This document shows, in pieces, positions 1 through 64,000 of a DNA stretch of 64,000 nt. A model generated the notes under the pieces. It was not told where the DNA came from. It was given only the letters and a program-made list of their open reading frames with translations, and searched no databases. Made by a program: the position numbers and the translations under genes. Every line of letters starts with the position of its first letter. Position 1 is the stretch's first letter. This DNA comes from Pirellula staleyi DSM 6068 (GTDB lineage: Bacteria; Planctomycetota; Planctomycetia; Pirellulales; Pirellulaceae), in contig CAMCMB010000003.1 in assembly GCA_945875845.1 (NCBI GenBank), positions 62,001 through 126,000 of the forward strand, given 5' to 3'.

Positions 1-571
1 CGTGTCCACTCCGCTTGATCATGATGTTGGACGCCTTAATATCACCGTGGACGATATTTTCACGATGTAAGGCGGCAAGCCCGGTTAAACAGTCGCGTAC
101 GATGGCGACCGCAACTCCCGCCTTGAAGCGAGCGTGCGCCGGGCCGGCCGTTATGATGACATTGTTGATATAATCCCATCGGCGCTGCGAAATTCGCCCT
201 CGGATTTTTGATATTCGTTCTAACCTGAGGAGGTCGCGAAGGTCGAAACCGTCGATCCACTCCATGATTAGAATACGAATGCGGTTTCGATCGATGAAGT
301 CAAGAACACTGAGCACGCTTTCGTGTTGAATACGGGCGACCGAAGAAGCGACTGCACCGATTCTAGACATGGCTTCGTCATAGCCCGCTTGGCTTCCAAA
401 ACGTTCTGGCGAGAATACCTTCATGGCGACCGGCAACGCAAATCCATCGGCTCCGCGTCGGGTCGATAGAAAAACAACCCCTTGGCCACCGCTACCTAGG
501 ACCCGATCTAGTTTATGATACGTCATCCATTGGAGTTTGCGTTCCTCGAGCACGACTTGGTAACGAGACAT
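1..571 (-). CDS. Ser/Thr protein kinase, N-terminal part (runs off the window)
   Basis: Open frame from an ATG at 571 down to the window edge, 190 codons without a stop. It starts MSRYQVVLEERK. A glycine-rich ATP loop GSGGQG lies at residues 26-31, a VAMK lysine at 51, a hinge-like LIMEWIDGFDL around 101-111, and the catalytic loop HGDIKASN at 175-182, so this is an Hanks-type Ser/Thr kinase whose N-lobe and catalytic loop are visible. The catalytic loop has Gly instead of the usual Arg before the Asp (HGD for HRD), typical of kinases not controlled through activation-loop phosphorylation. The DFG motif and any C-terminal sensor lie outside the window. It is divergent from the next gene, about 100 bp away. 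Substrate unknown. Confidence 0.9.
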   Translation of the reverse strand, partial: MSRYQVVLEERKLQWMTYHKLDRVLGSGGQGVVFLSTRRGADGFALPVAMKVFSPERFGSQAGYDEAMSRIGAVASSVARIQHESVLSVLDFIDRNRIRILIMEWIDGFDLRDLLRLERISKIRGRISQRRWDYINNVIITAGPAHARFKAGVAVAIVRDCLTGLAALHRENIVHGDIKASNIMIKRSGH

Positions 572-673
572 CAACTCTGGATTGCAAACCGCACCCGTCT
601 CGCCCCCGAACGTCGGTGTTCGAAAATCGCCAGCAAAAGTTGTCGTCTCCATGAAATCGTCCACGAGGGGAAA

Positions 674-3394
674 ATGAATCGCTTTATTATGATGCAGCTT
701 ACTCCATGTCTGAAGTGTAGCCCATTGCATTTGCGCATCACTCCACTGCGGACGACTATTTCCTTTGTGTCCATAATTTTTTGTTTTTTTTTGATTTCAT
801 ATGGAGGGCTAGTTGGTTATTTGCCTGCCCAAGATGCATCGGACGTATTTTCTCAGGCTTCGTTTGGTCCCTCCGCAACTGCCGAACACCCCGACATCGT
901 ATTTATCGAATCGCTATTGAACGCGGGTTTCTTTGATTTATGTATCGAATCTTGCCGAAGCCGACAACAGGTTGCCAATGGGAAAGATTCGGATGCCGCA
1001 GCGCGTTGGACATACTTGTTGATGCAATCGATTGTTTCCAAAAACGCTTCGGACGCTGCGATCTTGGAAAAGCCGGAGGCGATGGAGTCGGTGCTAGCCG
1101 AAGTACGCGAATTGGCGGAATCCTTTGACGATAAGCCGCGGGCCTTGTGGTTGAAATATAGATATCAATGGTGTCGTTGGTTCCTACTGCGGCGAACGCT
1201 TGCCGCATATTTGGCGGTTCCCGCTCGACAAGCTCTTCGCGACTGGTCGCTTGAATCGTTGCGCAATGGTTTCGATGAGATAGAACTTCTACAGCTACAA
1301 ATTCAAAAAGCCCCGGGCCGCAGTGAAAAAAATCCCTCCAAAGGACTTCCGACTTCGTCGCAGTGGATTAGTTTGACCAACGATACTCATTTGCTTCAAG
1401 CGGACCTGTTCCTGTTGCAAGCATTGTTCTATCCAAGCAAAAGCACTCAGCGCATCGCGACCGCAACGCAAATGCTCGCCTCGCTTGACAAAGCCGCAAC
1501 GCAGATCAGTGAATCGTGGGTTGGTCGTCCCAATGTGGAGTTAGCGCGATGCAACGCCTTGATTCTTTTGGATCGCCCCGCAGACGCGCTATCCGAACTT
1601 GCCAAGCTTCAAAAACGCCTGCAGCAACCGACCGATGCCAATCGAAAACCGAGCGATCGCTGGAAACAACGCATCGCGACACTGTCCGCCGAAGCAAATC
1701 GAAATATGGGCAATCTCAGCGAGTCAAACCGTTGGCTCGAAAGTGTCGGTGGCTGGACTCAAGCGCCCGAAATCGCAATTGAGTATTTTGCAAACCTGAT
1801 CGAAGCCTCGCCTGGAAAAACGACAACTGAGACTCAATTGGCTCAGGCCATTCAAATCAAAAGCGAGATTGGTAAGCGATTCGGTACCTACTGGCAACAA
1901 CGCGCCGACGCCATCCTGTTGTCTAACCCTTTGTCTGGTTCGGATACGGTAAGCCGAAATCGTGAGCCCTCCGAATCTCCAACCTCGCGAATGCCATCGG
2001 TCAAATTAGAACTGTTGATGTCGGAAGCCAAACAACTGCTTGCAGCCAAGCAATGGCAAAAGGCAATCGAAAAACTGAATCAAGCGGAATCGTTAGCAGC
2101 CAATACCAAGGATGAAAAAGCTGCGTTGGACCTCGCGATCAATGCCGCAGTCATCTTTTCCAGCAACAAGCAAACAGAAAAGGCACAAAGCGAATTTCAT
2201 CGAGCCGCTCTCGCGTATCGCAATGCACCGAAAGCACCCGATGCAGCCTTGATGTCTGTTTGGAATTTCGAATGGTCCGAAAACGACGCAACTGGTAAGG
2301 ATAGTACCGATTCGATCTACCGAGGTCGCTTGTTGGATGTCATCCTCACATGGCCGAGCACACCGCAAGCGGAAAAAGCGGTTGTCCAGTTGGACAAATA
2401 TTTACTGGAAACCGAACAATTTTCCGCTTTGCTAGACATGTGGAGCAAGCGGATCGATTCGTTCTCAATGGAAGCGATGAATCAAGATGTTGCAGCTCAA
2501 CGCTTTGGTACCTTCGACAACGCCCTTGCTCGCTATGCGTTCGTTCAATTGTTAACGCAAGAGGCTTGGTTCGATCGGTCGATCTACAGCGACGCTGAGT
2601 ACAACCAAATGCAATCGTCCTTGAACGCATTGCGAACTCAACTCATTGCAAAGTCCGCCAAGGAATGGAGCCGAACCACCGAGTTAGTCCTGAGTGAATT
2701 CACTGTCGCACACCGTTGGCCTTCGGCTGATTTTTGGCCCGTGGATCGACATGTGAACGACTTACGGATGCCCATTAGTCTTGCTTGGATGGGAGGCACC
2801 AACGGTGTTGGTTTTGAAACGCCGATTTTGTTTAGGGACCCATGTGCCGAGGTGGCATTGATCTGGGCGCGGGCAGAGTTTGTTTACCAGCAATCGTTGA
2901 GAAAAGGGATCGCAGGTCCTATCGATCCATCGCTCGTCGAGCAACTCCAATTGAGCGTCGATAGAATGAAATCGATTTTGAATCGAGAAAACGGTGTGGC
3001 GCAACAAGGCATTGGGGATCGCCCATTCGGGCAATGGAAACGGTCGATTCAGTTGTACGAAGCGGCCCTCCAAGGTTGGTCTGGTGAAGAGCCTCGCAGC
3101 GTTTCGACGTTGAAATCCGCCATCCAAGCGGACCCAACGAACCCGTGGTGGCTGTATCGCTCGGCAAGGCTCATTCAAACGCTCAGCGGACAACGCGAGC
3201 AAGCGATTCAGCAATTCCGTTCGCTGGCCAGTGGCTTTGCTGCGGGAAGCGACATCTGGTTGGAAGCCAGATCGCGAACCGTTCAAACCTTGCGACAGAT
3301 CGGCAATGACAAAGCAGCTCAGGAGTTGGTCGAACTCGTGTTGGCCACGTATCCATCCCTAACGAGCGAGTGGAAGCAACGGTTCGCGAGGTGA
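674..3394 (+). CDS. Large secreted helical-repeat (TPR-like) protein, function unknown
   Basis: 906 residues from the ATG at 674, chosen because a GAGGGG Shine-Dalgarno lies just upstream and a hydrophobic segment (TTISFVSIIFCFFLIS, residues about 28-43) then forms a signal peptide or anchor ending near LPAQDA. The open frame extends upstream to 515, but that part crosses the divergent kinase start and is probably not coding. The body is rich in Ala, Leu, Gln and amphipathic helices of TPR character (for example around residues 545-600 and near the C terminus, where units like AIQADPTNPWWLYRSARL occur). No catalytic motif recognised. Probably a periplasmic scaffold; it may work with the divergent kinase, which is inference from position only. 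Confidence 0.75.
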   Translation: MNRFIMMQLTPCLKCSPLHLRITPLRTTISFVSIIFCFFLISYGGLVGYLPAQDASDVFSQASFGPSATAEHPDIVFIESLLNAGFFDLCIESCRSRQQVANGKDSDAAARWTYLLMQSIVSKNASDAAILEKPEAMESVLAEVRELAESFDDKPRALWLKYRYQWCRWFLLRRTLAAYLAVPARQALRDWSLESLRNGFDEIELLQLQIQKAPGRSEKNPSKGLPTSSQWISLTNDTHLLQADLFLLQALFYPSKSTQRIATATQMLASLDKAATQISESWVGRPNVELARCNALILLDRPADALSELAKLQKRLQQPTDANRKPSDRWKQRIATLSAEANRNMGNLSESNRWLESVGGWTQAPEIAIEYFANLIEASPGKTTTETQLAQAIQIKSEIGKRFGTYWQQRADAILLSNPLSGSDTVSRNREPSESPTSRMPSVKLELLMSEAKQLLAAKQWQKAIEKLNQAESLAANTKDEKAALDLAINAAVIFSSNKQTEKAQSEFHRAALAYRNAPKAPDAALMSVWNFEWSENDATGKDSTDSIYRGRLLDVILTWPSTPQAEKAVVQLDKYLLETEQFSALLDMWSKRIDSFSMEAMNQDVAAQRFGTFDNALARYAFVQLLTQEAWFDRSIYSDAEYNQMQSSLNALRTQLIAKSAKEWSRTTELVLSEFTVAHRWPSADFWPVDRHVNDLRMPISLAWMGGTNGVGFETPILFRDPCAEVALIWARAEFVYQQSLRKGIAGPIDPSLVEQLQLSVDRMKSILNRENGVAQQGIGDRPFGQWKRSIQLYEAALQGWSGEEPRSVSTLKSAIQADPTNPWWLYRSARLIQTLSGQREQAIQQFRSLASGFAAGSDIWLEARSRTVQTLRQIGNDKAAQELVELVLATYPSLTSEWKQRFAR

Positions 3395-3457
3395 TTGCAG
3401 TCGGCACCCCGCTTACGGGCACGGGTTGTCATTGCGTGGCACGAGCGTCTCGCTCGT

Positions 3458-3546
3458 GAATTCATGGGCGAGACACCTCATGCCACTGAATTCATGGGCG
3501 AGACGCCTCATGCCATTGAATTCATGGGCGAGACGCCCATGCCACT
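3458..3546. repeat. Three tandem 30-bp units in a gene-free gap
   Basis: The 3395-3778 gap contains no gene. It holds three direct units of 30 bp beginning GAATTCATGGGCGAGAC at 3458, 3488 and 3518, preceded by a short palindrome CACGAGCGTCTCGCTCGTG (3440-3458). A related single copy with the same palindrome lies at 36974-37026, so this is a dispersed family that expanded in tandem here. The remainder of the gap (3547-3778) shows no recognisable element apart from the probable promoter of the next operon. Confidence 0.8.
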
Positions 3547-3778
3547 TTCGGATACCTAGTATCACCATCCAAAAATTCACAGCCTATCCGTGAAAGAACA
3601 CGCTATTCAAGTTACTTTTGCGGTGCAAAAGGCGACTATTTTGTGCCTCGAGAATAAGTAGACAGCATCTGGGAATGCCACTCTTGCTAGTAGTATTGTT
3701 CTCGCCGCCGGAAAAATCGGCTAGACTCATTTGCATGTGAATGATCCACCCTCTCGAATCCATCACAAAAGAGTTGCC

Positions 3779-5365
3779 GTGTCCACGCTTCGTGAAATTT
3801 CGGAATCGATTCGACTCGAAGAGATGACGCTGATGCAAGGAGGCGGAAAGTCGGGCTCAGACCGTCAACGTAAGCTCGGGCGTCTGCCAGTTCGCGAACG
3901 GCTTTCCGCCCTGCTCGATCCCTCCCGTCCATTCCTAGAATTGGGGCTTTGGGCCGCGTACCAAATGTACCCTGAGTGGGGTCAAGTGCCCGCAGCCGGA
4001 GTCATTTCGGGTATCGGTTGGATTCATGGCCGCCCTTGCATGATCGTTGCCAATGACGCTACCGTCAAAGCCGGTTCGATGTTTCCTCAGTCGGTCAAGA
4101 AACTCATTCGGGCGCAAAAAATCACGCAGCGACTTCGATTACCGATCGTCTACCTCGTGGATTCGGCAGGTGTGTTTCTCCCGTTACAAGACGAGATATT
4201 TCCCGATGAAGATGACTTTGGAAGGATCTTTCGCAACAACGCGGTTCTGTCCGCGAACGGGATTCCCCAGTATGCCGCCGTGATGGGCAACTGCATTGCG
4301 GGCGGAGCGTATTTGCCTGTTCTGTGCGATAAGATTTTGATGACCGAAGGGAGTCAGCTCTGTTTGGCAGGCCCCGCGCTTGTCAAAGCTGCCATCGGAC
4401 AAACGGCAGACCCTGAAGAACTGGGGGGAGCCCGTATGCATTCGGCCATCAGCGGAACCGTCGATTTTCATGAAAAAGATGACCCTGCCTGTTTGGAAAG
4501 GCTTCGATCGCTGATCCACATGTTACCCGTTAACGCGACGTCGATGAGCGGTCCAGAACCGGTTCGAGATCAGAACGATGTCTACAGTCTCGTTCAAGCG
4601 GACGGGCGTGGAGAGTACGATGTGCGCGAGCTTCTTGACTGCATCGTAGACGCGAATAGTTTCCAAGAGTTTAGAGCGGACTACGGGCGAACGATTGTCA
4701 CAGGCTACGTTCGAATCAACGGATCGCCCGCGGGTGTCGTTGCCAATCAACGCAAGCGATCTCAATCCGCCCAAGGAGAACTTCAAATTGGCGGAGTGCT
4801 TTACGGCGATTCTGCCGAGAAAGCAGCCCGATTTGTATCCGATTGCAATCAGACTCGCATCCCACTGATCTTCTTCCAAGATGTCCAAGGGTTCATGGTC
4901 GGCAAGCAATCCGAGCAATCGGGAATCATTCGTTCCGGCGCTCAACTCGTGCATGCCATGAGCACAGCCACGGTCCCTAAGTTTACGGTCATCGTCGGCA
5001 GTTCGTATGGTGCCGGAAATTATGCAATGTGTGGACGAGCATACGATCCATCTTTGATCCTTGCTTGGCCCAATGCTCGCTACGCAGTGATGGGTGGCAA
5101 TCAAGCAGCCGACACGATGCTGACACTTCGCATTCGCGAGTCCGAAAAGTCAGGGAATAAGCTCTCGGCAGAAGCGATTCAAGAATTGCGAGACACGATT
5201 CGAAAACAATACGAAGACCAAACCGACATTCGTTACGGTGCGGCTCGCGGATGGGTCGACGCCATCATTGCGCCTCATGAGACAAGGCTCTGGTTGAGCT
5301 CCGCACTTTCGGTCCTGCGCCCATCGGAGTTCCTTCAATCGCCTCACGCAGGATTGGAGGTTTGA
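3779..5365 (+). CDS. Biotin-dependent acyl-CoA carboxylase, carboxyltransferase (beta) subunit
   Basis: 528 residues. Carboxyltransferase of the methylcrotonyl-/geranyl-CoA carboxylase type: it moves CO2 from biotin to an acyl-CoA. Visible signs are the N-terminal GGGKSGSDRQRKLGRL segment, the acyl-CoA binding part with LVDSAGVFLPLQ, NCIAGGAYLPV and the C-terminal half with IFFQDVQGFMVG, GSSYGAGNYAMCGRAYDP and WPNARYAVMGG. These match the MCC-beta family over full length (usual size 520-550). The frame is open from a TTG at 3731; I chose the GTG at 3779, which gives the start MSTLREISES close to family starts, but a GTG at 3737 is possible. The biotin carboxylase (alpha) partner is not in the window. 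It overlaps the next gene by TGATG, so co-translation is likely. Confidence 0.9.
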   Translation: MSTLREISESIRLEEMTLMQGGGKSGSDRQRKLGRLPVRERLSALLDPSRPFLELGLWAAYQMYPEWGQVPAAGVISGIGWIHGRPCMIVANDATVKAGSMFPQSVKKLIRAQKITQRLRLPIVYLVDSAGVFLPLQDEIFPDEDDFGRIFRNNAVLSANGIPQYAAVMGNCIAGGAYLPVLCDKILMTEGSQLCLAGPALVKAAIGQTADPEELGGARMHSAISGTVDFHEKDDPACLERLRSLIHMLPVNATSMSGPEPVRDQNDVYSLVQADGRGEYDVRELLDCIVDANSFQEFRADYGRTIVTGYVRINGSPAGVVANQRKRSQSAQGELQIGGVLYGDSAEKAARFVSDCNQTRIPLIFFQDVQGFMVGKQSEQSGIIRSGAQLVHAMSTATVPKFTVIVGSSYGAGNYAMCGRAYDPSLILAWPNARYAVMGGNQAADTMLTLRIRESEKSGNKLSAEAIQELRDTIRKQYEDQTDIRYGAARGWVDAIIAPHETRLWLSSALSVLRPSEFLQSPHAGLEV

Positions 5366-7152
5366 TGGATACGATACGAGTGGGAAACGCGCAAGCTTTT
5401 TGGGGGGATCGCCCGACTGCGGCAACGGAATTGATCGCTCAAGTGCCCGAGCTCGATTTCCTAACGATGGACTATCTCGCCGAAGTGTCAATGTCCATAT
5501 TAGCGATCCAGCGCGAACGCAATTCTTCGTTAGGCTACGCGCAAGATTTTGTGGAGGTCGTTCGGAGCTTGGCTGCGTATTGGGCTGCTGGCGGTCGATG
5601 TCGACTCATCGCGAATGCCGGTGGGCTCAATCCGTTGGGATGTGCGCAAGCGTGTGTGTTGGCTTTGGAGAAAGCCGGCTGCCGATCGATGAAGCTCGGC
5701 GTTGTCAGCGGCGACAATGTACTTCCTCAACTCGTTGATATCGGCGGCGACGAGTCTTTCTTTCAAAACTTGGATTCAACAGAGCCGCTTTCCAAGGTGC
5801 GGGAACGATTGGTCACAGCCAACGCCTACTTAGGTTGTGATGGCATCGTGGAATCGCTTCGAGCAGGTGCAGATATCGTCATTACGGGCCGCATCGCGGA
5901 CCCCTCACTGGTCGTTGCACCCTGCGTTTATTCGTTTGGATGGGAACCCGAGGATTGGGACCGATTGGCTGGAGCAACGGTTGCTGGTCATTTGCTTGAG
6001 TGTGGCACTCATGTGACCGGCGGAATTTCGACGGATTGGCTCGCTGTTCCAGACCCAGCACACATCGGATTTCCAATCGCTGAGATCCATCGCGACGGAA
6101 GCTGCATCATCACCAAATCCGTATGCTCGGGCGGTCATGTGACGCTCGAAACGGTGAAAGAACAACTCCTCTACGAAATCGGGGACCCATTTCGATACCA
6201 GAGTCCGGATGTAACCGTATCCTTCCTGAACTTAGAGCTCAGCGTTGTCGGAAAGAATCGTGTCGCGGTCCAAGGGGCCGCAGGTCGAGCTCGCCCCGAA
6301 ACCTTGAAAGTCAGCGCAACGTATCGCGATGGATTCCGAGCTGCGGGGATGCTGACATTTTTTGGACCTGAGTCAGTTCTGAAAGCGCGCAAGTGCGGGG
6401 ACATAGTACTGCAAACTCTCAGAGAAGCGGGCCACGTTTATCGCGATTCCATCATCGAGTGCTTGGGAAATGCCGAGAGCATTCCTATCCCAAATCTGTC
6501 AAATCGAAACGAGCATTCTTTCGAGACCGTTCTGCGAATGGCCGTCGAATCCGATTCCAAATCTGCGGTGGAGCAATTCTCGAAAGCATTGATCCCATTG
6601 GTAACCTCAGGCCCACAAGGAACAACTGGTTACGCCGAAGGAAGACCTCGCGTGCATCCCGTTTTTCGCTATTGGCCGTGCTTGATCGAAGCGAATCGAT
6701 GCAATCCTCGGGTGAACTTCCTGACGACGACCGATGCGTTTGCAATCCGAACGACTTCGCCGACTTGGCCACCACCGAACACACGCTGGCCACAACCGGC
6801 GGCGAGTCTACTTTCGGCACAACCAGAAACAATCGAACCAGCGCATGCTCGCGTGTTATCCGATATCGCGTATGGCCGCAGTGGCGACAAAGGTGTCGGA
6901 GCCAACATCGGTATTCTTGTGCGTTCGATGCGGAACTATGACTGGCTCAATACGTTTTTAACGGCAAACCGAGTACAGCGTTTTTTCGATCCGATCGGCG
7001 TGGACTCGGTCGAAAGGTTTGAGTTACCAAACCTCGGGGGATTCAATTTTGTAGTGCGTGGAATCCTGCGACGCGGTCTTCGAAACGACTCGCAAGGCAA
7101 GGCGCTTGCTCAGGCACTGTTGTCGATTCCTCTAACGGATGCGTCGATGTAA
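5365..7152 (+). CDS. AtuA-family protein (acyclic terpene utilisation, DUF1446)
   Basis: 595 residues from the ATG at 5365, which overlaps the upstream stop (TGATG) and has GGAGG four bases upstream. The N-terminal 450 residues match the DUF1446/AtuA family: LDFLTMDYLAEVSMSIL, CRLIANAGGLNPLGCA, GADIVITGRIADPSLV and LLECGTHVTGG are characteristic phrases. After a Pro-rich linker, the C-terminal 100 residues (DIAYGRSGDKGVGANIGI through GGFNFVVRGIL) are the small AtuA-associated ferredoxin-fold domain. In pseudomonads atuA sits in the citronellol/geraniol degradation operon beside the geranyl-CoA carboxylase genes, and the same pairing with a carboxyltransferase is seen here. The reaction of AtuA is not established. 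The order strongly supports an isoprenoid or branched acyl-CoA pathway. Confidence 0.88.
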   Translation: MDTIRVGNAQAFWGDRPTAATELIAQVPELDFLTMDYLAEVSMSILAIQRERNSSLGYAQDFVEVVRSLAAYWAAGGRCRLIANAGGLNPLGCAQACVLALEKAGCRSMKLGVVSGDNVLPQLVDIGGDESFFQNLDSTEPLSKVRERLVTANAYLGCDGIVESLRAGADIVITGRIADPSLVVAPCVYSFGWEPEDWDRLAGATVAGHLLECGTHVTGGISTDWLAVPDPAHIGFPIAEIHRDGSCIITKSVCSGGHVTLETVKEQLLYEIGDPFRYQSPDVTVSFLNLELSVVGKNRVAVQGAAGRARPETLKVSATYRDGFRAAGMLTFFGPESVLKARKCGDIVLQTLREAGHVYRDSIIECLGNAESIPIPNLSNRNEHSFETVLRMAVESDSKSAVEQFSKALIPLVTSGPQGTTGYAEGRPRVHPVFRYWPCLIEANRCNPRVNFLTTTDAFAIRTTSPTWPPPNTRWPQPAASLLSAQPETIEPAHARVLSDIAYGRSGDKGVGANIGILVRSMRNYDWLNTFLTANRVQRFFDPIGVDSVERFELPNLGGFNFVVRGILRRGLRNDSQGKALAQALLSIPLTDASM

Positions 7153-7175
7153 CTTTAGAACTTCGGGCGGTGAAC

Positions 7176-8879
7176 ATGAACGGCATTGCAAACTCGATAG
7201 ATGACCAAGAGGCACCTTGGGTTGCCGGTAAAACCATCGGAGAGGTCTTGAGACAGACGGCCAGGAAGTTTCCGGACCAAGATGCCGTTTACTTTCTTGC
7301 AAAGGATGTTCGATGGAGCTGGACAAGACTCGATCAAGAAGTGGATAAGGTCGCTCGAAGCTTACTGGCGTTGGGACTTCGGCGAGGGGATCACTTTGGA
7401 ATCTGGGCCACGAATGTTCCCGAATGGGTCGTGTTGCAGTTTGCGACGGCTCGCATCGGCGTGCTCTTGGTAACGATCAATCCTTCGTATCGAACCAATG
7501 AGCTTGCCTATGCGATCAAACAATCTGAATTGTGCGGGCTTGCGTCGATCGATCATTATAAAAGTACGGACTATTTTGCGGCCTTAAACGAAGCGATCCC
7601 GGAGCTTGCGTCTCAATCCACGAATTGCTTGACGTGCGAACAGTTTCCAAAATTGAAGTGGGTGATCAGCATACGTGGGGAGGCCCCCGCAGGAGCCCTC
7701 TCTTGGCAAGACCTGCTCGCGTTATCCGGTTCTATTTCGAACGAGCAATTGCAGGCTGCACAACTGGAGGTGCGCTGCGACGATCCTATCAATATTCAAT
7801 TCACATCCGGCACGACTGGATTTCCTAAAGGAGCTATGCTTTCGCACCGAAACATTCTTCTCAACGCCTACTATGCAGGCGCAAATCAAGAGTTTACTTC
7901 GGCAGACCGGATCTGCATTCCAGTCCCGTTGTACCACTGCTTTGGGTGTGTCCTGGGAACGCTTTGCTCCACCGTACATGGAGCGACGATGGTATTCCCA
8001 TCCGAGGGCTTTCATGCCGGTGCGACCTTGCGTGCCATCGAACAGGAGCGATGTACCGCCGTGTATGGCGTCCCAACGATGTTCATTTCGATGTTGGAGC
8101 ATGCGGACTACCCGACACGCCAGTTAAAATCCCTGCGCACCGGGATCATGGCAGGCAGCCCATGTCCGATCGAGTTGATGAAGAAAGTCACAAGTGAGAT
8201 GGGGGCCTCGCAAATGACGATCGGCTACGGACAAACCGAAGCCTCTCCCTTGGTAACGCAGACCCGCGTTCATGATTCCTTAGACCTGCGCGTTGGAACG
8301 GTGGGCCGATCATTGCCTGGGGTTGAGGTTAAATTGATCGCCCCCGAAACTGGAGAAACCGTGGGGGATATGGAGCACGGTGAATTATGTAGTCGAGGAC
8401 ACAATGTCATGATCGGCTATTTCAAGATGCCGGACAAAACGACGGAGGCAATCGATGCGGAGGGATGGTTGCACTCTGGTGATTTGGCGCTGCGGCAGGC
8501 GGATGGGTACTACCGCATCACGGGTCGACTGCGCGATTTGATCATTCGCGGGGGTGAAAACGTGTACCCTCGCGAGATTGAAGAGTTGCTGTTTCAGCAT
8601 CCGGATGTTGAGGACGTGCAAGTGATCGGAGTTCCAGATCGCAAATTCGGCGAAGAGGTTATGGCTTGGATTCGCTTGCGAAATGGAAGTTCAACACCTG
8701 TGGAGGAGTTGAAGGCGTTTTGCAAAGCCAAGTTGGCTTACTTTAAGGTGCCGCATTATTGGAAATTGGTAGAATCGTTTCCCATGACGGTCACGGGGAA
8801 AATACAAAAATACAAGATGCGAGAAATCAGCATCGAGGAACTTGGTCTGCAGGACGTTGCAAAGATCAAAACGGCATGA
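7176..8879 (+). CDS. AMP-forming acyl-CoA synthetase (ANL superfamily)
   Basis: 567 residues. It activates a carboxylic acid to its CoA thioester through an acyl-adenylate. Motifs in order: phosphate loop FTSGTTGFPKGAMLSH (about residue 208), GYGQTEASP adenine motif, the hinge region GWLHSGDLALRQADGYY followed by ITGRLRDLIIRGGENVYP, and the C-terminal catalytic lysine in TVTGKIQKYKMRE. The pattern resembles medium-chain/fatty acyl and AtuH-like synthetases. Start is either GTG 7170 or ATG 7176; the ATG has GGGCGG about five bases upstream. Same strand as the AtuA and carboxyltransferase genes with a 23-bp gap, so it probably supplies the acyl-CoA that the carboxylase uses. Exact substrate unknown. 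Confidence 0.9.
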   Translation: MNGIANSIDDQEAPWVAGKTIGEVLRQTARKFPDQDAVYFLAKDVRWSWTRLDQEVDKVARSLLALGLRRGDHFGIWATNVPEWVVLQFATARIGVLLVTINPSYRTNELAYAIKQSELCGLASIDHYKSTDYFAALNEAIPELASQSTNCLTCEQFPKLKWVISIRGEAPAGALSWQDLLALSGSISNEQLQAAQLEVRCDDPINIQFTSGTTGFPKGAMLSHRNILLNAYYAGANQEFTSADRICIPVPLYHCFGCVLGTLCSTVHGATMVFPSEGFHAGATLRAIEQERCTAVYGVPTMFISMLEHADYPTRQLKSLRTGIMAGSPCPIELMKKVTSEMGASQMTIGYGQTEASPLVTQTRVHDSLDLRVGTVGRSLPGVEVKLIAPETGETVGDMEHGELCSRGHNVMIGYFKMPDKTTEAIDAEGWLHSGDLALRQADGYYRITGRLRDLIIRGGENVYPREIEELLFQHPDVEDVQVIGVPDRKFGEEVMAWIRLRNGSSTPVEELKAFCKAKLAYFKVPHYWKLVESFPMTVTGKIQKYKMREISIEELGLQDVAKIKTA

Positions 8880-8893
8880 TCGCGAATTAAAAT

Positions 8894-8951
8894 GTGGCGT
8901 AAGCTTCCAGCTTGCGTTTTTTTCACATCGCAAGCTGGAAGCTTACGCCAC
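8894..8951. repeat. Perfect 22-bp inverted repeat between convergent genes
   Basis: Arms at 8894-8915 (starting GTGGCGTAAGCTTCC) and 8930-8951 are exact reverse complements, with a 14-base loop that contains the T run. Lying between the convergent synthetase and crotonase genes, the transcript would fold strongly in both directions. The T run is in the loop, not after the stem, so it is not a textbook intrinsic terminator, though it may act as one. The core CTTCCAGC is shared with hairpins at 34903-34982, 48837-48890 and 63370-63392, suggesting a dispersed family. Confidence 0.85.
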
Positions 8952-8970
8952 TTTGGGATCGAGCTGTTCC

Positions 8971-9747
8971 TTACGCGTCAGGCGCCGCCCAATTCGGCGA
9001 TCGCTTCTCTAGAAATGCCGCAAGGCCTTCCACCGCTTCATTGCCTTGCCTCGCATTGAGGTGAAGTTCGAGCATGCGAGCGATCGAAACTGATTCTCGG
9101 GGCGCATAAGCCTGATTGAGCAATCTCTTGGTTGCTTTAATCGTTTCCGTGCCGCCTGCTAACACTCCTTCCGCCATTTCAATGGCGGTCTTCAGTAGCA
9201 TTTCTTGGGGGACAATGCGTTGCAGCAGGCCCATCTGTTGGGCTCGATTCGCATCGATGGTGTTGCCGACCAAATACAACTCTCGAAGATCACCCTCGCG
9301 AACTTTAGGGCTCATCACAGCGCAGATCAAAGCGGGCAATAGTCCTCGGCGGGCTTCCGGAAATCCGATTTTTAAATCGATCGTCCCAATTGCCAGATCG
9401 CAAGAAGCCATCAAGCCAGCGCCTCCCGCGTAAGCGCCGCCATGGGCAGCGGCAAAGGTTACCAGTTCCGTACTTCGCATTCGTTCCAACGTTTTCGCAA
9501 GACTGATTGCGCATTCGTGAGCGAGGCTGGCTTGCGAAGCCTCGGACAAATCCAGTCCAGAGCAAAATATGGGGCCGGAACCTGCAAGAATCAGAACCCG
9601 CGTTGCCTTTTTTGCGCTTGCGGATTCGATCTGCTGACAAAGTTCTTCGAGCATCGCAATGGATAGAGCATTGCGACGTTCGGGGCGATTCAGTGTTAAA
9701 AGAACGAGTCCCTTTTGCAAGCTCTCAACAGTGATTAGGTTTCCCAT
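8971..9747 (-). CDS. Enoyl-CoA hydratase/isomerase family, methylglutaconyl-CoA hydratase-like
   Basis: 258 residues from the ATG at 9747 (MGNLITVESLQKG). Crotonase fold: RPERRNALSIAML near the N terminus, oxyanion region GPIFCSGLDLSEA, then AYAGGAGLMASCDLAI and GFPEARRGLLPALI. The GG-x-GL-x-x-x-CD form of the second motif, lacking one of the two Glu of classical enoyl hydratases, is like LiuC/AtuE methylglutaconyl-CoA hydratases; the Glu in FPEARRGLLP is kept. The frame is open to 9870, but that extension is encoded by a palindrome (9810-9868) and is not a credible N terminus. Convergent with the synthetase gene; function fits the neighbouring carboxylase (hydration of the carboxylated enoyl-CoA), which is inference. 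Confidence 0.85.
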   Translation of the reverse strand: MGNLITVESLQKGLVLLTLNRPERRNALSIAMLEELCQQIESASAKKATRVLILAGSGPIFCSGLDLSEASQASLAHECAISLAKTLERMRSTELVTFAAAHGGAYAGGAGLMASCDLAIGTIDLKIGFPEARRGLLPALICAVMSPKVREGDLRELYLVGNTIDANRAQQMGLLQRIVPQEMLLKTAIEMAEGVLAGGTETIKATKRLLNQAYAPRESVSIARMLELHLNARQGNEAVEGLAAFLEKRSPNWAAPDA

Positions 9748-9809
9748 GGTGGATATCGCCTCTAAGCACAACGGTATGAGTCTTCGAGTGAAACAAACTG
9801 AGTGCCGAA

Positions 9810-9868
9810 GGGCGATAGCCCCGGTTCTCGACGAATGTCGAGCAATTGGAAAACCGGGGCTATCGCCC
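9810..9868. repeat. 17-bp inverted repeat, intergenic
   Basis: Arms GGGCGATAGCCCCGGTT at 9810-9826 and its exact complement at 9852-9868, loop 25 bases. It lies between two minus-strand genes (the secretion operon end and the crotonase), so it may end the secretion operon transcript. No T run follows the stem on the minus strand. Probably another member of the dispersed palindrome set of this genome. Confidence 0.8.
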
Positions 9869-9901
9869 AACGGCTAATTAAATCAGCAGGTGACGGGGGC
9901 C

Positions 9902-11101
9902 CTAGTCTTCTTGGCCTCGTTTGTACGCGTCCGCAAGGCTTTCGTCCAAGCCGACCAGCCATCGACGTCCATCTGTTTCCAGCTCGACAAAGTTTGCACC
10001 CACATCGATGACCTGACCTTGCACACCGCCTAATTTGAGCTGGTCCCCTTTGCGAAGGTAGTACTTCTTGTCATCGGTTTTTGAAAGCACCCACGCTTCA
10101 GGCCCGCTTCGGCCAACAATCAGTGCCGTCACCGTCGCTTGCGAGGCAACATCAAATCTGTTAGCCGGCGGGGCCGGCGGAGGCATTTCCTTTACACTGA
10201 GGGTAAGCGTCTGAAGTGCTGACTTTGCGGGAATTCCAGTGTCGGTTACCTTTACGACGACTTTGTAGTCGCCTGGTTTCGTCGGACTCCAGGAGATCTT
10301 GCCCAAATCCCTATCCATTTTGAGCCCCTCTGGTACGTCACCGACCGTATCGAATAGCAAGTATTGATTTGCGCCAGCGTCCGTGGCCTCAATCGTATAA
10401 TCAATTTTTAGCCCAACTTTTGCATCCACCGTCTTTTTCGCACTTACATTCGGGGGATAGTTCATAGGCGAAAACAAGTTGCGCTCGGAAATGGGTTTCT
10501 TGTATTCGTCGAGCGACTTCGCCAATCGATTGGAATTCCCTGCGGGTGGCTCTTGTTTGTCTTTGGCGATTGCCAATGCAAGAACTTCGCAGTCCAAGGT
10601 GATAGACAATCGGTCGGGTTCCCGGCTGTTCAATGGGCTAACATCAAAGCGAGTGATTCGATGCAAATAGTCTTTAGAATAAAAACCGTAGAGCAGTTGA
10701 GTGGCGTTCTCAATGGTGCCCGACCCTTTGATTTGGAACTTGAACGATTGAAATGCATCCTTTTCTGGCTTGAAGGAGGAAGCATCGAGGAAACGTGGCG
10801 TTGGTTCATCCAATTGGGCTTCGTCTCCTAACGCGATTAACCATTCCATGTAGTCTGCTCGCGCCTTTTCGACGTTCTTGGGCAACGAACGTGGAGCTAC
10901 GATGTTAATTTTTTGGTTGGCGATGATACCCGAAGTAACAAGTAAGTCCTGATCTTGTTTCTTTTTGACAAGACTTTCCAGTTTTTCCCTTTTCTTCGTG
11001 AGGGCATCTTGGAAACTGGAGACGATCGATTGTCCGACGAACAGCAAGACCACTGCGCCAACGCCTACTGCCAATAACTTTTCTCGTTTGTTCATAGCCA
11101 T
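9902..11101 (-). CDS. Fused PilO/GspM-like and GspC/PilP-like inner-membrane protein
   Basis: 399 residues, last gene of the secretion operon. Residues 1-30 are a short cytoplasmic tail and one membrane helix (LLAVGVGAVVLLFVGQS). Residues 30-70 form a coiled coil and 70-175 a PilO/GspM-like ferredoxin-type domain (IENATQLLYGFYSKDYLHRI). Then comes SERNLFSPM (about 206), a phrase typical of GspC/PilP linkers, an Ig-like putative domain about 215-305 (VPEGLKMDRDLGKISWSPTKPG is the cadherin/He_PIG pattern), a Pro stretch, and a C-terminal beta domain (VTALIVGRSGPEAWV, KYYLRKGDQLKLGGVQG) resembling the homology region of GspC/PilP. It starts 3 bp after the L-like gene. It probably joins the LM platform to the outer membrane component. 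Domain assignments are by pattern, moderately sure. Confidence 0.75.
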   Translation of the reverse strand: MAMNKREKLLAVGVGAVVLLFVGQSIVSSFQDALTKKREKLESLVKKKQDQDLLVTSGIIANQKINIVAPRSLPKNVEKARADYMEWLIALGDEAQLDEPTPRFLDASSFKPEKDAFQSFKFQIKGSGTIENATQLLYGFYSKDYLHRITRFDVSPLNSREPDRLSITLDCEVLALAIAKDKQEPPAGNSNRLAKSLDEYKKPISERNLFSPMNYPPNVSAKKTVDAKVGLKIDYTIEATDAGANQYLLFDTVGDVPEGLKMDRDLGKISWSPTKPGDYKVVVKVTDTGIPAKSALQTLTLSVKEMPPPAPPANRFDVASQATVTALIVGRSGPEAWVLSKTDDKKYYLRKGDQLKLGGVQGQVIDVGANFVELETDGRRWLVGLDESLADAYKRGQED

Positions 11102-11104
11102 GAT

Positions 11105-12814
11105 TTATTCTCCCGCTCCAATGGTTTGTGGCTCAGGAGTGGTCGGTGAGGATGACGTGTCGGGTAAAGTGACTGGTGGAGTGACTGGTGGAGTGACTGG
11201 TGGGGTTGGCAGTGGTGATTCCGGTTCACTTGGAACGGCAGGTGCATCTTTCGGATCGACTGGAGTCCTATTAACGTCGACCGCCGGTATACTGGCAGAA
11301 GAAGGCGTTGCAGTCGCTGGAGTGGAAGCCATTTTAGGCTTCTTTTGCGTTCGAGGATCCGAAACTTTGACGGGTGCTAACTGCATGTTCAGGTCGGCGA
11401 TCCATGGAAAATCGCCGGTTTTGTCTTGGCTTTTGATGACGCTGGTACTTAGCACCGAATGTTGTGGATCGCGAAACGACTCCTGATACTCGGGTATGTC
11501 TTCTTGCTTTTTGGCGACGAACTTGGTTGAGACCGATGCTGTGTTTGTCTTCGCGTCCGTCATAAACGTAGTGACGCTGAAAATGGTTTTGTCGGCTGGG
11601 GCAGCGTGCGTGGACATGTACTCCAACTCGTCCAACCAATTGTGGTCCCCCTGTAGGAAGTTTTCCACCTTGTTCCAGTCCGCAAGTTTTTTCGCGGAGA
11701 GCTCAATGGATTTGGCGTTCTTTGCGATTACTTCTTCGAGTCCTGCAATCTCCGAGTTGAGTGAGGAATGGCTCATCCAATTCCACGCGTAGGCACCGCC
11801 GAGCACTAGGGCCGCCGCGGCGCCCGCCATGGCGTATTTGACGACTGGCTTTTTCTTTTCTTCGCGTTTGCGAGGGTTCGAAAAATCGATGAGTCTGTCC
11901 GAGACCTGTGGAGCCAGCAACGCCCCGATAGCCGATGCAAATTTACCGGTATTGTCACCTGCCACGAGTCGCACTGTCTTGGATGCGTCAAACAAATCGA
12001 GCGGGTCAAGGCTTTCGACGTTTGCTTCCAGTGCCAAACTTAGCGTCTCGCATAAATCGGCGTGCTGTGTTCCGCTCCCCCAGATTCGAACTTGTTGAAT
12101 GTTTAGATTCGAACGTTGCGACGCAGCGGCAATCAGTGTTCGCCGAATTTCGCCCAGCAGGGCCAAACTGTTCGACTCCGCTTCGGCTGGGCTCGAGAAC
12201 CGGACGTTTCGCATGAAAACCACGTTACCCTGGTCCATGACGGCCATATCGGCTTCGTCCCCGAAGAGCTCCATCAAAAGAACGGCCGAGTTCGCAAGCT
12301 GAGGCTGCTTGACGATCGCCATGGTCGCGGAAGCCATCGGTCGCAATACGATTTGCGTTAAGGTCAAACCGAGTGAAAGGACAATCTTGTTGATGCGATC
12401 GACGGTGGCCGGGTTGATGGTGGCAGCCAAGCAGTCCGTCATCCCTTCTTGACTCGAGGGCATGACGACATAGTCGATGGGCCATGAGTCACCCGCGTTG
12501 GCAAATTGGCGTTGGGCCGCGAATCGAACCATGTCGGGCAATTCGTTTTTCTCGACCGTGGGCAACGTCAAGGAACGCAGTTCGATATTGCTCCGGCCGA
12601 TGCAAAAAATGACATTACCAGATCGAACGGCAAGTTGTTTGAGCAGCGCTTGGATCGCTTCAAACGTCTTGACGCTATTGAGGATTTCCTCGTTCGAATC
12701 CAATGCGATTGGGGCTGAAGCGACATGTTCGAGAGAGACCCCGGTCAGACCGCTTGTTCCGATGGCGATGCGGACTTCGTTGGACTCGCACTCGATTGCT
12801 ATTAGACGTGCCAT
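11105..12814 (-). CDS. GspL-like (PilM-PilN type) secretion platform protein
   Basis: 569 residues. Residues 1-320 resemble the actin-like cytoplasmic domain of PilM/GspL (MARLIAIECESNEVRIAIG, LRSLTLPTVEKNELPDMV, ASAIGALLAPQ). A membrane helix lies at about 328-346 (YAMAGAAAALVLGGAYAW), followed by a periplasmic coiled coil and PilN-like domain to about 485, and finally a Pro/Thr/Ser-rich tail with a four-fold TPPV repeat encoded by 12-bp tandem units (11168-11203). GspL equals a PilM-PilN fusion, so the domain order supports GspL. It should bind the ATPase E and the M-like partner. ATG at 12814 has AAGG just upstream and lies 15 bp after the K-like gene. Confidence 0.8.
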   Translation of the reverse strand: MARLIAIECESNEVRIAIGTSGLTGVSLEHVASAPIALDSNEEILNSVKTFEAIQALLKQLAVRSGNVIFCIGRSNIELRSLTLPTVEKNELPDMVRFAAQRQFANAGDSWPIDYVVMPSSQEGMTDCLAATINPATVDRINKIVLSLGLTLTQIVLRPMASATMAIVKQPQLANSAVLLMELFGDEADMAVMDQGNVVFMRNVRFSSPAEAESNSLALLGEIRRTLIAAASQRSNLNIQQVRIWGSGTQHADLCETLSLALEANVESLDPLDLFDASKTVRLVAGDNTGKFASAIGALLAPQVSDRLIDFSNPRKREEKKKPVVKYAMAGAAAALVLGGAYAWNWMSHSSLNSEIAGLEEVIAKNAKSIELSAKKLADWNKVENFLQGDHNWLDELEYMSTHAAPADKTIFSVTTFMTDAKTNTASVSTKFVAKKQEDIPEYQESFRDPQHSVLSTSVIKSQDKTGDFPWIADLNMQLAPVKVSDPRTQKKPKMASTPATATPSSASIPAVDVNRTPVDPKDAPAVPSEPESPLPTPPVTPPVTPPVTLPDTSSSPTTPEPQTIGAGE

Positions 12815-12829
12815 AATACCTTGCTAAAC

Positions 12830-15511
12830 CTATTGAGTGGATACTAACCCTTGGGCGCGTTGCCCCAAGGTTGCTTGACTGAACCCTCGCCCTAAGTGAT
12901 CCATCTTGCGATAGAGCACCACGGTCGGAACTGGTCCCGAAGCATCAACGACCACTTCGGTCCGAGCGAACCCGGCTGACTGTTCGAAATACCCGATGCT
13001 CTGAGCACGCATCACGTCTCCGCCACCGGTAATCAAAGGTGCGATCAGTTGCATTTCTTGAAGAGTCAGGATCCCCTCGACCATTGGCCAAGTTTCAAAT
13101 TTACGATTGCTGTTTTCTGTAGACTGCGAGCGAGACTCGATGAGCTTATCGAGGATTTCGGTCGTAATTCCGGGCAAACCCGCCAAAATCTCGCGCGGTG
13201 CTTCGTTTATGTTAATCCGTCCTGGCAAAACTGTTGCCTCAACTGCAGTAAGTTTATCCATGATCGTTGGCAAATAGATTGCCATTGCGATCGGATTGGC
13301 CTCCAAAGGGGAGGTGTAGGTAATTTGTTGGCCATCGACGGTCGCCGTGAATTGGGCTCCGATCAGGTCAAGAACTTGCTTTACTTTTCCGCTTGGTGGT
13401 TGGGAAGTATCGATTTTCAGGCCATCGAAAGCAGCCGCAGTCCACTTTTCGGTTTTGGCAGGGCTGCCGCCACCGCCCGTGCCGCCGCCACCACCGGTTG
13501 TTCCACCTCCGCCACCGCCTGGATTACCTTGACCGCGTCCACCTGTTCCTCCTTGTCCTCCCCCGCCTAGTCGGCCGTTACCGGGTCCGCCCTGTCCGCT
13601 TTGTCCTCCGCCACCGGGACGACCGCCGCCTGCTCCTGGTCCGCCTGGGCCACCGCCACCGGGACGACCGCCGCCTGCTCCTGGTCCTGGTCCGCCTGGG
13701 CCACCGCCGCCAGGGCCACCCTGACCGGCACCTGGGCGACCTCCGCCGCCTCCCGCACCCCCTTGACCGCCACCAAATCCGCCACCGACTGGTCCGCCGC
13801 CGCCACCTTGACCGCCGGGTCCTTGTGCATCGCCCGGTCGTCCAGGCCTACCGCCAGTTCCACCACGTTGTTGGAGCAACATGATCATGCTCAAGGGTTG
13901 GATGCCGATCATGGAGAGATCGAAATTCGCTCGACCTCTTCCAGCGCCAGGCCCACCTTGAGGCGCACCGCCTCCACCCGCTCCTGGCCTTCCGCCTTGC
14001 CTATTGCCTTGCCTATTGCCTTGTTGACCGTTGCCATCGCCTTGCCCGCCACCCGGACCGCCACCTGGTGCGCCACCGGCTCCTGGCCTTCCACCCTGAC
14101 CTTGGCCTTGACCGCCACCGCCTGCCCTACCGCCTCCGCCTGGCGCGCCGCCACCTGGTCCACCTGGTCCTGGTCCGCCTGCACCACCGCGACCGCCACC
14201 TGGCCCGCCGCCACCTGGACCTCCTGCGCCTGGACCTCCTGCGCCTGGACCTCCTGCGCCGCCCCTACCTCCACCTGGTCCGCCGCCCCCTGCGTTGCCT
14301 CGACCGCCGCTGGATCCGCCGCCACCAAAACCGCCACCAATACCGCCACCGCCCGATGCACCGCCTGCACCTCCCGCACCCCCGCCAGGAGCACCGCTAC
14401 CACCGCTGCCACCACCCCCGCTTCCGCCAGGAGCACCAGCACCCGCTCCGTTGGCTCGATAGGCGATGATGAATGTGGCCAAGTCCGGGCCTACCGCCGC
14501 TTCCAAATCCGCTTGCAATGTCGCCGAATCGGTGCCGTTAATGTTGATTCTTGGAGTACCATCGGACGCGACATTCTTCTCTTTGGAATAGAGAGTGAGA
14601 TAAGCAGCTAGCCCCAAACCGCTGGGCATTCCGCTGCCTGTTGTGGCAGAAGCATCGGTAGCCGTAGACGTACCTGACTGGGTCGCAGGAGACTCCGATG
14701 GCTCGAGCACGCCATTTCGATTCTGGTCCAAACCAAATAACAACTCCGGGGTGACACCTCGCACCAATAGCAATTGTTCGATCGATTGCAACGGACCGTT
14801 CACCGGTGCATACGGCGTCGGCAGTTGCGAGTAATAGTCACGCTCTGCGCCGAATTCTCGCGTTTCATCGTCCGCGTCAACGAAGTCGAGAATGGCATCT
14901 GCAACGTCCTCGGACATGCCGGGCAACGCCATGAGCAACGTGCGTCCCACTCCCAGTCCCCCCGAGGCCTCCCCACTCGCGCCCGCTCCTGCCATACTAG
15001 CTGCCGCGCCCGCCCCTCCTGCAGGCAAACCAAAACTCGACAAGTCGACGCCACCGGTGGCTTGCTGCAGGATTGCACCTACCGACATTTGACTATCGAT
15101 GATAGGGAGCGTGTTGACATTCAAGCTTGCCGATTCGTTTTTCAAGCCGTACCTCACGCCAGAGTATTCCCCATCTTGATTGAGATTAGGTGCTACCAAC
15201 GTGTAGTTGCAGACGTTGAGCGGGTCTCGTCCAGAGAGAACGGGTATCGCTTGAAACATGTTCGGGTTATCAAACGCTCCACCCGCCTCCTCGCGAGCTT
15301 GAGAACTGGATGCAAGAAACAATCTCGCTTCATCCATACCGGAATCGGCAGCATAGCGTGCTTGAATGGACTCGCCCGACAATCGCGATTCCTCATGTCC
15401 AATCAACATCGACTGAGAGAATGCAATCGCCCCAAGGGTCACCGCGGCCACCACGAGCAATACAGCCAACAATAGGAATGCACGTCGATGATTCTTTTTG
15501 TTTGTTCTCAT
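12830..15511 (-). CDS. GspK-like minor pseudopilin with a giant Gly-rich insert
   Basis: 893 residues, versus about 320 in usual GspK. N terminus MRTNKKNHRRAFLLLAVLLVVAAVTLGAIA is a type-IV-prepilin-like membrane helix, though without the usual Gly/Glu pair. Residues 30-340 form a T2SK-type domain (RYAADSGMDEARLFL, MSEDVADAILDFVDADDE). Residues about 352-690 are almost pure Gly/Pro/Ala/Arg with Gln, interrupted once by ANFDLSMIGIQPLSMIMLLQQ (about 535). The C-terminal part resumes the family with LPGRININEAPREILAGLPG, the helix-hairpin-helix of GspK. Overlaps the J-like gene by ATGA. GspK normally caps the pseudopilus tip. The function of the insert is unknown. Confidence 0.82.
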   Translation of the reverse strand: MRTNKKNHRRAFLLLAVLLVVAAVTLGAIAFSQSMLIGHEESRLSGESIQARYAADSGMDEARLFLASSSQAREEAGGAFDNPNMFQAIPVLSGRDPLNVCNYTLVAPNLNQDGEYSGVRYGLKNESASLNVNTLPIIDSQMSVGAILQQATGGVDLSSFGLPAGGAGAAASMAGAGASGEASGGLGVGRTLLMALPGMSEDVADAILDFVDADDETREFGAERDYYSQLPTPYAPVNGPLQSIEQLLLVRGVTPELLFGLDQNRNGVLEPSESPATQSGTSTATDASATTGSGMPSGLGLAAYLTLYSKEKNVASDGTPRININGTDSATLQADLEAAVGPDLATFIIAYRANGAGAGAPGGSGGGGSGGSGAPGGGAGGAGGASGGGGIGGGFGGGGSSGGRGNAGGGGPGGGRGGAGGPGAGGPGAGGPGGGGPGGGRGGAGGPGPGGPGGGAPGGGGRAGGGGQGQGQGGRPGAGGAPGGGPGGGQGDGNGQQGNRQGNRQGGRPGAGGGGAPQGGPGAGRGRANFDLSMIGIQPLSMIMLLQQRGGTGGRPGRPGDAQGPGGQGGGGGPVGGGFGGGQGGAGGGGGRPGAGQGGPGGGGPGGPGPGAGGGRPGGGGPGGPGAGGGRPGGGGQSGQGGPGNGRLGGGGQGGTGGRGQGNPGGGGGGTTGGGGGTGGGGSPAKTEKWTAAAFDGLKIDTSQPPSGKVKQVLDLIGAQFTATVDGQQITYTSPLEANPIAMAIYLPTIMDKLTAVEATVLPGRININEAPREILAGLPGITTEILDKLIESRSQSTENSNRKFETWPMVEGILTLQEMQLIAPLITGGGDVMRAQSIGYFEQSAGFARTEVVVDASGPVPTVVLYRKMDHLGRGFSQATLGQRAQGLVSTQ

Positions 15512-16791
15512 AGTCCTAGCGATCCCATTCCGTTATCCGAAGATCCTGAAGTTCCTTGCGGTGGAGCGAGAAGCTGTGCACCGGGAATCGTTGTATTGGT
15601 CGAAAAGATCTCAATTCCAAATTCTTGCATCATATCCGTTGTCAGCGAGGATATCGGTATCCCTTGCGTGATCGGTTTCGACATCGTGAAGCTGTATCGC
15701 TGCATCGCGATGGTGATTTTGACGACATGCGGTAGGCCTTGTTGACTGCCGTCCCACTCTGCTAGCCATTGCGTTCCGTCGAAATACTGAAACTCAATGG
15801 CCATGACCTCAGGAGCTACGATCTGCCCAGTCTTGAGCAGTTGATCGCTACGCCCATTTTCATACGCATACTGCGTAACCGCGCGATCAACCGATCGTCG
15901 CACCAAACCACCGTTGCTAGGCGTGGACGAAGCTCCATTGGCCGTCGTGGCTTGCTGAGAGAGTGCCGCGAAAGGGTCTTGAACGCCATCGGGCCGAGGG
16001 GATTGAACATAGTACCCGACCGTCTTGATATCGCTGGGCATATCACCCAGCGAGCCTGAAAGGGGATCGCTCATTTGCGGGTAGTACTCGTCAGGGCGAG
16101 GCAAACGACTCACGTCGATTTCGATCGATGTGCTTGTGCCGTATAAACCAGGAGGGGGCGGTACTGTCGTCATCGACGTATCAACGGAGCTTGCAGAAGG
16201 CGAGCCACCGCTGGCAGGAGCACCGCCACCTGCCGACCCACCGCCACCCGAGGGCGCGCTACCAGCGGACGGTGCGCCACCACCCAAGGGTGCGCCGCTG
16301 CCACCAGGGGGAGGGCCGCCACCAGAGGGTGCGCCACCACCGCCGCCCGCGCCACCACCTGACGAAAGCAATTGCTCTAAGCCACTGGTGTCAAATGGCT
16401 GGTATCGGACGGTGGTCCTGATATCCTCCGCGATCATGTTGAGGACCGCCCTGGCTAACTGTGCTTGTCGCACGCTATCCTGGCCTCTTTCTTGATTCAC
16501 GAGAAATATCTGAACCAAGCTCCCCATTAAGCCCGCGACGACTGCCGCCAACGCCATGGATAAAATGAGTTCGAGCAGCGTAAAGGCCCGTCGCCGATTA
16601 GTCCTCAACCGCCTCTCGCGGAGAGGTTGTGATTTTATTGAATCGCTGCAAAGTAGCAGGCACACTCCGAGTGCCGTAGCCCCAAAAACGAAAGTTTTCT
16701 TAACTGCGGACGGCACATGGAATGTGCCTGCTACCATAAAATCACAGCCTCTGTGTGAAGCACCTCTAGCATAGGACATTGTTTGCATCAT
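15508..16791 (-). CDS. GspJ/PilW-like minor pseudopilin with repeat-derived leader and Gly-rich insert
   Basis: 427 residues from the ATG at 16791, which overlaps the upstream gspI stop by ATGA. The prepilin cleavage/methylation motif RRRAFTLLELILSM starts only at about residue 66, after a leader whose middle part (residues about 14-56) is encoded by an inverted-repeat element at 16623-16751. A TTG at 16608 would give the short leader MRTNRRRAFTLLE and is the main alternative start. After the membrane helix come an NMIAEDIRTTVRYQ segment, a Gly/Ala/Ser/Pro-rich insert (about 138-200), and a C-terminal pseudopilin domain. In T2SS the J, I and K pseudopilins form the tip complex. Gene order D-E-F-G-H-I-J-K supports the call. 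Confidence 0.8.
   Translation of the reverse strand: MMQTMSYARGASHRGCDFMVAGTFHVPSAVKKTFVFGATALGVCLLLCSDSIKSQPLRERRLRTNRRRAFTLLELILSMALAAVVAGLMGSLVQIFLVNQERGQDSVRQAQLARAVLNMIAEDIRTTVRYQPFDTSGLEQLLSSGGGAGGGGGAPSGGGPPPGGSGAPLGGGAPSAGSAPSGGGGSAGGGAPASGGSPSASSVDTSMTTVPPPPGLYGTSTSIEIDVSRLPRPDEYYPQMSDPLSGSLGDMPSDIKTVGYYVQSPRPDGVQDPFAALSQQATTANGASSTPSNGGLVRRSVDRAVTQYAYENGRSDQLLKTGQIVAPEVMAIEFQYFDGTQWLAEWDGSQQGLPHVVKITIAMQRYSFTMSKPITQGIPISSLTTDMMQEFGIEIFSTNTTIPGAQLLAPPQGTSGSSDNGMGSLGL
16623..16751. repeat. Nested inverted repeat inside the 5' part of gspJ
   Basis: Outer arms GAGGTTGTGATTTTAT (16623) and its near-complement ending at 16751; inner arms AGTAGCAGGCACACTCC (from 16652) and GGAATGTGCCTGCTACC (16719-16735) with a few mismatches. 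The element spans about 129 bp = 43 codons and is read through in frame by the gspJ reading frame. It appears to be a dispersed palindromic element inserted between the coupled start codon and the prepilin motif. Confidence 0.8.
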
Positions 16792-17531
16792 TGACTGCCT
16801 CCTGTTGCTGTTGCTGCTCCCGATCCCGAGGACGAGGTACTGCCACCTGCGGCATCCGTGCTTTGTGGAGGCATGTCCAATCCAAGGTTCGGGTCGATCA
16901 TCCAGCGAACAATGAAAAATAGCTCAGGATTCTCGGTGGTCGTGTCGGGCTGGTCCGTAACACTTAATCGCACTCCGACCATATCTTTTCGCTGCGCTGT
17001 TATCGTTTCGATCTGGTAGTTCCAATTGCCATTTCTCAATGAGTCTGTAATCGGTGTCCACGGAGTGGACGTCAGTGGGATTGCACCCGCTAGAACTTCG
17101 GCCATTTTCGATTCGCATAGCATTTGAGCGGTAGCCAGCCGTTGGGCCATGAGACCGTTGTCGGTGGATTGCTTGGTTATCTGCGAGAGCAGTGCGACAG
17201 ACATGGCGAGTATCGCGAGCGCCAAGATCACTTCGAGCAGCGACAAGCCGGCGCGATGGATCTTCGTCGAGCCGCTGCCATACGCTTTGCTACCCAGTGC
17301 ATTTCTCGGGAGAGCGAGGCTCCTGCCGAGCTTACGACGCAATGGTTCGGCAGGAGCCTCACCCTCCCGAGCCGTGAATGGATTGGGCAAAGTCGAGGAA
17401 AACAGGTTTAGAGGGGTCGCCTTGCTATCCCCATCATAAAACCGTGGGCTGATCGATTTGAGTATGCCGATTGATTTCCCACGCAGAGCTTGGGAACAAG
17501 AGTTGGTATCTATTTCTGATCGCGATTTCAT
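16788..17531 (-). CDS. GspI-like minor pseudopilin with repeat-derived leader
   Basis: 247 residues from ATG 17531, 23 bp after gspH with GAGAG upstream. The pseudopilin helix begins at HRAGLSLLEVILALAILAM (about residue 91), then the GspI body (LMAQRLATAQMLCESKMAEVL, GNWNYQIETITAQ, FFIVRWMIDPN) and a Ser/Gly/Thr tail. There is no ATG, GTG or TTG between the repeat-derived stretch and the cleavage motif, so initiation must lie upstream of, or within, the repeat. Residues about 34-77 are encoded by a GEAPAEP-type palindromic repeat. Usual GspI leaders are under 15 residues, so this leader of about 90 is odd. Prepilin peptidase would remove it, if it can still act. Translationally coupled to gspJ by ATGA. 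Confidence 0.82.
   Translation of the reverse strand: MKSRSEIDTNSCSQALRGKSIGILKSISPRFYDGDSKATPLNLFSSTLPNPFTAREGEAPAEPLRRKLGRSLALPRNALGSKAYGSGSTKIHRAGLSLLEVILALAILAMSVALLSQITKQSTDNGLMAQRLATAQMLCESKMAEVLAGAIPLTSTPWTPITDSLRNGNWNYQIETITAQRKDMVGVRLSVTDQPDTTTENPELFFIVRWMIDPNLGLDMPPQSTDAAGGSTSSSGSGAATATGGSQ
17307..17430. repeat. GEAPAEP-type palindromic repeat inside gspI (family A, copy 1)
   Basis: Arms CGGGAGAGCGAGGCTCCTGC (17307) and GCAGGAGCCTCACCCTCCCG (17350-17369) flank a short loop; a conserved tail ATGGATTGGGCAAAGTCGAG and AGAGGGGTCGCC follows to about 17430. The same core occurs intergenically at 25456-25665, 28855-28964, 31801-31925, 46840-47030, 50411-50551 and 54098-54272. Only this copy lies in a gene. 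Confidence 0.88.
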
Positions 17532-17554
17532 GGTTCGTCACTCTCGAAAATGGA

Positions 17555-18232
17555 TCACTTTGCGATCGAACTAGGGTCGACCGACATCAGTCGAAAGGAA
17601 CTCAATTGGCCTGTAACACCGCGAATTTGGATCGCCATTCTGCGACCGCTTTGATCCACCAACACAATTTGTGCGGTCGTCGTTGAACCGTCGGGATAAA
17701 CCAAAAGGGGCGAAGAAAGGCCATCCGTTGTTACCGCTGCTCCAGACGCTGGCATGGCTTCCCCGGAGTTCTGGAGTTCGAGGGCATTTCGCGAGTCTAC
17801 CAGGGTTTCAATCGCCGAAAATTGAACCCCAATGCTCAGTTGTTTCATACCGCTTGAGGCATCCACGGCCGAGGTTGCAACTCCGCCAGACACACCCTTT
17901 TCCGTCGCCACAGCTTGACCGTCCGTTCCCATAACCGTCGCGCCAGCCGATGCGTCTTGCGATTCGGTTCCTCCCAACCAAGGGGTAATGGAATAGTCGC
18001 GGGTTTGAAGCGTGGCTCGCATGACTTGAGCCTGACCGGTTCTCATGGCCGTTACGCGGGCAGCCTTCAATTCGTTCAAAAGCTGTTGGTTTGACTCCGT
18101 CAGCCTCCTGGCCGTGACCATGGATTCGAACGTGGGAACCGCAATGCCTGCTAGGGCGACCAAGATTGCCAACACAAGCAACAACTCGAGCAGCGTAAAC
18201 GCCTTTCGGATGTTTTTGAATTGGCGACTCAT
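17555..18232 (-). CDS. GspH-like minor pseudopilin
   Basis: 225 residues. N terminus MSRQFKNIRKAFTLLELLLVLAILVAL is a type-III-like prepilin leader (short basic leader, then FTLLELLLV), with an Ala rather than Gly at the cleavage position -1. The region RRLTESNQQLLNELKAARVTAMRTG after the helix is typical of GspH/FimT. The rest is a beta-rich domain of about 150 residues. Second of four consecutive pseudopilin genes (G, H, I, J); the 156-bp gap to gspG contains a hairpin at 18272-18292. Expected role: initiating or tip-proximal minor pseudopilin. No strong Shine-Dalgarno seen. Confidence 0.82.
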   Translation of the reverse strand: MSRQFKNIRKAFTLLELLLVLAILVALAGIAVPTFESMVTARRLTESNQQLLNELKAARVTAMRTGQAQVMRATLQTRDYSITPWLGGTESQDASAGATVMGTDGQAVATEKGVSGGVATSAVDASSGMKQLSIGVQFSAIETLVDSRNALELQNSGEAMPASGAAVTTDGLSSPLLVYPDGSTTTAQIVLVDQSGRRMAIQIRGVTGQLSSFRLMSVDPSSIAK

Positions 18233-18271
18233 AAGTTTACCCTCAGTAAATCAAGGCTCGAACAATCAATG

Positions 18272-18292
18272 CCCCTGGCTTCATGCCAGGGG
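18272..18292. repeat. 8-bp-stem hairpin between gspG and gspH
   Basis: Stem CCCCTGGC (18272-18279) and GCCAGGGG (18285-18292), loop TTCAT. The core CTGGCTTCATGCCAG resembles the first hairpin of the 92-bp units at 43544-45062, so this is probably a solitary relative of that repeat. No T run follows on the minus strand, so it is unlikely to stop the operon transcript, but it could stabilise the upstream gspG message. Confidence 0.65.
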
Positions 18293-18388
18293 TATTTTAC
18301 CTTCGGCCTAGCCTCGCGGGAACTGTTGTCCCATGCCTTGCAAGATGTCGAACTCAGGCATCTCATCCAACCTGCAAAGCAAAAACCT

Positions 18389-18799
18389 TTACGCTGTAAT
18401 GTCGTCTGCTGTTCCGGATTGGCCGTCTGGACCGACGCTACGAATTTCGAATGAACTACCGTTGAGTTTGTACTCGTAGGGTTTGCCCCAAGGGTCCGCT
18501 GGAACCGGCTTGTCGAGTTTCTGTACCCACAGACCTGGATCTGCCAAGTCGCTAGGTTGCTGATACAGTGCTTCAAGGTTCGACGGCAGCGTGCCGACTT
18601 GGAGTTGGTACTCCTTGAGCGAGGTTGAAAGAATCCCGATCATGACCTTGGCTTGTTGCTTTTTCGCACCTTCCAATGCGCCACCTAGATTTCGAATAGC
18701 AAAGCCTGCCAAGACAACCAAAATAACGAGGACCAACAGTACTTCCATCAATGTAAAGCCGCGCCGGAGGGCTCTTCGCTTTTGCATTCTACGATTCAT
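18389..18799 (-). CDS. gspG: GspG major pseudopilin
   Basis: 136 residues from ATG 18799, chosen because GGAG lies seven bases upstream; the frame is open to 18844 but that start is inside gspF. Leader MNRRMQKRRALRRG is cleaved before FTLMEVLLVLVILVVLAG with the invariant Glu at +5. After the helix, the family pattern follows closely: LKEYQLQVGTLPSNLEALYQQP, VPADPWGKPYEYKLNG, and the Ca-binding loop SVGPDGQSGTADDI. It is the main subunit of the pseudopilus that pushes substrates through the secretion channel. Length matches the family (about 135-145). Confidence 0.93.
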   Translation of the reverse strand: MNRRMQKRRALRRGFTLMEVLLVLVILVVLAGFAIRNLGGALEGAKKQQAKVMIGILSTSLKEYQLQVGTLPSNLEALYQQPSDLADPGLWVQKLDKPVPADPWGKPYEYKLNGSSFEIRSVGPDGQSGTADDITA

Positions 18800-18827
18800 T
18801 TCAAAACTCCAGTTTCTGATTCGAGGA

Positions 18828-20030
18828 TTAACCGGCACCTGCACCGCTGATGATCGGGAGCATGAGGGCCATAACTACAAACATTACCATCGCCGCAAGA
18901 ACGAGCAGCATTACGGGTTCCAAAAGGCGAACGACCGTTTCCAAACGTCGGAAAGTCGTTCGCTCCAAATTATCCGATATTGTTACTAACACCTTATCCA
19001 GGCTGTTGGACTCCTCGGCAACAGAAATCATTTCAACAACGGTCTGCGGAAAGTGCCCGCTCTTCTCCAATTGCTTGGCTAATCGTTCACCGGCTGAGAT
19101 TTCCTCGCTGGCTGCCAAGACGGATTCCGACAAAATAATATTTCCAGCCGCAAGTCGGCTGATCTCAAGCGATCGAAGGAGGGGGACTCCGTTCTGAAGC
19201 AAGGTGCCAAGGACTCGGCAGAACCTCGACACGGCCAAATTCAAGAAAACACTACCGATCAGAGGCGTTTTGATCTTGAGCATATCGGCATTGCGTTTCC
19301 CCTCGGTCGTTTTCAAATACTGATTCAGTCCAAGAGCAGCAAGGGCGCCCAATCCCAAGATCGCCCACCACCATTGCTGAACAATCGCACTCATCCAAAG
19401 CAAAAGTTCCGTCGCTTGGGGCAAGGTCCCCTTCTTTCGCATGGGTTCAAAAATGCCTTCAAACTGCGGAACGAATGCGACGAGCAAAACAGTGACCACC
19501 ACCACCCCCACGGTCATCACAAACACCGGATAGGCCAGCGCTCCAACCGTTTTGCCCTTTATTTCTTCTTGTTGTTCGATAAATCCGCCCACGCGTTCAA
19601 GGGCGTCCTCGAGAAATCCGCCTTCGCTTCCCGCACGCACCATGTTGATGGCCATGTCATTGAATATACGAGGGTACCGTGCCATGGCTTCCCCCAGCGA
19701 TTCCCCTTCCTCAACTTTGCCCTTGATCTCGGTGACCGCATTGCGAAGCGTGCGGCTTGAGCCCGATTGCGTCGACAAAACGGTCAACGCCCTCAGCATC
19801 GGTACGCCACTGCGCAGCAGCGACGAGAGTTGGGTGTACAAACTCGCCATCTGGGCACCACCCACTCGCCGAGTGCTTTTGACTTGTGAGCCCTTATTGA
19901 CCGTAATGGAAATCGGGAACAAGGACTTGGCCCCAAGTTGGGTCGCCGCATCACGCGCGTTGGTGGCTGCGATGGTTCCGGCCAAGGATTTGCCGGTCAT
20001 GTCTCTTGCTACGTAGGCAAAGTCAGGCAT
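18828..20030 (-). CDS. gspF: GspF inner-membrane platform protein
   Basis: 400 residues, normal for GspF/PilC. Two tandem T2SSF domains are visible: LYTQLSSLLRSGVPMLRALTV (about 64) and FCRVLGTLLQNGVPLLRSLEI (about 270), each followed by the ending pattern seen in MINMVRAGSEGGFLEDALERV and VVEMISVAEESNSLDKVLV. Membrane helices lie about 168-190 (YPVFVMTVGVVVVTVLLVAFV), 220-240 and 370-395. ATG 20030 has AGGAG eight bases upstream that overlaps the gspE stop. It forms the rotating platform that contacts ATPase E and the L/M proteins. Confidence 0.94.
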   Translation of the reverse strand: MPDFAYVARDMTGKSLAGTIAATNARDAATQLGAKSLFPISITVNKGSQVKSTRRVGGAQMASLYTQLSSLLRSGVPMLRALTVLSTQSGSSRTLRNAVTEIKGKVEEGESLGEAMARYPRIFNDMAINMVRAGSEGGFLEDALERVGGFIEQQEEIKGKTVGALAYPVFVMTVGVVVVTVLLVAFVPQFEGIFEPMRKKGTLPQATELLLWMSAIVQQWWWAILGLGALAALGLNQYLKTTEGKRNADMLKIKTPLIGSVFLNLAVSRFCRVLGTLLQNGVPLLRSLEISRLAAGNIILSESVLAASEEISAGERLAKQLEKSGHFPQTVVEMISVAEESNSLDKVLVTISDNLERTTFRRLETVVRLLEPVMLLVLAAMVMFVVMALMLPIISGAGAG

Positions 20031-20041
20031 CAGGTGAACTC

Positions 20042-21745
20042 CTAAACAAGCGAATCACCTTTGGTCGCGCGAAGCACTTCGTCGATACTCGTCGTACCCT
20101 CGATTGCCTTTCGAAACGCATCATCGCGCAGTGTCATCATGCCACCTCGAAGGGCCGCTTTCTTGATTTCATAACTGCTCGACCGACCGTGTGCCAATTG
20201 CCGAACTTCTTCGGTGGTTGCCAGCAATTCGTAAATACCAAATCGTCCCGAGTACCCAAGCTGGCGGCAAGTGCGACAACCCGTAGCTCGATAGAGTGGC
20301 TTGCCATCGAGTTTCTCCCAGGGGAAATCGCGAGGCACGTCCTCATGAGTTGGATGATACGCGTGTTTGCATTCTGGGCAAAGTCTTCGAACAAGTCGTT
20401 GCGCCATGATTCCTTCGACGGTGCTCGCAACCAAGAACGGTTCGATTCCCATGTCAACAATTCGCGTGAATGCACCCGCCGCATCATTGGTGTGCAAGGT
20501 GCTAAACACCGTGTGGCCCGTTAACGACGCTTGGATCGCATTTTCGGCCGTCTCCGCATCGCGGATTTCACCGACTAGTACAATGTCCGGGTCATGACGC
20601 AAAATGCTTCGCAAAGAAGCCGCAAACGTCAAACCAATCTTCGTGTGAACTTGAATTTGATTGATCCCATCGAGCTGATACTCGACAGGGTCTTCGGTTG
20701 TGATGATCTTGTTCTCTGGCGATTTGATTTCAAGCAAGGAGCTATAAAGCGTGGTTGTTTTGCCGGAGCCGGTTGGACCCGTCACCAAAATGATACCGTG
20801 CGGCAAACGAATCAGTTCGCTAAAGAGCTTATAGGTTGCTTCGCCCATCCCGAGACTTCGCAAATCGAATTTCATCGAGCCTTTGTCGAGGATCCGCATA
20901 ACCAAGCTTTCGCCGTGGATCATCGGGATCACAGACAAACGAATGTCGATCTCGCGGCCGTGCACGCGCAGTTTGATCCGTCCGTCTTGCGGCAATCTTT
21001 TTTCTGCGATGTTGAGGTGGGCCATAATCTTGAGACGCGAGATGATGGCCGCTTGAAAACGGTTGATCTCGGGGGGAATCGCTTGGGTGTGCAGGATTCC
21101 GTCAATGCGATAACGAACAACCAAACCAGAGGCTTGCGATTCAATGTGCACGTCGCTAGCCCGAGTGTCGATGGCCTCTACCAGCAATTCGTTCACGAGT
21201 CTAACAACGGATGCCTCTTGAGCTTGTTCTCCTAGTTCGCTTCCGTCGGCCTCGATTTTCTCTAAAAGCTCGATCTCTGTTTCGTCATCGGATCTCGACG
21301 CAAGCAGTCCCTCAACGGTTTCGCTACCAACACCCAAATGCTTCTTGACGAGCTTGGCAAGCTCGATTTTTTCGGCGACGAGCGGAACGACCGCTAAGCC
21401 TGTTGCGGCGGCTGCCTCGTCTAACGGATACAAGTCGAGCGGATTGCTGGTCGCAACGAACAACTGGCCGTTCTCGAGCTTGACCGGGAACAACGCATGG
21501 CGATAGATCAGCTTCAGTGGAAAGGTCTGAAGCAACTTCAAATCCACTTCGGCATCGCGCAAATCGATGAAGTCCAGTCCGTACTCGTCCGCGACGATAC
21601 GAAGTACCTCGTCTTCTTTGGCAAAGCCTTGTTTGACGATGCTGTCGACAATACTTATTCCATTGGCTGCGGCGCGCGACTGCAGCAGTTGATCTCGATT
21701 GATCAAGCCTCGTCGCAGCAGGATTTCGCCAACTTCAGTAATCAT
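20042..21745 (-). CDS. gspE: GspE secretion/pilus assembly ATPase
   Basis: 567 residues, normal for GspE/PilB. N-terminal MshEN-like domain (ILLRRGLINRDQLLQS, TFPLKLIYRHALFPV), then N2 (ASDVHIESQASGLVVRYRID), Walker A GPTGSGKT at about 321-328, Asp box and Walker B (RHDPDIVLVGEIRDAETAE), His box, and a zinc-binding tetracysteine formed by CPEC and CRTC near the C terminus. It powers pseudopilus assembly from the cytoplasmic face. 11 bp upstream of gspF. Confidence 0.95.
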   Translation of the reverse strand: MITEVGEILLRRGLINRDQLLQSRAAANGISIVDSIVKQGFAKEDEVLRIVADEYGLDFIDLRDAEVDLKLLQTFPLKLIYRHALFPVKLENGQLFVATSNPLDLYPLDEAAAATGLAVVPLVAEKIELAKLVKKHLGVGSETVEGLLASRSDDETEIELLEKIEADGSELGEQAQEASVVRLVNELLVEAIDTRASDVHIESQASGLVVRYRIDGILHTQAIPPEINRFQAAIISRLKIMAHLNIAEKRLPQDGRIKLRVHGREIDIRLSVIPMIHGESLVMRILDKGSMKFDLRSLGMGEATYKLFSELIRLPHGIILVTGPTGSGKTTTLYSSLLEIKSPENKIITTEDPVEYQLDGINQIQVHTKIGLTFAASLRSILRHDPDIVLVGEIRDAETAENAIQASLTGHTVFSTLHTNDAAGAFTRIVDMGIEPFLVASTVEGIMAQRLVRRLCPECKHAYHPTHEDVPRDFPWEKLDGKPLYRATGCRTCRQLGYSGRFGIYELLATTEEVRQLAHGRSSSYEIKKAALRGGMMTLRDDAFRKAIEGTTSIDEVLRATKGDSLV

Positions 21746-21819
21746 TTGAGAGGGAGCACGTTTTTAGGTTTAAGAATTAAGCAACAAGATCTAAGTAGAG
21801 CACAATTTGTGGCAGGTTA

Positions 21820-24800
21820 CTATCGACCACGCGTTCGACCACCGGTTTGTCCAGCGCTACCGCCTTGCCCCCCTCGGGTTCCGCCTTGGAATCCGCCGGA
21901 GCCCGGAAACCCGCCGCCGCCTTGACCACCTCGGGTTCCGCCAGCACCAGGAAAGCCACCGCCGCCGCCTGGAAATCCGCCGCCTGGAAATCCGCCGCCA
22001 CCTGCTCCGCGGTTTCTAAATTGCTGGAAGAAATCCGCAGGATTGCTTGTGTTCGTCCCGCCACTAGGCTGTGAGTTGGAGGATTGTGCTCCGGTCGTGG
22101 TGCTGGTTTTTGCATTCGCGCCGAAGACCGACTGAAGTGCGCTTTTCATGATTGTTGAGTTCCCTTCCATCGGGATAACCAAAATACTCTTTTCGTCTAA
22201 GCCAGCGGCTTCGTCCATCTGCTTTACCAAGTCCTCGACATCCGCGAAAAGATTGGGAGGGGCGACCACGATGAGCGTGTTGTTCTTTTTGTCTGAGCTG
22301 ATTGTCATCGTTTGTTCCTTCAATTCGCTCTGGGCACCTCCGCCCCCACCGCCGCCACCCCGGCGTCCGCCGCCGCCAACCATGAGTTGCATAATCTCCT
22401 GGGGTGATGGTTGGCGTTGTGCTCCGGCTCCGGCTGGTTGAGCAATTCGGCTTGCAAATACTTCTTTCACCACGCTTTCAATGTCAGCGACAGGAGTATT
22501 GTTGATTTGGATAATGTGAGTGGTTCCACGCGTCCTGTTCTCTTGGACGACTTCCGTATCAATTATCTCGACAAGGTCTTCCACCATTTGCATGTCGATC
22601 GGGTTGGCTTGGACCCAAAGGGCATTAAATCGTGCGTCCGGAATAATCGAGACAGTTCCGCTCGCTCCAGTTCCAGACGTGGTTGTGCTGCTTGCGCTAC
22701 TGCTGCTGCTGCCGCCTCCAAACAAGCCCCCCATAAATCCTCCGCCGCCGAGGAGACTCGAGGCAACATCGCCGAGCAATCCACTGCCCCCGCCGCCGCT
22801 GTTGGTCGCCGCTTCGCCAGCGATGATACTCTTGATCAGTTCGGTTGCCGCTGCGGCCGTGATGTGTTCCAAATAAAAGATCTCAGGTTGCGATGGACTG
22901 TTTGCCATTTGCTCTTGCGCTGCTCGATAAAACTGATTGAATTCTTTCAGTTTCTCTGGATTGTCACTGGTGACAATCAAGCCGTTGGGGCCTTGAAAGA
23001 TCTTGATCTCGTCATCGGATGCTGAGATGTCATCGCCCGTTGCCGGATCCTGAGGAGTCTTAGCGACCACTGTTTTCACTGGCTCGTCTCCTTGTGCGGC
23101 CGTAAATTTAATAAATGGAGACGATGGTAGGCTGGCTTCGATCCGACTCGTAGTTTTGGCATTTTCGGGCGCAGAAACGGGTTCAGTCGGCGTCGGTTCT
23201 TTTCCCGGTCTTGTATAAACTTTGAACCGAGGTTTCTTTTTCGTGGCTTCCATCATCATTTCGATTTGATTTAACATGCGGTCCGCCGACTTACCCTTGA
23301 AGGGCATCAAAATCATTCCGTCCGTGATCACTTCTTCGACCGGACTTGATTCTTCCACCTTCGACAGGAGCAACCGCACTTGTTCCACTTCATCTTTGTT
23401 CCCTTTGACATAGATCCTTTTCGAAGCGGCGTCGCCGTAGAAGATGGGTCCTTTGACTGGCTCGGTACCCTTAGGGGCTTTGCCGAAGAATTTTTCTAGT
23501 GTCAGGATGGCGGACGCGACATCCAGCTTCCCAAGGGAAACCACTTGGAAATCGGTGTTTTGCCCAGCCAGTTTGGCCAGGACATCATCGATACGTTGGT
23601 GGTCCGCACGCGTCGCATTGGCGATGATGTTGTTCGTTTTCGGATCCATACCCAAACGCATGTTGGTTTGACCCGAAAACGTGGTTTGCAAAATATCCAT
23701 CGTCGTCGTGGGATCCGAACCGAGTATCGTATGGGTGTCGAAATACGGAGCCTCGACCGGTGTCGTAGCCTCAGTTGCAGCCGGTACAACATCGATTTGA
23801 GTAGTGATGTCTCGAAGTTTTTGAAGCTTGTCGGGTGAGCCCGTGGCGTAGATTGTGTTTCCGAATGTGTCCGTCGACAAACTCAGATCCTCAGAGGTGT
23901 TAATGCCATCCTTGAGTTGCAACAACGGCCTCGCAACCAATAGCACTTCATCTGCGCTCACGTGCTTCAACGGAATGGTGACAATTTTGGCGGATCTCGC
24001 ACCATTGGGTTGTTCGGATCGCTCGATGGTATCTCGAATGATCCTAAGCTTCCCGCCCGTTTCCGTCACCAAGATTTGTCCGGCGGATGGCATCGAGACG
24101 ATCGAGCCTTGCGGGCCGATAAGGGGCTTGATTTCCTTTTCGGCATCCTCCACGCTCACTCTTTCCAGAGAAAAAACGCATTTGATCAACTCGTACTCAC
24201 CTCGTTTATCGAGGTTCTCCATTGGCACCAACTCCACCATCTCGCGGAGGTATGCTCGAATGAGTTCAGCCGAGTCACCGCTCGACAAATCGACGCTCAT
24301 CAAGACGCGGTTCTTTTTGACTAAAGTAAATCCCTTACCCAGCAACAAGCCATTCATGACGTCCATGGCTTGCGGGATCGAGTATCGTCGATAGGGATCT
24401 TGATATGTGAAGGTTCCTGTCGGATACGCGTCCACTTGCAGGCTCAGTTCTGCTTCCTTGGCAAGCCATTTTAAAACGTCCTTCCAAGGTGCAGCAGTAA
24501 AATTAAGGAGAAGTCCCTCACCCGCGACCTCGGGCTGTCGGCTCGCTACAACATCCGCAGCGGATTCCGATACGTTGTTGGAAGCGCCCCCAGCCGATGG
24601 ATTTGCGACAGCAGTTTTTGTGACGCCTACCATTTTTTGCCACTCGGCACGTTGCTGGTCGTCAAGTACTTCGTCCATCCGCTTTTCGAGTTCCACGCTC
24701 GCTTTGGCTTTGCCGGTATTTTTCTCGAGGAGGGCTTTGCCCTCCAAAATGTTCTTCATTTTGGCGATTTGCGACTCCGTTACACCAGCTTTCAGGGCGA

Positions 24801-25188
24801 CCTCGGTTTCCAACAAAGCGGACATGCCTACTTTTTGAAGCCGCCACGATTCGGCCTTTTCCTGTTGATCTGCCGTCAATAGAGCCATTCCCTGTCGTTC
24901 GACGCTACGCAGGTTTTCTGAGGTTTTTTCTCGCTTCTCAGTGGGCGACAACTCTCTAATTTTGCTTCCAAAGGCAAGCAATTGACTCTCATGCTGCTTG
25001 ATAAGTGCTTCCAGTCGCTCCATTTGCTCGGGGGTGAGCCCGAGTTCTGCTGCATTGGCAGGCTCAGTAATTGCAGCTAAAACACCGACAGTATCGGGGC
25101 TCCCTGAAGCCATCGCTGCCATCGAAGGCAGGACGGAAACAGCAATCAAAATCGCAAGGGATTTTCGAAGAATAGCTTTTTTTTGCAT
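21820..25188 (-). CDS. GspD-like protein: many secretin N-modules, no pore domain
   Basis: 1122 residues, first gene of the operon. Signal peptide MQKKAILRKSLAILIAVSVL to about residue 28. Residues about 48-190 are helical with repeated L/VTxxQ phrases (LTPEQMERLEAL, LTADQQEKAES, VTESQIAKM), like Spy/CpxP. Residues about 225-300 look like an N0 domain (LLLNFTAAPWKDVLKWLAKE). Several N1-type ring-building modules follow (FGNTIYATGSPDKLQKLRDI, DPKTNNIIANATRADHQRI, PDARFNALWVQANPIDMQMV, DKKNNTLIVVAPPNLFADV), separated by Gly-rich linkers, then a Gly/Arg-rich tail. The secretin barrel signature (VPLLGDIPxLGxLF-like) is absent. Either a periplasmic vestibule for a separate secretin or a divergent system. 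Confidence 0.8.
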   Translation of the reverse strand: MQKKAILRKSLAILIAVSVLPSMAAMASGSPDTVGVLAAITEPANAAELGLTPEQMERLEALIKQHESQLLAFGSKIRELSPTEKREKTSENLRSVERQGMALLTADQQEKAESWRLQKVGMSALLETEVALKAGVTESQIAKMKNILEGKALLEKNTGKAKASVELEKRMDEVLDDQQRAEWQKMVGVTKTAVANPSAGGASNNVSESAADVVASRQPEVAGEGLLLNFTAAPWKDVLKWLAKEAELSLQVDAYPTGTFTYQDPYRRYSIPQAMDVMNGLLLGKGFTLVKKNRVLMSVDLSSGDSAELIRAYLREMVELVPMENLDKRGEYELIKCVFSLERVSVEDAEKEIKPLIGPQGSIVSMPSAGQILVTETGGKLRIIRDTIERSEQPNGARSAKIVTIPLKHVSADEVLLVARPLLQLKDGINTSEDLSLSTDTFGNTIYATGSPDKLQKLRDITTQIDVVPAATEATTPVEAPYFDTHTILGSDPTTTMDILQTTFSGQTNMRLGMDPKTNNIIANATRADHQRIDDVLAKLAGQNTDFQVVSLGKLDVASAILTLEKFFGKAPKGTEPVKGPIFYGDAASKRIYVKGNKDEVEQVRLLLSKVEESSPVEEVITDGMILMPFKGKSADRMLNQIEMMMEATKKKPRFKVYTRPGKEPTPTEPVSAPENAKTTSRIEASLPSSPFIKFTAAQGDEPVKTVVAKTPQDPATGDDISASDDEIKIFQGPNGLIVTSDNPEKLKEFNQFYRAAQEQMANSPSQPEIFYLEHITAAAATELIKSIIAGEAATNSGGGGSGLLGDVASSLLGGGGFMGGLFGGGSSSSSASSTTTSGTGASGTVSIIPDARFNALWVQANPIDMQMVEDLVEIIDTEVVQENRTRGTTHIIQINNTPVADIESVVKEVFASRIAQPAGAGAQRQPSPQEIMQLMVGGGGRRGGGGGGGGAQSELKEQTMTISSDKKNNTLIVVAPPNLFADVEDLVKQMDEAAGLDEKSILVIPMEGNSTIMKSALQSVFGANAKTSTTTGAQSSNSQPSGGTNTSNPADFFQQFRNRGAGGGGFPGGGFPGGGGGFPGAGGTRGGQGGGGFPGSGGFQGGTRGGQGGSAGQTGGRTRGR

Positions 25189-25455
25189 GGAATAGTGCTG
25201 TCAGGTTAGATCGCGTCACGCCAAATTGTGATTTTGCAGGTCAAATTGACTCTAGTTCATCGTCAATCGATCGCTAGTACTGGCCCACCAGGAGATTTCA
25301 ATTAGTTGGATTCCGTCCGAAACTTGTTCGTTTTGGATCGGATCTAGCGCTCTCCAAGGGGTTTATTGCACTCCATTTAACCCACTTGTGCAAAAAAGGT
25401 TCCGCTAGCAGGCAAATGTCCCCAAGCAACATGAGGCCGCCTCGCTTTCATTATT

Positions 25456-25665
25456 GGAATTGCCTGCAATTTCATCGGGAGGGCGAGGCCACCCCTGTAA
25501 ACATGTTTTCGTCGACTTTGCCCAATCCATTCCTTGCTTGGGAGGGTGAGGTTCCTGCCGAACCATGGTGTCGTAAGCTCGGCAGGAGCCTCGCCCTCCC
25601 ATTGATTTCCGATGGTTCGACATGGGAAAGATGTTTAAACGGCTGGCCTCGCCCTTCCATTTTTC
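25456..25665. repeat. Full-length family A palindromic repeat in the 525-bp upstream gap
   Basis: The gap 25189-25713 has no gene. It contains the start region of the gsp operon (25189-25400, no clear promoter consensus that I would defend) and a long family A element: outer arm TTCATCGGGAGGGCGAGG (25471), a spacer with TTTGCCCAATCCATTCC, the core palindrome GGGAGGGTGAGGTTCCTGCC (25540) to AGGAGCCTCGCCCTCCC (25584-25600), and a second outer half ending GGCTGGCCTCGCCC near 25654. Its forward translation mimics a protein, but it is a repeat. Confidence 0.85.
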
Positions 25666-25713
25666 CCAATGAAAGCTTTCAATCCGTCGAATAACTCAAT
25701 GCGCCGAGTAATC

Positions 25714-26244
25714 TCAATGCGCCGAGTAATAAGGAGAGATCATCAAGTAAGCCATTACGCCCGTAATCGAGACATACAACCAAATGGGGTATGCGATCTT
25801 CGCAATGCGGCGATGTCTTTCAATCTGGTTCGTTACCGCAAATAAGAATGCTCGAAGCACGAAGGGAAGCACGATCAATGACAGCCCGATATGCGAGATG
25901 AGAACCGTGTAATAAACGATTCGGATCGGTCCCTCCCCGCCAAATTTAGTCGAAGGGTTCGACAAATGGTAAGTAACATAACAAACCAAAAAAACCGCCC
26001 CAAGACAAAATGCTCCGGTCATCGCAAAGCGGTGCAGGTCGATTCGTTTCCATTTCTGCGCCGTGAGTCCAAGGATTAACAGCAGAGAAGTCAACGTATT
26101 GATAACGCCAATCGCGTGCGGCAAAACTTTGGTCCAAGTGCCAAGATCGATTTTCGTCCAAATACTAAGCAGCACTGCAACGACCAATGGAATCGCAATG
26201 GAAAGGGCATTGACGATCCATGCCGCACGTTTTTCTGAAATCAT
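25714..26244 (-). CDS. DUF420 family membrane protein
   Basis: 176 residues from ATG 26244; the frame is open to a TTG at 26292 and a GTG in between, so the start is uncertain. Five hydrophobic segments. The patterns VLPHAIGVINTLTSLLLILG, HRFAMTGAFCLGAVFLVCY, SHIGLSLIVLPFVLRAF and HRRIAKIAYPIWLYVSITG match DUF420, a family often located with cytochrome oxidase assembly genes; several conserved His face the membrane. No oxidase genes are seen in this window, so the role stays open. Confidence 0.8.
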   Translation of the reverse strand: MISEKRAAWIVNALSIAIPLVVAVLLSIWTKIDLGTWTKVLPHAIGVINTLTSLLLILGLTAQKWKRIDLHRFAMTGAFCLGAVFLVCYVTYHLSNPSTKFGGEGPIRIVYYTVLISHIGLSLIVLPFVLRAFLFAVTNQIERHRRIAKIAYPIWLYVSITGVMAYLMISPYYSAH

Positions 26245-26467
26245 TGAGTATGCAAATTCTGCCCGAAACACAAAACTGTTATCTAGGTTCAAACACCCTT
26301 TTGGTCGTACTCAACAAATGAGTGCGCCCAGAAACCTAATTCTAGACTCAAAAAAACCCCTCCGAAAGCCTTACCGAATTCGGTCGGACGGGAGACGCGC
26401 AGCAATTTCCGAAATTTGTCCAACGGATCGAATCCATCTGGAAATTTTTCAACACAAACCGGTCGTA

Positions 26468-26709
26468 GGGGCTTGTTGATTTAGTGAGTCTTTACCTAAG
26501 CCATGGTTTTATCACAACCCGAAACGTGACGGCTTGTTGATTTAATGGTACGACGGACTTCCTAGTCCGTCGAATTCCCCATGGACGGACTTGGAAGTCC
26601 GTCTTACCGCCCTTACCCAATAACGACTTCACTAAAGCAACAAGCCGGTAAGTGAGGGGCAAAGAGTCCCTCGTTTACACTTCGGGTTGTGATTAAATCA
26701 ACAAGCCCC
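26468..26709. repeat. Outer palindromic element interrupted by a 116-bp element
   Basis: Outer ends GGGGCTTGTTGATTTA (26468-26483) and TAAATCAACAAGCCCC (26694-26709) are exact complements; a second pair, ATCACAACCCGAA (26511-26523) and TTCGGGTTGTGAT (26681-26693), nests inside. A 116-bp family B element sits in the middle at 26531-26646. The whole of 26245-26937 has no gene I can support; 26710-26937 includes a sequence related to 40166-40195 (CTAGYGCGTTCCGGCTGATT) and the upstream region of the next gene. Confidence 0.85.
26531..26646. repeat. MITE-like element, family B copy 1 (116 bp)
   Basis: Terminal inverted repeats GGCTTGTTG / CAACAAGCC, with an internal hairpin pair ACGACGGACTTCCTAGTCCG and CGGACTTGGAAGTCCGTC. 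Same length and structure as the copies at 36837-36952 and 40053-40168 (reversed). No coding capacity. Confidence 0.9.
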
Positions 26710-26937
26710 TAGTGCGTTCCGGCTGATTAAGACGGTAAACGATACCCTTGCGGAGTTTCAAGCATGCGATTTCGAAGAAAAAAGAGCTTTTATTAACAAT
26801 TGCCTTCTGTATTTGACCCATTTCAACCAAAATGTTGCTATTCGAATGAATTGCAACTATCGTACAATGATTGGGAATCGTTGTTTCCGTCGGTACTCCC
26901 GTTTTCTCATCTGCTTCGCAACCCAAGGGACTTTGGC

Positions 26938-28377
26938 ATGCGTCTAACAATCTTATCAAAACACCTCGTTTCAGTGGCAATCATCCTCTTTCTGGCTGCA
27001 CCCGTGGCATTCGGTCAAGGTGACGGCGGCGGCGGCGGCGGCGGCGGTGGCGGCGGCGGAGACGGCGGTGGTGGCGGTGGTGGCGGTGGAGGCGGTGGCG
27101 GGGGTGGAGTTGCTGGTATCAATATCGATGCAACCGGCGTGCTGCGAGTGACTCATGTCGATCCCAAAATTGCATTCGCCGAGCGAATGGCAACGCTTCA
27201 AAAACAGCCTCGCGGAACCGTAACAACTTCCCCACTGCGGAAAGTGTCTTTAAATCGCTTGGAAAAATTCGTAACCGCACAGCAATCGCAAGGAAAAGCT
27301 CTCACCGACGAAGTCTTGAGTTTGGCCGGTTTGAGTCGACTCGAATACGTCTTCTACATGCCAGACTCACAAGACATTGTGATTGCTGGACCAGCCGAAC
27401 TTTGGCACCGAGACGCAAACAACCGAATGGTTGGCCTCAATTCGGGGCGAGCAACCCTCAAACTGGAGGACTTGGTTGTCGCCTTGCGAGCCTTTGCCCC
27501 CAACGACGGTGCGACCTCTACCATCGGATGCTCGATCGACCCAACTCAAGAAGGTCTCATTCGAATGAAACGCTATCATTCCGAGTACGGGCCCCAAATC
27601 TCGCGTGGTTTAGACCCACGGCAATTTGCCATGGGATTGAAGCAGTCGCTTGGAATGCAAACCATCTCCATAAAAGGCGTGCCCGCAACAACACACTTTG
27701 CACAAGTTCTGGTGGAAGCCGACTACCGAATGAAACTCATTGGTCTAGGCTTGGAAGATCCTATCATCCCGTTGGCCAGTTGGGTCAAGCGTTCCAACAA
27801 CAGCGGAACGACTAGCTCTATGCAGCGATGGTATTTCCAAGCGGACTACAACTCGGTTGCGACCAACGAATCCGGTACGGCCATGCGCCTTCAAGGTCGT
27901 GGTGTCAAGTTGTCGGGTGAAAAGGAAACCGTCCAAAGCGATGGAAAGCGAAAAAGCGTTGGGGCTGGTGGCGACCGAGCAAGCAATGAATTCACCAAAG
28001 AATTCACGGCCAAGTTCGATGATTTGGCAACGGTGATTCCGGTTTTCTTCGAAATGCGGAACCTATTCGATATCAGTATCGCTGCCGCGTTTATCCAAGA
28101 CCGAAATCTTTATGAGAAATCCGGCTGGAACTTGGGTATTTTCGGGGACGAAAGCAAATTTCGCGTGAATACCACTGTCGGCGTTACTCAAGTTGAGACT
28201 GCTGTTAACGCAGTTTGGAGAGATTCGCAGTTGGTGACTCCCATCGGAGGAGGAGTCCACATCGCCGCAAGAAAATTAATCGACCCGTCGACCACTACCG
28301 TCGATAGGGAAGTCGATGAACGGAGCAAAGTTTCAGCGCCTGCTGATCTTTCTGCAGACCAGTGGTGGTGGGACTAA
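26938..28377 (+). CDS. Secreted DUF1598-like protein with poly-Gly linker
   Basis: 479 residues from ATG 26938, selected because it yields a clean signal peptide (MRLTILSKHLVSVAIILF, cleavage near AFGQG) and has AAGGGA upstream; the frame is open from 26800. Directly after the signal peptide lies a run of about 37 residues that are nearly all Gly with Asp, encoded by a GGC/GGT repeat (27025-27108). The body (GVLRVTHVDPKIAFAERM, LAGLSRLEYVFYMPDSQDIV, GPAELWH, YRMKLIGLGLE) matches, as far as I recall, the planctomycete DUF1598 family. No catalytic motif recognised. Exported; function unknown. Confidence 0.72.
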   Translation: MRLTILSKHLVSVAIILFLAAPVAFGQGDGGGGGGGGGGGGDGGGGGGGGGGGGGGGVAGINIDATGVLRVTHVDPKIAFAERMATLQKQPRGTVTTSPLRKVSLNRLEKFVTAQQSQGKALTDEVLSLAGLSRLEYVFYMPDSQDIVIAGPAELWHRDANNRMVGLNSGRATLKLEDLVVALRAFAPNDGATSTIGCSIDPTQEGLIRMKRYHSEYGPQISRGLDPRQFAMGLKQSLGMQTISIKGVPATTHFAQVLVEADYRMKLIGLGLEDPIIPLASWVKRSNNSGTTSSMQRWYFQADYNSVATNESGTAMRLQGRGVKLSGEKETVQSDGKRKSVGAGGDRASNEFTKEFTAKFDDLATVIPVFFEMRNLFDISIAAAFIQDRNLYEKSGWNLGIFGDESKFRVNTTVGVTQVETAVNAVWRDSQLVTPIGGGVHIAARKLIDPSTTTVDREVDERSKVSAPADLSADQWWWD

Positions 28378-28395
28378 CGGACGAATCGCGGACGA

Positions 28396-28800
28396 ATGAG
28401 AGCGACAATCCATGGATTGCGAATTGCCGTAATCGCATTGGGATGTTATTGGGTCTTGATGTTTATCTCGACCCATGTTCCTGCCAGTGCCCTTCCTCGC
28501 GTCGCGGTAAGTGACAAGATTATTCACGCTGTTGCGTTTGCAGGGCTGGCATTTTTGCTCGCCTGGGCGATACCAACGAACCTTGGTCGACCTCTCCGTA
28601 ACGTATTCTTGGCAGGTTTGATCGGAACCCTCTACGCTTCTCTGGACGAATTGCTCCAGATACCGGTAGGAAGAACCGCAGATTGGCAGGACTTTTGGGC
28701 CGACTGCGTGGGTATCCTTTTCGGTTTATTGTTCTACACGTCGGTTCGCTACCATCTGAACCGGCTGCGGATCAGTCTCTTTGGACGAGCGGCAGGTTGA
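28396..28800 (+). CDS. VanZ-like membrane protein
   Basis: 134 residues with four hydrophobic segments. The pattern DKIIHAVAFAGLAFLLAW, then YASLDELLQIPVGRTADWQDFWADCVGILFG (quoted in parts: SLDELLQ, GRTADWQDFWADCVG) is the VanZ-family signature with conserved Asp/Glu and Arg-Thr-x-Asp. VanZ proteins confer low-level teicoplanin resistance in enterococci, but most relatives have unknown roles. 18 bp after the DUF1598-like gene, so perhaps in the same transcript. Confidence 0.85.
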   Translation: MRATIHGLRIAVIALGCYWVLMFISTHVPASALPRVAVSDKIIHAVAFAGLAFLLAWAIPTNLGRPLRNVFLAGLIGTLYASLDELLQIPVGRTADWQDFWADCVGILFGLLFYTSVRYHLNRLRISLFGRAAG

Positions 28801-28854
28801 CAGATTCTGGAGGAACGCCCAACGGTTTACTGTCCTACCGCAATGGGGAAAAAT

Positions 28855-28964
28855 GGGAGGGCGAGGCTCCTGCCGAGCTTAATACGCCACGGTTCGGCAG
28901 GAGCCTCACCCTCCCAAGCAAGGAATGGAAATCAACGGGAGAGCGAGGCTCCTGCCGAGCTATG
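28855..28964. repeat. Family A repeat, one full palindrome and one half copy
   Basis: Complete palindrome at 28855-28917 (GGGAGGGCGAGGCTCCTGCC to GGCAGGAGCCTCACCCTCCC) followed, after a short AAGGAATGG spacer, by only the left arm (28938-28960). The half copy abuts the stop codon of the M48 protease gene at 28966. Confidence 0.85.
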
Positions 28965-28965
28965 G

Positions 28966-30993
28966 CTAGGAAAGCGTTTCCTCGAGGATCGGCGGCATCG
29001 GGCAGCCAAGTGCGTCGGCAATCACTCGCAAAAGTTCTACTTCGCTTACTTCCACCTTCCCATCCGCAGCAATACATGCGGAAAAAGCATCTAACATTTT
29101 CCGTTTCGCAGTCCCGTTGGCTTTCTCCAGTACGTTCAAGGCCCGGTCGACAGCCCCAAAAGTACACTGCTGGCGAGGCAAAATCGTCGCCGAATTGGAG
29201 ACCAATCGCGATTTGGTCAAACCGATTGCGAATGATTTCGTCGGATCCTCGGCCTCGCTTCCGACATAAGCTAGAGCAGAAAGAACGACATGAAAAGCAC
29301 TGGCGAACGGCAGCTCACTTTTGGAATCGATCGTCGACTGAACTTGGTTATCCAAGCGATCCACAAGACGTTTGGTAATGAATCTTTGAATCGCAAACTC
29401 AAAGATGGTCCATTTTCGGTCCGCCTCGATTAAGGCACGTACGGTTTTTCGAAAAATCGCAATCTGTTTGGGAGACATTTGATGCAAAGCCGGCAATGCC
29501 AAGCATGCAAGCGGAAGGCGTTGCTCATCGGCCAAACGCCCGACTTGATCGACCACTCGACTGAGCTCTTGTGTAACACGAGGGTCGGCTTGGATTTGAA
29601 TGGTCTCCAATTGGAAATCCCGAACAGGATCGGACGTCGGCGCAAGCAGCAACGCGTAAATAATGGCGACAGCTCCGAGAGGATCTCGGATGTCTTCCGC
29701 CAGGATTGGGGCAAACTCGTCGACCAGGTTGTGCGCATGCACGAGATGTTCTGGCCGCGGCTCGCCAATGTGCCTAACCGCTTTGTCGGGTTGGCGTTCA
29801 TGTTGGTGAGCACCAGCGAGAGCCGCTTGATGGGCGCCCGTTGTTCCACGCCCCGAGGCTGCTCCACCGGTTGCTACTGCACCGGTGGTTGTTCCGCCGG
29901 CGAAAGAAGCTCTCGCCATCGCGAGCGAATTCGGATCGATCAATTCCGAAACCGAATGCGTCACCGGCACGGTCTTTGGGAAACTGCCCTGAAACGTCGG
30001 CTCAATTCGTTTGATCCTCAAAGACAGCGGGGGGTGCGTCGCAAACAAGAACGAGGCTACGCCTTCGCCGAAAAACATGTGACTTGACTCGCTAGCCCGA
30101 GCATTCGTAAGCCGAGCATGTTGCTTCCATCCACCAATTCGCTTTAACGCATCGGCAATTCCACTCGGGTTGCGAGTGAATTGGACAGCCGAGGCATCCG
30201 CTAAGAACTCGCGTTGACGCGAAACCGCAGACTTGATCAAGTTCGCAAAGAAAACCCCGACATACCCGATGATGAGCAGTGCCGATCCAAATAGGAACAA
30301 AGCTACAAACAACACAGCCGCTCCATTGCCCCCCTCGTCTTGCGACGAACGTCGCGAGGAAACCAACGATCGAATAAAAAAATACCCGATCAGTGCGATT
30401 AAAAGAATCCCATGGAGCAGCCCCATCAGTCGCAAATTCAGTTTCATGTCGCCGTTGAGAATGTGGCTGAACTCGTGAGCAATCACTCCTTGTAACTCAT
30501 CGCGACGGAGCGTTGTGATCGCACCTCGAGTAATACCGATCACAGCGTTCTGAGGGCTCGTCCCCGCTGCGAAAGCGTTGATACCCGTTTCGTCTTCCAG
30601 TATGTAAACAGGTGGAACAGGGGTCCCCGAAGCGAGAGCCATTTCCTCCACCACGTTTAACAGGATTCGCTCCTCGAGTGCCGTCGTGTTCGCAGGGACT
30701 TTGACACCACCTAAAGCGATCGCCACCGTCTCGCCATGCCCGCCCAACGACCAGATCTTATAGATACTTCCCATTGCGATAATGAGGCCAACCACGAACA
30801 CCACGGCTGCGAGCAACTCGGGATGCCAGCCAATGAATGAAATCGGTTCCTCTGTCGAATCCGATCTCAAGGCCAGTATTCCAACGACCGCGAAATAGAC
30901 ACACGCGATGATCAGGATAATCGCGATCGCAAAGTAGATCGTTAGCAACACCGTATTTCGGCGTGCCCTTTCTTGATGGTCAAAAAAGTCCAC
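28966..30993 (-). CDS. M48 (HtpX-like) membrane metalloprotease with C-terminal TerB-like extension
   Basis: 675 residues, about twice the usual HtpX. GTG start at 30993 with GAGG seven bases upstream. Two N-terminal helices (about 15-42 and 60-80), zinc motif HEFSH (about residue 172) in DELQGVIAHEFSHILNGDM, two more helices, and the third zinc ligand in REFLADASAVQF. After FATHPPLSLRIKRIEPTFQG (end of the protease part, near 330), a Gly/Thr/His-rich linker leads to a helical domain, and the last 40 residues (FSACIAADGKVEVSEVELL) look like TerB. LemA is encoded upstream on the same strand, a common pairing. Likely membrane protein quality control. Confidence 0.9.
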   Translation of the reverse strand: MDFFDHQERARRNTVLLTIYFAIAIILIIACVYFAVVGILALRSDSTEEPISFIGWHPELLAAVVFVVGLIIAMGSIYKIWSLGGHGETVAIALGGVKVPANTTALEERILLNVVEEMALASGTPVPPVYILEDETGINAFAAGTSPQNAVIGITRGAITTLRRDELQGVIAHEFSHILNGDMKLNLRLMGLLHGILLIALIGYFFIRSLVSSRRSSQDEGGNGAAVLFVALFLFGSALLIIGYVGVFFANLIKSAVSRQREFLADASAVQFTRNPSGIADALKRIGGWKQHARLTNARASESSHMFFGEGVASFLFATHPPLSLRIKRIEPTFQGSFPKTVPVTHSVSELIDPNSLAMARASFAGGTTTGAVATGGAASGRGTTGAHQAALAGAHQHERQPDKAVRHIGEPRPEHLVHAHNLVDEFAPILAEDIRDPLGAVAIIYALLLAPTSDPVRDFQLETIQIQADPRVTQELSRVVDQVGRLADEQRLPLACLALPALHQMSPKQIAIFRKTVRALIEADRKWTIFEFAIQRFITKRLVDRLDNQVQSTIDSKSELPFASAFHVVLSALAYVGSEAEDPTKSFAIGLTKSRLVSNSATILPRQQCTFGAVDRALNVLEKANGTAKRKMLDAFSACIAADGKVEVSEVELLRVIADALGCPMPPILEETLS

Positions 30994-31045
30994 AACGAAT
31001 CCTCGTCAAAGCAAAAGAGTTATCGCGCTAAGAATCAAACTGCGA

Positions 31046-31642
31046 TCAGAACTGAACCTTGACGACTTCTCGCTCTTGCGGCGTATTGATCTCGAAGAAG
31101 CTGGCCTTTTCAAAGTTTCCATAGCCGGCAATCAAGTTACCAGGGAAGGTCTCGCAGGCGGTGTTGTAGGTTGCGACGGCATCATTAAAAGCCTGCCTCG
31201 CAAACGAAACTTTGTTTTCTGTGCTCGTCAGCTCTTCTTGAACTGCCAACATATTCTGGTTCGAACGCAATTCTGGATAAGCTTCTGCCAGTCCCAAAAA
31301 CTTGGTCATCGAACCCGCCAAGGCAACTTCCGCAGTCGATAGATTCTGCATCGCGCTCGGATCGCCAGGATTCGCCGCGGCCTTCTGACCTGCGGACATG
31401 GCTGTGTTGCGTGCATTGATCACCGCCTCGAGTGTGTCGCGTTCGTGAGACATAAACGCTTTGGCCGTTTCGACGATATTGGGGATCAGATCGTATCGAC
31501 GCTTTAGCTGCACATCGATCTGGGCATAAGCGTTCTTAAATCGGTTTCGTAAGGCAACCAAGTTGTTGTACAAAGAAACCAGATAAAACAAGAAAAGTAC
31601 GACTATCCCGCCAAAAACTAGCAGACCAATACCAAATCCCAT
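31046..31642 (-). CDS. lemA: LemA family protein
   Basis: 198 residues. One N-terminal membrane helix (GIGLLVFGGIVVLFLFYLVS), then the LemA pattern: YNNLVALRNRFKNAYAQIDV, LKRRYDLIPNIVETAKAF, RNTAMSAG, and ENKVSFARQAFNDAVATYN with FPGNLIAGYGNFEKASFFE near the end. AAGG lies eight bases before the ATG. It is the upstream partner of the M48 protease (52-bp gap). Molecular role of LemA is not established; in many bacteria it sits with HtpX-like proteases. Confidence 0.93.
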   Translation of the reverse strand: MGFGIGLLVFGGIVVLFLFYLVSLYNNLVALRNRFKNAYAQIDVQLKRRYDLIPNIVETAKAFMSHERDTLEAVINARNTAMSAGQKAAANPGDPSAMQNLSTAEVALAGSMTKFLGLAEAYPELRSNQNMLAVQEELTSTENKVSFARQAFNDAVATYNTACETFPGNLIAGYGNFEKASFFEINTPQEREVVKVQF

Positions 31643-31800
31643 GTTTGTTGCCTTCGAAAGGAAGATGAGTTCTAAACCGCTAACACCAATGACTTTAAAT
31701 GCCTACCGATTAGTCTCTAAGATAATCGCCGTCATCCTAGTGGATTGCGGGTCGGCTGTCGATTGGGAGGAACGCTCGACACGAATATTCGTTGTTTGAA

Positions 31801-31925
31801 GGGAGGGTGAGGCTCCTGCCGAACCATTGCTTGGGAGGGTGAGGCTCCTGCCGAACCATGGCTTGGGAGGGTGAGGCTCCTGCCGAACCATGGCGTATTT
31901 AGCTCGGCAGGAGCCTCGCCCTCCC
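31801..31925. repeat. Family A repeat with triplicated left arm
   Basis: Three direct copies, period 32 bp, of the arm GGGAGGGTGAGGCTCCTGCC start at 31801, 31833 and 31865; a single right arm GGCAGGAGCCTCGCCCTCCC ends at 31925. The enclosing gap 31643-32086 has no gene; the segment 31926-32086 shows nothing recognisable. Confidence 0.9.
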
Positions 31926-32086
31926 ATTGATTTTCAATTCGTTCGACATTGCAAAGCGGATCGAAGGGGTGCTATCCCAGAAATGCATGGTTAGTCTGCT
32001 TGCAAGTCCTCCGGCGGACTGCTTAACTATAGATCAAGCAATCGTTCTGCAAGCGACCTCGTCCATGCAACCACAGAAACTTGTCT

Positions 32087-32878
32087 ATGCCTATTCCTGT
32101 AACCTGCCCTGGCTGCCTCACAAGATTTACCGTCAGCGATAAATATGCGGGCAAGACAGGACCATGCCCAAAATGCAAAAAGGAACTGATTGTTCCTGAC
32201 AAGTCGCAGGAAGTCGTTGTTCATGCACCGGAATTGAGTGGCCCCAAGGATTCGAAAGGGGTCGCAGTCCTCAAGCCGCTCAAGAGGGCTGAGTTCAAAC
32301 TTTCGAAAAAGGAAATGATCGTAGCCGCGATCCTGTTCGTGCTTTCGATTGGTTTCGCCATTTATGGTCGGGTTGGATTCGCTGAGCCTCCTTTGTGGTT
32401 AACGGTCTTGGGGGTCCTTGCATTGTCTTTTCCTCTCGCCTGGATTGGGTACACGTTCTTTCATGACGATGAACTGGCTGAGTACACAGGTCAAGAACGC
32501 CTTGCTCGTGTGGGCTCCTGTGCTGCGGTTTTCGCGATGACCTGGGGCATTTACTGGTTTTTGGCGTGGTATCTGGGCAGTAAAAAGCTAGCCGAAGTCG
32601 ATTCGCTTCAGTTTGCTATTTTCGTTCTCCTCATGTTCGCGATCGGCACAATCGGTTCCCTGTTATCCATGGAGTTGGAGTTTGGCCAGTCGCTAATGCA
32701 CTATTCCATGTACTTTGGAGTAACCTTTCTGCTCGTGCTTCTGATGGGGTTACAGATCGCCGAACCTCTGTCGAGTGAGGATTCCAATTCCCCATATCCC
32801 GGCCTAAAACCCAAAGTCAAGCCGAGTCCGAGCAAACAATCGCCACCCGCAAACAACCCACAAACTGGGAAGGCGTAA
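32087..32878 (+). CDS. Zinc-ribbon membrane protein, function unknown
   Basis: 263 residues from ATG 32087 (a TTG at 32081 is also possible). N-terminal zinc ribbon with CPGC and CPKC (residues about 7-33), the MJ0042-like form common in planctomycetes. It is followed by a polar linker and five hydrophobic segments (about 80-225), then a Pro/Lys/Ser-rich tail. The zinc ribbon at the cytoplasmic N terminus suggests a regulatory or structural role; nothing more specific can be said. Not clearly in an operon with the STAS gene 132 bp downstream. Confidence 0.7.
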   Translation: MPIPVTCPGCLTRFTVSDKYAGKTGPCPKCKKELIVPDKSQEVVVHAPELSGPKDSKGVAVLKPLKRAEFKLSKKEMIVAAILFVLSIGFAIYGRVGFAEPPLWLTVLGVLALSFPLAWIGYTFFHDDELAEYTGQERLARVGSCAAVFAMTWGIYWFLAWYLGSKKLAEVDSLQFAIFVLLMFAIGTIGSLLSMELEFGQSLMHYSMYFGVTFLLVLLMGLQIAEPLSSEDSNSPYPGLKPKVKPSPSKQSPPANNPQTGKA

Positions 32879-33010
32879 ATAAATTTTAATATTCCTAGGT
32901 TCAACCCCGTGCTGGGTTCATTGCTGCTTTGGTCCAGGTGGTTTAATCTAGAGCCTTGTCGTTTGCGTATGCATCCCTACCAACTGCCCTTCCCTAATTA
33001 GAGATTTTAA

Positions 33011-33373
33011 ATGTCAACCCACCGGCGAATTAGTGTTACTGATGATGTTTCGGGTGTTAGTGTGGTTCGCTTCGTCGACAAAAAGATCGTCGACTCAGGG
33101 AGTATCGAACAGCTTGGTGAAGAGCTGAATTCGCTGGTACTTGTCGAGAAACGCAACATGATTCTGCTCAATTTTGACTCCGTCGAATTCATGTCGAGCG
33201 CCGCACTGAACAAGTTGATTTCGCTCAATTCGAAAGTCAAAGCAGCTGCAGGTCGACTGAAGATTTGCTGCTTGCGGGCAGAAATCAAGGAGGTTTTCAC
33301 CATCACGCGACTCGACCGCGTTTTAGATCTTCGCAAGACGGAAGCAGATGCAATCGCAGCCTTCAAACTCTAA
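33011..33373 (+). CDS. STAS-domain anti-anti-sigma factor
   Basis: 120 residues, a single STAS domain. Key phrase NFDSVEFMSSAALNKLI carries the Ser-Ser at the position phosphorylated in SpoIIAA/RsbV-type proteins. It is followed 18 bp downstream by an RsbW-like kinase gene, the classical partner-switch pairing. The sigma factor and a PP2C phosphatase are not seen nearby, so the target is unknown; in planctomycetes such pairs may control proteins other than sigma factors. Confidence 0.9.
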   Translation: MSTHRRISVTDDVSGVSVVRFVDKKIVDSGSIEQLGEELNSLVLVEKRNMILLNFDSVEFMSSAALNKLISLNSKVKAAAGRLKICCLRAEIKEVFTITRLDRVLDLRKTEADAIAAFKL

Positions 33374-33391
33374 TCGAGCTCGGGTTAACGT

Positions 33392-33832
33392 ATGTCGTCG
33401 GATCAAGAGCACTGGCATTTTGATAAAGTCCTGTCAAGCGATTTAGACGTTGGTCACGCAGCAATCGAAGAATTGCTGACTGCCCTCGCAGTATGCGGCT
33501 GGGAGGGCTCGGACTTGTTTCGCATTCAGATGGCGATTGAGGAAGCGATCGTCAACGCCATCGAGCATGGCAACAAGCGAGATGAGTCGAAAAAGGTGCA
33601 CACGGTGTTCCGCGTGACTCCAGAAAAGGTCTTGATGGAGATCACCGACGAAGGAGCTGGATTCGATCACCGCAACTTGGCCGATCCAACCACGGACGAA
33701 TTGGTGGACCAACCGCGTGGGCGCGGTGTTATGTTGATTCGCGAGTTGATGACAGAAGTCGTCTACAACGAAATCGGCAACCAAGTCACGATCATCAAGC
33801 TTCGCTCGGATCCCGTTGCAGAACCGTCGTAG
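33392..33832 (+). CDS. RsbW-like anti-sigma factor / Ser kinase
   Basis: 146 residues, GHKL ATPase fold. N box EEAIVNAIEHGNKRD (about 51), G1 box DEGAGFD (about 88) and G2 box GRGVMLIREL (about 112) are all present, so ATP binding should be intact. It would bind and phosphorylate the STAS protein encoded just upstream. Its last 38 bp overlap tail-to-tail with the convergent alcohol dehydrogenase gene. Confidence 0.92.
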   Translation: MSSDQEHWHFDKVLSSDLDVGHAAIEELLTALAVCGWEGSDLFRIQMAIEEAIVNAIEHGNKRDESKKVHTVFRVTPEKVLMEITDEGAGFDHRNLADPTTDELVDQPRGRGVMLIRELMTEVVYNEIGNQVTIIKLRSDPVAEPS

Positions 33833-34874
33833 TGAATTCAAAAACGCTCTTGATGCAACCTTGTTTTTGATTGGCGAAAATGTCGTATGCCCTTTTGCAA
33901 TCGCTGGGTTGAAAGCGATGCGTAATCGTCGAGCCGATGTTCCAATTTTGTTGAACAACTCGTTCCGACAATAGCCCCATGTAGTAACGGGCAGGACACC
34001 TCCCCGTTCGATAGGTTAGATTCTTGTTGTACGCTTCCGACGGGGCAAACGCAAACGTTGGGCTTGAGTGACAACCGATCACCGACATGGTTCCGCCCGG
34101 TCGAATGAGCTCGTATGCAAGTCGTTGAGCGTCCGGCAACCCGACCAATTCCATGACGCTGTCCGCTCCTCGGCCCGACGTGTTTTGCATCACCCAGTCG
34201 AGTGCTGCTAAGCCAGGCTCGAATGCGACGACCCCAAGTTCCATGGCCTTGTGCCGGCGTTCCTCCACTGGGTCGATGGCCACAATGTTTCGTGCACCTT
34301 GATATTGAGCGGACATTATGGAAAGCAGACCAACCGAACCACAACCGATGACCGCGGTCACTCCGTTCGGTGCAATATTCGCCATCTCGGCACAAAAATA
34401 ACCTGTGCTGAAATTATCGCCTAGCAGCAATGCGGACTCGGCGCTAAGGCCCACAGGGACCCGCACAAGTGTACCATCGGCAAGTGGGACTCGGATCAAT
34501 TCCGCTTGACCCCCATGCAGACCATTACCCTGTTTTCGCCAACCGATGAGCTGACCGAGGGTGCATCGACTTGTAAGTCCCTTCAAACAATAAAAGCAGT
34601 TCCCGCAGTTCGTTGAAAACGGCGAATAAACTCGGTCACCGACGCTCAAGGTACGGACAGACGAGCCAACCGCAACAATCTTCCCAACAAATTCATGCCC
34701 CATGACCGTACCTGGATCGAGTCCTTTCTCGCGACCAAACAAAGGGTGCAAGTCCGATCCACACATGCCAGCCAATTCTACTTGAACGACAGCATCCTGG
34801 TCCGATTCAATAGTGGCATCCGGCAGTTCCAGCCATTCAACGACTCCGATGGATTGATAACAGACGCCTCTCAA
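33795..34874 (-). CDS. Zinc-dependent alcohol dehydrogenase (MDR family)
   Basis: 359 residues. TTG start at 34874, supported by GAGG six bases upstream and by the family N terminus MRGVCYQSIGVVEW. Catalytic zinc ligands C38 and H60-E61 (GHEFVG), structural zinc cysteines in CGNCFYCLKGLTSRC, and NAD(P)-binding GCGSVGLLSI at about 182. Close to threonine/sorbitol dehydrogenase-like or formaldehyde dehydrogenase-like members; substrate not assignable. 38-bp convergent overlap with the RsbW-like gene. Confidence 0.9.
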   Translation of the reverse strand: MRGVCYQSIGVVEWLELPDATIESDQDAVVQVELAGMCGSDLHPLFGREKGLDPGTVMGHEFVGKIVAVGSSVRTLSVGDRVYSPFSTNCGNCFYCLKGLTSRCTLGQLIGWRKQGNGLHGGQAELIRVPLADGTLVRVPVGLSAESALLLGDNFSTGYFCAEMANIAPNGVTAVIGCGSVGLLSIMSAQYQGARNIVAIDPVEERRHKAMELGVVAFEPGLAALDWVMQNTSGRGADSVMELVGLPDAQRLAYELIRPGGTMSVIGCHSSPTFAFAPSEAYNKNLTYRTGRCPARYYMGLLSERVVQQNWNIGSTITHRFQPSDCKRAYDIFANQKQGCIKSVFEFTTTVLQRDPSEA

Positions 34875-34902
34875 TGAAAACCTCGATCGTAACGGTGTGA
34901 TA

Positions 34903-34982
34903 GTGGGATAGGCTTCCAGCCTGTGTGGGATAGGCTTCCAGCCTGTCGTAATGGAAGAGCACAGGCTAGAAGCCTATCCCAC
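34903..34982. repeat. Hairpin repeat with duplicated left arm (family D)
   Basis: GTGGGATAGGCTTCCAGCC occurs as two direct copies (34903 and 34925, period 22) and its complement GGCTAGAAGCCTATCCCAC ends at 34982. It fills the gap between the alcohol dehydrogenase start and the end of the isochorismatase/ThuA gene. Related hairpins: 48837-48890 and 63370-63392. Confidence 0.82.
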
Positions 34983-34989
34983 TACGATC

Positions 34990-36669
34990 CTAACGTCGTT
35001 GCTTACCATGGCCTTGCGAATAGCGATCGCGTTGCAATGCCAACTGTTGGGCGTGGATCGGTTCCAAGTTACATGCACCATGAATGGCGTTGGCAAGCAG
35101 CAAGCAAAATGCAGGTTCCTCGAAATCGGTGGGATGTCCAAGCGAAGTATAAAAGCTGCTTCCGCCGTCTGCTCGCACGAATGTCCAAGCCACAGGTTCC
35201 TCTGCCTGCCCCTCCACTTTACCGGTCCAAAGAACGCGAGTTCCCGCTTTCAGCGGGCTGACTTGGTACAAAGAACCTTTGCTCATAAATACCGGGTCGG
35301 AGGCGTTCTTGTCGCGAACCGTTGCAACCAAGTCGTTGGCGTAGTGGTTTGTGTAACTCCCGCCATGCGTATAGGCATCGTATTCGGGCCATTGCTCCAA
35401 TCCATCCACCGGTTTTCCATTTCGCAAGCAAAATGCATGGCTGGCGGTTCGGATTCCAACGATGGGTCTACCCGAAGCAACAAAATTCCGAATGCGATCC
35501 AAATCGTTTTTTTTCATCGGACGTCGACGAACGCTCACCAGCAATGCGTCCGCGTCGTCGATGGCTTCTATCCCTGGGACCTTCGATTTATCTTGGCTGT
35601 CGCCAAAAATGAACGAGACGCGCAGATCGGGTTGAAGATAGGTTGCGGCAAAGGCAGGCAAGGTTGTCGCTGTGTGGTATTCGTCTTCTGCCATCAGGAT
35701 CGCCAGGTGCGGTCGTCGATCTTTGGAGAAACGAAAGGGCGTCGCTAGCTTTGGATTCGAACGTACGTCCGCAGATCCGAATAATTGATCGCTGGTGAGT
35801 GTTGAACAAACGTATCGTTCGACATGATCGATAACCAGATCTGTGCCGCTAAAGTGATTGACATAGGGCCACTTCAACGGATCATACATGGTGTCGGTCA
35901 AGTCACGGATCAAGGCGACATGCTTGCCATGATTGGCGAGTTGCCTCAGCCCAAAGGGGCGTCCGAGGACACACATATTGGTATGGACCCCGCAAATCAC
36001 AACATGCTTGATTTTGTTGGCTTCCAGAATATTCCAAACTTCATTGCCTGAGTCGCTGATAAAGTCACGGTTCGCTTGGATGTCGATGGATGGGATTTGT
36101 TGACGCCACGGGAGTTTTGGGTTGCGTCCTTCGGCAGCCAAGGTTTGCGCCCACTGAGCGTGTTCCACAAGATCGTCGTCCTCGCCCCCCTCGGATTGAT
36201 CGATCGGATAGGCGGCTGACTCTTCGCTTGGAATGCGATCGCACCAACGGTTCAAATCGCTAGGCAGATTGCTCGCAGCGGGAACACCCTTGGCTCGTGC
36301 CCTGGCGGGATGTGACTCGTAAAACGGCATGCAATCGCTAGGTGCGTGAATGATGGTCGCACCTTGCAAGCGTAAGGATTTCGCCAACGCATCGATCCGA
36401 GGGGCTAACTCTTGCACGCGGCGAACCGCATTGACGCAATGGTGTGAGTCCCAGACATCGCAAATGATGAGTGCAACTTCGTTAGGTTTCCAGATTTCCG
36501 GCGTTGCAATCCGATGGAATCGGTCCGGGACATCGTGGACGGGAAACTGTCGTATCGTTTTCAATTCCATATCCGTTGCAAGGGTCGGCGATAAGGAAGG
36601 TGGAGATAAAAATGATACGGAACACAAGAAAAACAGAACCGTCAGCCGGGAACAACTTGGGATGGTCAT
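34990..36669 (-). CDS. Secreted isochorismatase-like / ThuA-like fusion
   Basis: 559 residues. Signal peptide about 1-31. Residues about 60-275 are an isochorismatase/nicotinamidase-fold hydrolase: catalytic Asp in VALIICDVWDSHHC, and Cys in HVVICGVHTNMCVLGR. Residues about 318-545 are ThuA-like (HLAILMAEDEYHT, DADALLVSVRRRPM, GRPIVGIRTASHAFC, THGGSYTNHYAND), a glutamine-amidotransferase-like fold linked to trehalose utilisation. Both parts are full-length, so a genuine fusion. Probably periplasmic; substrate unknown. Aldolase and aldehyde dehydrogenase genes follow upstream on the same strand but 458 bp away. Confidence 0.85.
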   Translation of the reverse strand: MTIPSCSRLTVLFFLCSVSFLSPPSLSPTLATDMELKTIRQFPVHDVPDRFHRIATPEIWKPNEVALIICDVWDSHHCVNAVRRVQELAPRIDALAKSLRLQGATIIHAPSDCMPFYESHPARARAKGVPAASNLPSDLNRWCDRIPSEESAAYPIDQSEGGEDDDLVEHAQWAQTLAAEGRNPKLPWRQQIPSIDIQANRDFISDSGNEVWNILEANKIKHVVICGVHTNMCVLGRPFGLRQLANHGKHVALIRDLTDTMYDPLKWPYVNHFSGTDLVIDHVERYVCSTLTSDQLFGSADVRSNPKLATPFRFSKDRRPHLAILMAEDEYHTATTLPAFAATYLQPDLRVSFIFGDSQDKSKVPGIEAIDDADALLVSVRRRPMKKNDLDRIRNFVASGRPIVGIRTASHAFCLRNGKPVDGLEQWPEYDAYTHGGSYTNHYANDLVATVRDKNASDPVFMSKGSLYQVSPLKAGTRVLWTGKVEGQAEEPVAWTFVRADGGSSFYTSLGHPTDFEEPAFCLLLANAIHGACNLEPIHAQQLALQRDRYSQGHGKQRR

Positions 36670-36836
36670 TTGAGATTCCAGATGGTGAGTAAAGAATAAT
36701 CCCAGTATACGCTATTCGCGCGACCTACCGTAGGTCACTCTTGCCGAGAGTGACTTTGTACTGTCCAAACGCCCCCAAGACCAGAAAGGACAAAACCACT
36801 ATCAGCGAAAATTAGGGAGGTCGTCCCTCGCTCACC

Positions 36837-36952
36837 GGCTTGTTGATTTAATGGTACGACGGACTTCCTAGTCCGTCGAATTCCCCATTGACGGACTTGG
36901 AAGTCCGTCTTACCGCCCTTACCCAATCACGACTTCACTAAAGCAACAAGCT
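36837..36952. repeat. MITE-like element, family B copy 2 (116 bp)
   Basis: Begins GGCTTGTTGATTTAATGG and ends near CAACAAGCTG, with the ACTTCCTAGTCCGTC hairpin inside; nearly identical to 26531-26646. It lies in the gene-free gap 36670-37127, which also contains a family C unit (36974-37026) and then ATTAAATCAACAAGCCC (37050-37068), the same terminus again, so this too may be a nested pair. Confidence 0.88.
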
Positions 36953-36973
36953 GTCACGCGTCGGGTTACCATC

Positions 36974-37026
36974 GCGTGGCACGAGCGCGCTCGCTCGTGA
37001 GTTCATGGGCGAGACGCCCATACCAC
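36974..37026. repeat. Family C palindrome unit, single copy
   Basis: GCGTGGCACGAGCGCGCTCG followed by TTCATGGGCGAGACGCCC, the same sequence that is present as a tandem triplet at 3440-3546. Confidence 0.8.
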
Positions 37027-37127
37027 GTTCGAATACCCCTTATCACAGTCCATTAAATCAACAAGCCCTTTCGCGTCGGGTTTTGATCTAGAGCTACCTT
37101 GTCGCGATCGACTGGCTTGCAGCTTTT

Positions 37128-38420
37128 CTAAGTGAGTTTAAAGGCGGCTCTCAGTTCGTCGATCACAGCGTCGGACATGGAGGAGATGTCACCGATCGCT
37201 CGGGCGTTGATGACAGCTTCTGCGGTGGACTCGAGGACTTCGAGCCGATCGAACGCGTCCAATACACTCCGGCCTGTCACGATCACTCCGTCGTTTTCAA
37301 GAACCGCTGCTGGCGACGATTCCGAGACATACGACGCAATCTGTCCATCATTGCGGTACTGCGTTCCGTAGGGCACACGTTTGACGTCCCGAAGAAACAC
37401 GTAGCTTTCAGGAATGGTTCGAACATCGAAAACGGAATCGGTCACGCTAAAGGCCGTTGCGTTCACTGGGTGCGCAAAAACGATTGCCTGCACGCCGGGG
37501 TGTTTCTCGTATATCGCTTGGTGCGCCTTGGCAGCCCGACTTGCACGTTTTCCAGCTTCACGACACACACCACTCACCAAAACAAGGTCCTCTACATCCA
37601 GCAGTTCGCGATCGTGCTGCGTGGGAGTAATGAGAAATGAGTTGGCGTCGACCCTCGCCGAAAAGCTTCCCTCGGTGCTGATTAACAATCGTTGGCGGCA
37701 GCCTCGACGCACAAAGTCTCGCAGTTGGCGACGGAGTTCTCGTTCCTGGCCGGTTGCAGCCGGTGGATCGTACGATTCGAAATCCACGCTTCGCTCCGCA
37801 GCACGCTCAAGCTTGGCATCATCCAGGTACAGAACATTGCCGAGTTGGCGAGCTTTGATCGTTGTCTTGCCCGCGAACTCAAACGCTTCAAATCGCTGGA
37901 AGGCTTTTGGCAGCGAATCTCCGCCTACAACGACGCCGTGATTCTCAAGAATAACACTGTCGCATCCCTCTCGAAACGTCGCCGCAATATTCAGCCCCAA
38001 TTGTTCACTGCCTGGGCAAGCATAGGGCGCAAAGCCAACTTTGCCGCACACCGAGTGAGCTTGATGAAACAAACGCGTGTTGGGTTTTTGACGACAAATA
38101 CTGAATGCCACCAACGCAACTGGGTGCGCATGCACCACCGCTCGAATATCCGGTCTCGCGTCATAGATCGCTTTGTGGAACGGAAATTCCGACGACGGCG
38201 GGTGCAACCCATCGATCACACCGTTGGATCGCACACATACGATATCGCCTCGCGTAAGGTTGCCTTTATCGACCCGAGCAGGCGAAATCCAAATATCGCC
38301 TGACTCATCTCGGATCGATAGATTGCCACCGGACGTGGTCGTCATGCGATATCGATAGATGCGGTCCATCGTCTGCATGATCGCATCGCGTGGATGGACC
38401 ACGTATCTTGGATGGCTCAT
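37128..38420 (-). CDS. Tandem class II aldolase/adducin-domain protein
   Basis: 430 residues made of two class II aldolase domains. Domain 1 (about 5-205): Gly-rich [12 protein letters not shown], catalytic Glu in PPSSEFPFH, zinc His pair in VVHAHPVAL and the third His in [11 protein letters not shown], all intact. Domain 2 (about 222-425): similar layout ([44 protein letters not shown]) but the zinc ligands are changed to FAH and END. So only the first copy should bind metal. Starts directly after the aldehyde dehydrogenase stop (TAAATG). Possible fuculose- or rhamnulose-phosphate-type aldolase producing lactaldehyde for the neighbour; inference. Confidence 0.87.
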
Positions 38421-39914
38421 TTACGCTCCCAACGGTCGAACTACCGATGTGCACCGGTAGTAGTCCATCAACGTCTCAATCGATAACACGCCCCCACCCA
38501 TACCGCTCTTGTTGATGCCTGCATAGGGAACACCGTGCGGAAAGACGTTGTGTGCGTTGATCCAACTGTTGCCCGCCGCCATGGCTTCCGCCACGCGTGC
38601 AGCCCGGACTAGGTCGCTCGTCCAAACACTGTTTGCCAAACCATACTCGGTGTTGTTCGCCATTTGAATCGCCTCTTGTTCGTTCGCAAACGTAGTCAAA
38701 TAGGCGACCGGACCAAAGATTTCTTCACGGGCGGCAACGTTGTCGAGCGAACCGGCGAGCAAAGCAGGTTTGACATAATTTCCGGTGTATCCCTCGACAG
38801 TCGCTGGACCACCTTCCAACAACCATTTTGCTCCGTCGGCTTTTCCCTTGTCGAGGTATCCCAGAACTCGTTTGCATTGCTTGGCATTTACGACCGGTCC
38901 CATCTGGCTCTTCGGATCCAACGGATGGCCGATTCGGACTTTTTTAAGTCGATCAATACATACACTGACAAATTCATCGTAGATGTTTTTATGAATCAGC
39001 CAACGTGTTGCATCGCAGCAAACTTGTCCTGTATGAAACGTGATCGCACCGACAAGCTTTTCGGCGGTTTTCGTAACATCTACGTCATCGAAAATCACGG
39101 CAGCACCTTTGCCACCCAGTTCCAGTTTCACTGGAACAAGATTACGGCCACAGGATTCCGCCACCATGCGTCCAACTTCCGGAGAGCCGGTAAAGGACAT
39201 GCGTTTGATCTTGGTGTTGTTCGAGAGGGCAGCTCCCGTGGTAGCGCCGCGTCCAGTCACTACGTTGATCACGCCGTCCGGAACGCCAATCTCTTTTGCC
39301 AACTGAGCAAGGTAGAGGGCCGAGAGCGAAGTGTCTTCGGCTGGTTTGATCACGACCGTATTGCCAGCAACAAGCGCAGGCGATATTCCCCAGCCGATCA
39401 ACAGAAAAGGAAAATTCCAGGGGAAGATAAACGCACAGACACCCCACGGTTGCCGATACTTCCAAGCGTCATGACCGGCCACCTCGAGCTTCGTTCGCGT
39501 TTCAACTTGTTGCGAGAGCTTGACGAAGTATCGAAGAGTGTCGACAAAGTTTTGAACATCCCCTTGCGCTTGGGCTTCGATCTTGCCAGCGTCGAGGGCT
39601 TCAATTTGCGCAATGATTGGCTTATGTTCTTCGACTGCGTCGGCCAGTCGAAGCAGGATTGCGGTTCGCTTTTCATGCGGCATTTGCGACCATGCTGGAA
39701 ACGCAGCTGCGGCGATATCGACGGCGTGGTCCACTTCCTCGGCATTCAAGTCATGAATTTCGCCAAGTTTATCTCCGGAGCCAGGATCGAAGGTTGAAAC
39801 GGTAGCCCCCGAACTCGATTCGAAATCCTTGCCACCAACAAAGCTAGGGAAATGATTGCGGCTCAAAAAGGCTTCGACTCTGGGAAGCAACTGGGATTGT
39901 GCGACACTGCTCAT
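38421..39914 (-). CDS. NAD(P)-dependent aldehyde dehydrogenase
   Basis: 497 residues, full length. PWNFPFLLIGWGISPALVAGN, the cofactor loop MSFTGSPEVGRMV, general base in LELGGKGAAVIF (Glu) and nucleophile Cys in HTGQVCCDATR; the C-terminal GINKSGMGGGVLSIETLMDYY is typical of the betaine/retinal/lactaldehyde-type ALDH class. First gene of a two-gene unit with the tandem aldolase. It likely oxidises an aldehyde released by aldolase cleavage. Confidence 0.93.
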   Translation of the reverse strand: MSSVAQSQLLPRVEAFLSRNHFPSFVGGKDFESSSGATVSTFDPGSGDKLGEIHDLNAEEVDHAVDIAAAAFPAWSQMPHEKRTAILLRLADAVEEHKPIIAQIEALDAGKIEAQAQGDVQNFVDTLRYFVKLSQQVETRTKLEVAGHDAWKYRQPWGVCAFIFPWNFPFLLIGWGISPALVAGNTVVIKPAEDTSLSALYLAQLAKEIGVPDGVINVVTGRGATTGAALSNNTKIKRMSFTGSPEVGRMVAESCGRNLVPVKLELGGKGAAVIFDDVDVTKTAEKLVGAITFHTGQVCCDATRWLIHKNIYDEFVSVCIDRLKKVRIGHPLDPKSQMGPVVNAKQCKRVLGYLDKGKADGAKWLLEGGPATVEGYTGNYVKPALLAGSLDNVAAREEIFGPVAYLTTFANEQEAIQMANNTEYGLANSVWTSDLVRAARVAEAMAAGNSWINAHNVFPHGVPYAGINKSGMGGGVLSIETLMDYYRCTSVVRPLGA

Positions 39915-40052
39915 GATTGGGATCCTTGTGAAACTGAGAATTCAGAGAGAAAATCCATTCTAGCGTATCTGCAGATCTGCTGCAGGTGCCCGCTCGAATT
40001 GCGAAGGTGTCGTTGGGAACGGTTCCAGTGACAATAAAAATTGGACGCAAGC

Positions 40053-40168
40053 GGGCTTTCGATTTAGTGAAGTCGTTATTGGGTAGGGGCGTTACGACGG
40101 ACTTCCAAGTCCGTCAATGGGGAAATCGACGGACTAGGAAGTCCGCCGTACCATGAAATCAACAGCCC
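40053..40168. repeat. MITE-like element, family B copy 3 (reversed)
   Basis: Reverse-oriented copy, ends GGGCTTTCGATTTAGTGAAG and AAATCAACAGCCC, hairpin ACGGACTTCCAAGTCCGTC inside; again 116 bp. It occupies the gap 39915-40301, where I see no gene. It is followed at 40169 by CTAGCGCGTTCCGGCTGATT, which also follows the family B locus at 26709. Confidence 0.88.
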
Positions 40169-40301
40169 GCTAGCGCGTTCCGGCTGATTGGATTCAGAAT
40201 CAGCCCTTTACGGACGCTCATGGTTTCGCCTTTTGAGCGACTAAGGTATTGTAGAGAGATCAAGTTCTCTTTCGGGTTTGCAGTCCTCTTCTTCATCCAC
40301 A

Positions 40302-41696
40302 ATGGCAAGTTTGAACAAAAAAGTAGCCAGTGCTAAATCGAGCAAGAAATCCTCAGATCAAGGGAATCGGAAGAGAGCGGTTTTTGGGAGACCCTTTTAC
40401 CTTTTTCTAGTGCTCGTTTGCTTGTTGATTGCATTTCTTTGGAGCGGTGGAATCGTTGGGTTTACGAATTCGATGGCGAAAAATGCAATCGCATCCAAGA
40501 AGCTTGATTCTGCCGATTGGTGGTTGGCAGTTGCTCGCCGAATAAACGCGTCCAACGCGGAGACCGATTTCCTGCAAGCGAAATCGGAAAGGCAAAGAGG
40601 TCGTCTTGACAAAATGGCGAGCCACTTGAAGTCTGCTTACAACAAAGGATTCGACCCATCCAAACTGGAACGGGAACAGACCCTTGCTTTCGCTAGTCTT
40701 GGTCGGTTTAGCGCTGAGACAGAAGAACAGATGAATGACTGGATTGATTCGAGAGAAGGTGATTTTGGTGAAATTGTGGATGCGTATACCAATGGTCTCA
40801 CAGTGATATCGCGGTTCGACCACGCACTTGAGCTTTTAAAATGGTGGGAAGCGAAAGCTCCTTGGGACCCTGTTCCTCATTATCGAATTGGGCGAATCAA
40901 CGAGCACATGCACCAGAATTCCGAAGCGGAATCGCAATATCGAAAAGCGATTGCCAAGGATCCTAATTTTCACAAAGCGACTTACAACCTAGCTCGAGTC
41001 ATACTGGATCAGCGCCGCCCTGAGGAAGCCCTGAAGCTCTTTCAAACTTGCAACGTGGGCGAATCCGCGTTGGCGGCCAAAACGGGGATGGCGCAATGCT
41101 ATAAGGCTCTTGGGGAAACGGAGACGGCTCGAAGCCTATTAACAGAAGTCCTGAAATCCAGTTTCGAGGCTCTGAGTCAATCACAAAATGCTGTGGACGA
41201 TTTTCCAGAACGATTTGTAGCCGCATCCGAACTGGGTAGTATCGAGACGGAACTTGGCAATTTTTCGGAAGCAAAGAAGTACCTGGAGGCCGCGTTAAAG
41301 GTTCATCCACTCGATTCGACGGGTCGATACTCGTATGCCGTCGCATTGCGGGGACTCGGGTTACAGAAAGAAGCTGAAGAGAATTTCGAAATAACCCGGA
41401 AGGCTCGTACTGCCCTTGACCAAGTGACGGGACTGCTCGAAGTCCTTCGTAGGGATCCTCAAGACACGAAATCGCGAATCGCGATAGGAAAAATCGTACT
41501 TGAACATGAATCCGAACGAGCTGGGGTCTTTTGGCTCCAAAGCGTTTTTTCGTATGATCCTAAGAACTCGGAGGCACATTTGACGCTCGCAGACTACTAC
41601 CAAGGAAAAAAAGATCCCTCTCCCGAAGATCTGAAACTTTCGGCATACCACCGAGCATTTGTCCAAGTCACTCTCGGCAAGAATGACCTACGGTAG
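40302..41696 (+). CDS. Membrane-anchored TPR protein
   Basis: 464 residues from ATG 40302 (a TTG at 40278 is an alternative). Lys/Ser-rich cytoplasmic tail, one membrane helix at about 33-50 (YLFLVLVCLLIAFLWSGG), then TPR repeats through the rest: PVPHYRIGRINEHMHQNSEA, AESQYRKAIAKDPNFHKATY, AKKYLEAALKVHPLDSTGRY. Located 47 bp upstream of the CRTAC1-like gene; TPR and ASPIC/VCBS proteins often pair in planctomycetes (from memory, moderate). Likely an extracytoplasmic scaffold. Confidence 0.82.
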   Translation: MASLNKKVASAKSSKKSSDQGNRKRAVFGRPFYLFLVLVCLLIAFLWSGGIVGFTNSMAKNAIASKKLDSADWWLAVARRINASNAETDFLQAKSERQRGRLDKMASHLKSAYNKGFDPSKLEREQTLAFASLGRFSAETEEQMNDWIDSREGDFGEIVDAYTNGLTVISRFDHALELLKWWEAKAPWDPVPHYRIGRINEHMHQNSEAESQYRKAIAKDPNFHKATYNLARVILDQRRPEEALKLFQTCNVGESALAAKTGMAQCYKALGETETARSLLTEVLKSSFEALSQSQNAVDDFPERFVAASELGSIETELGNFSEAKKYLEAALKVHPLDSTGRYSYAVALRGLGLQKEAEENFEITRKARTALDQVTGLLEVLRRDPQDTKSRIAIGKIVLEHESERAGVFWLQSVFSYDPKNSEAHLTLADYYQGKKDPSPEDLKLSAYHRAFVQVTLGKNDLR

Positions 41697-41743
41697 GTTG
41701 CACCTGCCGGGTACGACCATTTGAGTATAGACTATCATTCCCA

Positions 41744-43540
41744 ATGATTTCATCGACAGAAATGCTTCATGACGCTGCCTGGCAAAGGAAAAGAACGAGA
41801 ACTAATTACGAAGGCGATGAGCGAGACGTGTCCCAAAATTCCGTGAGTTTCATAAGCGAGCATGTGGCCGTTCTTTGCGCTTGGGTTTTGCTCTTGTGTA
41901 CGCTTGGGTGCAACAACTCTGCTAATGTCCCAGCGACAGGCGTTCCGAGCAAAACCGTCGAAAAAGTCGAGCAAGTCTTTCGATTCGCTGACGCAACCAG
42001 CGCTCTCCACCTGAAGCATACGTATCAAAATGGCGAAGAATCAAATCGTTTTGGAATTATCGAATCGATTGGAGGCGGTATGGCCGTCTTGGACTTCGAT
42101 CGCGACGGATGGCCCGATTTGTTTTTCCCCGGCGGAGGACGGTTTGCTGAGTCGAACTCTATGACACCCCTCGCAGGCGCATTGTGGCGAAATGAATTTG
42201 GCAAAAGTTTTTTGAATATGTCCAAACCTTCTCGATCGGATTCCGCAATATTCTATTCTCACGGGGCAACGGTTGGCGACATCAACAATGACGGATTCCC
42301 TGAGTTGCTGATTACCGGCTTTGGAGGACTGCAGCTTTTCGTCAATCAAGGAGATGGGACGTTTCTCGAGCTTGGAGCAGCGTCTGGACTCAACGATTCA
42401 AGCTGGAGCACCAGCGCTGGATTTGGCGATTTTGACAACGACGGCTTTCTGGATTTGTACGTAGCCCATTACGCAAATTGGACCATCGAAAACAACCCAG
42501 AATGCAAGTCTAGCAACGGCACTCGAGACGTCTGTCCACCGGGCGCATTTACGGGCTTGCAAGATGTCGTGTTCATGAACAATGGCGACGGAACATTTCG
42601 CTCGGTTACGTCAGAGATTGGGCTTGTTCCCGAGGGCAAGGGGCTAGGACTGGTTTGCGCCGATATCAACGACGATTCCAAGTTGGATGTGTATGTTGCA
42701 AACGACACGACGAATAACTTTCTTTACGTCAATCAAGGAAGCGGAATGTTTCTAGAGATGGGTGTCGCCTCCGGCACAGCCCTCGATGAACGCGGCACAT
42801 CCAATGGAAGCATGGGAATATCCGTTCTCGATTTTGATGGTGACCTTCGACCTGACCTCTGGGTTTGCAACTTCGAGAACGAGACATTCGCTCTCTACAA
42901 AAACGACGGGAATTCCAATTTCCGACACGTTACTTCGTCGACAGGCGTTTCGGCGCTAGGAACATTGTTCGTGGCCTTTGGAACCGTTGCTGCTGATTTT
43001 GATAGCGATGGAGACGAGGATATCGTCGTAACGAATGGACACGTGCAACGTCTCCCGCCCGGAAACTCGGTGGAACAACTCCCTCTGTTTTTGACAAACA
43101 GCGGCAAGGGAAGGCTTACCCGGCAGCTGTTTGATTCCTCAAATTACTTTTCTAAAAAATGGAGAGGTCGCGGAGCTGTCGCGTTGGATTACGACCGCGA
43201 TGGAGACCTGGATCTAGGGTTTTCCAACGTGAATCAACCTGCCGCACTCTTGGAGAATCAGTCGGAGGGAAAAGGGGATTGGTGTAGCTTGGAACTTATC
43301 GGAACGAAATCCAATCGCGATTGCATCGGTGCCAAGGTGCTGTTTCAAACCAACAAGAAACGTTATCTACGGATCATTTATGGCGGCGGCAGCTATCTCT
43401 CTCAAAACCCGTATTTGGTGCATTGTGCGTTCCCCGTGGGTGAGGAATTGCAACAAACCGAAATCACATGGCCAAACGGGAGCAAACAGATCGTTACCAA
43501 CATTCAGGTCAGTCAATTCAATCGAATTGTGGAACCTTAA
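41744..43540 (+). CDS. CRTAC1-like lipoprotein (FG-GAP/VCBS repeats plus ASPIC/UnbV)
   Basis: 598 residues from ATG 41744. A lipobox LLLCTLGC ends near residue 56; a GTG at 41828 would give a more usual lipoprotein signal peptide. The body has VCBS/FG-GAP blades with Ca-binding loops (DFDRDGWPDLFF, DINNDGFPELLI, DFDNDGFLDLYV, DFDSDGDEDIVV, DYDRDGDLDLGF). The C terminus is the ASPIC/UnbV domain (CIGAKVLFQTNKKRYLR, GGGSYLSQNP, ITWPNGSKQIV). A predicted surface beta-propeller that binds Ca; ligand unknown. Confidence 0.88.
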   Translation: MISSTEMLHDAAWQRKRTRTNYEGDERDVSQNSVSFISEHVAVLCAWVLLLCTLGCNNSANVPATGVPSKTVEKVEQVFRFADATSALHLKHTYQNGEESNRFGIIESIGGGMAVLDFDRDGWPDLFFPGGGRFAESNSMTPLAGALWRNEFGKSFLNMSKPSRSDSAIFYSHGATVGDINNDGFPELLITGFGGLQLFVNQGDGTFLELGAASGLNDSSWSTSAGFGDFDNDGFLDLYVAHYANWTIENNPECKSSNGTRDVCPPGAFTGLQDVVFMNNGDGTFRSVTSEIGLVPEGKGLGLVCADINDDSKLDVYVANDTTNNFLYVNQGSGMFLEMGVASGTALDERGTSNGSMGISVLDFDGDLRPDLWVCNFENETFALYKNDGNSNFRHVTSSTGVSALGTLFVAFGTVAADFDSDGDEDIVVTNGHVQRLPPGNSVEQLPLFLTNSGKGRLTRQLFDSSNYFSKKWRGRGAVALDYDRDGDLDLGFSNVNQPAALLENQSEGKGDWCSLELIGTKSNRDCIGAKVLFQTNKKRYLRIIYGGGSYLSQNPYLVHCAFPVGEELQQTEITWPNGSKQIVTNIQVSQFNRIVEP

Positions 43541-43543
43541 AAT

Positions 43544-45062
43544 ACATGCCATCTGGCTTTATGCCAGTGGTAGTTGACCTTCATGCTAGGGTGAAGGTAA
43601 CGAACCCCTGGGATAAACCCAGGGGCATTTTTGGTACATGCCATCTGGCTTTATGCCAGTGGTAGTTGACCTTCACGCTAGGGTGAAGGTGACGATCCCC
43701 CGGGGTGAACCCAGGGGCATTTTCAATGCATGCCATCTGGCTTTATGCCAGTGGTGTTGACCTTCATGCTAGGTTGTCTAGGTAGGATCGAATTTGCGCG
43801 GTGGTGGCACCGCCCGTTGTGCCTGCATAATAACTTGGCTGGAACAGCGTGTCCAATCTTGCCTCAACAAGAATTCGATTCCAACGAGATGCGAACCAGT
43901 GTTCCGCATTGTTCATCAATCGAAAAACAGCCGTATGGGTCGGAACATCAAGCGGCAAACCGAGCAACATATGAGCATGATCGGCAAGCACGCTCATGCT
44001 CCAACACAGCCAGCCTTCTCGTTCAATAAATTGCATCCAGAACTTCAACAGCTTTTGCGATACGAACTCATCGCGTAGCTCCACGCGTCCCTTTACGCAC
44101 AAAACAAAGTGAACATTGTTCTCATAGGCCGCGTGCGATGAAGTCTGAAGTTGTGAAGGAGATTGCGTGTGTTGGAAATGACGTGCTCCTATTGGTACCG
44201 TACCTCGAATCGGTATCGCGCGATGATGTGCAAATTGTTTCGCGATGTAATCTTGGATCGTTTGCTCGCAAACGGTTCCGTTGCTTCTAGCAAACCAACC
44301 TTTCGACCACAAGTTGCTTACGCCCTCGTGTCGAAATCGTGCCGACAACGCACCCTTTAGGTTTCGAGTTACTGCGGAAGGACAATCGGTTGGCAATGTG
44401 CTCATCAGACATCGCACAACGGTTGGTTCGTATTCCAATTCCAAAACGTGATATCCGTATCGCTCCGCTACTTCGTTGATGGTTGTTGAAGCAATGGACC
44501 TATTGGTCGGATCATGAAAATACGGCCGGCGGAGATGCGTGTACCAACCAAAATGGTACCGCAACTGATACGCAGCGGAAATGTTTTCCGACTGATGATA
44601 AGGCTTTCTTTCGGAAGACGAATCACTCATGATCGTTAATGGTGGTCTAGGGCGAAGGCAACGATCCCCTGGGATAAACCCAGGGGCATTTTTGGTACAT
44701 GCCATCTGGCTTTATGCCAGTGGTAGTTGACCTTCACGCTAGGGCGACGGCAACGATCCCCTGGAGTGAACCCAGGGGCATTTTTGATGCATGCCATCTG
44801 GCTTTATGCCAGTGGTATTTGACCTTCGTGCTAGGGCAAAGGCAACGATCCCCTGGGGTGAACCCAGGGGCATTTTTGGTACATGCCATCTGGCTTTATG
44901 CCAGTGGTAGTTGACCATCCAGCTAGGGCGAAAGCAACGAACCCCTGGGGTGAACCCAGGGGCATTTTCGATGCATGCCATCTGGCTTTATGCCAGTGGT
45001 AGTTGACCTTCACGCTAGGGTGAAGGTAACGATCCCCTGGGGTTAACCCAGGGGGCATTTTC
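43544..45062. repeat. Array of 92-bp palindromic repeat units split by a transposase gene
   Basis: Units begin CATGCCATCTGGCTTTATGC at 43545, 43637, 43729 and, right of the gene, 44698, 44790, 44882 and 44974: an exact 92-bp spacing on both sides. Each unit has three hairpins: GCCATCTGGC/GCCAGTGG, ACCTTCA/TGAAGGT and CCCCTGGG/CCCAGGGG. Unit 3 stops after CTAGG at 43773 and its second half resumes with CTAGG at 44647, so the gene between is inserted in the middle of a unit. The gene-free parts of 43541-43763 and 44631-45105 are entirely this array. No spacers, so not CRISPR. Confidence 0.95.
43764..44630 (-). CDS. Two-domain IS200/Y1-like (RAYT-type) transposase
   Basis: 288 residues from ATG 44630 (the frame is open to 44705, but that part is repeat DNA). 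It reads as two Y1-transposase-like halves. Half 1 (about 20-135): YHFGWYTHLRRPYF, then LWSKGWFARSNGTV and QDYIAKQ, i.e. the Tyr128/Gln132 helix is kept but the HUH position reads EPTVVRCL. Half 2 (about 168-288): VHFVLCVKGR, HUH motif DHAHMLLGLP (His218, His220), SYYAGTTGGATT and RSYLDNL, with Tyr283 but Leu in place of Gln. HUH Y1 enzymes cut single-stranded palindromic DNA. The last codons and stop lie inside repeat unit 3. Assignments by motif only. Confidence 0.82.
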   Translation of the reverse strand: MSDSSSERKPYHQSENISAAYQLRYHFGWYTHLRRPYFHDPTNRSIASTTINEVAERYGYHVLELEYEPTVVRCLMSTLPTDCPSAVTRNLKGALSARFRHEGVSNLWSKGWFARSNGTVCEQTIQDYIAKQFAHHRAIPIRGTVPIGARHFQHTQSPSQLQTSSHAAYENNVHFVLCVKGRVELRDEFVSQKLLKFWMQFIEREGWLCWSMSVLADHAHMLLGLPLDVPTHTAVFRLMNNAEHWFASRWNRILVEARLDTLFQPSYYAGTTGGATTAQIRSYLDNLA

Positions 45063-45105
45063 TCCCCCTGGGGTAGATCCAAGCGCATTGGAACGGTCAG
45101 GCTGG

Positions 45106-45426
45106 CTACAGCTTGCTGATCATTTCTTTGGCTTTCGCCTTGATATCGGCAGGCTTTGTCAGCCCTTGCAGTTCTCGAAGCAGCTTGATGAGTGTTTCGG
45201 CCTTGGCAGAGTCCGTAAGCTGGATACCGTTGATATCGGACTCAAGTCCGGTTATTCCACTCCCGAGTTGTCCAGTCTTCTCAAATTCCTCGAGCGTTTT
45301 TCGGACATTTCCCTCGATTGCAGACGTTGACACGGGTATTTTCTCATCGACAAGTCCGCCACCGCATCCTGAAACGGCAAGGCTCATTGTCAAAACGGCG
45401 AGGGCACAAAACTTCTTCATGAACAT
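45106..45426 (-). CDS. Small lipoprotein
   Basis: 106 residues. ATG 45426 has GGAG seven bases upstream. Signal MFMKKFCALAVLTMSLAVSGC with the lipobox VSGC, followed by GGG. The mature part is short, helical and acidic/basic mixed (IEGNVRKTLEEFEKTGQLG). No family recognised. It lies behind a DUF1559 gene, separated by a terminator; small lipoproteins of this size are frequent next to DUF1559 genes in planctomycetes. Confidence 0.82.
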   Translation of the reverse strand: MFMKKFCALAVLTMSLAVSGCGGGLVDEKIPVSTSAIEGNVRKTLEEFEKTGQLGSGITGLESDINGIQLTDSAKAETLIKLLRELQGLTKPADIKAKAKEMISKL

Positions 45427-45458
45427 TCAATAACTCCTGAGATTTTGAGAACAAAAAA

Positions 45459-45486
45459 CCCACTCATCCTGTGGGGGATGAGTGGG
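45459..45486 (-). terminator. Intrinsic terminator after the DUF1559 gene
   Basis: Perfect 11-bp stem CCCACTCATCC (45459-45469) with GGATGAGTGGG (45476-45486), loop 6 bases. On the minus strand the stem is followed at once by TTTTTTG, the classic form. It would partly uncouple the small lipoprotein gene from the DUF1559 gene. Confidence 0.92.
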
Positions 45487-45523
45487 CACACGAACCATTT
45501 TAGTCTAGCACGCCTTAACCAGA

Positions 45524-46588
45524 TTATTGTTCCAGGCTGCCGATATCGCCACCCTTTGCGCTTCCAAGTGCTTGGTAGGTCGGGATCGCGACGCTATTCG
45601 ATATGAACTGAACCGATGCATCACCCATTGCGTGCATCGAACCTCCTGGATGTCGACTTCTGGATGGAAACACCCCGCCAGAGTCCCCTTGCCCACAACC
45701 GCCACACGGCATACAGGCGGGAAATCTCCAGTTCGGAGTAGCGATTGTATTGATTTCGGTGTTGTACTGACCCGGTGCAACCCAGCGGAATCCAGCGTTA
45801 CTTCTGTGGCTAGTTGCGCCAGCAGCCACACACGAAGCGCCGTAAGTTTCTAACATCTCTTGCGTTGGGAACTGATTTCTCCAACCGGCTGGGTATGGAA
45901 CTCCATTAGCAAAGTCGCCGTTAACGACCGAGAATATGGCGGATGTATTGTCTCCCTTATTGAACTCAGCCATCATGATCGTATTGGACAGACCATCGAT
46001 GATGTCGGAGAAAGGAGTTTCTCGGTTGTGCTTGAAGAAACCGTTCTGATCGCCAAACGCGGAGCCGTAACCGTTGTTAGAGCCACCACTGACACCGTAG
46101 TTGTTCCAACCCATGTCAGATTGTTCCCAACCCGTTCCAGGCTGTGGATTTGAGGCTGCAGGATACTGAAGGTCGGACGGACAAATAAAGACGGAAATTT
46201 TCCTACGAGCATTATACATCGCGGGAATGGTCGCCGGGGCGATTAAGGACTGCTGGTAATGATGCTCGCGGAAGGTGAAGTTGTCAAAAATAGCCTTCTG
46301 TTCGATATAGGGCAGGAGCATCGTTTGAGCTGAATAGCCATTCCAATTTGAATTAGATGCAGCGCCGTTCTGAATAACACTGCTTGCCGAGCGCGGAACG
46401 ACTTTGAAAGCGCTTTCATAGTTATGAAAGGCCAAAGCGATGTTGTGCATATTATTGCTGCAACTCATTCGACGTGCAGCCTCGCGGGCAGCTTGGACAG
46501 CCGGCAGCAATAGCCCGACCAAAATGCCAATAATGGCGATAACAACCAGTAGTTCAACCAGCGTGAACCCTTTTCGCATACGTTTCAT
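45524..46588 (-). CDS. DUF1559 prepilin-like secreted protein
   Basis: 354 residues. Prepilin N terminus [20 protein letters not shown] with Gly at -1 and Glu at +5, then the DUF1559 pattern: [62 protein letters not shown], and the C-terminal [20 protein letters not shown] ending [12 protein letters not shown] lies seven bases before the ATG. This family is greatly expanded in planctomycetes; its function is not established. Processing by a prepilin peptidase is expected, which might link it to the secretion operon at 9902-25188. Confidence 0.95.
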
Positions 46589-46839
46589 TCGACAACCTCA
46601 CTAGGAAAAAAAGATATAGACTTCGCACACAACTTTACGTCACTTTGAGTCCCATTGTCAAGCGTTGGTTCCTGATATTAGGAATAATAGGCCGATAGGT
46701 GAAAAAAGCATCCACCCAAGTGTTCGTTTTGCGCGAGCGGTGGAGTTTTCGAAGTCCGAATTACGGCTTTTTGGGGGGCCGCTGGCCTTATTGGGCCATC
46801 CCATTTTACCCTTCAAGACATTTGGGAAATGGGATTGCG

Positions 46840-47030
46840 AGGCAATCCTCCAAACAACTTTGCAATGGCGAATCCATTGCAAACCAATGGGAGGGCGAGG
46901 CTCCTGCCGAGCTTAATACGCTATGGTTCGGCAGGAGCCTCACCCTCCCAAGCAAGGAATGGATCGGGCAAAGTCGAGGAAAAAATGTTTACAGGGGTGG
47001 CCTTACCCTCCCGATGAAGTTGCAAGCAAT
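46840..47030. repeat. Full-length family A repeat in the 582-bp gap
   Basis: Core palindrome GGGAGGGCGAGGCTCCTGCC (46890) to GGCAGGAGCCTCACCCTCCC (46930-46949), flanked left by CAAACAACTTTGCAATGGCG and right by ATGGATCGGGCAAAGTCGAG and GGCCTTACCCTCCCG. The rest of 46589-47170 holds no gene that I can support. Confidence 0.87.
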
Positions 47031-47170
47031 TCCCACAGGAACGCGAGACGGTTCTACCCCATTCGGCAAAACCATGATGCAGAAACGCCCATTGGGTTTT
47101 GGGCAGATGCCGCTATGCTACCGTACGCAGATTCGAAATCTTTCAGCTCGTTCCAGCATTAACATCCCTT

Positions 47171-48826
47171 ATGAGTGTACTTGTTTTTGGGCACCGCAAT
47201 CCTGACACCGATGCCATTTGCTCAGCTATCGCTTATGCAGACCTTTTGCAACAAACCAGTCGGCCCGACGCTGTAGCGGCTTGCTGTGGCACACCTAACA
47301 AGCGAACCGAATACGCACTACGAACGGCCAAAGTATCAGCTCCTAGGATCGTGATGGACGTGCGCCCGGAAGTGGATGATGTTTGCCAACTCGCAGTCAT
47401 AACCGCCAAATACGGCGACGTTTTCTACGAAGTTTACAAGCAGATGAAGGATCAAGAGATTCGCGCCATTCCTATCATCGACGATGAGAAAAAGGTAATC
47501 GGAATTCTGTCGTTGCTGGACTTGATGGATCTGATCTTTCAAGACGATGGGGATCCTCTCAAGACGCGGACGGTCAAAACGAGTCTTCAGAAAATTTGCA
47601 ATGTTCTCGGAGGTCAATTCCAGCATTCCATCGATCCTACCCAGCACGACGAATTGCTGGTCATGGTAGGGGCTATGAGCGCGGGTGGGTTCACCGAACG
47701 CATGCAGAAATTTCCTGCGGAACGGCTTATTGTGGTGAGCGGCGACCGATCGACGATTCAGTTGCCTGCCATTGAGCATGGTGTGCGAGCATTGGTTGTT
47801 ACGGGTGGGTACGCGCTGTCTTCGGGGCTGGTGCATCTTGCGAAAGCTCACAATGTCGCGGTTATCCAAAGTCCTTTCGACACGGCGACGACGACCATGC
47901 GAATCAAATCGGCCCAGTTCATCGATTCGGCGATCGATAACCATTTCATTGCGCTTCAAGCGAAACAACCGGTCGATGAGGCTCGATTGATCGTGGAAAG
48001 GTCGAACGAGCCGATCTTCCCCGTGGTAAACGACGCGGGCGTGTTGGTGGGTGTGCTGTCGAAATCGGACCTCGTCAACCCGCCCAAGCCGAAATTGATT
48101 TTGGTGGACCACAATGAGCTCAGCCAAGCCGTCAACGGTGCTGAGGAAGCGGATATCCTTGAGGTGCTTGATCACCATCGTTTGGGAGGCGGTCTCAAGT
48201 CGACACAGCCCATTCGCTTTATCAATGAGCCAGTCGGATCAACCTGTACGTTGGTTGCTCGCCAATTTCGAGCTTCAGGCATTGTCCCAAAGCCGGGCAT
48301 TGCATTGTGCATGGCTTCAGGAATTATTTCCGATACATTGTTTTTGCGATCGCCCACGACGACCGACGTGGATCGCGAGGTATTGGATTGGCTCAAGGGT
48401 TTGTGCGAGGTCGATTTGGACTCGTATGCAAAAGAGTTTTTTGAAATAGGCTCAGCCCTTCGAACGTGCTCTCCCACCGAAGTCGTTCGCGAAGACTGCA
48501 AAGAGTTTACGGAACATGGGCAGCGATTCTCTATTTCCCAAATCGAAGAGAATGGCTTTGATCTTTTTTGGGATCGCAAAGACGATTTGCGTTCGGCACT
48601 CGAAGAGCTTGCCGTCTCGCACAGGCTTGATTTTTCCGTGTTGCTGGTAACGGATGTTGTCACCAACGGTTCGCTGCTATTGCTCAGTCATGAGTCGGAA
48701 GAATGGGACGAAATCAACTATCCGAGGTTGGATCGAAATCTCTACCAACTCGACAATGTCGTGAGTCGCAAGAAGCAACTGCTGCCCCTCATCGCTCAAT
48801 TGATCGATTCGGCAAGAAACAGGTAG
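47171..48826 (+). CDS. Family II (Mn) inorganic pyrophosphatase with CBS and DRTGG domains
   Basis: 551 residues from ATG 47171 (MSVLVFGHRNPDTDAICSAIAY begins exactly like the family; the frame is open from 47099). DHH part with metal ligands GHRNPDTD, VDHNE and LDHHRLGGG; CBS domain 1 (about 70-125, IRAIPIIDDEKKVIGILSLL), DRTGG-like domain (about 145-235), CBS domain 2 (EPIFPVVNDAGVLVGVLS), DHHA2 at the C terminus with RKKQLLPLI. CBS inserts let adenine nucleotides tune the hydrolysis of PPi. Interesting here, because a PPi-dependent PFK is encoded 10 kb downstream. Confidence 0.93.
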   Translation: MSVLVFGHRNPDTDAICSAIAYADLLQQTSRPDAVAACCGTPNKRTEYALRTAKVSAPRIVMDVRPEVDDVCQLAVITAKYGDVFYEVYKQMKDQEIRAIPIIDDEKKVIGILSLLDLMDLIFQDDGDPLKTRTVKTSLQKICNVLGGQFQHSIDPTQHDELLVMVGAMSAGGFTERMQKFPAERLIVVSGDRSTIQLPAIEHGVRALVVTGGYALSSGLVHLAKAHNVAVIQSPFDTATTTMRIKSAQFIDSAIDNHFIALQAKQPVDEARLIVERSNEPIFPVVNDAGVLVGVLSKSDLVNPPKPKLILVDHNELSQAVNGAEEADILEVLDHHRLGGGLKSTQPIRFINEPVGSTCTLVARQFRASGIVPKPGIALCMASGIISDTLFLRSPTTTDVDREVLDWLKGLCEVDLDSYAKEFFEIGSALRTCSPTEVVREDCKEFTEHGQRFSISQIEENGFDLFWDRKDDLRSALEELAVSHRLDFSVLLVTDVVTNGSLLLLSHESEEWDEINYPRLDRNLYQLDNVVSRKKQLLPLIAQLIDSARNR

Positions 48827-48836
48827 AGACCCTCGG

Positions 48837-48890
48837 TCATAGGCTGCTAGCCTGGTCAGCTTGAAATGAAAGGCTGGAAGCCTATCCCAC
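48837..48890. repeat. Family D hairpin
   Basis: CATAGGCTGCTAGCCTG and GGCTGGAAGCCTATCCC form an imperfect inverted repeat downstream of the pyrophosphatase gene. Confidence 0.7.
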
Positions 48891-48896
48891 TGAAAA

Positions 48897-48972
48897 AGTA
48901 CCCGTCACGCTCCGCGTGACGTCACATCAAAAACCAAAGGTTGCGGACGTCGCGCGGAGCGTGACGGGTACT
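48897..48972. repeat. 20-bp perfect inverted repeat (family E)
   Basis: AGTACCCGTCACGCTCCGCG (48897-48916) and its exact complement at 48953-48972, loop 36 bases in which GTGACGTC/GACGTCGC extends the pairing. It separates the convergent pyrophosphatase and cysteine desulfurase genes and may work as a bidirectional transcription stop. Confidence 0.85.
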
Positions 48973-49003
48973 ATGAATCCCGCCTCAACCAGATAATAGG
49001 GTC

Positions 49004-50158
49004 TCATTTGCGTAGTTGGGGGATGATCGTCTTCAATGCTTGAACGGTTGCCTCGATTTCGGCGTTGGTGGTTTCGGCTGAAACGCTAAATCGAATTCCT
49101 CCGCGCACCACGGCCGGCTCCAGTTTCATAGCGAGAAGAACATGCGACGGTTGGCTTGATCCACTCGCACAGGCCGATCCGGTGCTGCAGCCGATGCCAG
49201 CCATGTCGAGAGCCAGTTGAAGTGCTTGCCGTTCCACACCGGGAAATGCAATGCTTAACGTCTGTGGCAAGCGTTCCGATTCGAGCCCAACCACGACGCA
49301 ATCGGAGATCGCGCTCAGGATCATTTCTTGCAGAGAGTCTCGTTGCCTCTGCATGCATGCGACTCGATCCATCAAGCAACTTGTGGCAAGTGCAACACAC
49401 GTTTCGAAGCCACCGGCAAGTGCGGGCATCTCGGTTCCGGGCCGGAGCCCGAGTTGTTGGAATCCCCCAAAGGCTCGAGGGCTTACTTGCACACCATGCT
49501 TCAATACCAGCGCTCCTATTCCGACAGGCCCGTGCAGTTTGTGCGCTGTGATCGTCAGCGCATCGACGTCCAAGGCCTCGAAATTCATCGACGATTTACC
49601 GAGGACTTGGACGGCATCGGTATGAATTAAGACGCCGGCGTTGCGGCAGATCTGGGCGGCTTCCGCTACAGGTTGATAAACGCCCGTTTCATTGTTCGCG
49701 AGCATTATCGACACCAGCGCGATAGGCTTACCTTGCTTGTGCTCGGCCACCCATTCCGCCAGTTTGTCTAAGCACACAATTCCAGAGGGACCGCATTGCA
49801 AGGTACGCACCTCTCGTCCGTGAGCAGCAGCATATTCGGCAGCTCCTAAAACGCTGGGGTGTTCGATGGAGGATACGACGATCGCACCTGGAATATTCTC
49901 GGCGAGCCCAAAGATCGCCAGATTGTTGGATTCCGTTCCACCACTTGTAAAAAGGAGCTGGTCGCTGGCCATTCCACGCGTTCGTCCGCCGCACTGCTGG
50001 AGGATTGATTCGCGGGCTTGTTCCACAATCTGCCTCGCTTTTCGGCCAGCGGCATGTTGGCTGCTTGGGTTGGCCAATCGCATTTGCAAGAGCTCATGCA
50101 TGCGGGCAACGACAGACGGTGCGATTTGAGTGGTAGCGTTGTTGTCGAGGTATATCAA
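49004..50158 (-). CDS. Cysteine desulfurase (NifS/IscS-like)
   Basis: 384 residues from a TTG at 50158, giving the family start MIYLDNNATTQIAP. PLP-binding: SGGTESNNLAIFG, SIEHPSVL, the Schiff-base Lys in TITAHKLHGPVG, and the persulfide Cys in GIGCSTGSACASGSSQPSH. It removes sulfur from cysteine for Fe-S clusters or thio-modification of tRNA. No IscU- or tRNA-modification gene is adjacent, so which pathway it feeds is open. No strong Shine-Dalgarno. Confidence 0.95.
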   Translation of the reverse strand: MIYLDNNATTQIAPSVVARMHELLQMRLANPSSQHAAGRKARQIVEQARESILQQCGGRTRGMASDQLLFTSGGTESNNLAIFGLAENIPGAIVVSSIEHPSVLGAAEYAAAHGREVRTLQCGPSGIVCLDKLAEWVAEHKQGKPIALVSIMLANNETGVYQPVAEAAQICRNAGVLIHTDAVQVLGKSSMNFEALDVDALTITAHKLHGPVGIGALVLKHGVQVSPRAFGGFQQLGLRPGTEMPALAGGFETCVALATSCLMDRVACMQRQRDSLQEMILSAISDCVVVGLESERLPQTLSIAFPGVERQALQLALDMAGIGCSTGSACASGSSQPSHVLLAMKLEPAVVRGGIRFSVSAETTNAEIEATVQALKTIIPQLRK

Positions 50159-50327
50159 CTTGGAAACTCAAGGATTTCGAAAATACGCTCCATCGCTCTC
50201 CCCAATGGAACTAGGACGCAAAGCGGGGCAGTACCGGTGGCATTAAGATAGCGATCATAAAAAAACGCGATACCTCTGAAAAGTGCCTAGATTATCGCAA
50301 ACCGTTTCCCTGACGTCGGCAAAACCC

Positions 50328-50551
50328 GGACACCGGACGGCTCGCGCCGTTCCGCTACGAACGCATTTGTTCGAACGGCAGTGTGAGTGTCATGGGAGAT
50401 TGGAAACCATCGGGAGGGCGAGGCCAGCCCTCTAAACATCTTTCCCATGTCGAACCATCGGAAATCAATGGGAGGGCGAGGCTCCTGCCGAGCTTGCGAC
50501 GCAATGGTTCGGCAGGAGCCTCACCCTCCCAAGCAAGGAATGGATTGGGCA
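50328..50551. repeat. Family F half-element and full family A repeat in a 415-bp gap
   Basis: At 50328-50358 ACACCGGACGGCTCGCGCCG resembles the element at 63276-63339. Then 50411-50551 is a family A repeat: outer CGGGAGGGCGAGGCCAGCCC (50411), core arms GGGAGGGCGAGGCTCCTGCC (50470) and GGCAGGAGCCTCACCCTCCC (50511-50530). No gene is seen in 50159-50573. Confidence 0.82.
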
Positions 50552-50573
50552 ACGCCTATCCGAGAATTCTCTG

Positions 50574-51401
50574 CTATTCCGTGTAATTTGCTTCTTGAGA
50601 AACGAGGCGATCGAGTCGTGCCAAAACGCGATGCTCGAGTTCATCAATCGTCGGCGGAGTTTCTTGCGTGTTCGCTTCCACGCGTTCGGGGAGAATCGAT
50701 GCTAGAGTTTCTTCGACGCTTTCGCAAGCGACTCCATTATGGATGTAGACACAATTTCTACCGCTTATTTTCGCACTGTACAACGCTTCATCGGATCGCC
50801 GAACTAGTTTTCCGATCCGCTCCTCTGCGTTGATTCTTGCAACGCCGCAGCTGATCGTGATTGGGATAGAGAGCGAATCCGCCTTGAATGCGGTCTCTGC
50901 AACGATGATTCGAAGCCGTTCCACGATCGCGGCTGCGCGCTTTTCGTCCCCGTCAAATAGCACAGCGAACTCTTCTCCGCCGTAACGAGCCACAAGGATC
51001 GAATCGCTCTTCAAATGGTTCAGACGTGTTGCTATCTCCCGTAAGACAGCGTCGCCAGCAGGATGTCCAAAAGTGTCGTTCACATTCTTAAAATGATCGA
51101 TGTCAATCAATGCCATTGAGAAGACTTTTTTTGTCTGCTGCCATTGGCGGAAACACTCGTCCATTTTTTGATCGAAGGCTCTGCGATTTGGGAGACCAGT
51201 CAAGGCGTCCGTTCTTGCTTCCGTCAGGTAGCCTGCTAGTTGTTGGGTTTGAGCTTTGAGCTTTTGCTCGTTCGGCGTCGGTGAGCCATCTCGAGAGACT
51301 TTGCGTTTCCCAATCCAGAAACCAATCGCAATTCCAACCGTCAAAAGAGTGGTGGCAAAGAGCAATCCCATCAATAAATCAAGTGCGGGAGTCGTGCTCA
51401 T
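50574..51401 (-). CDS. Membrane-anchored GGDEF diguanylate cyclase
   Basis: 275 residues. One N-terminal helix (about 7-31, LDLLMGLLFATTLLTVGIAIG), short linker, GGDEF domain (about 62-225): DALTGLPNRRAF, DIDHFKNVNDTFGHPAGD, and catalytic ARYGGEEFAVL (GGEEF), so c-di-GMP synthesis is likely. The RxxD inhibitory site five residues before GGEEF is not present, so no classical product inhibition. C-terminal helical tail of 50 residues. The start overlaps the glgC stop by ATGA, so it is translationally coupled to glgC. Confidence 0.93.
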   Translation of the reverse strand: MSTTPALDLLMGLLFATTLLTVGIAIGFWIGKRKVSRDGSPTPNEQKLKAQTQQLAGYLTEARTDALTGLPNRRAFDQKMDECFRQWQQTKKVFSMALIDIDHFKNVNDTFGHPAGDAVLREIATRLNHLKSDSILVARYGGEEFAVLFDGDEKRAAAIVERLRIIVAETAFKADSLSIPITISCGVARINAEERIGKLVRRSDEALYSAKISGRNCVYIHNGVACESVEETLASILPERVEANTQETPPTIDELEHRVLARLDRLVSQEANYTE

Positions 51402-52747
51402 CTTGTGCCTTCGTTGTGTGTCGTTTTGGTCGGTGCGAACCCGGATGCTCCCTTAGGTGAAGAAATGGTCGAGCGGCCTGAGTCCGCGCGGTTTTGGACC
51501 GGAATGGGCCTTTTCTCAAGTGTCGACAAATCTTCGGTTTTCGCAACGGTGACGATGCCGTTGCTGGAAATAGAGAAGCCGCGCTTTCGGTCTAGGTCGA
51601 GATCGTAGCCAATTTCAAAGCCTTCGGGAATTCGAACTCCTTTGTCAACAATAGCTCGTCGGATCCGGGCGTGGCGGCCCACTTCGACCGATTCGAACAA
51701 GATACTATCGGAAACTTGTGCGAACGAATGGACACGAACACTTGGACTAAGAATACTGCGTTCAACCCGCCCACCGCTAATGATCGTTCCTGAACATACG
51801 ATGGAGTCGAGCGCCATTCCACAACGATCACTATCGCCGCGCGACCCAAAGACAAACTTGGGTGGGGGAAGATTTTTTTGTTGCGTTCTAATGGGCCAGG
51901 TTTGGTCGTAAAGATTGAGTTGCGGATCGATACTAACCAAGTCCATGTTGGCCTCGTAAAACGCTTCGAGCGTTCCAACATCGCGCCAGTACGCACTACC
52001 CTTTCGATTTTCGTCTTTGAACGGGAATGCAAATACGCGATGGCTGTTTACGATGGAGGGAATGATGTTCTTGCCGAAGTCATGTTGGCTTTTGGGATCG
52101 TTGGCATCTTGGCAAAGCTGTTCAAAGAGAAACCGAGTGTTAAAGACATAGATCCCCATCGATGCCATTGCATGCCCGGGATCGTTAGGAATTTGCCGAG
52201 GTTGTTGAGGCTTTTCCTGAAAACCGATAATGCGCTGATCGGTATCGATTTGTATCACCCCAAATTCTTTTGCTGATTCGCAATCGACCCTCAGAGCGCC
52301 GATGGTTAGGTCGGCATTGGAGTCGATGTGGTACTGCACCATCGGGCGGTAGTTCATTTTGTAGATATGATCACCAGCCAAAATGATCAAATACGTGGGT
52401 CGCTCTTTCTCGATTGCATAAATGTTTTGATAGACTGCGTCGGCGGTGCCTTTGTACCAATTTTCGTCGATTCGTTGCTGAGGCGGAACGATATCAACAA
52501 ACTCGTCCAGTTCGCGGCAAAAGAAATCTCGCCAGCCCAAAGTGATGTGACGATCAAGACTCATCGCTTTGTACTGCGTCAAGACGAGCATTTTGCGAAG
52601 CCCGCTATTGAGGCAATTCGACAGAACAAAGTCAATGATGCGGTAGTTTCCGCCGAAAGGAACAGCTGGTTTTGCTCGATCTCGCGTTAACGGCTCCAAC
52701 CGAGTCCCTTTTCCGCCGGCCAAAATCACTGCAAGTGTATCGTTCAT
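51398..52747 (-). CDS. glgC: Glucose-1-phosphate adenylyltransferase (ADP-glucose pyrophosphorylase)
   Basis: 449 residues from ATG 52747 with AGGG just upstream (the frame is open to 52816). Nucleotidyl-transferase domain: LAVILAGGKGTRLEPLT, KPAVPFGGNYRIIDFVLSN, WYKGTADAVYQNI, LAGDHIYKMNY, GFQEKPQQP, YWRDVGTLEAFYEAN; then a left-handed beta-helix (GGRVERSILSPSVRV, IRRAIVDKGVRIPEG). Makes ADP-glucose for glycogen. C-terminal 60 residues are a polar extension. No other glycogen gene is visible in the window. Confidence 0.96.
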   Translation of the reverse strand: MNDTLAVILAGGKGTRLEPLTRDRAKPAVPFGGNYRIIDFVLSNCLNSGLRKMLVLTQYKAMSLDRHITLGWRDFFCRELDEFVDIVPPQQRIDENWYKGTADAVYQNIYAIEKERPTYLIILAGDHIYKMNYRPMVQYHIDSNADLTIGALRVDCESAKEFGVIQIDTDQRIIGFQEKPQQPRQIPNDPGHAMASMGIYVFNTRFLFEQLCQDANDPKSQHDFGKNIIPSIVNSHRVFAFPFKDENRKGSAYWRDVGTLEAFYEANMDLVSIDPQLNLYDQTWPIRTQQKNLPPPKFVFGSRGDSDRCGMALDSIVCSGTIISGGRVERSILSPSVRVHSFAQVSDSILFESVEVGRHARIRRAIVDKGVRIPEGFEIGYDLDLDRKRGFSISSNGIVTVAKTEDLSTLEKRPIPVQNRADSGRSTISSPKGASGFAPTKTTHNEGTR

Positions 52748-52843
52748 GTCATCCCTACATAAAAAACAGTCGCCTTCGCCATGGTACCTTGGATCCGAGC
52801 CAAACGCGGTGCCCACGAACTACCGTCCAAATTTCATTTTCTA

Positions 52844-53983
52844 TCATACAATGTCCGCCAGAGATCGGTCGTACAAACGATACGTCTTCGTTCGTTTTGT
52901 ACCCGCTCGTTCCAGCGAACCTCGCGATAATTGATTGCTTTCCAAAACCCATGAGAATTCCGCTTGATTGATACCCCTGGCTAAGCAATCGGGCACCATT
53001 CGATCCAAAGCGACCAAGCCTAGTCCCCAACGCTGGTATTCGGGGATAACATTGGTGCTGATGAGTCGTATTTTCTTGAGTTTTTTTCGTCCAAATAACA
53101 GCGTCAGGAAGCCGAAAGGAAACAATTTTCCGTTTATTTTTTTAATCAATGGATTGTAGTCGAGCAAACCCATGCTGATCCCAACCGGTTTGCCGTCTAC
53201 TTCGATGATGGATGTGATCGCGGGATCGACCAGCATTTTGAGCGAGGCGCCAAGACTTTGGCATTCGGCCTCGCTCAACGGCACAAAGCCCCAAGTGCTT
53301 TGCAAGGCTTGGTTGTAAATGTTGAGGAACAAGGAAACGTCCGCTTTAAAGTTTCGCCGGCTAGCTGGCCTGAGCTTGACATTAAAACGTCGCTTGACTT
53401 CGTCGATGACGAACTGCAATTTCGGGTCAATGGTCTTGAGCATTTCGAAACTTCCTTCGTAGGCATACATATCCTGAACTTTTTCGAAGCCGAAATTTTT
53501 GATCAATTTTTCGTAGTAGGGCCAGTTGTAGGTCATCATAAACGTAGGGGATGTGTCGAATCCTTCCACCAATGTCCCGATTTCATAATTGAGCGAAGGA
53601 TTGCATGGACCTCGAACATCGGTCATGCCTTCGGATTTAAGGTAGCGGCATGCTTCGGTAAAAAGCAAGTTTGCTGCTTCCGAATCGTCGATGCAGTCAA
53701 AAAAACCAAAAAAGCCTCGTTTTTCGTGGTATCGCTTGTTATGTCCATGATTGATGATGGCGACAATTCGACCCACCACTAGGCCTTGTTTCTCAACGGT
53801 GAACGCCCGGCATTTTGCATTTTCGTAGAAGGGATGAGGCCGAAATCCGACAAGCTCTTCTTGGTTCATGATGATTGGCGGAATCCAATTTGGATCATCC
53901 TTGTAAATACGCCAGATCACGTTCATAAACTCGCGGCGTTGCGGCTTGCTTTCCACGTGAACAATTTTGTAATCGGTACTCAT
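52844..53983 (-). CDS. GNAT-like protein of the YghO type
   Basis: 379 residues. The N-terminal half carries FMNVIWRIYKDDPNWIPP, GRIVAIINHGHNKRY and FGFFDCIDDSEAANLLF; the middle has GPCNPSLNYEIGTLVEGFD; the C-terminal half has a GNAT acetyl-CoA-like stretch (VIPEYQRWGLGLVALDRM, then EFSWVLESNQLSRGSLERAG). This pattern is a conserved uncharacterised family related to E. coli YghO. Acyl or aminoacyl transfer is plausible, but the substrate is unknown. 96 bp upstream of glgC on the same strand. Confidence 0.8.
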   Translation of the reverse strand: MSTDYKIVHVESKPQRREFMNVIWRIYKDDPNWIPPIIMNQEELVGFRPHPFYENAKCRAFTVEKQGLVVGRIVAIINHGHNKRYHEKRGFFGFFDCIDDSEAANLLFTEACRYLKSEGMTDVRGPCNPSLNYEIGTLVEGFDTSPTFMMTYNWPYYEKLIKNFGFEKVQDMYAYEGSFEMLKTIDPKLQFVIDEVKRRFNVKLRPASRRNFKADVSLFLNIYNQALQSTWGFVPLSEAECQSLGASLKMLVDPAITSIIEVDGKPVGISMGLLDYNPLIKKINGKLFPFGFLTLLFGRKKLKKIRLISTNVIPEYQRWGLGLVALDRMVPDCLARGINQAEFSWVLESNQLSRGSLERAGTKRTKTYRLYDRSLADIV

Positions 53984-54097
53984 GTTGGTTTTGTCTTAAG
54001 GTTGTGAAAGCGAAGCTGTAGGAATGTTGTTGTCAAAACGGATAGGCGGCATTCATGATACCGCAGTCACGGACTTCGAGCGGCTGGATCGAAACAG

Positions 54098-54272
54098 GAG
54101 GGAGGGTGAGGCTCCTGCCAAACCGTGGTGTAAATAGCTCGGCAGGAGCCTCGCTCTCCCATTGATTTCCAATTGATTCTAAATTGCAAAGATGTTTGGA
54201 GCGGTGGCCTCGCCCTCCCATTGATTTCCAATCCACTAGAAATTGCAAAGTTGTTTACAAGGTTGGCCTCAT
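54098..54272. repeat. Family A repeat with two downstream half-elements
   Basis: Core palindrome GGAGGGTGAGGCTCCTGCC (54100) to GGCAGGAGCCTCGCTCTCCC (54141-54160), then GGTGGCCTCGCCCTCCCATTG (54204) and AAGTTGTTTACAAGGTTGGCC to 54268. The gap 53984-54282 has no gene. Confidence 0.85.
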
Positions 54273-54282
54273 ACCCCAGAGT

Positions 54283-55767
54283 TTAAAACGAGCTCTTCTG
54301 CAGTGAGATAACTTGGAAAGGCACAATTCGATACAGGCCGTCTGTGAATACTTGTTGTACTGCGTTGCCGAACAATTTGATCGGGGTCGGAGGAACAATA
54401 ATCAAGTCGCTGTCGCGGAGCCATATCTCATCGGATGGATTCGGACGTTTTCCCAACTGCCCTCCTCGCAAGTCCAAAATCGTAGAAATAAGTCTCCAAT
54501 CTTCGGCCCTTCGAAAAATAACAACTTGTCGGTTGTTTGCTCCCAACTTCAAACCGCCCGCCAAAGCTAAACCTTGGGTGACGGTAGTCGGGCCATTCAT
54601 TTCGTATCGACCTTGCGAGACGACTTCGCCAAACACGAAAAGAAAATGGGGAGCTGTCCTAGAAAGTCTAGGTTCGACTTCGATACCAACAAACTTACTG
54701 CGATATCGCAGATTGATTTCTCGCTTGATTTCTTCGAGAGTCATGCCCAAAACATAAACACTGCCAATACCAACCAGTTGAATCCTCCCATCCGGATTCA
54801 CCACCGTAGTCAGCACACGCCCCCCTGCGGCAAAGGGCCCGTTGACGGCATCCTTCAGATCTTCAACAGCAGTATTTACCTTGAAGGGCTCGACGTTAAT
54901 CGCTGGGTTGTTGATGTATTTTCTATAGGCTACTTCCAGGTCTTTTCTGAGCTGTCCAATGGATTTCCCTGCTGCCATAATCCTGGTATCGACGATCAAC
55001 GGAACAACAATGGTTCCATCGGGCTGGATTTGGACTTTGTCGCGTTTGATGGTATCGTCCGAGACCGAACTGATGTTGAGTTCGTCGCCAGGAGTGAGCC
55101 TGTATTCGTCGGGTATGACTTGCCGGTTTGGTACATAGGTAATCAAAACCTCGTCATTGATTCGGACGCGATACTCCAGGAGGGAGGGCAAGCGAATCGG
55201 GCCAATGTACTCGCCGTGCCAAAGCGGTCCAAAATCGATGCCTTGCGCATCGCACCAGCGTTTTTCACCCATGGGTCCTTTCGCACAATCAATTCCAGTC
55301 ATGCATGGTTTGCATGCCCCGGAAGTGACACCGGTCGGCTGCTGTGGCGGGCACATTTGAACAGCCGTTGGAATTCGACCCATACCGCCACAACTCAAGC
55401 ATCCAGCGAATCCACCGCAACTGCAAGGTTGCGTCGTCACGCCGGAGTCAAACCAGAGGGGTTGCCCCTGGCTTGAACCGTCCTTTTGGCTCTCACTCGC
55501 CTGTGCGGTTGGACTTAGGGCAAATTGAGCTGTTGAAGTCAACTTTTCAACGCTTGAGTTCTGCGCATTTGCACGATGGACCAACATTGCCGAAAGACAA
55601 ATGACCAAGCGAACGGACCCTTTGCAAGTCGACTCATTCATGTCTATAAATGGATGGGAGACTCGACAGAGAGCTTGGCTTAACACCTGAATCAACGATC
55701 GGACGGTCAGCCGTCGAACCAATTTTCGCAAGGCATTTTTGCAAGCAAGTTGAATTGGATGGATCAT
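54283..55767 (-). CDS. Polysaccharide export protein (Wza-like, SLBB)
   Basis: 494 residues from ATG 55767, which overlaps the upstream TPR stop by ATGA; an ATG at 55641 would put a signal peptide (RLVICLSAMLVHRANAQ) nearer the N terminus and is possible. A Cys-rich segment (CSCGGFAGCLSCGG, then CKPCMTGIDC; about residues 114-163) precedes the Poly_export domain (EYRLTPGDELNISSVSD, DKVQIQPDGTIVVPLI) and SLBB-like repeats (GRYEMNGPTTVTQGLALAGG, LIIVPPTPIKLFGNAVQQVF). It likely forms the periplasm/outer membrane part of an exopolysaccharide exporter. Confidence 0.85.
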   Translation of the reverse strand: MIHPIQLACKNALRKLVRRLTVRSLIQVLSQALCRVSHPFIDMNESTCKGSVRLVICLSAMLVHRANAQNSSVEKLTSTAQFALSPTAQASESQKDGSSQGQPLWFDSGVTTQPCSCGGFAGCLSCGGMGRIPTAVQMCPPQQPTGVTSGACKPCMTGIDCAKGPMGEKRWCDAQGIDFGPLWHGEYIGPIRLPSLLEYRVRINDEVLITYVPNRQVIPDEYRLTPGDELNISSVSDDTIKRDKVQIQPDGTIVVPLIVDTRIMAAGKSIGQLRKDLEVAYRKYINNPAINVEPFKVNTAVEDLKDAVNGPFAAGGRVLTTVVNPDGRIQLVGIGSVYVLGMTLEEIKREINLRYRSKFVGIEVEPRLSRTAPHFLFVFGEVVSQGRYEMNGPTTVTQGLALAGGLKLGANNRQVVIFRRAEDWRLISTILDLRGGQLGKRPNPSDEIWLRDSDLIIVPPTPIKLFGNAVQQVFTDGLYRIVPFQVISLQKSSF

Positions 55768-57641
55768 CGGCGGAATATTTTTTGAAAAAGGCTATAATTG
55801 GACACCTTCGTGTTATTTGCTGTCGCTGGCTGGATGGTATTCGGTACTCCAGCGGAAGCCGTTGTCACAGAAGAAGTTTGCATTTGCATGGGGCTATACT
55901 TCGCAAACGTGGCGGAATCCAATTCGGTTATTTCAGGGTTTTCATAGGAAAAATTGGGTTGTGAGTTTGCAATCGCCTTGGCTTGCTCAGTCGCATGTTG
56001 AGCGTCCGATGTAGCGCCGCGTCGACGGTAGATTTCCGCAAGGTTATTCCATGCGTTCGCCGTTGGTTTTTGATGTATCGAAGAAATCAGAGCTTGGTAG
56101 GCATCGTCGATGCGGTCCAGATGAATGAGTGAATAGCCTAGTTGATTTGCTACGCTTTGAGATGGCGAGACTTGCGCGGCTGCTTGGTAACATGCGACGG
56201 ATTGCGCGCGAAGCAAGAACGCTCGATCTGGTTCGAGCTCAGCTTCCTTTTCCAACGTCTTTCCGTATGCATAGAGCAAATCCGACGACCATTTATGACC
56301 ATCCGAAGCGACCACAAATTCGTATCGTGCGTAGTTGCGATAGTGTTGCGATGCGATATCTGGAGAAACACCGTCTAGCGGCCGTCCTTTGAGCGCCTCC
56401 GTCGAATGAGACGCGACCAGTGAGGAAATTGCATCCGCAGTAAAATTACCGCCCAGATTCTGGAAGTCCACTTCTTCGCGCAACGCGGTTAACCCTTTCT
56501 CGAAAGCGGGAGAGCTAACCAAACCAGGGCGATGAGCATCCATTGTGCGGCAAAGGCGACGCATTCCTTGTATCGCTTCGTCGCGAGCACTATGGATGGC
56601 TCCTCGCCTGAGTAAAGAATCGCATCGCTCCAATCTTAGCTTCAATTCTTGCTCTACAGCCGCCCAGCCTGGAGGCGATTCCAAGCTCTCTGGAGCTCTT
56701 GTGGATCTCGGGCTTTGTAAAACCAACTCGTTGCTGATGCGTTCCGCAAGTGCTTTGCGTTCTGCAAGTGCTTTGCGTTCTGCAAGTGCATGGCCTTGCA
56801 TGTTCGATTCGTCGAATGCGGATTTGCTTGCCGTCGTAAGATCGTTTGTCCGATCATCCACTTCCACTCCAAAGCGTATCGGATTGGCTGCGCGACCAAT
56901 GGAATCCGAAGTCCTGATTCCAACATCAGGCTGGAAATCGCTCGATTCGTTTTGATTCGTACGAGAAGTGGCTGCCACCATTTTCGATGGCAGTGGCCGC
57001 AACGATTCCTCCTCGCGATCGGGAAGTCCTAAATCTTGACCGCCCACCCGCACGCGATGCCAATCGGATTGTGCTTCGATTGGCGTTTTCTGGGTCAACG
57101 CGTGACTGGGTGCAGCGGTCGATGGAACGAAAGAGTTTCGAGATAGGTCGCGATGACTGGCAGCATTGGACTTGAACTCATTCGGGAACGTGAGTTCCGT
57201 ACCCTCGTATTGGGCTCCCTCTACTCGAGGCGATTCGAATGGTCGTCCAAGCGTTGGTTCGACGCTGTTCGACGATTTTGGAGTGGCGATCGGGCTCATC
57301 AGCGTAACCTGTGCTGGACGAACGGACTCTTTTGCGGGACGCTCAATGCGGTTTCGCGATTCAAAGGATCTGGGCTGACGCACGAAATCCTGTACGGTGT
57401 CCGCTTGAGGTCCGGATGACTTCGGCGTTGCGATCGGTCGATTTGAAAAGGGTGACGCGGGAAATTCGCCATTGCCATATTGACCGAACGCATCCGATGT
57501 CGAAATTGCGGAATGAAAACCAACTGCCAATGCGATTGCCAGGCAATCGCGAATCCGATCGCGATTTCGGACGCTCGTACGACGAGTCCGAATAGTCGAT
57601 TTGGTTTGTTTGCTGGATTGATGTTGAGCAGTAGTTGGCAT
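55764..57641 (-). CDS. Secreted TPR protein coupled to the polysaccharide export gene
   Basis: 625 residues from ATG 57641 with GGAG six bases upstream. A twin-basic N terminus leads to a hydrophobic segment (CLAIALAVGFHSAI), probably a signal peptide ending near DAFGQ. Residues 60-320 are low complexity, polar, presumably disordered, including a three-fold ALAERK repeat (18-bp units at 56746-56799). Residues about 325-600 are TPR-like (QVSPSQSVANQLGYSLIHLD, SIHQKPTANAWNNLAEIYRR). ATGA overlap with the export gene points to joint action, maybe as an assembly scaffold. Confidence 0.8.
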   Translation of the reverse strand: MPTTAQHQSSKQTKSTIRTRRTSVRNRDRIRDCLAIALAVGFHSAISTSDAFGQYGNGEFPASPFSNRPIATPKSSGPQADTVQDFVRQPRSFESRNRIERPAKESVRPAQVTLMSPIATPKSSNSVEPTLGRPFESPRVEGAQYEGTELTFPNEFKSNAASHRDLSRNSFVPSTAAPSHALTQKTPIEAQSDWHRVRVGGQDLGLPDREEESLRPLPSKMVAATSRTNQNESSDFQPDVGIRTSDSIGRAANPIRFGVEVDDRTNDLTTASKSAFDESNMQGHALAERKALAERKALAERISNELVLQSPRSTRAPESLESPPGWAAVEQELKLRLERCDSLLRRGAIHSARDEAIQGMRRLCRTMDAHRPGLVSSPAFEKGLTALREEVDFQNLGGNFTADAISSLVASHSTEALKGRPLDGVSPDIASQHYRNYARYEFVVASDGHKWSSDLLYAYGKTLEKEAELEPDRAFLLRAQSVACYQAAAQVSPSQSVANQLGYSLIHLDRIDDAYQALISSIHQKPTANAWNNLAEIYRRRGATSDAQHATEQAKAIANSQPNFSYENPEITELDSATFAKYSPMQMQTSSVTTASAGVPNTIQPATANNTKVSNYSLFQKIFRR

Positions 57642-57936
57642 GTCCAACTCCAAACAGGAATAGGGAATGTTGGGTTCCAGCCAAATTCTCTAGACGAGAA
57701 GGGACCCCAACAAGCGTTACATTCGGAACTTTCGATGTCGGCAGATCAATCATCAAGGCCCGCAAAGACGGGATCTCCGAAGTCGTCTAGGAACAAACCG
57801 AAAATCGGGAACAAACCACCTAGATTGCCAGGCTTGTACCACCGTTGGACATTCCATAGTCCGCGGCTACAATCTGCAACTGATTCCTTGTTTTTTTAAA
57901 CATCTTACGACTCTGATCCCTTGAGAGCGACCTTTG
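57642..57936. other. Divergent intergenic region, no gene
   Basis: Region between the divergent TPR and phosphofructokinase genes. It should carry both promoters, but I see no consensus that I would assign, no hairpin of note and no supported reading frame. Confidence 0.5.
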
Positions 57937-59208
57937 ATGACTGCTATCCAACGAGTAGCGATTTTGTTTGCAGGTGGACCTGCGCCGGCCGCAAATGCCG
58001 TGATAACGTCGGCTGCATTCACGCTGATGAACGCCGGCGTGGAAGTCATAGGGATCAAGCATGGCTACTCGAACCTCATCGATTTTGAGCCTGAGTCGCC
58101 TCTCGTGGAAGGCAAGCATTTCATTAAGTTTACTCAGGAACGGCTCGAGTTCTCACGCACCGAACCTGGAATCATGATTGGAACCGCTCGGTCTAACCCG
58201 GGCAAAGCGGTATCGAGCCCAGTTCACCTCGTCGACCCAGAAAAATCAGCGCCGCTTCATCGCGTTTACCGTGCGTTGCGATCACTGGGTGTGGACGCGT
58301 TGGTGAGTATCGGCGGCGACGATACGCTTAAAACGGCTAACAAAATGAAGCTATTCCAAGACACTCTCCCACCCGAACAAGTCCGAATGCCAGTCATCCA
58401 TTTGCCGAAAACGATCGACAATGATTACCATGGTATCGATTTTACTTTCGGATACTTTAGTGCGGCCGAGACCTTAGCTGGCGAGATCCGAAATCTCAAT
58501 CGCGACGCTTCGGCTGGGCAAGCGTATTTTCTTTGCGAAGCGATGGGGCGATCAGCGGGTTGGTTAGCGTACGGTGCCGCGATCGCGGGTGATGCTTGTA
58601 TGGTACTCAGCGTAGAAAACATTACTGGACCTTTGCGAAACACCGAAACCGTCACTCTCCCAGATGGAACTCTGAAAACTCGCACAGTCATGAACCTCGA
58701 TGCCGTCGTAGGCAAGATGGTTTCGATGATGATTGCCCGGGAGAAAGTTGGCCGAAACTACGGAGTCATTGTGATTGCCGAAGGGCTTGCTGAGTATCTT
58801 CCTAACTCCTATCTCGAAGGTATCAGCAGAGATGACCATGGGCATATCGCAATCTCCAGCATCGCTATTGGCAAGGCATTCGCGGTCCTTTTGGGGGACG
58901 CCTACAAAAAAAAGACAGGCAAGACTCGGAAAATAAACGGATTGCAATTGGGCTACGAATCCCGATGCTGCATACCGACAGCCTTCGATGTGATGCTCGG
59001 ATCCCAGATCGGCATTGGAGCGTATCGGGCTTTGATCGAAGAGAAGCGGAATGGAGTCATGATATCGGTGGGCGGTCAATTCAACCTTTCCTTCGTTCCG
59101 TTTGAGAACCTCGTCGATCCCGTCACGTTGGTGACGAAAGTTCGCTTTATCGAATCCGATAGTGATTTCCATCGAATGGCTCGCTTGCTGGAATTGCCGA
59201 CGGAATAG
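57937..59208 (+). CDS. Pyrophosphate-dependent 6-phosphofructokinase
   Basis: 423 residues from ATG 57937 (a TTG at 57934 precedes it). PFK signatures: ILFAGGPAPAANAVI, SIGGDDTLKTANKM, LPKTIDNDYHGIDFTFGY, EAMGRSAGWLAYGAAIA. The Asp in GGDD, where ATP enzymes have GGDG, and the Lys in PKTIDND are hallmarks of PPi-using PFKs. It would convert fructose-6-phosphate reversibly with PPi at the main glycolytic step. The companion CBS-type pyrophosphatase at 47171-48826 would compete for the same PPi pool. A ROK kinase follows on the same strand. Confidence 0.93.
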   Translation: MTAIQRVAILFAGGPAPAANAVITSAAFTLMNAGVEVIGIKHGYSNLIDFEPESPLVEGKHFIKFTQERLEFSRTEPGIMIGTARSNPGKAVSSPVHLVDPEKSAPLHRVYRALRSLGVDALVSIGGDDTLKTANKMKLFQDTLPPEQVRMPVIHLPKTIDNDYHGIDFTFGYFSAAETLAGEIRNLNRDASAGQAYFLCEAMGRSAGWLAYGAAIAGDACMVLSVENITGPLRNTETVTLPDGTLKTRTVMNLDAVVGKMVSMMIAREKVGRNYGVIVIAEGLAEYLPNSYLEGISRDDHGHIAISSIAIGKAFAVLLGDAYKKKTGKTRKINGLQLGYESRCCIPTAFDVMLGSQIGIGAYRALIEEKRNGVMISVGGQFNLSFVPFENLVDPVTLVTKVRFIESDSDFHRMARLLELPTE

Positions 59209-59341
59209 TGCTTTGCGACCGTTAAACTCGGAAGAGTTTCGCTACCATTCGTGTCCTTTCGAATCGTTTGTCTTAGACTACAATCGCGAATGGGAAGTTT
59301 TCCAACCGATCAACTCCTTTGAAGCCTTTTCGAGAGATAGT

Positions 59342-60319
59342 ATGCAGAATCCGTTGTCCTGTGGTTTCGACTTGGGTGGTACAAAAATGCTCTGCGTCGT
59401 GATGGACGACACCAACCGAATCGTCGCACGAAAGCGAAAGAAAACCAAGGGGACGGAAGGAGCCCAAGCCGGTGTCGTCCGAATCGCGGAACTGATTCGC
59501 GAAACCTTTTCGGAAAACCATCTCTCGATCAACGACTTGAGTACTCTTGGAATTGGTTGTCCAGGCCCGGTCGACATGGACAACGGTGTTGTGAATGTCG
59601 CCGTAAACTTGGGTTGGAAAAACGTTGCCCTGGGCGCGATGCTAGAAGACGAATTGGAATGTCCAGTCTCTGTACTAAATGACGTCGATGCGGGAGTCTT
59701 CGGAGAGTATTCACTCGGAGTCGCCGTCGGAGCTCGAAGCGTTGCCGGTATTTTCCCAGGAACGGGAATTGGTGGTGGATTCGTTTACGAAGGAAAGATC
59801 CTTCGTGGAAATCGCTCATCCGCCATGGAGATAGGTCATACCAAGATTGCTACGTCGAGTCGAAGCAGCGGAACTGAAATGACCGGTACGTTAGAAAGCG
59901 AAGCTAGCCGTTTGGCGATCGCGGCGGAATGCGCCAAACTTGCTTTTCGCGGTGAGGCGCCGAGTCTGTTGCGAGCTGTCGGAACCGACATTGCACAGAT
60001 GCGGAGCAAGGTGCTCGCGGCTGCCATTCGCGAGGGGGACAAGTCCGTCGAAAAAGTGGTGCGTCAATCAGCCCAAACCGTCGGATATGCCGTTGTCAAT
60101 TTAGTTCATATGTTGTGCCCCGAAATCATCTTACTCGGTGGAGGTCTAGTCGAAGCGTTACACGAAATCTATCTCGAAGAAGTCACGCAAATCGCAAAGA
60201 ATAACGTGCTTGCGTGCTATAGCGACTTGTACGAAATCAAGATAGCAAAACTGGGCGATGATTCCGGTGCAATGGGCGCGGCGATCTGGGGAAAGCAACA
60301 CGCCAAAACCAAGGCTTAG
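59342..60319 (+). CDS. ROK-family sugar kinase lacking the zinc motif
   Basis: 325 residues from ATG 59342 (the frame is open to 59162, but that part overlaps the PFK gene). ATP site GFDLGGTKMLCVV (about 8), LGIGCPGPVD, catalytic Asp in SVLNDVDAGVFGE, GIFPGTGIGGGF and ILLGGGLVEAL. Where most ROK kinases have GHxxV..CxCGxxGCxE, this one has MEIGHTKIATSSRSSGTEM without any Cys, so no structural zinc. Sits 133 bp after PPi-PFK; glucokinase or other hexokinase activity is the best guess. Confidence 0.9.
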   Translation: MQNPLSCGFDLGGTKMLCVVMDDTNRIVARKRKKTKGTEGAQAGVVRIAELIRETFSENHLSINDLSTLGIGCPGPVDMDNGVVNVAVNLGWKNVALGAMLEDELECPVSVLNDVDAGVFGEYSLGVAVGARSVAGIFPGTGIGGGFVYEGKILRGNRSSAMEIGHTKIATSSRSSGTEMTGTLESEASRLAIAAECAKLAFRGEAPSLLRAVGTDIAQMRSKVLAAAIREGDKSVEKVVRQSAQTVGYAVVNLVHMLCPEIILLGGGLVEALHEIYLEEVTQIAKNNVLACYSDLYEIKIAKLGDDSGAMGAAIWGKQHAKTKA

Positions 60320-60331
60320 GCGTCGCCTAGA

Positions 60332-60754
60332 CTAAACACGATGACAACCGGGGTACATGGCAATCGACATAGCCAAAAGGTATGTCGAAACCAAAATGAC
60401 CCATACGAGGATGTCACCCAAGGAAGCGAAAGCAGCCCCCTTGGGCATTAGGATCGTTAAGATCATCACTGCGTCTACAAGCACGAGAATCAAGGCGCCT
60501 ATACAAAGGGCAACATACTGGAATCTGCGTACTGCGACGCCACATTGGTTCGCGGATACGAACCGTCTGCCAACATGGAATCGTATAAAAAATGCGAGGA
60601 TGGGTAGAACGACGGCGATGATCTCGACTGGGCCACGCCGGTTTGGAATCAACCCTTGCACAAGGATAGGAGCCAACCAAATGATCGCGGGGAGTGCCCC
60701 ATCCCAGATTGCAATCCGAACGACCCACGCACGTGTTTCTGCAGCGGTTAACAT
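60332..60754 (-). CDS. Small multi-pass membrane protein, unknown
   Basis: 140 residues with about four hydrophobic helices (ALPAIIWLAPILVQGLI, VEIIAVVLPILAFFI, YVALCIGALILVLVDAVMIL, ILVWVILVSTYLLAMSIAM). No family recognised. Starts within the stop of the upstream gene (TAATG), so coupled. Convergent with the ROK kinase, 12 bp away. Confidence 0.75.
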   Translation of the reverse strand: MLTAAETRAWVVRIAIWDGALPAIIWLAPILVQGLIPNRRGPVEIIAVVLPILAFFIRFHVGRRFVSANQCGVAVRRFQYVALCIGALILVLVDAVMILTILMPKGAAFASLGDILVWVILVSTYLLAMSIAMYPGCHRV

Positions 60755-61269
60755 TATGTAACAACGCCATTGGGCCGAACCCTTTTTTCACCCTCACCCT
60801 TTGCCTCTTCGATCCGATCTTTCCACGCATGCGGATCGCTTACGTACCAAGCGATCGAGTCGGACTTGCCATCCACGGCAAATCGCACCTTCAGCAGGTT
60901 ATAGCTGGTCGCCTTTCCCAAATGGCACTTGGTGAAGGTGATTTCAGTGATCGTATCCAGAGGGATCAGCAGGTCTCGCTTTGGCAGAAACAGGAAGAAA
61001 TGCAATCCCTTCCCAGTCAGCACCAGGCCGCCGTTGCCGCGTATCTGCCAGACGCCGAGAGACTCCTGTCCGAAACTATTTGCGCACAGGTCTTTCATGA
61101 GGAATTCTGCAGGTCCGTATTGCGAGGCGATCCGAGCCTCAAGTGGGCCATTCATCGAGCGGAGCGTGAGTTTGGACACCATGACCACAACGATCCCGAT
61201 GACGACCACCGTCAACACGATGACAACCACTCCCAACACAACAAGTCCAAAGAGTACCCACGTAGTCAT
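60754..61269 (-). CDS. Membrane-anchored small protein, unknown
   Basis: 171 residues. One or two helices at the N terminus (residues about 5-32, Val/Ile-rich), then a soluble beta-rich domain (GLVLTGKGLHFFLFLPKRDL, IPLDTITEITFTKCHLG, VRFAVDGKSDSIAWYVSD) with the look of a PH/GRAM-like fold, and a Trp near the end in DPHAWKDRI. No firm family. Coupled (TAATG) to the membrane protein gene downstream. Confidence 0.75.
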   Translation of the reverse strand: MTTWVLFGLVVLGVVVIVLTVVVIGIVVVMVSKLTLRSMNGPLEARIASQYGPAEFLMKDLCANSFGQESLGVWQIRGNGGLVLTGKGLHFFLFLPKRDLLIPLDTITEITFTKCHLGKATSYNLLKVRFAVDGKSDSIAWYVSDPHAWKDRIEEAKGEGEKRVRPNGVVT

Positions 61270-61393
61270 TACTTTGGCGATCCTAATTGGAAGTAGTTAG
61301 GAGTCAGGACGATTCGAAAGCGGAGGCTGTCGAGGTCAATTTTAGTTTCGACAATGTTGAGCCGCACCAGCCTGAGGACATGTTACCATATTG

Positions 61394-61457
61394 TTGGCAA
61401 TCCCTTTGTTGGCAATCCCTTTGTTGGTCGCGGTAATCGTGGTAATCGCGGTAATTT
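61394..61457 (+). repeat. Short tandem repeats just before the esterase gene
   Basis: Two 15-bp copies of TTGGCAATCCCTTTG (61394 and 61409) followed by three 9-bp-spaced copies of GGTAAT (61432, 61441, 61450). They make the upstream reading frame look like a membrane helix (LAIPLLAIPLL), which is why I start the gene at 61469. Confidence 0.75.
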
Positions 61458-61468
61458 GGAGAAGGCTC

Positions 61469-63259
61469 ATGTCCGTCGTACGCTGGTCGTGCCTATTTGT
61501 TGCGTTTTTTTCGAACGTCTTATTTGGGCAAAACGTTGAGACAATACGAAACATTTCGTATAAACCCGAAGCGAGCAACGAATACGAGCGTGAGCGTTGC
61601 ACGTTCGATTTGGTGGTACCGAGTGGCAAGACTGATTTCGCGACATTGATTTGGTTTCACGGCGGGGGACTCGAAAGCGGCGATAAAGTAAACACGATCG
61701 CCGAAAGCGTCATCAATCATTTCACGAAAGCCGGGATGGCGGTGGCGTCGGTCAATTATCGGCTCAGTCCCAAGGTTACCTACCCAGCTTACATCGATGA
61801 CGCAGCGGCGGCTGTCGTCCGCATCCGCCAGGAAATAGCAAACAAGGGGGGCGATGCAACTCGGGTGTTTGTTTCCGGACATTCTGCCGGCGCTTATTTG
61901 ACTACGATGTTGGCCGTCGCGCCAGAATATCTACTGAAATACAATGCAGCACCGCAAGACTTCGCGGGATACCTACCCGTCTCAGGCCAGATGTTCACAC
62001 ACTACACGATTCGAAAAGAGAGGGGGATTCCGAAGACTCAACCGATGATCGATTCGGCTGCACCTACTTGGCACGTCGATGATCAAGTCCCTCCCATTCT
62101 TGCCGTTTGGGGCAGCAAAGATTTACCGACTCGAGCCGAAGAGAATCAGTACTTTGTGGCTGCGATGCGGGAAGCCGGAAACAAAGATATTCAAGCTTAT
62201 CAGTTTGAGGATCGAACCCACGATTCGATCGCCAGTCAAATGAATCAAGCAGGAGACGAAGTCGCCTCCATGATGGATCGTTTCATTGCCGTGCATCGAT
62301 CGCGTCGAGTCACTCGGAAGCTCCGAGTCGAACAAACAGAGGCAACGCTGACGGTCAAGGACGGCGATCGCGCGATTTTGGTTTATAACAAAGTCTCACC
62401 TTCCGCGCCGAAAGGTATCGATGCGATTTACGAGCGGAGTGGTTTTGTTCATCCGGTCTTTGCGCCCAATGGCGAAGTCGTCACGGCCGCATTTCCCGCC
62501 GATCATCCCCATCAACATGGCGTTTTTTCAGCTTGGGTAAAAACCAAATATGCGGGGAAAGAAGTTGATTTTTGGAATCTTGCGGGACGAACCGGCTATG
62601 CGTTGCACGAACGTGTTGTCGCTACGTTTCAGACGGATAGTTCAGCTGGCTTCGAAGTGGATTTGCTGCATCGCGTCGCGTCCAATCCACCGGTGGATGT
62701 GCTGCGTGAACGTTGGAAGTTGACCGTACAACCAACGGACGGGACCTATAACTGCTTTGATCTCGAAACGACGCAGCAAGCAATCACCGACTTGCCGCTG
62801 TTGGTTGAAAAGTATCATTATGGAGGGGTGGCGGTGCGTGGTCCGACGAGTTGGTTGCTGGCCAATGACAGCGATCGCGGGTCCTCAAACAGCCCACCCA
62901 GCAGACCACCCAATGAAACCTGTTTCTTTCTGAATAGTTTAGGACAGGACCGTATCGCGGGAAACCATGCGCATGCCAAGTGGGTTGCTCTAAGTGGACA
63001 GTTGAATGGTAAGTCCGCGAGCATTATCGTGTTCGACCACCCACAGAACTTCCGATCACCTCAGGCGTCGCGACTACACCCGACGAAACCCTATTTTTGC
63101 TTTTCGCCGTGTGTGGATGGCGAATTCGTGATCGACAAATCCAATCCCTATCATGCTCGTTATCGATTCCTTGTGACCAGTGAAGCACCGGACGCGAAAT
63201 GGCTGGAATCCCATTGGAATCTTTGGAGGACTCAAGATGGGGGCGCTCCCAGGCGGTAA
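61469..63259 (+). CDS. Secreted esterase fused to a DUF6807 (PmoA-like) domain
   Basis: 596 residues from ATG 61469, preceded by GGAGAAGG. Signal peptide MSVVRWSCLFVAFFSNVLFG. Domain 1 (about 25-285) is an alpha/beta hydrolase of the carboxylesterase/lipase type: oxyanion HGGG in LIWFHGGGLESGD, nucleophile GHSAG in VFVSGHSAGAYL, late His in FEDRTHDSI. Domain 2 (about 290-590) is DUF6807-like (GFVHPVFAPNGEVVT, FPADHPHQHGVFSAW, KPYFCFSPCVDGEF). Such fusions are common in planctomycetes; probably cell-envelope or extracellular degradation of acylated glycans. Substrate unknown. Confidence 0.88.
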   Translation: MSVVRWSCLFVAFFSNVLFGQNVETIRNISYKPEASNEYERERCTFDLVVPSGKTDFATLIWFHGGGLESGDKVNTIAESVINHFTKAGMAVASVNYRLSPKVTYPAYIDDAAAAVVRIRQEIANKGGDATRVFVSGHSAGAYLTTMLAVAPEYLLKYNAAPQDFAGYLPVSGQMFTHYTIRKERGIPKTQPMIDSAAPTWHVDDQVPPILAVWGSKDLPTRAEENQYFVAAMREAGNKDIQAYQFEDRTHDSIASQMNQAGDEVASMMDRFIAVHRSRRVTRKLRVEQTEATLTVKDGDRAILVYNKVSPSAPKGIDAIYERSGFVHPVFAPNGEVVTAAFPADHPHQHGVFSAWVKTKYAGKEVDFWNLAGRTGYALHERVVATFQTDSSAGFEVDLLHRVASNPPVDVLRERWKLTVQPTDGTYNCFDLETTQQAITDLPLLVEKYHYGGVAVRGPTSWLLANDSDRGSSNSPPSRPPNETCFFLNSLGQDRIAGNHAHAKWVALSGQLNGKSASIIVFDHPQNFRSPQASRLHPTKPYFCFSPCVDGEFVIDKSNPYHARYRFLVTSEAPDAKWLESHWNLWRTQDGGAPRR

Positions 63260-63275
63260 ATTTATCCTGTTTGAC

Positions 63276-63442
63276 TCACCGGACGGCTCCCGCCGTTCCG
63301 CCACCCAATGATAGCGGCAGGGCGCGAGCCCTCCGGTGATGACCCAAGCATTTTTCACAGCTGCGATGGTGGCATAGGCTTCCAGCCTGTGGAATTTAAA
63401 TCACCCGGTGATGACCCAAGCATTTTTTCACAGCTGCGATGG
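63276..63442. repeat. Family F inverted repeat and a duplicated 36-bp segment
   Basis: In the gap 63260-63647, which has no gene before 63648: arms TCACCGGACGGCTCCCGCCG (63276) and GGGCGCGAGCCCTCCGGTGA (63320-63339) form an imperfect hairpin. CGGTGATGACCCAAGCATTT then occurs twice (63334 and 63406), each followed by TTCACAGCTGCGATGG. Between them lies a family D fragment GGCATAGGCTTCCAGCCTG (63371). Confidence 0.8.
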
Positions 63443-63647
63443 GAAGGTATCACCCGGAGGCGCCAAGACACAGCGGGAATGCTGACGATCTTGATCGGGC
63501 AGAAAATACTTTTCTATGTCTCTGTGTCTCTGTGGTAAAAAATAATGCTCATTGTCCAGCTTAGGTTTTCACGACGTTGCTTCTGGGTAAGATAAGACCC
63601 ATAATGGTTTCCCGCCCTATTTCCCCCATTTTCGATCGTTTTCAAAT

Positions 63648-64000
63648 ATGCACCGTAACTACACCGTTCCACTTTGTGCGGTTCTTCTACAGACCGCCAT
63701 TTCGGCTTGCAACATTTCATACGCGGATTGGCCGGAATTTCGCGGGCCGCTTCAGAATGGACAAATCTCCTCAGGAAAACTTCCATCGAAGTGGAGTGAA
63801 TCGGAAAACGTCCGTTGGTTTGCAAAAACCAAGGGCCTCGGCTGGTCGTCGCCCGTCATTGTCGGTGAAAGAATCTACTTTACTTCGTCGATCAATGCGG
63901 AAGAATCCCCATCGGAAAGCGGTGAACTCCAGGGGCGCCAGCGATTGAATCTCGTTTGCCTCAGCGCCAAAGATGGCAATGAGATTTTCAGCAAGGTAAT
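63648..64000 (+). CDS. PQQ-like (BamB-type) beta-propeller protein, N-terminal part
   Basis: Open from ATG 63648 to the window edge: 117 codons, no stop. Signal peptide (MHRNYTVPLCAVLLQTAISA) then ADWPEFRGPLQNGQISSGKL, PSKWSESENVRWFAKTKGLG and WSSPVIVGERIYFTSS, the standard opening of planctomycete secreted PQQ-like repeat proteins. A different frame over the same DNA is also open, but only this one shows a known pattern. C-terminal blades lie beyond the edge. Exported, ligand unknown. Confidence 0.9.
   Translation, partial: MHRNYTVPLCAVLLQTAISACNISYADWPEFRGPLQNGQISSGKLPSKWSESENVRWFAKTKGLGWSSPVIVGERIYFTSSINAEESPSESGELQGRQRLNLVCLSAKDGNEIFSKV

Follow-up and report, generated by a model that had tools for sequence, protein, structure and literature searches.

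The question raised by this locus is how a transposase gene came to lie within a tandem array of hairpin-bearing repeats, and whether its product serves the repeat that surrounds it. The window, which is the whole 64,000-nucleotide stretch analyzed here (G000:C3:62001-126000), belongs to a source genome of 7.0 Mb in 149 contigs (G000) and holds seven ~92-bp units, 2.5 to the left and 4.5 to the right of a Y1/HUH transposase gene. The reading that we consider probable is a REPtron-like system that combines a family of fused, split-site transposases with a BIME-like repeat unit and a gene inserted at CTAG. The layout on which this reading is built is as follows.

43541..43773, plus strand: left array, 2.5 units of the 92-bp repeat (Tandem Repeats Finder)
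43769..43773, plus strand: CTAGG at the left junction, the proposed cleavage and joining site according to the position of the motif in the family
43774..44651, no strand: 878-bp insert with the transposase gene, bordered by CTAGG on each side and detected in one of the 27 genus members
44647..44651, plus strand: CTAGG at the right junction
44647..45061, plus strand: right array, 4.5 units of the 92-bp repeat (Tandem Repeats Finder)

Tandem Repeats Finder assigned a period of 92 to both blocks, with 89–90% matches, and the unit starts are spaced by 92, 92, 969, 92, 92, and 92 bp, as expected from the preliminary description of this DNA, which had placed 92-bp unit starts on both sides of the gene. 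CTAGG occurs in the arrays at 43586, 43678, 43769, 44647, 44739, 44831, 44923, and 45015, marking unit centers at 92-bp steps, or 91 in the interrupted unit, which has one base fewer. The gene does split unit 3 at its center, exactly at CTAGG, and the pentamer stands at both junctions where it had been reported (43769-43773 and 44647-44651); an extra copy within the insert (43778-43782) was absent from that account. Assembly error, which had been named as a possible source of the spacing, is unlikely, because the array copies differ from one another, dispersed copies occur in three genomes that were assembled separately, and two sister species share the left flank together with adjoining array sequence. 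A CRISPR-like array was also considered and rejected, as the units repeat end to end and variable spacers are absent.

The unit itself is organized around two hairpins, H1 and H3, which are represented at the interrupted unit by the following features.

43733..43754, plus strand: hairpin H1 of the interrupted unit, CCATCTGGC-TTTAT-GCCAGTGG, with one bulged T and with GCTA 13 nt after it
44666..44686, plus strand: hairpin H3, CCCCTGGG-ATAAA-CCCAGGGG, inverted to H1

Further copies of H1 are found at 43549, 43641, 44702, 44794, 44886, and 44978, and further copies of H3 at 43605, 43697, 44758, 44850, 44942, and 45034. H1 is followed by a spacer of 13–14 nt and GCTAG, while H3, read on the minus strand, forms a second hairpin that is followed by 14 nt and CCTA(G). 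The GCTAG of H1 and the CCTAG of reversed H3 meet in one palindromic CTAG, and because both hairpins use this common sequence, the 92-bp unit is an inverted pair of like elements, i.e., BIME-like. Three hairpins per unit had been proposed originally; H1 and H3 are retained, whereas the middle one, H2, is rejected as an independent hairpin, being formed by pairing of the complementary spacers of H1 and H3. In single-stranded folding, both full units folded beat 200 of 200 shuffles (z -4.24 and -3.54), as did one of the junction half-units, the other being matched by 3 of 200. Across 68 units from three genomes, standard pairs occupied 93.8% of pair cells, compared with 22–50% when the partners were slid. 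Covariation in this alignment exceeded that of shuffles solely for cells changed on both sides (7 vs. 3.6, 11/500 shuffles), and the other covariation measures were not above shuffles. A known RNA family was rejected as well, the Rfam search having returned just two sub-threshold miRNA matches.

The preliminary description had left room for a unit that occurs nowhere else. A genome search found it to be dispersed, with at least 105 BLAST matches to the 92-bp unit in the source genome, overlapping and opposite-strand matches included (40 of 76 candidates scored). The H1 core pattern, counted with up to one mismatch in 27 genomes of the genus, occurred 103 times in the source genome, 101 and 33 times in the sister species G405 and G416, respectively, once each in G399 and G360, and 0 times in the 22 other genomes; the backward pattern, used as a control, gave 0 in all 27. 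At least 92 arrays were mapped across G000, G405, and G416, the window's own excluded, and 27 of the 80 listed arrays away from contig edges contain at least 1.9 units. Among 72 listed arrays flanked by predicted genes, the two neighbors are convergent in 35 cases, codirectional in 26, and divergent in 11, the median distance from array to 3' gene end being 29.5 bp; predicted ORFs of at least 130 aa are overlapped by 14 of 80 listed arrays. Some of the repetitive intergenic sequence of these planctomycetes may consist of such arrays.

Array length differs by whole units at some common loci. At one shared locus, the arrays contain 1.47, 5.51, and 1.51 units, at a second 4.5 vs. 2.54 units, and at a third 5.83 vs. 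2.58 and 2.9, about three units apart; at other common loci the lengths are near equal or fractionally different (1.52 vs. 0.96). The phases of many array ends fall near CTAG and those of many others inside H3, and palindromes blur these ends. No clean empty site for units was found, the flanks lying on different contigs or having diverged. Six loci of G405 and G416 (L209, L210, L222, L224, L225, and L230) carry single 92-bp units within a larger repeat with near-constant flanks (gtattcgaaagtggcatgggcg...).

At the locus that corresponds to the window's own, the array comprises 3.5 units in G405 and half a unit in G416, and in both it ends at CTAGG(G) and lacks the gene. The preliminary description had suggested looking for an uninterrupted unit in relatives; array sequence without the gene is present in both sister species. 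Of the 27 genomes of the genus, one, G000, gave a match to the DNA encoding the transposase (P0001), as a single copy, with none found in the 26 others. No close copy of P0001 was found in G405 or G416, which gave distant family members only (24–28% identity), and the scanned family loci of these genomes (L102, L104, and L106) carry other hairpins. Both are fragmented assemblies, in which a gene flanked by arrays could be lost to a gap (contig <1 kb), and yet the absence of P0001 is the plain reading. It reflects either an assembly gap, loss of the gene, or spread of the repeat by another enzyme. An FG-GAP-like frame lies directly after the array in both sister species (L115 and L116) and is missing in G000 (window 45062-45106).

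P0001 consists of two Y1 folds in one polypeptide.

43764-44630, minus strand: P0001 tandem double-Y1 transposase gene, 288 aa plus TGA stop
44226..44579, minus strand: N half of P0001, residues 18-135, Y1 fold with Tyr128 and Gln132 (YIAKQ), HUH absent
43767..44153, minus strand: C half of P0001, residues 160-288, Y1 fold with HUH (H218-A-H220)

The stop codon falls in the flanking repeat unit. P0001 passes the cutoffs of NCBIfam IS200/IS605 NF033573 (108.3 bits, cutoff 55) and Pfam Y1_Tnp (106 bits, cutoff 23), and its match to NCBIfam REP_Tyr_transpos NF047646 (25.3 bits, E 1.2e-5) is below the cutoff of 80. Structure models were confident (pLDDT 86.2 and 94.9), and the C-half model superimposed on the ISDra2 chain 2xo6_D with an rmsd of 1.8 over 128 or 2.0 over 117 residues, and on other TnpA chains with an rmsd of up to 5.2. 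Among 63 family proteins, Y128, Q132, and H218 are kept in 63/63 and H220 in 61/63, the second HUH histidine being missing in L161 and L172. The equivalent N-half site contains HxH in 0/63, and a Tyr is aligned at the C-half position in 3/63, one of which is P0001 (Tyr 283), most relatives having no Tyr there. Because the N half provides Tyr and Gln without HUH, and the C half provides HUH with a Tyr in only these three proteins, one composite active site is expected from the sequences, combining the N-half Tyr/Gln with the C-half HUH. P0001's own site may not be purely split, given its second Tyr. P0001 and its sister L013 are on long tree branches, and P0001 is 18–26% identical to 36 relatives in alignment A1. 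A phage origin was considered and rejected (of 12 phage records none spanned 80% of the query, and the five listed matched only residues 8-135), as was a plasmid origin, for which a search with the relative L016 as its only query gave no match.

The family is planctomycete-centered. A first scan of genome contigs with P0001 alone as the query gave no match, and matches were later obtained in 58 of 397 genomes of the class, many of them full length and others single-domain. In a sample of the phylum, at least 4 of 294 genomes matched (E 1e-15, at most 8 candidates scored per genome), a count that is weak on absence. A pattern scan of one genome per species yielded 52 loci, four of which are labeled Nitrospinia, Puniceicoccaceae, Acidobacteria, and Sumerlaeota and are on MAG contigs that are perhaps mis-binned; the others are planctomycete, including Rhodopirellula solitaria, R. 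sallentina, Rubripirellula obstinata, and strain CA13. Of the first 26 double-domain loci, 9 had tandem arrays no more than 1.5 kb away, made up of 66–109-bp units.

Genes of this family mostly adjoin hairpins that are unrelated in sequence and alike in geometry. Among 486 hairpin-strands at 67 loci, 97 of the 133 GCTA occurrences within 30 nt 3' of a hairpin were 15 or 16 nt away. The arrangement hairpin-N10-19-GCTA within 600 bp of the gene was found 196 times, compared with 0.67 in simulated sequence, and at 48 of 82 loci, near-duplicates included; of the remaining 34 loci, 17 have ACTA, 8 ACCA, and 7 neither, with 2 unscored. For 63 non-redundant loci, the 58.8 kb adjoining the genes contained 172 hairpin-N11-17-(G/A)CTA elements, compared with 2 in 65.8 kb at greater distance, 6 in the remaining 60.5 kb of the window, and none in 15.6 kb around five single-domain IS200 loci. 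When two rearranged tetramers were counted as a control, 21 elements were still obtained near genes. H1 and reversed H3 beside P0001 fit the family geometry, and no element was found at the L013 locus. At the 63 loci, NCTA elements occur close upstream pointing at the gene in 40 cases and close downstream in 31, on both sides in 26, and on neither side in 18, the last group counting against the main reading. Of the 31 genes with a downstream element, 9 use the TAG of the inverted motif as their stop codon. A gene within a unit had been described as unusual, an assessment that does not survive this comparison: genes of this family often lie between inverted elements at CTA/TAG, as P0001 does in the window.

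The type of motif is clustered on the protein tree. The 63 rows of the tree comprised 36 with GCTA, 11 with ACTA, 8 with ACCA (a label that in some rows denotes one element), and 8 without a motif. The distribution of GCTA, ACTA, and ACCA required 11, 3, and 4 changes, respectively, compared with shuffled means of 20.4, 10.4, and 7.7, and for each type 0 of 500 shuffles were as low. Common ancestry of the flanking DNA adds to this clustering, and hairpin stems still differ within groups. Natural variation of the CTA motif over some 50 loci amounts to a built-in specificity alignment.

Two published accounts describe REP/BIME sequences as dispersed, largely intergenic hairpins in inverted pairs, often in tandem and differing in sequence between species, and REPtrons as generally containing one full-length Y1/HUH gene per REP type, often flanked by the repeats (PMC6006769; PMC8266576). 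The present locus resembles both, as the P0001 gene is flanked by genome-dispersed repeats and each 92-bp unit contains two inverted hairpins. RAYTs have one HUH-Y core, and E. coli TnpAREP appears as a monomer. In contrast, P0001 has two fused Y1 cores, with HUH and the invariant Tyr in separate halves. The guide GTAG of RAYTs is at the 5' foot of the hairpin, whereas the P0001 family has (G/A)CTA about 14–16 nt 3' of it; GTAG at offset 0 on the 5' side was present in 2 of 486 family hairpin-strands, and H1 and reversed H3 in the window have ATG where the foot would be. Furthermore, most Quentin class 2 subclass Y motifs end in NP, unlike the P0001 family, in which the Tyr has a Gln four residues on. 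By the sequence-based tests run here, namely the NCBIfam cutoff, the GTAG foot, and the single HUH-Y core, P0001 is not a RAYT. The original proposal of a REP/BIME-type array with a resident HUH transposase, forming a REPtron-like system in a planctomycete, is partly supported: the dispersed repeat, the REPtron-like arrangement, and the interruption of a unit at a meaningful site are borne out, and RAYT identity disagrees with the NCBIfam score, the lack of a GTAG foot, and the fused double domain.

The best sequence and fold matches of P0001 are IS200/IS605 TnpA proteins (IS608 and ISDra2), likenesses that extend to HUH and, putatively, hairpin recognition. IS608 also has a Tyr with a Gln four residues on, the latter being a metal ligand. 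CTAGG at both junctions resembles the left and right cleavage sites of IS200/IS605 elements. TnpA is about 150 aa and acts as a dimer with HUH and Tyr in each chain, whereas P0001 is one chain with one HUH. The combination of HUH and Tyr in one core per monomer is not typical of the family, though the C half of P0001 holds both. Multiple near-identical copies, which are typical of insertion sequences though not strictly required, are not present in G000, where the gene is single.

Quentin class 3 TnpAY1 proteins are described from Planctomycetes, Acidobacteria, and Proteobacteria, and their genes are flanked by atypical secondary structures, which can recur many times in the genome (PMC6006769). 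They resemble the P0001 family in planctomycete range and in a Y motif ending in Q, and differ in a length of about 178 aa, an NHVH motif, a 5' CnGA foot, and a printed Q that is one residue further from the Tyr (PMC6006769). Of the first 10 class 3 members, 5 are without conserved HuH or Y motifs (PMC6006769). TIRYT genes of TIRtrons, according to another account, are Y1 genes bordered by inverted repeats, which may overlap the ends of the gene, as here, and they differ in that HUH and Tyr are conserved in all aligned RAYTs and TIRYTs and that some TIRs have a common GGGGWSAS motif (PMC3733652). The same account records numerous repeat-flanked genes for tyrosine transposases in R. baltica (PMC3733652). 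Parts of this landscape were thus known before, i.e., the repeat-flanked genes of R. baltica and the small, planctomycete-rich class 3. No description of a fused double-Y1 transposase was found in the available text of the open-access literature searched.

In the mechanism that we propose, P0001 would be a single-chain pseudo-dimer of IS200/IS605-type TnpA that has lost one of its two active sites and kept the other, with Tyr and Gln supplied by the N half and HUH by the C half. The protein would serve the 92-bp repeat by binding the hairpin on single-stranded DNA, with the N-half Tyr cleaving at CTA about 14–16 nt 3' of the hairpin and the metal held by the C-half HUH and N-half Gln. Ends would then be joined between CTAG sites, and such joins could spread units and lengthen or shorten arrays by whole units, while the gene could sit in or leave a unit at CTAG, between two half-units. 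Whole-unit gain or loss and a gene between half-units would both follow from the position of CTAG at the center of each unit. The wider proposition, that single-chain pseudo-dimers with one trans site act throughout the lineage on REP-like elements with a hairpin-N14-16-CTA code, that the motif co-evolves with them, and that the gene is mobile at CTAG, seems to us evenly poised. If true, a one-site enzyme would have been reached by gene fusion, as monomeric TnpAREP reached it otherwise. On the path from transposase to keeper of REP repeats, a fused enzyme that looks one-sited would test the number of active sites needed.

Several other explanations have to be weighed against this REPtron-like reading. 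An ordinary IS200/IS605-type insertion may have landed in an array, the repeat being spread by another enzyme or by slippage and recombination. We consider this unlikely, since the gene is in one copy with just two distant paralogues matched in G000, relatives in many genomes adjoin hairpin-CTA elements whose motif type clusters on the tree, H1 and reversed H3 beside P0001 have the family geometry, and the N-half HUH is lost in 63/63 family proteins. It would agree with the restriction of the gene to 1 of 27 genomes when the repeat is abundant in three, with the array sequence that lacks the gene at the window locus in G405 and G416, and with the NCBIfam assignment of P0001 to IS200/IS605. CTAGG on both sides also fits the target and right end of such elements.

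P0001 might instead be an inactive, decaying relic and the array a fossil of past proliferation, an improbable account to which its long branch and low identity (18–26%) to the 36 relatives lend some weight, and against which stand an open frame of 288 aa, the kept catalytic residues, and array lengths that differ between sister species at some common loci. Least probable is that the arrays are structural or regulatory RNA or DNA elements, such as terminators or stabilizers of mRNA 3' ends, with a hitch-hiking transposase. A terminator needs neither a CTA at fixed distance nor the clustering of that motif with a transposase, no fitting Rfam family was found, and the repeat is common in just three related species of 27; the strong hairpins and the location of arrays near 3' gene ends, with 61 of 72 listed between convergent or codirectional genes, are what such a role would predict.

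Other double-Y1 genes of G000 also have repeats beside them: L010 (G000:C5:66937-67599) adjoins a 309 bp tandem repeat and L011 (G000:C13:23657-24430) adjoins tandem repeats of 18/36 bp, with a further ORF near L011 matching part of the C half. Elsewhere in the window, a second palindrome, GACGGACTTCCAAGTCCGTC, with part of a second copy, occurs three times, at 26563-26603 (minus strand), 36869-36909 (minus strand), and 40096-40136 (plus strand), and a 32-bp tandem repeat, GGGAGGGTGAGGCTCCTGCCGAACCATGGCTT, occupies 31801-31894 in 2.9 copies with 98% matches (Tandem Repeats Finder).
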